Virus record (IMG/VR): IMGVR_UViG_3300042691_009366
Span: 1-24,768 of that record
Reading direction: 5' to 3' (one strand)
Length of the DNA: 24,768 nucleotides
Source: a virus
In this document: piece after piece, positions 1-24,768 of the stretch
Position numbering within the stretch: position 1 is the first letter of the stretch
Layout of the letters: the number at the start of each line of letters is the position of its first letter
Position numbers and translations under genes: made by a program
Notes under the pieces: generated by a model
What the model was told of the DNA's origin: nothing
Database searches by the model: none
Seen by the model: the letters and a program-made list of their open reading frames with translations, nothing else

Positions 1-2
1 GC

Positions 3-644
3 CGGCATGGCGATGCCCGGGCCAGCTTCCAGGAAGTCATCAATGAGTTCCTCGAGGTGGTGCCCGACCACCAGCCGGTGATGGTGTTCGGCGACAGCGC
101 CAGCTTCCGCTACTCGGTCTGGCCGAAGTACAAGGGCAACCGGAAGAAGTACCGCAAGCCGGCCGGCTACTCAGCTCTCAAGGAGTGGGTGGTTCAAGCC
201 GCTGACGCCCGGGGCTGGCAGGTTGCCACCCTCCCCGCTGTGGAAGGTGACGACGTGCTGGGTCTCCTCGCCGAGGAAGGCGATGTGATCATCAGTGGTG
301 ACAAGGACATGCTCACCTTGCCGGGCCTGCACCTGCGCAATGGGGAGATCCTTGAGCAGAGCAGGCTGGATGCAGATCGGGCCTTCTACGCCCAGGTGCT
401 GATCGGTGATGCCAGCGACAACTATCCCGGCTGTCCCGGCTACGGCCCAGTTGCAGCTGAGCGAGCTCTGGCTGGTGCGGCCAATGAGGATGAGATGTGG
501 GATGAGGTCTTGAGGGCCTACCTCAAGAAGGCGCTCACCGAGCGGTACGCCATCACCCAGGCCCGTTGTGCTCGCATCCTCAGGCCCGGGGAGTATGACC
601 ACGATCGTGGTGTGCCGATCCTCTGGAAGCCACCGGTAGCCTGA
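3..644 (+). CDS. T7 gp6-like 5'-3' exonuclease (FEN/PIN-type), 5' end cut by window edge
   Basis: The reading frame is open from base 3 to the TGA at 642-644, so the true start lies outside the window; the GTG at 57 is internal. About 213 residues are visible. Motifs of the FEN-1/T7 gp6 nuclease family appear in order: a lysine/arginine-rich YKGNRKKYRKP segment, the acidic EGDDVLGLLAEEGD, the metal-binding ISGDKDMLTLPG, and GDASDNYPGCPGYGP, the helix-3-turn-helix-like DNA-binding segment. In T7 the enzyme degrades host DNA to nucleotides, removes RNA primers and helps recombination and packaging. T7 gp6 is about 300 residues, so roughly the N-terminal third is missing here. Its place directly before the structural genes matches T7 gene order. 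Family assignment is firm; the exact biological role is inferred from T7. Confidence 0.88.
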   Translation, partial: RHGDARASFQEVINEFLEVVPDHQPVMVFGDSASFRYSVWPKYKGNRKKYRKPAGYSALKEWVVQAADARGWQVATLPAVEGDDVLGLLAEEGDVIISGDKDMLTLPGLHLRNGEILEQSRLDADRAFYAQVLIGDASDNYPGCPGYGPVAAERALAGAANEDEMWDEVLRAYLKKALTERYAITQARCARILRPGEYDHDRGVPILWKPPVA

Positions 645-653
645 GGGTTGTTA

Positions 654-665
654 TGCACAGGTGCA
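654..665. promoter_or_regulatory. Palindrome TGCAC-AG-GTGCA, copy 1 of 4
   Basis: The 12-base sequence TGCACAGGTGCA is an inverted repeat with 5-base arms around AG. It lies just after the exonuclease stop and directly before the likely GTG start of the next small gene, about where T7 carries its phi6.5 promoter. Identical duplexes occur at 5890, 9325 and 19672. A role as phage promoter element or operator is inference. This copy lacks the GARGRY flank shared by the other three. Confidence 0.5.
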
Positions 666-857
666 GTGGTGCCGTTCCCTCGGTTGTCAGAGCAGCTGAT
701 TGCAGCGATGGCAGCTCAGTTCCCAGAGCGTGCTGCTGACATCGACTGGACAGAGAAGGAGGTTTGGTTCAAGGCCGGCCAGGTGTCTGTAGTGCGCTGG
801 CTGGCTACCAAGCTGGAAGAGCAGGAAGAAGGTGCCTTTGTGCTGGAGGTGGACTGA
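666..857 (+). CDS. Small conserved-type phage protein of unknown function (gp6.5 position)
   Basis: A 63-residue protein if started at GTG 666. The frame is also open from TTG 648, and in-frame GTG 669, TTG 684 and ATG 708 are alternatives; none has a convincing Shine-Dalgarno sequence. I prefer 666 because the protein then begins MVPFPRLSEQL and the palindrome at 654-665 stays outside the coding part. The sequence is a compact, mostly helical, acidic protein (WTEKEVWFKAGQVSVVRWL, then EEQEEG). The stop TGA overlaps the ATG of the next gene (855-859), implying translational coupling. It sits where T7 has gene 6.5, but I do not recognise a family and assign no function. Confidence 0.7.
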   Translation: MVPFPRLSEQLIAAMAAQFPERAADIDWTEKEVWFKAGQVSVVRWLATKLEEQEEGAFVLEVD

Positions 858-1276
858 TGTGCATGGGAGGTGGTGGCGTTCAAGGCGCCAAGATCAACAA
901 GCACGCACCTGAGCGGAAGAAAGCCAGCAAGCAGCTCAACAAAGTCGTCAAGGCGATCAACCGGATCACTGGCGACGAGCTCATGAAGGAGGGCGTCAAG
1001 GCTGACGACACCCCCCTGCTCGCTGCACAGCAACTGCTGCACAGTTCCAACGCCATGCTGAGCGGGACGCTGGATCGTGCCACCCAGCTGCAGACCGCCG
1101 CGGCCAACAGCCAGGCCATGCTCAGTCAGAACGCACTGCAGATGGCTGCGTTGGTGGGGCCACCGCCACCGGAGAAGAGCGCAGAGAAGGTGGTGGTGGG
1201 CAAGGCCCGTGGAGTGGAGACTGAATCCGATCGCAACCGCAGGAGTCTGCGGATTGACCTGAACACCGGGACCTGA
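857..1276 (+). CDS. Small probable virion or assembly protein, function unknown (gp6.7/gp7.3 region)
   Basis: The frame is open upstream to 764, but ATG 857, overlapping the previous stop as TGATG, gives a 139-residue protein beginning MCMGGGGVQG. That start resembles the MCF opening of T7 gp6.7 and the MC-GGG openings common in podovirus small virion proteins. A lysine-rich stretch (residues about 12 to 35), a helical alanine/glutamine-rich middle, a PPPPE linker and a basic C terminus (SDRNRRSLRIDLNTGT) follow. A C-terminal R/K-rich-SLR-type tail is also seen in T7 gp7.3, a tail assembly protein. Position just ahead of the portal supports a minor structural or assembly role, but this is inference from position and short motifs only. 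Confidence 0.75.
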   Translation: MCMGGGGVQGAKINKHAPERKKASKQLNKVVKAINRITGDELMKEGVKADDTPLLAAQQLLHSSNAMLSGTLDRATQLQTAAANSQAMLSQNALQMAALVGPPPPEKSAEKVVVGKARGVETESDRNRRSLRIDLNTGT

Positions 1277-1278
1277 AC

Positions 1279-2130
1279 ATGGCTAAGAACAAGGGCGGAG
1301 GCAGCAAGGCAGCAGCACCGGCAAAGTCCAGCGGGGGTGGCCTTGGCTCCCAGGTGAAGTCCGCTGGTTCGATCCTCACCAAGAACGAAGCGCTGAAGAT
1401 CGCGGAGTCCACCGGCAAGGCCGTGGCTCAGGTGATGGCCCGTGCCCAGAACAATGGCCAGGGCCTGGGTTCAAGCCTGGTCAACAACTACAACCGGGGC
1501 ACGCTCGGCCCGAACGGCAGCAACGTCACCAACTTTGGTGGCGTACCCATTGGTATGGGGCCAGGTGTTGGCGGTGCTGCAACCAAGGCAATCCAGCAGC
1601 TGCAAGCCCTGGAGGGCCTGCGGATGGGGCAGGGCCAGGTGTACATGGGCAGCACCACCACCACTACGCCAGGCCAGCAGCAAAGGGGTGTGAACGATGG
1701 GTACAGCTCTACCCCTGGCAGCACCGTCTACAACCCGATCGTGGTGCCCAGGGGCTATGTCGCTGCAGCACCCAAGGCCGCGGCAGCAGCGGCAGCAGCA
1801 ACACCTGCAGCCACTGGCCCTGTTGGCAACTGGGAGAACTCGGTCAACAACTCCAACCAGGAGCTGATCAACTCCATCAATGCTCAGATCGCGGCCAACT
1901 CCACCCAGGCCGAGCTCTACATGGGGCAGATCAATGACCTGATGAAGTCGATGCAGGGCGCGAACCTGCAGTCGATCACCCCATACGCCACCACCACCAG
2001 CGTTGCCCCCGCTTCTGGCGCTCAGATCACGCAAGCCATCACGGCACGGAAGAAGCCGGTCAACACCGACCTGTCGATCAGCTCATTGGTGGGTGATCTG
2101 GCCGGCACCGGGCTCAACATCGGGATCTGA
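1279..2130 (+). CDS. Low-complexity structural-type protein of unknown function upstream of portal
   Basis: ATG 1279 lies two bases after the previous stop and gives 283 residues. The protein opens with a basic, glycine/alanine-rich segment (MAKNKGGGSKAAAPAKSSGGG), has an NNYNRGTLGPNGSN region, a Thr run (STTTTTPG), an alanine run (KAAAAAAAATPAATG, near residues 164 to 178), a helical Asn/Gln-rich stretch, and ends in GDLAGTGLNIGI. The GxGxNI-type end recalls T7 gp7.3 (ends GGGINI), a protein needed for tail assembly that also sits just before the portal gene. No enzymatic motif is visible. I infer a virion or assembly protein expressed with the head genes; a specific function cannot be given. 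Confidence 0.75.
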   Translation: MAKNKGGGSKAAAPAKSSGGGLGSQVKSAGSILTKNEALKIAESTGKAVAQVMARAQNNGQGLGSSLVNNYNRGTLGPNGSNVTNFGGVPIGMGPGVGGAATKAIQQLQALEGLRMGQGQVYMGSTTTTTPGQQQRGVNDGYSSTPGSTVYNPIVVPRGYVAAAPKAAAAAAAATPAATGPVGNWENSVNNSNQELINSINAQIAANSTQAELYMGQINDLMKSMQGANLQSITPYATTTSVAPASGAQITQAITARKKPVNTDLSISSLVGDLAGTGLNIGI

Positions 2131-2132
2131 CC

Positions 2133-3764
2133 ATGGCCATTGCTGCACAGCGCTATCGCGCCCTCCAGTCCGACCGGGACTACTACCTCAGCCGGGCACG
2201 TAGCGCTGCGCGGCTCACTGTTCCCTATCTGATCCCTACCTCGAACGAGCCAAGCCCTGGCCAGAACGAGGTGTTCACCCTGCCGTGGAATGGCATTGGC
2301 GCCAGGGGTGTTCACAACCTGGCCAGCCGGTTACTGCTGGCCCTGCTGCCACCCACGGAGTCCTTCTTCCGCTTCACCTACGACGACGTGGCGATGCAGA
2401 AGCAGGAGGCCCAGATGGCCGAGGGCGGGGCCACTGACAGCCAGATCGCCAAGATGAAGACCGAGCTGGACGTGGGCCTGGCCCGCCTCGAGCGCTCGGT
2501 CCTGCGCAGCATTGAGACCAGCAACGACCGGGTGGCGGTGCATGAAGCGCTGATGCACTTGATCGTGGCTGGCAACTGCCTGCTCTATGTCGCTGAGAGC
2601 GGGCTGCAGTGCTTCCACCTCAACCGCTACGTGCTGCTGCGTGACCCCATGGGCAATCCCATGGAGGCCGTGGTGTGTGAGGAGGTGGCAGAGGAAGCTC
2701 TGCCCAAGGGCATCCGTGAGTTCCTCGAGGAGGAAGACCCCGAGCTGCACGGCATCATCAATGCCGAGCCGGTGCCGATCGCCAACACCAAGACCCACAA
2801 GATCTACACCTACATCAAGTGGGATGGCGGCAGGGTCTCCTGGCACCAGGAGGTGAAGGGCAAAGAGGTGGACGGCAGCCGTGCCACTGCCGCTGCATCG
2901 GCATCGCCCTGGCTGCCACTCCGCATGATCCGGGTGGACGGCAGCAGCTATGGCCCTGGCTATGTGGAGTCAGCTTGCATCGCTGACCTGAACACGGCTG
3001 AAGCCCTGAACCAGGCCATCGCCGAGGGATCGCTGGTGTCAGCGCAGATCCGCCACCTGGTCAAACCCAGCGGGGTTACCAATGCCAAGGCCCTGGCTGA
3101 AGCCCCGAACGGTGCATTCCTGCCCGGCAACCCGGACGACGTGTTCACCGTGCAGACCCAGAAGAGCGGGGATCTGCAGGTGGCAATGATGGGCCTGCAG
3201 CGCATTGAGAGCCGCCTGTCCCAGGCCTTCATGCTGGCCGATCAGCGTGATGCCGAGCGAGTCACCGCCGAGGAGGTCAGGCTGCAGGCATTGCAGCTGG
3301 AGAACTCTCTCGGCTCGATCTATTCCATCCTCACCGTTGAGCTGATGTCGCCGTATGTGGCACGCAAGCTCGAGCTCTTCGTGCGTGCTGGTGGCATGAA
3401 GGCACTGCCTGAGAACCTGATCAAGCCAGTGGTCAGCGTTGGCCTGGCGGCAGTCGGCCGCGGCAACGATCTGGAGAAGACTGCCCGCTTCATGCAGATC
3501 CTTCAGCAGACCCTTGGTCCTGAAGGCATCTCCACCTACGTCAACCCATCCGAGCTGATCAAGCGATTGGCCAGCTCGATGGGCATGGACGTTCTTGGCC
3601 TGGTCAAGACCGAGGACGAGCTAGCCGCTGAACAGCAGCAGCAGCAGGAGATGGCTATGGCCCAGCAAGCCATGGCATCACCAATGGCTGACCCGCAGAA
3701 GCAGGCCCAGGCCCAGGCCATCCAAGCCGAGATGGCACAACCACCACAGGAACCACCCGCATGA
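2133..3764 (+). CDS. Portal (head-tail connector) protein, T7 gp8-like
   Basis: This 543-residue protein is almost the length of T7 gp8 (536). The portal forms the dodecameric ring at one capsid vertex through which DNA is packaged and ejected, and on which the tail is built. Visible family features are GARGVHNLASRLLLALLPP near residues 56 to 74 (typical GARGxxNLAxxLxxxLxP), the central YGPGYVESACIADLNTAEAL near residue 272, and a helical region with FMLADQRDAERVTAEEVR that matches the family's stem and wing. The C terminus is a glutamine/methionine-rich tail (QQQQQEMAMAQQAMAS). It begins two bases after the preceding gene and its stop overlaps the scaffold gene start as ATGA. Confidence 0.95.
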   Translation: MAIAAQRYRALQSDRDYYLSRARSAARLTVPYLIPTSNEPSPGQNEVFTLPWNGIGARGVHNLASRLLLALLPPTESFFRFTYDDVAMQKQEAQMAEGGATDSQIAKMKTELDVGLARLERSVLRSIETSNDRVAVHEALMHLIVAGNCLLYVAESGLQCFHLNRYVLLRDPMGNPMEAVVCEEVAEEALPKGIREFLEEEDPELHGIINAEPVPIANTKTHKIYTYIKWDGGRVSWHQEVKGKEVDGSRATAAASASPWLPLRMIRVDGSSYGPGYVESACIADLNTAEALNQAIAEGSLVSAQIRHLVKPSGVTNAKALAEAPNGAFLPGNPDDVFTVQTQKSGDLQVAMMGLQRIESRLSQAFMLADQRDAERVTAEEVRLQALQLENSLGSIYSILTVELMSPYVARKLELFVRAGGMKALPENLIKPVVSVGLAAVGRGNDLEKTARFMQILQQTLGPEGISTYVNPSELIKRLASSMGMDVLGLVKTEDELAAEQQQQQEMAMAQQAMASPMADPQKQAQAQAIQAEMAQPPQEPPA

Positions 3765-4621
3765 CCGATTCTCAGATCACCCTGTCCACACCTGAAGCCG
3801 AAGCCCCGTCAATGGTGGGGCCCGGCCAGGAGGGCCTGCTTGATGAGTTCCTCGCTGAACAGGAGCAGGAAGCTGCGGCCGAGGCCGGCGAGGCTGCCCC
3901 ACTGCTGGGCAAGTTCAAGAGCACCGAAGACCTGGCTCGCGCCTACCAGGAGCTGGAGAGAAAGCTGGGTCAGCCCCGTGACGAGACCGACCCAGAGACC
4001 CTTGACGACACTTCGGCACCCCAGCCTTACACGCGAGAGCAGTCCGTCAATGACTACGGCGAGTTCCTCTCGGATGTGTTCGAGACTGCGGAGGTCAACC
4101 CCTATGAGATCGCCCAGAAGTGGGAGGCCGGCCAAGACCTGACTGAGTACGTGGAGAAGCTGGAAGCAGCTGGCATCCCACGGCCGGTGGTTGAGCAGTA
4201 CCTGGCCAAGCCTGAGCAGGCTGCTGCCCCTGAAGGCGCAGAGCTCACTGCTGATGACACCGCCCAGCTCAAGGCCATGGTGGGTGGTGACGAAGGGTTC
4301 AAGCAGATCAGCGAGTGGGCAGTGGAGAACCTCGATGCCCAGCAGCTGGTGGACTACAACGCTGTGGTGAACAGCGGCAACAAGGATGCCATCCGCTGGG
4401 CGCTCAAGGCCATGCAGGCCATGCAGGCCGGCCCTGCCAAGCAGGCTGAGCCGAAGCTGATCGGCGGCAAGGCACCTGGTGAGGGCCTGAAGTTCGAGTC
4501 CAAGCAGCAGGTGCTGGATGCAATGACCAAGCGGAACGACAAGGGCCAGAAGCTGTACGACGTGGATGAGGCGTACCGCGAGAAGGTGCGAGCAATCCTC
4601 GCCAGGAGTGATGTGTTCTAG
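3761..4621 (+). CDS. Capsid assembly scaffolding protein, T7 gp9-like
   Basis: A 286-residue acidic, helix-rich protein (T7 gp9 is 307) lying between portal and major capsid, the position of the T7 scaffold. Scaffolds guide prohead assembly and leave before or during DNA packaging. Visible features: an acidic glutamate-rich N terminus (FLAEQEQEAAAEAGE), the KSTEDLARAYQELERKLG segment common in podovirus scaffolds, a long acidic central region, and a charged helical C terminus (KLYDVDEAYREKVRAILARSD), the part that in scaffolds usually contacts the coat. The start ATG overlaps the portal stop (ATGA), so translation is probably coupled. Assignment rests on position, length, composition and the KSTEDLA-type motif. 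Confidence 0.92.
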   Translation: MTDSQITLSTPEAEAPSMVGPGQEGLLDEFLAEQEQEAAAEAGEAAPLLGKFKSTEDLARAYQELERKLGQPRDETDPETLDDTSAPQPYTREQSVNDYGEFLSDVFETAEVNPYEIAQKWEAGQDLTEYVEKLEAAGIPRPVVEQYLAKPEQAAAPEGAELTADDTAQLKAMVGGDEGFKQISEWAVENLDAQQLVDYNAVVNSGNKDAIRWALKAMQAMQAGPAKQAEPKLIGGKAPGEGLKFESKQQVLDAMTKRNDKGQKLYDVDEAYREKVRAILARSDVF

Positions 4622-4631
4622 TACCTTCAGA

Positions 4632-4684
4632 GCAGGGAATACTCCTCACCCCTGCAACTGACGGGCCCCTGCGGGGATAACCCG
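4632..4684 (+). promoter_or_regulatory. Structured leader with two hairpins upstream of the capsid gene
   Basis: The 111-base gap between scaffold and capsid can form two successive hairpins in the plus-strand transcript: GCAGGG (4632-4637) with CCCTGC (4650-4655), 6 bp around a 12-base loop; and CCCC (4666-4669) with GGGG (4673-4676), nested inside CGGG (4662-4665) with CCCG (4681-4684). Neither is followed by a T run, so they are poor terminators. They may be transcript processing or stability elements, as near T7 gene 10. No copy of the TGCAC palindrome is present, and no Shine-Dalgarno sequence sits near the ATG at 4733. Confidence 0.45.
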
Positions 4685-4732
4685 AGCTGGTGAAGGCGGA
4701 AGTGAGACCCGATCACTTCTCTTTGCAAACTC

Positions 4733-5809
4733 ATGGCTACTCCTCCCGATGCCGCGCTGCAGCGGATTGGTCAGATCAAAGGCGATGCCGCCACGTGGGG
4801 CCCTGGTGCTACTGGCCTAGATAAGGATCGCGCTCTTTTCCTGAAGCTGGGTGCCGCTGAGGTGCTCACTGCTTTTGAGGAGGCTTGCATCTTCAAGGGC
4901 AAGACCCGCGAGCGGAACATCAAAGGTGGCAAGAGCGTTGCCTTCCCGATCACGGGCAAGATGGCAGCTCGCTACCACAAGCCGGGCACCCCGATTCTGG
5001 GCGAGGGCAATGACCCCTCTGACCTGAACGAGCGTGTGTTGAACCTCGACGCTCTGATGATTGCTGATGCAGCGATCCCTCAGATCGACGAGCTGATGGC
5101 GTACTACGACGTGCGTTCCATCTACACCACTGAGCTCGGCCGTGCTCTGGCCTATGAGTACGACAAGCGTGTGGCCCGCATGATCTATGCGGCTGCTGCC
5201 AACACCACCGAGCCCCTGGCCAAGGACGGCACCGCCAAGCCCAAGGGCCCTGCCAACAACACCGGTCGCATCGGTAAGACCATCACCCTGGGCACCGGCT
5301 ACACCGGTGCTGGCGCCACCCGCCAAGCCAAGGGCGATGCTCTGGTGGAAGCCATCTTCGATGCGCGCATTGCGCTTGAGAAGAAGGATGTGGGCATTGA
5401 TGGCTGCGTGGCTGTCTTCACCCCTGAGGACTACTACGCCATCACGATGTCCAGCCGTGCCATCAACACCGACTTCAACGGTGGCAATGGCTCGAACGGC
5501 ACCATCGCCCAGGGCACCACGATGCGCGTGGCTGGCATCCCCATCTACAGCAGCAACCACATCAACCAGCCTGCTTACGCCCTGGTGGCCGGCGACTACA
5601 ACGCCGACTACGCCCAGGATCTGAGCAAGTGCCACGGCCTCATCTTCAACAAGGATGCGGTGGGTGTGCTGACCCTGCTGAGCCCCTCTCTCCAGATCAC
5701 TTCTGGTGACTGGAACATCCAATACCAGGCAACCCTGATGGTGGCCCGCCAAGCCATCGGCATGGGCATCCTGCGTGCTGAGTCGGCTGTGGCACTGGTC
5801 ACTGCCTGA
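4733..5809 (+). CDS. Major capsid protein, T7 gp10-like
   Basis: This 358-residue protein forms the icosahedral shell. It matches T7 gp10A (345 residues) in order: ALFLKLGAAEVLTAFE near residues 34 to 49 (T7 has LALFLKVFGGEVLTAF), GGKSVAFPITG near 65 to 75 (T7 SGKSAQFPVLG), and YDVRSIYTTELGRALA near 124 to 139 (T7 YDVRSEYTSQLGESLA). The C-terminal part (ITSGDWNIQYQATLMVARQAIGMG) is the usual HK97-type end. The ATG at 4733 has no nearby Shine-Dalgarno sequence; a GAAGGCGGA run lies about 30 bases upstream, too far. I see no obvious frameshifted extension like T7 gp10B: the other frames close soon after the stop. It is followed by a strong terminator, consistent with very high expression. Confidence 0.97.
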   Translation: MATPPDAALQRIGQIKGDAATWGPGATGLDKDRALFLKLGAAEVLTAFEEACIFKGKTRERNIKGGKSVAFPITGKMAARYHKPGTPILGEGNDPSDLNERVLNLDALMIADAAIPQIDELMAYYDVRSIYTTELGRALAYEYDKRVARMIYAAAANTTEPLAKDGTAKPKGPANNTGRIGKTITLGTGYTGAGATRQAKGDALVEAIFDARIALEKKDVGIDGCVAVFTPEDYYAITMSSRAINTDFNGGNGSNGTIAQGTTMRVAGIPIYSSNHINQPAYALVAGDYNADYAQDLSKCHGLIFNKDAVGVLTLLSPSLQITSGDWNIQYQATLMVARQAIGMGILRAESAVALVTA

Positions 5810-5839
5810 CCTAGGCTGGCTCAGACAGAAAGCACGGAG

Positions 5840-5868
5840 GGGGCTGGCTTCGGCTGGCCCCTTTTTTT
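5840..5868 (+). terminator. Rho-independent terminator after the capsid gene (T-phi analogue)
   Basis: GGGGCTGGC (5840-5848) pairs with GCTGGCCCC (5853-5861) across a TTCG loop (5849-5852), giving a 9-bp stem with two internal G-U pairs and a C(UUCG)G tetraloop, followed at once by seven T residues (5862-5868). GCAC at 5832-5835 can also pair with GTGC at 5869-5872. T7 likewise has its single main terminator for phage RNA polymerase just after the capsid gene, where it makes capsid mRNA exceed downstream tail mRNA. Confidence 0.93.
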
Positions 5869-5889
5869 GTGCCCCCATACGATGAGGGC

Positions 5890-5901
5890 TGCACCTGTGC
5901 A
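5890..5901. promoter_or_regulatory. Palindrome TGCAC-CT-GTGCA, copy 2 of 4
   Basis: TGCACCTGTGCA sits between the capsid terminator and the tail tubular A start (ATG 5910). It is preceded by ATGAGGGC, so the extended form TGAGG-R-C-TGCAC-NN-GTGCA is shared with the copy at 19672. Placement right after a strong terminator suggests renewed transcription of the tail genes, or control of it; the function is inferred. Confidence 0.55.
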
Positions 5902-5909
5902 CTTCAGGG

Positions 5910-6572
5910 ATGGGCCTGGCTAATCAAGGGATGACGCCCGGCAGGACCACCCTGCTGGAGGGGGTCAACACCCTGCTCGAGAACATCGGTGAGATGCCGG
6001 TGGATCAGCTGGAGAACCAGCAGGTTCACGATGCCCGGGTGGCAGAGCGGACCATCCTCGAGTTCCACAGGGAAGGCCAGCTGCGTGGCTGGAGTTGGAA
6101 CTCAGAGCAGAGCTACCCCTTCCACAAGGACGCAGCCACCAAGGAGGTGGTGGTGCCGGCCAACGTGATCAGCTTTGCCGTCAACCAGTACCAGTGGGAC
6201 GGCCGCTTCATCGTCAGAGGCCAACGTGTCTACGACAAGTGGACCCGTGGTTACAAGCTGGAGGATGACATCAGCGAGATCACGGCTGATGTGGTCTGGC
6301 TGCTGCCGTGGGATGAGAGCCCAGAGGCGTTCAACCGGTGGACGACGATCCGTTCCGCCAGGGTGTTTGCCACCCGCGTGCTGGGGGCTGACTCCACCAT
6401 CCGGTACACAGCACTGGATGAGCAGGCGGCGCTGACCGAGCTGATGCGCACCGAGCTGTCGCAGGCCCAGCCCAACAGCCTGACCGGTGGCCCTGGCCTG
6501 CGGCCGTTCCCCACCTACCAGCCTGGGTGGGGGCTGATGCGTGGCATCAACGGGGGCCAGGTCATTGGCTAG
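5910..6572 (+). CDS. Tail tubular protein A, T7 gp11-like adaptor
   Basis: A 220-residue protein (T7 gp11 is 196) that in T7 forms the dodecameric ring joining portal to nozzle and carrying the tail fibres. The N terminus has the family pattern LLEGVNTLLENIGEMPV; further on come ILEFHREGQLRGWSWNSEQSY and YPFHKDAATKEVVVPANVIS, matching the family's exchange of strand and helix elements. Start choice: ATG 5910 has CAGGG almost touching it; ATG 5931 (MTPGRTTLLEG) is also possible and would give 213 residues, closer to T7. The 3' end overlaps the next gene. It lies 9 bases after a palindromic element and 42 bases after the capsid terminator's T run, so it likely heads a new transcript. Confidence 0.93.
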   Translation: MGLANQGMTPGRTTLLEGVNTLLENIGEMPVDQLENQQVHDARVAERTILEFHREGQLRGWSWNSEQSYPFHKDAATKEVVVPANVISFAVNQYQWDGRFIVRGQRVYDKWTRGYKLEDDISEITADVVWLLPWDESPEAFNRWTTIRSARVFATRVLGADSTIRYTALDEQAALTELMRTELSQAQPNSLTGGPGLRPFPTYQPGWGLMRGINGGQVIG

Positions 6573-9075
6573 TCCTGTCTCGGTTCTCATCCCCAACCTG
6601 ATTCAGGGGATCAGCCAGCAGCCTGATGGCCAGCGTGACCCCAGTCAGGGCGAGGTTCAGATCAATGGGGTGAGCTCAGTCTCTGAGGGGCTGCGCAAGC
6701 GCGATGGCAGCAAGGTACTGGCCAAGGTGAGCGACACCCCGTTTGGGGATGCGTTCATCCATTCGATCTTGAGAGACGAGAACGAGGAGTATCTGGCCGT
6801 CATCACCAAGACAGGGGTGAAGGTGTACGACCTGGCCGGTGTGGAGAAGACCGTGAGCGCCCCTGGTGGGTACGGCTACCTCAGCACTGTCACCAGCGCT
6901 CGTGATCAGATCCGCGCCACCTCGATTGCGGACTACACCTTCATCCTCAACACCAAGCAGAAGCCGGCAATGGATCCGGCGCTGACACCGATCACCCCAC
7001 GGCCGGCACTGCATGAGGCGCTGGTGTGGATCAAGGCGGCCAACTACGGCCAGACCTACAAGGTCACGCTCGACACCACCACGGCCGAGGTGAAGACCGC
7101 CACCGCTGCGGTGATCGCCAATGGCACCACGGTGACAGAGGTGAAGATAAGCGCAGCTGAGATCGCTGAGGCCCTCAAGACCGGCTTGGCCAGCGTGGCT
7201 GGGGTGACGATCACCAGGTTCGGCAGTGTCCTGCATTTCACCAGTAGCACTGCCTTCTCGATCGCAGCCAGTGATGCCCGGGCCAACGCAGACATCACCT
7301 GCATCACCAGCTCAGTGCAGGCGTTCACCGAGCTGCCGACCATCGCACCCAAGGGCTATCTGGTGGAGATCGCCGGCGACCCTGGCAACAAGTGGGATGG
7401 CTACTTCGTTCAGTTCAAGCCACGTGATGGGCAGGGTGATTTTGGTGAGGGCGCCTGGATTGAGACGGTGGCCCCAGGCAGTGAGTACAAGCTGAGCGCC
7501 AGCACCATGCCGCACGTGCTGGTGCGCAAGCCGGATGGCACCTTCCACTTCGGGCCGCTGGATGCCAGCACTGTTGGCACGGTGAAGCTGCCGAAGTGGG
7601 GTGAGCGCACCGCCGGTGACTACAACACCGCGCCCGATCCTTCGTTCATCGGCAAGTCGATCAACGACATCTTCGTGTTCCGCAACCGGCTTGGTGTGCT
7701 GGCTGATGAGTCGGTGGTGTTGAGCCGGCCGGGGGAGTTCTTCTCCTTCTTCCCGGAGACGGTGACTACCACGCTGGATTCGGACCCGATTGACCTGCGG
7801 GCCAGCAACAACCGGGTGTCAGTGCTGCGGTATGCGGTGCCGGTGCAGGACAACCTGATCATCTTCTCGGCTCAGTACCAGTTCCTGCTGAGCGGTGGTG
7901 ATGTGGCACTGACGGCCAGCACGGCCCGGATCACGGTGCTCACCAGCTACGAGGTGGACACCAGGGTGCGACCCCAGGTGATGGGTGGCGGCATCGTGTT
8001 CGCCCAGGCCAATGGCCAGTGGACCCGGTTCCAGGACTTCCGCTTCCGTGGTGCTGGCACCGCGATGGTGGCGGTGGCGGATGAGATCACCGAGCACGTC
8101 TCCTCCTACATCCCAGGTGGTGTTTACAAGCTGGCGATCAACGAGGTGGGTGGCAGCCTGTTCGCCATCACCAGCGAGGCCAACCGCACCAACCGGATCT
8201 ACGCCTACAAGACCCTGATGCGCAGCAGCGGGCAGGGCGAGCAGCGTGCACAGAGCAGCTGGTCGCACTGGGTCTTTGCTGGTGCTGACGAGATCCTGCA
8301 GGTGCTGTGTGTGCGGGAGATCCTCTACCTGCTGGTGCGCTACGGGCAGAAGGTCTACCTCGAGCAGGTGTCAGCGCAGGACCGGCTGCAGAGCACTGAT
8401 GAGATCAGCTATCCCCTGCTGCTGGATCGCTGCGTGACCACCACCACGGAGACACCTGCTGCCATGCGAATGGCCAAGGGTGTCTACGACGCGGTGACAC
8501 GCAAGACCACGTTCACCCTGCCGTACCCCGCCACTGCACTCACGCAGGTGTGGGCACCGTTCTCCATGGGTGATGGGGTGCACTACAGCGCTGGCGTGCT
8601 GCTGGGTGAGGCGGCCAGCGGCAGCACGGTGGTGGCCCGTGGCGACTGGTCAAAGGCTGATGTCTACGCCGGTGAGCCGTTTGAGTTCCGGTATCGCTTC
8701 AGCCGGTTCAAGTACATGCAGACCGCTGGCAGCGGCAAGGCCGCGGCGAACGCTGCTCGCACCCAGGTGAGGCAGGCCAAGCTGCGGTATCAGGAGACCG
8801 GCTACTTCCAGGTGCATGTGCTGCCTGAGCACCGGCCGGAGGGTGTCTACACCTTCGATGGCACGACCATGGCTGTGCGTGGCAGTGAGATCGGGATCCC
8901 CGACCCGGGCACCACCAACACGGCCCGGTATTACGAGGGCGTGTTCAACATCCCAGTGATGAGCAGGGGTGAGCAGTGCATGGTGGAGATCAGGAACATG
9001 ACGCCCCACCCCTGCAAGTTCTCCACCTGTGAATGGGTGGGAACGATCCACACCAGGGCGAGGGCGATGCAGTGA
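6565..9075 (+). CDS. Tail tubular protein B, T7 gp12-like nozzle
   Basis: An 836-residue protein from TTG 6565 (T7 gp12 is 794); GTG 6541 is an alternative start adding 8 residues. I prefer TTG 6565 because the protein then begins MASPVSVLIPNLIQGISQQP, the usual opening of this family (PNLIxGVSQQP), and overlaps the gp11 gene by only 8 bases. Other family hallmarks are GLRKRDGSK, FVFRNRLGVLADESVVLSRPGEFF split over residues about 370 to 393, VPVQDNLIIFSAQYQFLLSG, and the GGGIVFAQANGQW region. In T7 six copies form the nozzle, the distal end of the tail through which DNA passes. The stop overlaps the next start. Confidence 0.95.
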   Translation: MASPVSVLIPNLIQGISQQPDGQRDPSQGEVQINGVSSVSEGLRKRDGSKVLAKVSDTPFGDAFIHSILRDENEEYLAVITKTGVKVYDLAGVEKTVSAPGGYGYLSTVTSARDQIRATSIADYTFILNTKQKPAMDPALTPITPRPALHEALVWIKAANYGQTYKVTLDTTTAEVKTATAAVIANGTTVTEVKISAAEIAEALKTGLASVAGVTITRFGSVLHFTSSTAFSIAASDARANADITCITSSVQAFTELPTIAPKGYLVEIAGDPGNKWDGYFVQFKPRDGQGDFGEGAWIETVAPGSEYKLSASTMPHVLVRKPDGTFHFGPLDASTVGTVKLPKWGERTAGDYNTAPDPSFIGKSINDIFVFRNRLGVLADESVVLSRPGEFFSFFPETVTTTLDSDPIDLRASNNRVSVLRYAVPVQDNLIIFSAQYQFLLSGGDVALTASTARITVLTSYEVDTRVRPQVMGGGIVFAQANGQWTRFQDFRFRGAGTAMVAVADEITEHVSSYIPGGVYKLAINEVGGSLFAITSEANRTNRIYAYKTLMRSSGQGEQRAQSSWSHWVFAGADEILQVLCVREILYLLVRYGQKVYLEQVSAQDRLQSTDEISYPLLLDRCVTTTTETPAAMRMAKGVYDAVTRKTTFTLPYPATALTQVWAPFSMGDGVHYSAGVLLGEAASGSTVVARGDWSKADVYAGEPFEFRYRFSRFKYMQTAGSGKAAANAARTQVRQAKLRYQETGYFQVHVLPEHRPEGVYTFDGTTMAVRGSEIGIPDPGTTNTARYYEGVFNIPVMSRGEQCMVEIRNMTPHPCKFSTCEWVGTIHTRARAMQ

Positions 9076-9518
9076 ACCTGACCGACCCAACGGATGAGAT
9101 GGCCTGCTACGTGGCCCATCACCTCAGGGATGAGGACGCCAATGAGGTGTGGTTGAGCCACCGTGCCAACCCTGCTGAGGCGGTGCTGGGCAGCTGGGCC
9201 GAGAGCGAGCTATGCCAAGCCATCGTCACTGAGGACGGCGTGCCAGCTGGGATGACCGGTGTGGTGGGCAATCGGATTTGGATGCTGGGCACACCAGAGC
9301 TGACGGCCACCAAGGAGAGAAGATTGCACCTGTGCACAAAAGGCCGAGGATGGGTGCAGCACTGCATGGATCGAGTGGGGGAACCAATCGGCAACTTCGT
9401 CTACGCGAAGAACAGGCAAGCGATCCGCTGGCTGAGGTTCCTGGAGTTTGAGGTGGGGCCAGCTCAGCCGTATGGCCCGAGCGGTGCGCTGTTCCGTCCC
9501 TTCTGGAGGTTGGTCTGA
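9072..9518 (+). CDS. T7 gp13-like virion morphogenesis protein, GNAT-like
   Basis: The frame is open from ATG 9033, but GTG 9072, overlapping the gp12 stop as GTGA with GAGGG eight bases upstream, gives a 148-residue product close to T7 gp13 (138). The C-terminal part, NFVYAKNRQAIRWLRFLEFE followed by YGPSGALFRPFWRL, matches the ending of gp13-type proteins, which resemble GNAT acetyltransferases (the N-A-W-L-G-F helix of that fold). In T7 gp13 is needed for virion assembly or stability; no acetyl-transfer role is established. Position between gp12 and gp14 agrees. A copy of the 12-bp palindrome lies inside this gene at 9325-9336. Confidence 0.82.
   Translation: MNLTDPTDEMACYVAHHLRDEDANEVWLSHRANPAEAVLGSWAESELCQAIVTEDGVPAGMTGVVGNRIWMLGTPELTATKERRLHLCTKGRGWVQHCMDRVGEPIGNFVYAKNRQAIRWLRFLEFEVGPAQPYGPSGALFRPFWRLV
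9325..9336. promoter_or_regulatory. Palindrome TGCAC-CT-GTGCA, copy 3 of 4, inside the gp13-like gene
   Basis: TGCACCTGTGCA is preceded by GAAGAT, which fits the GARGRY flank shared with copies 2 and 4. It is in coding sequence, about 180 bases upstream of the gp14-like start, close to the T7 phi13 region. Being kept inside a gene without matching a protein motif I recognise favours a DNA-level role, but chance cannot be excluded for this copy alone. Confidence 0.45.
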
Positions 9519-10351
9519 TGGTGTTTGATCCGATCAGCCTGGGGATTGGGGCGATCTCCACCGGGATGAACATCTTCGGCGCCAGCCAGCAGAACGCTGC
9601 GCAGCAGCAGGCGTACGAAGATCAGATCAAGTTCCAGAAGGCGAATGAGCAGTTCGCCAAGTGGCAGGCCAAGTTCAACAAGAAGGCCACCGACTCCCAG
9701 AACAAGTTCAAGTACTGGGGTGAGGTTGTCCAGTACAACCAGAACAAGGCGTACACCAACAGCCTGCGGAACCTTGAGACGCTGAAGGCGTTCAAGCAGG
9801 CGCAGGTGGTGGCGCAAACCAGGGCTGCTGCTGGGTCGTCCTACATCCAGGACAGCGAGGCCATCTCCAACGCCTACCAGGAACAGTCAATGCAGGAGGC
9901 CGTCTCCCTGCAGCAGTACCAATGGCGCGCACTCCAGACCCGTGGTTCTGTGCAGGCAATGGAGAGAGAGGGGCAGTCGGTTGATCGGATTATCAATGAC
10001 TACGCCCGGCAGATGGGTGACTTCGAGTCATTGCAGCAGATCAATCAAGGCATCCGCACCAGGCAGTACACAAGAGAACAGGCTGGCCAGGTAGCGCAAT
10101 ACCTGAGCAGATGGAATAGCCAAACCTTCTATCAGGAACAGCCATACATGGATCCGCTGCCACCGTATGCACCACTGCCGACGATCATGATGCCGCCGGC
10201 TCCGACGATGACAGGCGCACCACCAAGTGCAGCGGCTGGTGCATTGAACATCGGCACCGCTGTGTTGGGTGGATTGCAGACAGGGCTCAATGCCTGGCAG
10301 TCGATGACCAAGCTCAACACCCCCACGTCCCAGTCCGGCCCCGGCACCTGA
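9518..10351 (+). CDS. Internal virion protein B, T7 gp14-like
   Basis: A 277-residue protein starting at ATG 9518, which overlaps the previous stop (TGATG); TGGAGG about 8 bases upstream is a good Shine-Dalgarno. The N terminus (MVFDPISLGIGAISTGMNIFGASQQ) is a hydrophobic glycine-rich segment that could insert into membrane. A glutamine/lysine-rich helical region follows (QQQAYEDQIKFQKANEQFAKWQ, near residues 27 to 50) and then YTNSLRNLETLKAFKQAQ; the C terminus is proline-rich (PLPPYAPLPTIMMPPAP). In T7 gp14 (196 residues) is ejected into the outer membrane and forms the entry pore for DNA. Position, the helical region and the hydrophobic N terminus support this; the proline-rich tail makes it longer than T7's. 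Confidence 0.85.
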   Translation: MVFDPISLGIGAISTGMNIFGASQQNAAQQQAYEDQIKFQKANEQFAKWQAKFNKKATDSQNKFKYWGEVVQYNQNKAYTNSLRNLETLKAFKQAQVVAQTRAAAGSSYIQDSEAISNAYQEQSMQEAVSLQQYQWRALQTRGSVQAMEREGQSVDRIINDYARQMGDFESLQQINQGIRTRQYTREQAGQVAQYLSRWNSQTFYQEQPYMDPLPPYAPLPTIMMPPAPTMTGAPPSAAAGALNIGTAVLGGLQTGLNAWQSMTKLNTPTSQSGPGT

Positions 10352-10354
10352 TCC

Positions 10355-13300
10355 ATGGCAGAGCGTCTTCCCTTTGGCCAGCTGACCCCGGCCGCCCGTC
10401 CTGTTGGGGCGTTCATCTCTCCTGCAAAGGAGGACGTGGCTGGTGTTGCCAAACCACAGCTGCAATCAGGCGGCATCCAGATCAACACGATCCAGCGTGG
10501 CAGTGAGGGCAATGTCCAAGGCTTCAACCAAGCGCAGCAGCTGGCTGAAGCGGTTGCTCCTTTCAACCGTGCGCTCACCGGTCTGCTGACTGAGGGGGCA
10601 GTGGCGTTGAAGACCAACGCCATCAATGACGGTTACTACGACGAGATCCGGAATCAGCAGGCCCGGGCCACGCTCAGCCTGCAGATGCAGCAGGAGGCCG
10701 GCGCTGCCAATGCAGCAGGGCAGATCACCCAGCTGGAGAAGATTGACCCGCCTGGTGCAGCACTGCTGCGTGAGGCCAACCCGTGGAAGGCAATCGGCCG
10801 CAGGCGTGCGCTGGCCCAGCTGGCTGGCGGTGACGTGGACAACGTGCTGGCTGCTGACCTGCAGATGAACCAGGGCGAGCTCGCCACGGTGCAGCCCGGC
10901 AGTGGTGCGCTGTCGCAGCGGAAGACAGCGCTCACCCAGATCGTGCTGGACCGTTATGGCCTGACGGGCAGTGAGCCAGAGGCTGCGTTCTATGTGGCGC
11001 CCAAGGTCAACCAGGCTTGGGACAAGTACACCGATTCCCAGCAGAAGCTCTACAACGAGACGCTGCGGATCAACAGCAGGGCGCAGGCCACCGCGGCACT
11101 GGGTCAATCGCTGCAGCAGATGGGTGAGAACGGCATCCCCCTGGCCACCGGTGAGGTGGTGAAGATGGGCGACCCGCGGTTTGCCCAGCTGGCGGGGCAG
11201 GTGATGACGGGACAGCTGGACCGTTCGCTGTCGATGGTGGGCGGGCAGGACCGTGTGGATGATCTCAAGGAGATCCGCACCCAGCTGCTTGGCACCTACG
11301 GCCAGCTGCCGGTGCTGGCTGATGCGCTGGGGTTCATCCAAGGCGGCAACCCTGGTGATGCCAGCCGTCCGACGTGGGGTGAGACCTACGGGCTGGAGAT
11401 CCTCGAGACCCGCAACCGGGGCAACGCTGCCCGCCAGCAGACCTACGAGCTGGGGCAGAAGGGCATTGAGCAGCAGCTTGATGGCCTGTGGTGGGGCGAG
11501 GGTTCGCCCGGCTCAATGCTGCCGACTGACCCGGGCTATGCGGGCGCGTTGATCGAGTTCCGGAACAGGGCGGCAGCTGCTGGTTACCGGGACATCGACG
11601 GCTACATGAAGGGCCGGATGGATTCACAGGAGTCTGTGGTGGGGAGGGCCTATGCCCCCGACCCACTGGCCAGCCAAGACTTCCTCACCACCATCCAAGA
11701 CCTGCCGCGTTCAGCGATGAACACGCCGGAGGCGGTGGCTGCGCTGCGTGGGCAGGCCAGGACCGCAGCCAAGGCTGAGCCAACCCCTGAGCTGCAGCGA
11801 GCCAGGTACAAGGAATACCTGGACGCGATTGAGGCCAAGCAGAAGCAGGCAGCCGAGACCACCCCTGGCCTGCAGTCGGCCATCGACAAGGCGCTGCTGC
11901 AGGACCTGGGCCTGCCGCAGGTGAAGCCGCTGGTGGATGCTGCCAAGTCCAAGGCTGGCGGTGGTGATGCCTTTGCTCAGGCGCTGCAGGGTGCCGGTGC
12001 CATGGCTGCAGCCAGCGGGCTGGGTAACGACAAGATCACGGCCTTCACCCAGCGGTTGAACAACCTGTTCCTGCGGAACGCTGAAGCCAAGATCGACGCC
12101 TGGATGGCTGAGCGTCCTGGTGTGCCGTTGACCAGCAGCGCTCGCAACGTGCTGATCAGTGAGGCGATTGCTGAGACCAGGAAGAGCGATGAGTACAAGC
12201 AGGCCTTCTCCTCTCTGACCGGGAAAAACCCTGGTGAGGTGGGTGTCGGCAAGGTCGGCACTGGTCCTTCGCAGGGCACAGCACCTGGTCCTGCTGTCCG
12301 TGGTGTATCTCGTACGGCTGCGGCTGCGTTGCCTGACACCACGGTGAAGGGCTTCGCGGTGCGGCCGGTGATGAACGGTGACTGGCTGCACTCTGAGCTG
12401 GCTGCAATCAGCAAGGGCAAGCCGGTGAGCGCTGACCTGTATCGCATGGCCAACACGGCTGGCACCAGCACCAACCGCTACCTGCTCGAGCAGCTGCGCT
12501 TCTACCCCCAGCTGGATCCCAACGGTGAGGCCCGCAAGTACCTCGAGCAGCAGATCCGCACCCAGCGCCAGGGGCAGACGGTGAGCGGTGCCAACTGGCA
12601 GAGCATGAGCCGCGGCACGGGGATGGGGATGGTGCCAACTGGGTACAACCCGCTGGCCCCGGGCAGCTGGCTGATGAACATGCTGATGCCGCCGGCTGCG
12701 GCAGCCACCATGCCGACCAACTTCTCCCGGGCCTACGGCGGTGGCGGTGGCGGTGGTGGGAACTATGTGGCCACGACTGGGTTCGGCTACTCCGCTGACC
12801 GTCAGACCCAGACACTGCACGGCATCCAGGGCAGGCCGGGATACGACAAGAACCATGGCGTGGGCAATGACCACGTTCACCACGGTGCCAATGACCCGCA
12901 GACCGCAATGGCTCTGGCCAAGTTCCTGAAAGGGAAGGGCTGGCCCATCACTGAGTTCAAGCCATGGGGCAGGGTCGGCAAGCACCAGGACCCTGGCCAT
13001 TACGACGGCCGCACCTTTGACATCCCAGTTGCAACCAAGGATCACGCCAAGGTGTTGGCTGACATCAACGCCTTCTACTCAGGGCGTGGCCGCGGCAGCA
13101 GTGGTGGATCAGTAGGTAGTGCAGCGGGTTACCTGAAGCGGCTGGCCTACCTCGAGACCCGGATCCGCAACATCCCCAACGCTGAGGGTTCACCAGGGCG
13201 TGGCTACTTCCAAGCCTTCCCTGCTTTCAGCTCTGAGGCCATCGCTGCATCGGGTGGCATTGATCCCCGGGACGGTGACTACAACCGTTCAGCCAAGGCC

Positions 13301-13474
13301 ACATGGGCATGGATCCAGAAGCACCGGCCGGCCGCCGCTGCTGCCATCAAGCGTGGTGACTACGACACCGCCGATCGGATCCTGACGCCTACCTGGCCAT
13401 CGCTGCCTGGGGGCAGTCAGGCCCAGCCCGATCAAGTCCAACGCGAAGCACGCCGTTACCTGGGAGGTCGCTGA
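10355..13474 (+). CDS. Internal virion protein C (gp15-like) with putative peptidoglycan-acting C-terminal domains
   Basis: A 1039-residue protein (T7 gp15 is 747). Residues 1 to about 780 are helical, with many glutamine/alanine-rich stretches, as expected for a tube-forming internal core protein. After a run of glycines near 795 to 803 two further segments appear. Residues about 805 to 895 contain DHVHHGANDPQTAMALAKFL and PGHYDGRTFDIP, resembling the His- and Asp-containing HxxGxAFDI pattern of zinc peptidase-like (M15-type) domains. Residues about 925 to 1035 contain YLETRIRNIP, then GYFQAF, and end with TPTWPSLPGG, resembling lysozyme/transglycosylase domains with a glutamate after an AYLE turn, a GxYQ strand and a WxSLPG end. 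I infer cell-wall opening during DNA ejection. The first assignment is tentative, the second moderate. In T7 the muralytic domain is at the N terminus of gp16 instead. Confidence 0.85.
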   Translation: MAERLPFGQLTPAARPVGAFISPAKEDVAGVAKPQLQSGGIQINTIQRGSEGNVQGFNQAQQLAEAVAPFNRALTGLLTEGAVALKTNAINDGYYDEIRNQQARATLSLQMQQEAGAANAAGQITQLEKIDPPGAALLREANPWKAIGRRRALAQLAGGDVDNVLAADLQMNQGELATVQPGSGALSQRKTALTQIVLDRYGLTGSEPEAAFYVAPKVNQAWDKYTDSQQKLYNETLRINSRAQATAALGQSLQQMGENGIPLATGEVVKMGDPRFAQLAGQVMTGQLDRSLSMVGGQDRVDDLKEIRTQLLGTYGQLPVLADALGFIQGGNPGDASRPTWGETYGLEILETRNRGNAARQQTYELGQKGIEQQLDGLWWGEGSPGSMLPTDPGYAGALIEFRNRAAAAGYRDIDGYMKGRMDSQESVVGRAYAPDPLASQDFLTTIQDLPRSAMNTPEAVAALRGQARTAAKAEPTPELQRARYKEYLDAIEAKQKQAAETTPGLQSAIDKALLQDLGLPQVKPLVDAAKSKAGGGDAFAQALQGAGAMAAASGLGNDKITAFTQRLNNLFLRNAEAKIDAWMAERPGVPLTSSARNVLISEAIAETRKSDEYKQAFSSLTGKNPGEVGVGKVGTGPSQGTAPGPAVRGVSRTAAAALPDTTVKGFAVRPVMNGDWLHSELAAISKGKPVSADLYRMANTAGTSTNRYLLEQLRFYPQLDPNGEARKYLEQQIRTQRQGQTVSGANWQSMSRGTGMGMVPTGYNPLAPGSWLMNMLMPPAAAATMPTNFSRAYGGGGGGGGNYVATTGFGYSADRQTQTLHGIQGRPGYDKNHGVGNDHVHHGANDPQTAMALAKFLKGKGWPITEFKPWGRVGKHQDPGHYDGRTFDIPVATKDHAKVLADINAFYSGRGRGSSGGSVGSAAGYLKRLAYLETRIRNIPNAEGSPGRGYFQAFPAFSSEAIAASGGIDPRDGDYNRSAKATWAWIQKHRPAAAAAIKRGDYDTADRILTPTWPSLPGGSQAQPDQVQREARRYLGGR

Positions 13475-13476
13475 TC

Positions 13477-16365
13477 ATGCCTGCTTTCAACCTCGCACCC
13501 AAGCCTGAGAACCTCGATCCCCAGTGGGATGACAAGGCGCCGCAGTCCATGGGTGACGGCACCCAGCGGCCAACAGTGGGCCAGGCCAGGGCCACCTATG
13601 CCAAGCGATCGGAAGCAGCGGCTGGTCCGCTCAAGCCGGTGGTGCAGTTCGCCAATGCACTGGCCAGTCCCGACACCAAGATCGGCATCTTCACCGGTCC
13701 GGTGAATGGCATCAGCAAGTTGGGCAATGCAATCGGCGACCTGGTGCAGGGCAAGCCTTGGCGTGGCGGCAGGGCTCTGACGAATCCCGACTGGTCGCAG
13801 GTCAATGTTGGCGATGCCTGGACCATCAGCGACAAGCAGGCCAGGCAGATCAACCCATGGCGTGTTGGTGTTGGGCAGGAGGTGACACCTTCTGACGATG
13901 CAGGCCTTGCCATTGGTGAAGGCGTTGGCGCTGAGCTGGCTGGTGCTGCAACGGGCGCCACCCTGCTGCAGAAAGCATCACAGATCCGCCGGTTGCAGCA
14001 GGCAGCTCAAGCGTTCCAGCAGCAGGCAGCGGTGCGGCGTGCAGCGGTGGCGATCACCGCCAGCCCGAAGCTGAAGGCCGGCGCCAACGTGCTCAAGAAC
14101 GTGGGTGAGGCAGTGGGCAGCACCACCCTTGCCGTGCCGTTCCTGGACCAGGAGGACGGCAACCTGGCCAACCTCGGCGACCTTGCTGGCCTCAAGCTGC
14201 CGGGCCGTGTTGAACCCGGTGAGAACTACCTGCAGTCGATGGCCAAGTCCATTGCTGTGGAGGGCATTGCTGCACCGCTGGCGTTGCTTGGCATGGGTGC
14301 CATGGTCAAGCCCATCCGTGAGGGGATGGCCAAGGGTGATCTGGGGTGGATCCAGCAGCTGGCTGATGCTGAGCTCGAGCCCTACCTTCCGCGGCAGATG
14401 GCGGGCCCGGCACTGCCACCAGCTGGTCAGACCGGTCTACCTGCACTGCCTGGCTATCAGCAGCAGGGTGGTGCGCTGGTGCCCTACGACTCAGCTATCA
14501 CCCGCTCACTGCAAGAGCAGACGCAGATCCGACAGGTGGGTGAGCAGCGGCAGCGGCTGCAGCAGATGGGCCTGGTGCAGCAGGGTGAAGGCGGTCAGCT
14601 TGACCTTGCACTCGGCGGTGCTGTTGACCCTGAGATCAGGTTGCAGGTGCGGCAGCTGCAGACGCAGCGCGGCCAGCTGATCAAGCAGGGCATGGAGTCC
14701 AGTCAGGACGTGACGCAAGACCTGGCCAAGATCGACCAGGAGATTGGCGATCTGATCCAGAGCGGCAACAGTGCTGACTTCATGCCGGGTGAGCGGTTCA
14801 CCCAGCCAGAGCTGGACATGCCGGACGGCCGGCCAGAGCTCGACACCTACCTGGCCAACCTCGATGAGCTGGGTGATGCCGACCTGCGGCAGATTCACAG
14901 CAGGGTGTACGCCGACTTGAGCGCTGAGCGCAACGCACAGGAACTGACCAACGCACAGGAGAAGGTGACAGCACTGCAGCAGCAGATGGCTGACATCGAC
15001 CAGCGGCTGGTGGAGGGGAAGATCAAACCGCTTGGTGCCAAGCGCCTGGTCGGCAAGGTGCAGAAGGAGATGGCCCTGGCGCAGCAGCAGGTGGAGGCCA
15101 TCAACGCTCGCGGCCGGGTGCCCGAGGCGCTGGTCGGTGATCAGCTGCAGCTCCGCATTGATCAACAGGGCCAGCTTGATCTCAGCGCTGAGGTGAAGCT
15201 GCCACCGTTTGAAGCGATCACCCGCACCGCCAGTGAGTACGGGTACAAGACACCGGATGACTACCGCTCAGCGTTGGGTGGGTGGAACCGTGATCAGCTG
15301 CGCCGGCTGGCCATGCCGGACTCCAGTCCTGAGGTAGCGGCATTGGTGAAAGCACGCACCGGCCGGCGGGTGTGGCAGGCCAAGAAGTCCGACATCGTTG
15401 ATGCCTTGGTTGAGATCGCTGAGAAGCGTGGTCGCTTCCTGCCACCTGAAGCTGAGCAGCTGGCGATGGAACTGAAGTCCAACCAGTTCGGTGATGCGGC
15501 GCCGCTGTTTGACCGGCCGGCTGATCTGTCTGCACCTGGCATGACCAAGGTGCTGGACGCTGATGGCGTTGAGCAGATGGTGCCAGCCACGGACTACAGC
15601 GGCCGCGGCATGGACAGCGGCACCCGTGAGCGGTTGAAGGCTGAGATCCTGCAGCGTGCCATCGACAACGGTGAGGTGCAGCCACCAGTCAGCCCGCTGC
15701 CTCAGCGTCCGGTCACCACCTTCGAGCAGGGCTCACTGGTGGATGACCTGCTGACGGAACCCACCGGTCAGATGGCAATGGCCTTCTCCACTGATGCACT
15801 GCCCACCTACAAGGCAAGCGGGAAGAACACGGACGCCTTGATTGAGGAGATGCGTCTGCGGTTTGAGTACAACCTGCTGGATGAGCAGGCCCAGCGTGCG
15901 CAGCAGCAGGCACTGATGGCAGCGCATGGGTGGGACACCCTGCCGTGGGAGGAGAAGAAGAAGCTGGGCATCCTGGGTGAAGGGTTCTACAGCCTGCAGC
16001 CGTACAGCGAACGGTTCCGAGACCCGACACCAGCAGCACGATCTGATCTGGATCTGGTTGCATCGCAGGGCGGGGACGATGGCGGCAGGCAGGCGCTCTT
16101 GGCTGCCTGGGACAAGGCGCATCCAGCACCAGCCCGTGAGCCGAAGGTCTACACCTGGAAGCCGGGTGGCGAGGTGACTGAGGCCACACCAGCGGCCAAG
16201 CCCAGCCCGGCTGAAGCAGCAGCTGCCAAGAAGCAGCAGGCTGCAGAAGCCAAGGCTGTGAAGGCCAATACCAAGCAGGGAACTGCTGTGGTTGACAAGC
16301 AGATCCAGGCGATTGAGAAACGACTGGAAGAACTGACCCGCCAATCCCAAGGAGCGAAGTGCTGA
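13477..16365 (+). CDS. Large internal virion protein, helical, function unknown (gp15/gp16 region)
   Basis: A 962-residue protein starting two bases after the previous stop, with GGGAGG about 9 bases upstream of ATG 13477. It has an unstructured N terminus, two short hydrophobic alanine/glycine stretches (GVGAELAGAATGATLL near residue 150; IAVEGIAAPLALLGMGAMV near 261 to 279), several long glutamine/glutamate-rich helices likely to form coiled coils (near 345 to 420 and 485 to 550), and a lysine/alanine-rich C terminus. Residues about 601 to 648 (WNRDQLRRLAMP ... KKSDIVDALVEIA) resemble a SAP/Rho-N-like helix-extended-loop-helix, but only weakly. No catalytic motif is visible. Its place between the gp15-like and gp16-like genes, and its size, indicate an ejected core protein; the precise T7 counterpart is uncertain. 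Confidence 0.82.
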   Translation: MPAFNLAPKPENLDPQWDDKAPQSMGDGTQRPTVGQARATYAKRSEAAAGPLKPVVQFANALASPDTKIGIFTGPVNGISKLGNAIGDLVQGKPWRGGRALTNPDWSQVNVGDAWTISDKQARQINPWRVGVGQEVTPSDDAGLAIGEGVGAELAGAATGATLLQKASQIRRLQQAAQAFQQQAAVRRAAVAITASPKLKAGANVLKNVGEAVGSTTLAVPFLDQEDGNLANLGDLAGLKLPGRVEPGENYLQSMAKSIAVEGIAAPLALLGMGAMVKPIREGMAKGDLGWIQQLADAELEPYLPRQMAGPALPPAGQTGLPALPGYQQQGGALVPYDSAITRSLQEQTQIRQVGEQRQRLQQMGLVQQGEGGQLDLALGGAVDPEIRLQVRQLQTQRGQLIKQGMESSQDVTQDLAKIDQEIGDLIQSGNSADFMPGERFTQPELDMPDGRPELDTYLANLDELGDADLRQIHSRVYADLSAERNAQELTNAQEKVTALQQQMADIDQRLVEGKIKPLGAKRLVGKVQKEMALAQQQVEAINARGRVPEALVGDQLQLRIDQQGQLDLSAEVKLPPFEAITRTASEYGYKTPDDYRSALGGWNRDQLRRLAMPDSSPEVAALVKARTGRRVWQAKKSDIVDALVEIAEKRGRFLPPEAEQLAMELKSNQFGDAAPLFDRPADLSAPGMTKVLDADGVEQMVPATDYSGRGMDSGTRERLKAEILQRAIDNGEVQPPVSPLPQRPVTTFEQGSLVDDLLTEPTGQMAMAFSTDALPTYKASGKNTDALIEEMRLRFEYNLLDEQAQRAQQQALMAAHGWDTLPWEEKKKLGILGEGFYSLQPYSERFRDPTPAARSDLDLVASQGGDDGGRQALLAAWDKAHPAPAREPKVYTWKPGGEVTEATPAAKPSPAEAAAAKKQQAAEAKAVKANTKQGTAVVDKQIQAIEKRLEELTRQSQGAKC

Positions 16366-19300
16366 TGGCTAGCTGCAATGACCTGGGCCAGGAGATCAAG
16401 GATCTGCAGGATCAGCTGGAAGCGCTGCGGTCCACACGCCGTGGCCTCGAGGCACAGGCTGACCTGGCTGATGGCCAGCCCGCCAAGAAGGCCAAGGTCC
16501 TGCGCACCCACACCGGTGATGAGGTGACGGTGGACCCAGGTAAGTGGGTGACGGAGGCTGAGATGGATGCCATGCGGATGGGTGATGAAACCGTCCGTCA
16601 GATGGTGAGCGCTGGCTTCGATGGCAAGCAGCTGCCCAACGGCCGCACCGGTCGGATGATCAACTACAGCCAGATCGACCCCAGCCAGGGCAACGTGGCT
16701 GCGCTGCTCGAGGTGATGGGCCTCAAGCGGGCCGGCACTGACAAGGGTGTTGAGCTCAAGCGACCCTTCACCAACCAAGCAGCGGCCAAGGCGCTGATGG
16801 CCCTGGCCCAGAAGGAAGGTGCCGACCCCCGGGCTGTGGCTGAGGCCCTGCAGAAGCGGGTGCGTGGCATCGACAACCTGCCCAGCGCTGTCTATTCCGC
16901 AGCCAAGGCGCGGTGGGATTCAGCCAGTCAGTACACCGACGTGCTGGAGGAGATGGCCGATGCCCTCGACGGTGGGTATCTCACCGACGACCTGAAGCAC
17001 CAGGCCGGCAACGCTGCCAAGTGGGCCCACTTCTACGAGCAGCTCGATGCCCAGGTGCGGCGGCGTGTGGGCCAGGCCCTCAAGTCCATGCAGTTCAAGC
17101 AGGACACTGAGATCACCCTGGTGGATGTGACCAAGGACATCCAGGACCTGACGCTGGATGACATCACCGGCAACACCATGGTGGGCGACATGCTCAAGGT
17201 GGTGACCGAGGGCAATGCCAAGGCACTGCGGCAGATGGCCGCGGCGAAGCGTGCAGACCAAGCGCTGGGCGTGAACCAGCCTGGTTTCTTCCGTGACCTG
17301 AGCCTGCTCAACAGCCTGCGTCGGGCCAACCTCCTGTCTTCCTTCGCCACCTGGGCAGTCCGCAACCCGCTGTCTGGCTCGCTGGTGCAAGGCATCTACA
17401 TGGCTGAGGACGTGGTGTCCGGCAGCCTGCGGATGGCAGCCAAGAACGGACTGAAGGCTGGCGTGGGTGATGAGTTGAAGGCGGCTGGCTTTGCAGGCCG
17501 TGCCTTCGTCGATGCGTTCAGCATGAGCTGGGGCAACTTCCAGGAAGCACTGGCCACCGGCAAGACCACCGTGGCCCGCGACTCTCTGAAGTACGTGGAG
17601 TCGGTGGATGAGCTGCGCAATTCCAAGGCCATCGTTAACGCTGCCTTCGACTCCGCATGGGAGGACATCACCAGCTGGAAGGGTGTGTACAAGCCCGTGT
17701 CCCTGCTGAACTTCGTCAACGGTGGCTTCTGGAAAGTCTTCGGCGGTGGGGTGGAACGGCTGACTGGATCAGATGCCGGGTACATGGCACCGTTCCGCAT
17801 CCTCAATGCCACCGATGACTTCATGCAGACGCAGGCGTTCGCATGGAAGACCAGTCATGAGGCCTTTGTCCGTGCTGCTGAGGAGGGCCGGGCCGCTGGC
17901 CATGACGTGGCATGGATTGAACGGCGTGCCGACGAGCTGGCCAAGGGCGCCATGTTCGATGGCGTCTTCACCGACGACGACCTGGTGCAGTACCGCAAGG
18001 CCAGGAACTCCGAGTACGGCATCCCCGTTGGTGATGAGATCCCGGACGATGAGCTGCGGGCCATGCTCTACAACCAGCTCAAGGGTGTGCCCAACACCGA
18101 GTCAGAGCTGGGCCGGCTGGGTCTCGAGCGTGCAGCAAACAGCACCTTCACCGGTGAGGTGACAGGCATGGCTGCACCCTTCGTCAACGGTGTGCAGCAG
18201 ATGCGCAGCAACCCGCTGATGGCATGGGCCCTGCCGTTCTGGAAGGTGCCGATCAATGGCATCGGCTGGGTGCTCAACCGTGAGGTGATCACCGCCCTGC
18301 CCAGGCAGCTACTGATGGAGGGCCAGCAGCTGGCCAGCAAGAACGCCAAGTTCTCTGTTGAGGAGATGTCTGATGCCCGGGCCCGCACCGCGGTGGCTGT
18401 GGCGCTGGCTGGCATGACCCACGTGATGTGGGAGAACGGGTTCTTCACCGATGGCGGCTCGTTCGATCCCAGGCAGAAGGAGCGTGAGCGCCGCAACTGG
18501 AAGCCCTACAGCTTCAGCCTGGCTGGCACGTTGGCCGCGGCCACCAAGTTCCAGGGCAGTTCGATTGATGTGATCGACCTGATGGGTCTGCACGCTGATG
18601 TGCTGCGTGCTTTCCACGACGGCATCCTCACTTGGAAGCAGGGCGAGACCAGCATGGTTCCGATCCTGATGGCCTACGCCAACCTGATCAAGAACAAGGC
18701 AGCGCTGAAGAACATCACCAGCATCATGAACTGGATGCAGGATCCTCAGCGCTACGACTTTGGTCGGGTGTTGGGTGATCAGATGGGTGGCCTGCTGCCC
18801 CTCAGTGGATTCGGTGGCACGGTCAGCCGGTCCTTCTCTGACGCTGAGGAGACGATGGCCAAGCGGCGGATGCTGTCGGCCAACGAGGTGGCAGCACTGA
18901 AGAACGACCCGAACTACCGGTTGATCCAGCCGGTGATCAACATGCTGCAGGGTGCAGGTGATGCCTTCGTGAAGGGCAACGCTGGCATCCTCGGTGGCCT
19001 GCTGCCACGTGAGAAGGACTGGCTGGGCAACAGCATCCAGCGGCCGCTTGGTCTGCCGGTGGATCTGACCATCCCATTCATGCCGGTGATCAAACCGCAG
19101 GACCCGCTGTTCCAGTGGCTGGAGAAGCATGGTTTCGGTGACAAGCCCAGGCCTGATGGCACCTGGGAGATGGGTGGCGCCAAGGTTCAGATGAGCAACG
19201 AGGAGGAGGATTTTTACCGGGAGTCGATGCGCACCGTGAAGGGTGACATCCCACCTGAGGCGCTGCGTTCTGCTGGTGTCAGCCCCGGCACCGCCTTCCC

Positions 19301-19649
19301 GATCTGGAAGTACGTGCAGGGTCAGGACCTGCAGGGTGCACTGCGCAACCTGATGCGTGACCCTCAGTACAACGCAATGCTGAACGACCCGGCCGGTGGG
19401 CAGAGCCCCAGCCTGACGGTGCAACAGGGCCAGAGCCTGGCCAAGCGCAACGCTGGCCCGGTGGGCCGGAACCTCTACGCCCCAGTGGACGGGATCATCA
19501 ATTACTACGACTCGCTGGCACTGATGAAGCTGCTGAGCAACGAGCAGTTCGACTTCCGCCAGCGGTATCAAGCCGTGGCCAGGCAGAAGCAGCAGGGCCT
19601 GCAGCAGTTCGCCGAGAGCATCAACGGTCTTGGTGTGGGCCGGCAGTAG
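16365..19649 (+). CDS. Large internal virion protein D, gp16-like (without the lytic domain)
   Basis: GTG 16359 is possible, but ATG 16365, overlapping the previous stop as TGATG and 10 bases after AAGGAG, gives a 1094-residue protein beginning MASCNDLGQEIKDLQDQLEA (coiled coil). Later segments include SLRRANLLSSFATWAVRNP near residue 316, MRSNPLMAWALPFWKVPIN near 612, and a basic, aromatic region (ERERRNWKPYSFSL near 705), then a C-terminal helical end. These are typical of the last large internal core protein before the tail fibre gene in marine T7-like phages. T7 gp16 (1318 residues) spans the inner membrane and ratchets DNA into the cell; here the N-terminal transglycosylase of gp16 is not present. 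Assignment is by position, size and amphipathic segments. Confidence 0.85.
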   Translation: MASCNDLGQEIKDLQDQLEALRSTRRGLEAQADLADGQPAKKAKVLRTHTGDEVTVDPGKWVTEAEMDAMRMGDETVRQMVSAGFDGKQLPNGRTGRMINYSQIDPSQGNVAALLEVMGLKRAGTDKGVELKRPFTNQAAAKALMALAQKEGADPRAVAEALQKRVRGIDNLPSAVYSAAKARWDSASQYTDVLEEMADALDGGYLTDDLKHQAGNAAKWAHFYEQLDAQVRRRVGQALKSMQFKQDTEITLVDVTKDIQDLTLDDITGNTMVGDMLKVVTEGNAKALRQMAAAKRADQALGVNQPGFFRDLSLLNSLRRANLLSSFATWAVRNPLSGSLVQGIYMAEDVVSGSLRMAAKNGLKAGVGDELKAAGFAGRAFVDAFSMSWGNFQEALATGKTTVARDSLKYVESVDELRNSKAIVNAAFDSAWEDITSWKGVYKPVSLLNFVNGGFWKVFGGGVERLTGSDAGYMAPFRILNATDDFMQTQAFAWKTSHEAFVRAAEEGRAAGHDVAWIERRADELAKGAMFDGVFTDDDLVQYRKARNSEYGIPVGDEIPDDELRAMLYNQLKGVPNTESELGRLGLERAANSTFTGEVTGMAAPFVNGVQQMRSNPLMAWALPFWKVPINGIGWVLNREVITALPRQLLMEGQQLASKNAKFSVEEMSDARARTAVAVALAGMTHVMWENGFFTDGGSFDPRQKERERRNWKPYSFSLAGTLAAATKFQGSSIDVIDLMGLHADVLRAFHDGILTWKQGETSMVPILMAYANLIKNKAALKNITSIMNWMQDPQRYDFGRVLGDQMGGLLPLSGFGGTVSRSFSDAEETMAKRRMLSANEVAALKNDPNYRLIQPVINMLQGAGDAFVKGNAGILGGLLPREKDWLGNSIQRPLGLPVDLTIPFMPVIKPQDPLFQWLEKHGFGDKPRPDGTWEMGGAKVQMSNEEEDFYRESMRTVKGDIPPEALRSAGVSPGTAFPIWKYVQGQDLQGALRNLMRDPQYNAMLNDPAGGQSPSLTVQQGQSLAKRNAGPVGRNLYAPVDGIINYYDSLALMKLLSNEQFDFRQRYQAVARQKQQGLQQFAESINGLGVGRQ

Positions 19650-19671
19650 GGGTGGCCGATAACGTGAGGAC

Positions 19672-19683
19672 TGCACAGGTGCA
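19672..19683. promoter_or_regulatory. Palindrome TGCAC-AG-GTGCA, copy 4 of 4, before the tail fibre anchor
   Basis: TGCACAGGTGCA lies in the 46-base gap before the tail fibre gene, 12 bases upstream of ATG 19696. The upstream flank GTGAGGAC matches copy 2 (ATGAGGGC). T7 has its phi17 promoter at the same place. The ATG itself has no Shine-Dalgarno sequence in its leader, so the gap's main visible content is this element. Function as promoter or operator is inferred. Confidence 0.55.
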
Positions 19684-19695
19684 AGCCTCCCGCTG

Positions 19696-20532
19696 ATGGC
19701 GATCCCTACCCCCTACTCCTACCGCCAGTACACCGGGGACGGGACGGCTAAGACCTTCTCAGTCCCGTTCCCGTACCTGGATCGGGTGCATGTCCATCTG
19801 TACCTGGACAGCAAGGAGCTGACGGTCGGGACCGACTACACCTGGACCAGTGGCACGCAGGTGCAGCTCACTACTGCACCACAGGCAGCGGTGCCTGGCG
19901 CGGTGCCAACCCCGGCCCAGCTGCTGACGGTCAGACGCATCACGCCAGAGGATGACCAGATCGTCCAGTGGAGGGACGGCAGCTACATCATTCAGGCTGA
20001 TCTCAATGAATCAGATCGGCAGTGGCTGTATCTGATCCAAGAGCATCACGACCAGTTGATGCTGTGGCAATGGGGCAAGGGCACCATCCCTGGTGGTGGT
20101 AGCCCTGCTGCAAGCGTGGCCATCTGGAACACGCTCTCCCGTGGCAGTGACCCGAAGAAGGGCACGCCCCAGGAGGTGGCCAACACCGTCACCAAGAAGG
20201 ACCAGCTCTCCGGTGACTGGCCCGTTGATGGCAAGGACAAGTTCATCGCCACCACCGATGCGTTGTCCGAACGGTTTGATGTCATCGTCTCCGACACCAA
20301 GCCACCCGACCCACCGATCACAGACATCAGACAGCCGGGCAAGATCTGGATTGATGACGGTGCTCTGCAGTTCAGCTACTGGGAGCCGACAGCAAAAGCA
20401 TGGGTGAACTTGGCAATGGCTGGCCCTGCGGGGCCGCCTGGTCCTCAGGCTCCCGGTGGGCTTGTTGCCGGTAACGGCGTCGCTGCCGATTCAATCAACC
20501 AAATCCAAACCATTGATCAAGGAGTGATCTGA
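19696..20532 (+). CDS. Tail fibre anchor protein with T7 gp17-type N-terminal domain
   Basis: A 278-residue protein. Residues 1 to about 140 match the T7 gp17 N-terminal (tail-binding) domain: YSYRQYTGDGTAKTFSVPFP, VHVHLYLDSKELTVGTDYTW, LLTVRRITPEDDQIVQWRDG and ADLNESDRQWLYLIQEHHDQ. That domain docks the fibre at the portal-adaptor junction. The rest contains KPPDPPITDIRQPGKIWIDD, a strand-rich segment, and a short collagen-like stretch (AGPAGPPGPQAPGG). T7 gp17 is 553 residues and includes shaft and tip; here the chain ends after the docking domain and the next genes presumably supply the rest. The stop overlaps the following ATG (TGATG), with AAGGAG 11 bases before it. Confidence 0.93.
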   Translation: MAIPTPYSYRQYTGDGTAKTFSVPFPYLDRVHVHLYLDSKELTVGTDYTWTSGTQVQLTTAPQAAVPGAVPTPAQLLTVRRITPEDDQIVQWRDGSYIIQADLNESDRQWLYLIQEHHDQLMLWQWGKGTIPGGGSPAASVAIWNTLSRGSDPKKGTPQEVANTVTKKDQLSGDWPVDGKDKFIATTDALSERFDVIVSDTKPPDPPITDIRQPGKIWIDDGALQFSYWEPTAKAWVNLAMAGPAGPPGPQAPGGLVAGNGVAADSINQIQTIDQGVI

Positions 20533-21662
20533 TGACTGTTGTTGTTCAGCAGCTGCGCACAACCAGCGCAACTGCACTGCCTGTTTCTCTGCAGCCTGGT
20601 CAGCTGGCCCTCAACCTGGCCAATGGCTGGATCTTGATGGGCGATGGTTCCAACGGCATCTCTGCCGCTGGTGTTGGCCTGGCTGCTGGTACCAACACCA
20701 TCTTCGGTGTGGCTGGTGTCGTTGTTCCCGCTGCCCCTGCTGCTGGCCTGGGTTACGAGATCTACGAACTGAAGAACCCGCCTGCATCGGTGCGGATCTT
20801 CAGTGGCACTGGCACCCAGCTCGATGCTGCCAACGGTGGTACGGGCACCATGACGGTGCGGACCACCGCCTACCTGGTGGCATCCACCACGCCGCCTGCT
20901 GACCAGATCAAGGCAGCTGGTGATCTGCGCAGTGGTGACACCATCGTGGTCAGCGGTGGCACCACTGGTTCCCCTGGTGGTTCCTACGTGTGGGATGGCA
21001 GCAGCTGGCTGCTGACTGGTGGTGCACTGCCTGATGCAACAGCTCGTACTGGTACTGGTGCCTCGGGCACTGGTGGCACCAAGGGTGTTGTCTACCTGGC
21101 CCGTGACACTGATGTGAAGCCTGCTGCTCAAGCAGGTGCCACTGCCCCTGATGGCTTGGCAGTTGCCACGGCAGCACAGGTGAAAGCCCTGGCCGAACTG
21201 GTGGCTGGCCTGGCGACTGGTTCCACCAGCCTGGGCACCTACGACGCATCAGTGGGTGGTGGACAGATCAAGTCCGTCACTACTGCTGCAACCGGTGGCA
21301 CCCCTGCCCGTGCTGGCTTCACCGTTGGCGGCAAGGTCAGCGCCGGCAGCAACATGGCCGAGGGCGATTACTTCCTCGTGGTGAAGGGTGGCACCGTCAC
21401 GGGTGATGCCGCCCCGCTGAACGTTGCACTCAATGCCAACGATCACATCGTCTACGACGGTGCGGCTTGGCACGTGGTGGCCTCTGGCGTGGTGGCCAGC
21501 TCAAGCAGCTCGGTTCACTCCGCCAATGACGTGAGCGACAGCGCCATCGCAACGATGACAGCTGTCAACCAGAAGGGCCTGCTGGTGCGCGACAACTCCA
21601 TCGCTGATGGCGCGGCCGCTGCATACAAGCTGGCCAACGTGCTCGATCTCGGTACGTTCTGA
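20532..21662 (+). CDS. Tail fibre protein 2, distal fibre component
   Basis: A 376-residue protein with AAGGAG before its ATG, translationally coupled to the fibre anchor. Residues about 1 to 42 follow a pattern (VQQLRTTSATALPVSLQPGQ, then LALNLANGWILMGDGSNGI) shared with the next two fibre genes. The rest is rich in Gly, Ala, Thr and Val with strand-forming repeats: SGDTIVVSGGTTGSPGGSYV and WDGSSWLL, then EGDYFLVVKGGTVTGDA and YDGAAWHVV, an apparent internal duplication of a GDxhhVxxGGTxxG ... WDGxxWxhh unit (near residues 135 to 162 and 277 to 317). No chaperone or enzyme motif is seen. I infer a fibre shaft or branching element that reaches host receptors; identity with a known fibre is not established. 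Confidence 0.85.
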   Translation: MTVVVQQLRTTSATALPVSLQPGQLALNLANGWILMGDGSNGISAAGVGLAAGTNTIFGVAGVVVPAAPAAGLGYEIYELKNPPASVRIFSGTGTQLDAANGGTGTMTVRTTAYLVASTTPPADQIKAAGDLRSGDTIVVSGGTTGSPGGSYVWDGSSWLLTGGALPDATARTGTGASGTGGTKGVVYLARDTDVKPAAQAGATAPDGLAVATAAQVKALAELVAGLATGSTSLGTYDASVGGGQIKSVTTAATGGTPARAGFTVGGKVSAGSNMAEGDYFLVVKGGTVTGDAAPLNVALNANDHIVYDGAAWHVVASGVVASSSSSVHSANDVSDSAIATMTAVNQKGLLVRDNSIADGAAAAYKLANVLDLGTF

Positions 21663-21667
21663 CGACC

Positions 21668-21695
21668 AACGGGGGGCTGTATAGCCCCCTTCGTT
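21668..21695 (+). terminator. GC-rich hairpin between fibre genes, possible weak terminator
   Basis: GGGGGCT (21672-21678) pairs perfectly with AGCCCCC (21683-21689) around a GTAT loop; AACG (21668-21671) and CGTT (21692-21695) can extend it past a small bulge. Only TTCGTT follows, so it is not a typical intrinsic terminator, but it could attenuate transcription or protect the upstream mRNA's 3' end. It lies 6 bases after the fibre 2 stop. Confidence 0.6.
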
Positions 21696-21710
21696 CCACT
21701 GCTGTATAGC
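21676..21710 (+). repeat. Direct repeat of GCTGTATAGC in the gap before fibre gene 3
   Basis: GCTGTATAGC occurs at 21676-21685, as the apex of the hairpin above, and again at 21701-21710, ending one base before the ATG at 21712. Each copy can fold on itself (GCT/AGC around GTAT). The second copy takes the place where a ribosome binding site would be expected, and no Shine-Dalgarno is present. Confidence 0.6.
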
Positions 21711-21711
21711 A

Positions 21712-21948
21712 ATGACCATCAAGGTTCAGCTCAAGCGCTCAGCCGTAACAGGCAAGATCCCAAAGCCAGCCGACCTGGAATACGGCGAGCTGGCTGTGAA
21801 CTACAACGTCGCTGACATCAAGCTCTACACCAAGGGCAGCGACGACAAGATCTATGAGCTGGGTGGAGGGCCGTTCAACCTTGACGGCGGCTTTGCCAAC
21901 AGCACCTACGGCGGTGCGCCAGCTGCCGTTGACGGCGGCCACGCCTGA
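21712..21948 (+). CDS. Small tail fibre protein, single docking-type module
   Basis: A 78-residue protein consisting of little more than the module shared by its neighbours: VQLKRSAVTGKIPKPADLEY, then GELAVNYNVADIKLYTKGSD. Such segments (KRS...GxxPxxxDLxxGELAhN...hYTK) are common near the N termini or in the middle of phage fibre and Mtd-like receptor-binding proteins. The C terminus, FNLDGGFANSTYGGAPAAVD, is a glycine-rich tail of the DGG-x-A type seen at the ends of small phage fibre proteins. It lies in the fibre cluster, downstream of a hairpin and 29 bases before the spike gene. Start: ATG 21712 without Shine-Dalgarno. A role as spacer or adaptor in the fibre is inferred. Confidence 0.8.
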   Translation: MTIKVQLKRSAVTGKIPKPADLEYGELAVNYNVADIKLYTKGSDDKIYELGGGPFNLDGGFANSTYGGAPAAVDGGHA

Positions 21949-21977
21949 TTCATCCATCCACCCAATCGAGCTGAACC

Positions 21978-23819
21978 ATGGCCAACAAGATTCAACTGCG
22001 CCGCGACACTGCCGCCAACTGGACCACCGCCAATCCCGTGCTGGGGCAGGGCGAGCCTGGCGCTGAGATTGACACCGGACGACTCAAGATCGGTGATGGC
22101 GTCAAGGACTGGAAGACGCTGCCTGACATCTCTGACAGCCATCTTCAGTTCACCCAGGCCGGCGCTGGCGCCAAGCCGCGCGGCCTAACTGCCAAGCTGC
22201 AGGACATGGTGAGCGTCAAGGACTTTGGCGCGGTTGGCGATGGCAATGCGGATGACACGGTTGCGATTCAGGCAGCCATCGACTCAGGCAAGGCTGCCTT
22301 TGTGCCAAAAGGTACCTACAAGATTTCGGCTACGCTGAATCTTAACGATGGCTACAAAGCGTTGATTGGCGATGAGTCCATGCCGATTATCACCAAGACA
22401 AACGCGGGGCCAGCAATTCGGATAGGCGTTACTTCGGGTACGGCGGGGTTGAACGAACGCTCGTCCGTACAAAACCTTTTCCTGAAATCCACCACTGTAA
22501 CCCCGACGTTTCCAATTGCTCCAAGCCAAAACGATGCAGCGGTTGTCTTAAATGGCAGTGATTCATCTACTGCAGCTGCGGTACAGGCTGCCCGGGTTTG
22601 CAACGTCAGAGTAGGCGGCTGGTCCTGCGGCTTCTTCCTTAGGGACACAGTGGGATGCACGATTGAGCAATGCACCGTTCAACTCCTGAAAAGCCAAGCG
22701 GCTGCCACGGGCTTTACGGCTGACAATAAGTTCTGCGGTTTTCTCCTCAACTGCACTCCGCACACTCCTGGGGGCATCTCTCCTCAAGCCAGTCTTGAGC
22801 TAGTGGAGATTGACGTTGTCGCTGAAGGTACTCCTACCGCAGTCACTTCCATTGGCTATTACGTTATCGGTCCCGACATTCGGGACATCTTCTTTGATCG
22901 CTGTGAAGCCACGGCTACGACGTATGGCTGGTACGTCCTGACCACAACTTCTGATTACAACTGGGACATTCACATTAGACGCCCAATCGTGGACGCCTAC
23001 AGGCGCCATGGTATTTATGTTGAGGGAGCAAATGGTCTGGGTGCTATCACAGTAAGTGGCGGCTATTTTATCGGCAGAAGCACTGCCAATGCCTGCATTT
23101 TTGTTAAAAACTCAAGCGGTGTTACCGTCACTGGCGGCGCTCAGGTGCTTGGCCCCGGCAATGACACAGCCTTAGACGATGGCGTTCACTTCGACACCTG
23201 TAACTCCTGCTCAGTTGTCGGTAACAACTTCGTCAATCTTAACTTTGGCGTAAGCCTGTATAAGTCAAACAACTGCACGGTTGTTGGCAATAGTTTCTCC
23301 GCTGCCGCTACCGCCACAGAAGCGCATCCAGCCTTGTCGGAAGCAATCAGGGTAAACGATGGCTCAGAGGAGAACACGATTGTTGGCAATGCAATCAACG
23401 GCAAAGACGCAACGGATAGGTACGACCGTGGGATTGCAGTTGCTGCCGGGTGCTTGCGCAACGTGGTGCTAGGCAACTCTATTGATAGCACCAGTGTTGC
23501 CACGGCTTACAGCATTGCAGACTCAAGCACGACCTTGCTCAGTGCTAACGCAACAACCATTTCTTCCACTAGCATCTGGCTCAAAAGCAATAGCGCAAAA
23601 CTACAACTTCAAGGGAGTGATGCCGCGACGCCAGTTGAGTTTTTAGACGGAGCTGGTGCCGTGGCATCCTGGGTTCGCGCTGATGGTGGTTACAGGTCAA
23701 GGACAAGGCTGACTCTTCAGGGGAGTGATGCCACCTACCCCGTTGTTTTCCTTGACGGTGCCGGAAATCCTATTGCCAAGATCAACAACGCTGGCGTTTA
23801 CAGCCCTGGCGCGCCCTAA
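21978..23819 (+). CDS. Tail spike protein with pectate-lyase-type beta-helix
   Basis: A 613-residue protein. Residues 1 to about 50 (NKIQLRRDTAANWTTANPVL, GEPGAEIDTGRLKIGDG) form the docking-type module also found in the two preceding genes. Residues about 76 to 93 (VSVKDFGAVGDGNADDT) and AFVPKGTYKIS are the classical opening of pectate-lyase/P22-tailspike-type right-handed beta-helices. The following part shows helix-rung repeats such as NSCSVVGNNFVNLNFGVSLY and NNCTVVGNSF. The C terminus has two 36-residue repeats. I infer host-surface polysaccharide binding or cleavage; the substrate is unknown and no active-site residues can be assigned. The coding region after residue about 90 has lower GC and different codons from the rest of the window. 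Its stop overlaps the stop of the minus-strand gene by three bases. Confidence 0.9.
   Translation: MANKIQLRRDTAANWTTANPVLGQGEPGAEIDTGRLKIGDGVKDWKTLPDISDSHLQFTQAGAGAKPRGLTAKLQDMVSVKDFGAVGDGNADDTVAIQAAIDSGKAAFVPKGTYKISATLNLNDGYKALIGDESMPIITKTNAGPAIRIGVTSGTAGLNERSSVQNLFLKSTTVTPTFPIAPSQNDAAVVLNGSDSSTAAAVQAARVCNVRVGGWSCGFFLRDTVGCTIEQCTVQLLKSQAAATGFTADNKFCGFLLNCTPHTPGGISPQASLELVEIDVVAEGTPTAVTSIGYYVIGPDIRDIFFDRCEATATTYGWYVLTTTSDYNWDIHIRRPIVDAYRRHGIYVEGANGLGAITVSGGYFIGRSTANACIFVKNSSGVTVTGGAQVLGPGNDTALDDGVHFDTCNSCSVVGNNFVNLNFGVSLYKSNNCTVVGNSFSAAATATEAHPALSEAIRVNDGSEENTIVGNAINGKDATDRYDRGIAVAAGCLRNVVLGNSIDSTSVATAYSIADSSTTLLSANATTISSTSIWLKSNSAKLQLQGSDAATPVEFLDGAGAVASWVRADGGYRSRTRLTLQGSDATYPVVFLDGAGNPIAKINNAGVYSPGAP
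23601..23816 (+). repeat. Two tandem 36-residue repeats at the spike C terminus
   Basis: Codons from 23601 and from 23709 encode two units exactly 36 residues long (residues 542-577 and 578-613), ending at the stop. The shared core is L-x-LQGSDA-x-x-PV-x-FLDGAG, about 17 of 36 residues identical by eye. The repeat is protein-level; the DNA copies have diverged (GGGAGTGATGCC is kept in both). They probably form a trimerisation or receptor-binding tip, or a release module. Confidence 0.8.
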
Positions 23820-24016
23820 CCCTCATCCGGGTGTTGCATCCCCAGGCATTCCCGAATTTCCCATTCGGTCCTGGTGTGCAGCACCCTTTCCTGTTTGTCC
23901 TTCGCCCAGAAGGTCCACTCACCATTGGGCTGACGCTTGGCGGTGACGATCCATTCCCCGCAGCAACCAACGAGGTAGAAGAGGAGGCTGGCAGGGCGTG
24001 TGTCCATGCCAGCCAT
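23816..24016 (-). CDS. Small protein of unknown function, coupled to the integrase gene
   Basis: A 66-residue protein on the minus strand from ATG 24016; GTG 24025 is an in-frame alternative that overlaps the integrase stop. AAGGG eight bases before ATG 24016 supports that start. It lies directly downstream of the integrase gene (6 bases from its stop) and should be translated from the same mRNA. The protein has a hydrophobic N terminus (ASLLFYLVGCCGEWIV) and a charged, tryptophan-rich body (GEWTFWAKDKQERVLHTRTE). I recognise no family. Position next to the integrase raises the possibility of an excisionase or regulator, but no helix-turn-helix or winged-helix motif is evident. Its stop TAG (23816-23818) overlaps the spike gene's TAA on the other strand. 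Confidence 0.65.
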   Translation of the reverse strand: MAGMDTRPASLLFYLVGCCGEWIVTAKRQPNGEWTFWAKDKQERVLHTRTEWEIRECLGMQHPDEG

Positions 24017-24021
24017 TGGTA

Positions 24022-24768
24022 TCACCCTTCAAGGGCACTGACACAGGCAGCGAGGGCATCAGTGTTGGTGTGGAGGTAGCGCTGGACTGAGGCCAGCGAT
24101 GTCCAGCCGCCATAAGCCATGACCAGGTGGAGTGGGATGCCTGAGCTGGCCAGCTTGCTGGCGCAGGTGTGCCTGGTGGTGTGGATGCCCAGGCTCTCGT
24201 CACCACCCAGGCCAACGCCTTCCTTGGCTGCCTGTAGCAGGCGTCTGTATTGCATGTAGGTGTAGGGCCAGACCTTGTGTGTCCCAAGTGCGGGAAGGTG
24301 GCCTTGCAGGGCCTGCTGGGCGCGTTGTGTGAGCGGTACTGAGCGGACGCGGTTGGCCTTGGTCTTGCTGAAAGTGACCCGACCCTTCACCAGATCAACG
24401 TCTTCCCCTTTGAGGGCTTCTGCTTCACCCCAGCGAGCAGCGGTTTCGAGGAGGAACACGAGCAGATCGGCCGCGGCGGGATGACCAGCCTGCTGAAACC
24501 ACGAGCAGATGAGGGTCACCTCTTGGTCGGAGAACACACGGTCCTTGGTGTTCTGCAGCTTGAGCTGGGCTGGCAGTTTGGGGACTGAGGTGATGTGACC
24601 ACGCAGGTGAGCATCAGCGAGCATGGCCCTGAGGGCTGAGACCTTTTTGTTGACGGTGGCAGGGCGGTTGCCGGAGGCGAGCAGCTTGCGGCGCCAGGCA
24701 TCAACGGCTGGTGCTGTCACCTCTGACAGGAGGGTGTGAGCACCGAAGTAATCGACTGCTGCCTGTGA
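24022..24768 (-). CDS. int: Tyrosine recombinase integrase, N terminus cut by window edge
   Basis: The minus-strand frame stays open to the right edge, so the GTG at 24720 is not the true start and the N terminus lies outside; 248 residues are visible. The visible part begins with the end of the SAM-like core-binding domain (DYFGAHTLLSEVTAPAVDAW, then NRPATVNKKVSALRAMLADA), followed by the catalytic domain. Counting from the GTG at 24720, catalytic residues are Arg96 (TAARWGEAEAL), Lys119 (SKTK), His180 and Arg183 (HTTRH), Trp206 (GGWTS) in the His/Trp position and Tyr215 nucleophile (QRYLH), with the normal spacing of nine between the last two. All six are present, so the enzyme looks active. 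It would join phage and host DNA at attP/attB. No attachment site is seen in the window; it may lie beyond the edge, upstream of the gene. Confidence 0.95.
   Translation of the reverse strand, partial: SQAAVDYFGAHTLLSEVTAPAVDAWRRKLLASGNRPATVNKKVSALRAMLADAHLRGHITSVPKLPAQLKLQNTKDRVFSDQEVTLICSWFQQAGHPAAADLLVFLLETAARWGEAEALKGEDVDLVKGRVTFSKTKANRVRSVPLTQRAQQALQGHLPALGTHKVWPYTYMQYRRLLQAAKEGVGLGGDESLGIHTTRHTCASKLASSGIPLHLVMAYGGWTSLASVQRYLHTNTDALAACVSALEG

Follow-up and report, generated by a model that had tools for sequence, protein, structure and literature searches.

Paired tail and module classes suggest a serial fibre with a small adaptor in a T7-like virus

Four genes of a short-tailed virus probably encode one serial fibre, in which the C-terminal tail of each protein would dock to the N-terminal module of the next, using two coupling classes and a 78-aa protein as adaptor. 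We put the probability of this reading, whose contacts are deduced from sequence patterns, at about 0.7. The genes lie in a 24.8-kb IMG/VR virus record, analysed over its whole length and called the window here, together with T7-like structural genes for a head-tail adaptor, a major head protein and a tail protein. Three adjoining fibre genes open with related small docking modules, and the ORFs and coordinates first given for their 376-, 78- and 613-aa products were correct (Table 1). A tyrosine integrase gene (window 24022-24768, minus strand) sits at the right end of the T7-like structural cluster and suggests a temperate T7-like virus.

Table 1. Features of the fibre genes, in window coordinates
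Feature	Position	Strand	Basis
Phage_T7_tail N-terminal domain, anchor residues 5-120 of 278	19708-20055	+	PF03906 E 2.9e-28
Short collagen-like Gly-Pro stretch of anchor (GPAGPPGPQAPG)	20422-20457	+	Sequence read
Anchor C-tail TIDQGVI (PhiDxGxPhi)	20509-20529	+	[IL]DQGVI kept in relatives
376-aa protein	20532-21662	+	ORF check
376-aa N-module (diverged GQLALN type)	20532-20669	+	hhalign E 2.8e-4
376-aa C-tail VLDLGTF (Y/F class)	21639-21659	+	LDLG[TS][FY] kept in relatives
8-bp hairpin in 376-78 spacer (GGGGGGCTgtatAGCCCCCT)	21671-21690	+	Folded; kept in L003 with loop change
78-aa protein	21712-21948	+	ORF check
78-aa N-module (T4 gp37 type)	21712-21861	+	PHROG, tblastn, AlphaFold2
78-aa C-tail FNLDGGFANSTYGGAPAAVDGGHA (bipartite DGGxA class)	21874-21945	+	Resembles tails 5' of Mtd_N genes
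613-aa protein	21978-23819	+	ORF check
613-aa N-module (Mtd_N)	21978-22121	+	PF18454 E 1e-15
Right-handed beta-helix (pectate-lyase/NosD type) of 613-aa tip	22209-23552	+	PF12708 E 3.9e-14, PF05048 E 3.2e-9

In the proposed chain, a T7-type anchor of 278 aa would carry a 376-aa shaft, followed by the 78-aa adaptor and a 613-aa beta-helix spike. Each of the latter three proteins begins with an N-module of ~50 residues, and all links but the tip end in a short C-tail of the form PhiDxGxPhi. The N-module of trimer n+1 would be bound by the C-tail of trimer n, as gp37 is by gp36 in T4, and the classes of tail and module would have to match. At least two coupling classes are envisaged: D(G/F/L)GxY/F tails would pair with gp37-type GELAIN modules (class 1), and DGGxA tails, often as a double DGGxA, would pair with Mtd_N modules (class 2). 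By converting one class into the other, the adaptor could let an Mtd_N spike be mounted on a shaft whose tail is of the Y/F class. That the proteins are trimeric, dock physically and follow this order in the virion is what we infer from modules and tails that are present in the window and are paired by class in viral genomes. A serial chain is preferred because the modules of the 78- and 613-aa proteins follow two different C-tails, each of the class found before that type of module elsewhere.

The 278-aa protein encoded 5' of the fibre genes was predicted to be a gp17-type anchor, and its N terminus is a Phage_T7_tail domain (99 bits against a cut-off of 25.2). In T7-like phages this fibre N-terminal domain attaches to the adaptor-nozzle ring (PMC10575957). 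Further along the anchor, the GPxGPPGP motif of the collagen-like stretch was kept in 4/4 anchors, and the anchor tail IDQGVI belongs to neither strict class, A or Y/F.

The 613-aa protein opens with a member of the Mtd_N family (57.8 bits against a cut-off of 26.3, residues 5-42), whose solved relatives are phage hyaluronidases. At the C-terminal end of the spike (window 23598-23816) there are two repeats of ~32 residues (LQGSDAxxPVxFLDGAG). The N-terminal 50 residues of the 78-aa protein resemble gp37-type long-tail-fibre distal subunits, both by PHROG families (E 1e-7) and by tblastn (53% identity, E 7e-7), and this match over the first ~50 residues makes them a T4 gp37-type N-terminal module.

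Assignment of the 376-aa N terminus is less direct. Against the gp37-type profile it was colinear over residues 5-46, and with the module HMM it scored 17.7 bits, a value reached by 0/1000 shuffles and 1/745 viral N-termini, the single one being visibly another module. Weak tblastn matches were also obtained. Three of the four that were opened lie in phage proteins annotated as tail or fibre and start at their N-terminal end or close to it; the fourth (phiCbK) falls inside a large glycine-rich protein. A scan of genome contigs for a relative of the 376 family found none. AlphaFold2 gave this protein a mean pLDDT of 39, usable only over residues ~231-317 and not at the N terminus, and a fold search with this poor model was set aside as meaningless. 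Taken together, the 376-aa N terminus is moderately supported as a diverged copy of the gp37-type module, the weakest of the three but above chance. Its opening reads VVVQQLRTT and not the VQL-R/K-R of the original prediction, whose assignment of the protein to the module group nevertheless stands.

The three modules also appear to be related to each other. Profiles of the gp37-type and Mtd_N families aligned over 38 columns (hhalign probability 91%, E 9e-7), and the 78- and 376-aa proteins gave no Pfam match at E<=1; by these comparisons their modules are best described as relatives of Mtd_N and not as members. The expectation that the three N termini align is thus borne out beyond chance, strongly for the 78- and 613-aa proteins and moderately for the 376-aa protein. 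Profile searches of PDB sequences with gp37-type modules and with DGG tails returned chance matches only.

The 78-aa protein had been described as almost nothing but this module, which overlooked its last ~24 residues. These form a second conserved element, ending LDGGFANSTYGGAPAAVDGGHA, with a PhiDxGxPhi-type terminus (VDGGHA). Its sequence make-up suggests that the protein is probably an adaptor that couples the Y/F type to the A type. Further candidates for this role, each with a gp37-type module, a DGGxA tail and an Mtd_N gene next, are found in L062 (85 aa), L145 (107 aa) and L205 (128 aa), and L062 and L205 repeat the order of the window, with a Y/F-tailed protein, an adaptor and Mtd_N.

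It could be argued that the 78-aa ORF has decayed from a longer fibre gene, of which only the start was left when the 613-aa gene was acquired. Consistent with this, no clear Shine-Dalgarno sequence was read 5' of 21712, and in the viral relative L003 the spacer hairpin is shared and a module 58-60% identical to that of the 78-aa protein runs on into a long fibre body. We regard such decay as highly improbable, since the stretch that follows the module is not random sequence but a bipartite DGGxA tail common to many intact genes, and three other small proteins of the same make-up precede Mtd_N genes. The ORF is also intact in both matching contigs (L002 and L006), which add little because they are 100% identical. 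The spacer hairpin itself is GC-rich and is followed by a second small palindrome (GCTGTATAGC) just 5' of the start codon; it is possibly a site of mRNA processing or recombination.

Among the 16 CDS of the window that were checked, only the anchor and the 376- and 78-aa proteins have a PhiDxGxPhi end, and these are exactly the three encoded 5' of module-bearing proteins; the same end occurs on 2/728 ORFs from control loci. For a wider survey, 80 viral loci with an Mtd_N gene were fetched regardless of tails and the gene in front was inspected. With the strict A-tail defined as DGGxA or NGGxA, and near-identical ends removed before counting, 32 of 60 non-redundant proteins 5' of Mtd_N genes carried it, compared to 1/218 in the background (p 3e-24). 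Many of the 27/60 without the strict motif have near variants, and some are plainly unrelated genes. The proteins in this position span about 60 to 1000 residues. In a second set of loci, fetched by a gp37-type module, the proteins 5' of that module ended in D(G/F)GxY/F in 16/21 cases, compared to 4/218 (p 3e-17). The ratio of A to Y/F tails was 32:1 before Mtd_N and 0:16 before gp37-type modules (p 5e-12), using regexes that were written after the first loci had been seen and then applied to the others. At the corresponding junction in the window, the gene just 5' of the 78-aa gene ends in VLDLGTF, a D(F/G/L)Gx(Y/F) end as in gp36-gp37-like pairs.

The pairing also holds when read from the tail. 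DNA of viral contigs was scanned for a C-terminal DGGxA overlapping ATG, and the downstream protein was Mtd_N in 47 of the 95 usable loci, compared to 0/25 usable loci for a scrambled GGDxA control of the same composition and the same overlap (p 9e-7). We rejected the possibility that the TAATG overlap creates the pairing as a nucleotide artefact, because the control keeps the overlap yet yields no Mtd_N gene. Within loci that were selected neither for Y/F tails nor for gp37 modules, a gp37-type module came next after 11/17 Y/F-tailed proteins (7/13 without relatives of the window) and after 16/3159 tail-less ones. A-tails in the same locus set had Mtd_N next 69 times and a gp37-type module 0 times, where only the zero is informative because loci chosen for Mtd_N or A-tails are included. 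No earlier description of tail-module pairing was found, as judged from open-access papers.

Several observations mark the edges of this pattern. Proteins with a gp37-type module in T4-like cyanophages (MATPIRIKRS.., L417-L496) had the tail in 0/12 non-redundant upstream proteins; their genes come after an unrelated gene of ~130 aa without a tail. Therefore either some partners are encoded away from the neighbouring gene or the rule does not hold in all phages. DGGxA tails also precede N-termini of the forms MAIDFPNSP..GD.Y..G..W.W and M.LP.NV.YGTV.G.FL.A.ADG (L146, L182, L218; L091, L177, L186). Judged by sequence, these are candidates for further couplings, and the code would thus have more than two classes. 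WxITDGGxA ends, found on long proteins followed by genes of ~62-70 aa (L122, L126, L148, L153 and others), form a group that is probably unrelated to fibres.

Runs of genes that each combine an N-module with a C-tail were found in L382, L062, L049 and L032, and they bear on how the fibre proteins of the window are arranged. The original prediction held that several chains dock to one anchor rather than forming one long fibre, with trimers of the 376-, 78- and 613-aa proteins side by side through equivalent modules. The three modules do belong to one broad superfamily and come after a T7-type anchor, and branched fibres occur in other phages. The modules are, however, of different classes that stand behind different tails elsewhere. 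Moreover, the anchor has one tail only, the 376- and 78-aa proteins carry their own tails of the class expected for the next gene, and independent viruses show tail-then-module gene runs (L382, L062, L049). We consider side-by-side docking quite unlikely, and the module and tail classes point instead to a serial chain.

Natural exchange of tips, which had also been proposed, is seen among relatives of the window. L003-L008 retain the anchor and the 376-aa protein, with an ATGA overlap between them, and L006 is identical to the window. The third gene differs in its body among L003, L004 and the group of L005, L007 and L008, all of which begin with gp37-type modules there, so the distal gene varies despite a shared anchor and shaft. 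Another exchange involves the anchor itself: L111 and L112 have anchors with a 68% match to that of the window over residues 1-240, followed by another C-tail and another module type in the next gene. Here the anchor and the second protein end alike (..MTPLATLP, ..ISKLTLLP), and the second and third proteins begin alike (QNTD..V..GT..YKVS). These loci (L111:6001-9407 and L112, with L013 looking similar) form a third tail/module class of few cases, ISxLxxLP tails followed by QNTD..V..GT..YKVS modules, for which a search with two regexes found only the L111 example.

In the AlphaFold2 model of the 78-aa protein, residues 1-50 form a small domain rich in beta structure (pLDDT 80-88). Foldseek found no match to the model in the PDB at E<0.001; among predicted viral proteins it matched gp37 and proteins named for the Mtd N-terminal domain (best E 1.6e-4), names that may reflect either module. 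A weak structural match of the model to the trimerisation domain of collagen XVIII (Z 4.9 over 55 residues, rmsd 2.6) is only suggestive. The N-terminal domain of a phage K1 lyase has the fold of that collagen domain (PMC8822698). Both points would fit a different view, that the modules are N-terminal trimerisation or registration domains and the tails C-terminal caps, common in fibre genes and making no contact with each other. This view leaves unexplained the class specificity between neighbouring polypeptides (32:1 versus 0:16) and the joint change of anchor tail and next module in L111, and we judge it unlikely.

Beyond this virus, we consider it somewhat probable that tailed phages of many kinds share a coupling code, in which the C-tail specifies the class of the next N-module and adaptors convert between classes. 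If this is true, the order of a fibre, the partner of each protein and the number of links could be read from sequence alone. For many fibre genes of metagenomic phages, neither the order nor the tip to which they belong can be worked out, and the tail/module rule would predict their architecture from DNA. It would also explain the exchange of receptor-binding tips between unrelated phages, give short unannotated proteins a function as adaptors, and recast the long-standing puzzle of how gp36 and gp37 are held together as a specific contact between a peptide and a domain that can be tested.

The arrangement shares features with several known systems. In Klebsiella phages KP32, RaK2 and phiKp24, receptor-binding proteins attach via short N-terminal anchors, and branching uses other anchor domains. 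As in these branched systems, several receptor-binding proteins are encoded in a row, but the pairing here suggests a linear chain; the anchor and the 376-aa protein had no Pfam match to the T4gp10-like branching domain, which the library may file under another name. In T7, anchor and tip form a single chain. The first protein of the window likewise has the T7 fibre N-terminal domain (PF03906), although this anchor is encoded as a short protein of its own and ends in a C-tail.

The junction most like the one proposed is that of T4, where gp36 trimers bind gp37 at its N-terminal region in an established head-to-tail trimer junction (PMC3004832). The gp36-type proteins that were inspected end QDFGYY, QDFGTY, IDFGAY and similar, and gp37 starts with the module. 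In Straboviridae the upstream protein has a DFGYY/DFGTY end and gp37 opens with the module of the 78-aa protein. Here, in a T7-like virus, that module is instead part of a 78-aa adaptor, which has a second tail of its own and leads on to a different module class. For the tip, the comparison is with Bordetella phage BPP-1 and with phage hyaluronidases, since the 613-aa protein clearly begins with Mtd_N. The N-terminal beta-prism of Mtd presumably makes the attachment to the tail fibre (PMC10743442), and this attachment and the T4 junction support the first suggestion that the modules are docking-like. The gene before mtd in BPP-1 encodes bbp9, a putative tail fibre protein with the C-terminal end LADLGGIA, similar to the A-tail but not a strict match. 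Past its Mtd_N domain, the 613-aa protein differs from Mtd in being a beta-helix spike and not a C-type lectin.
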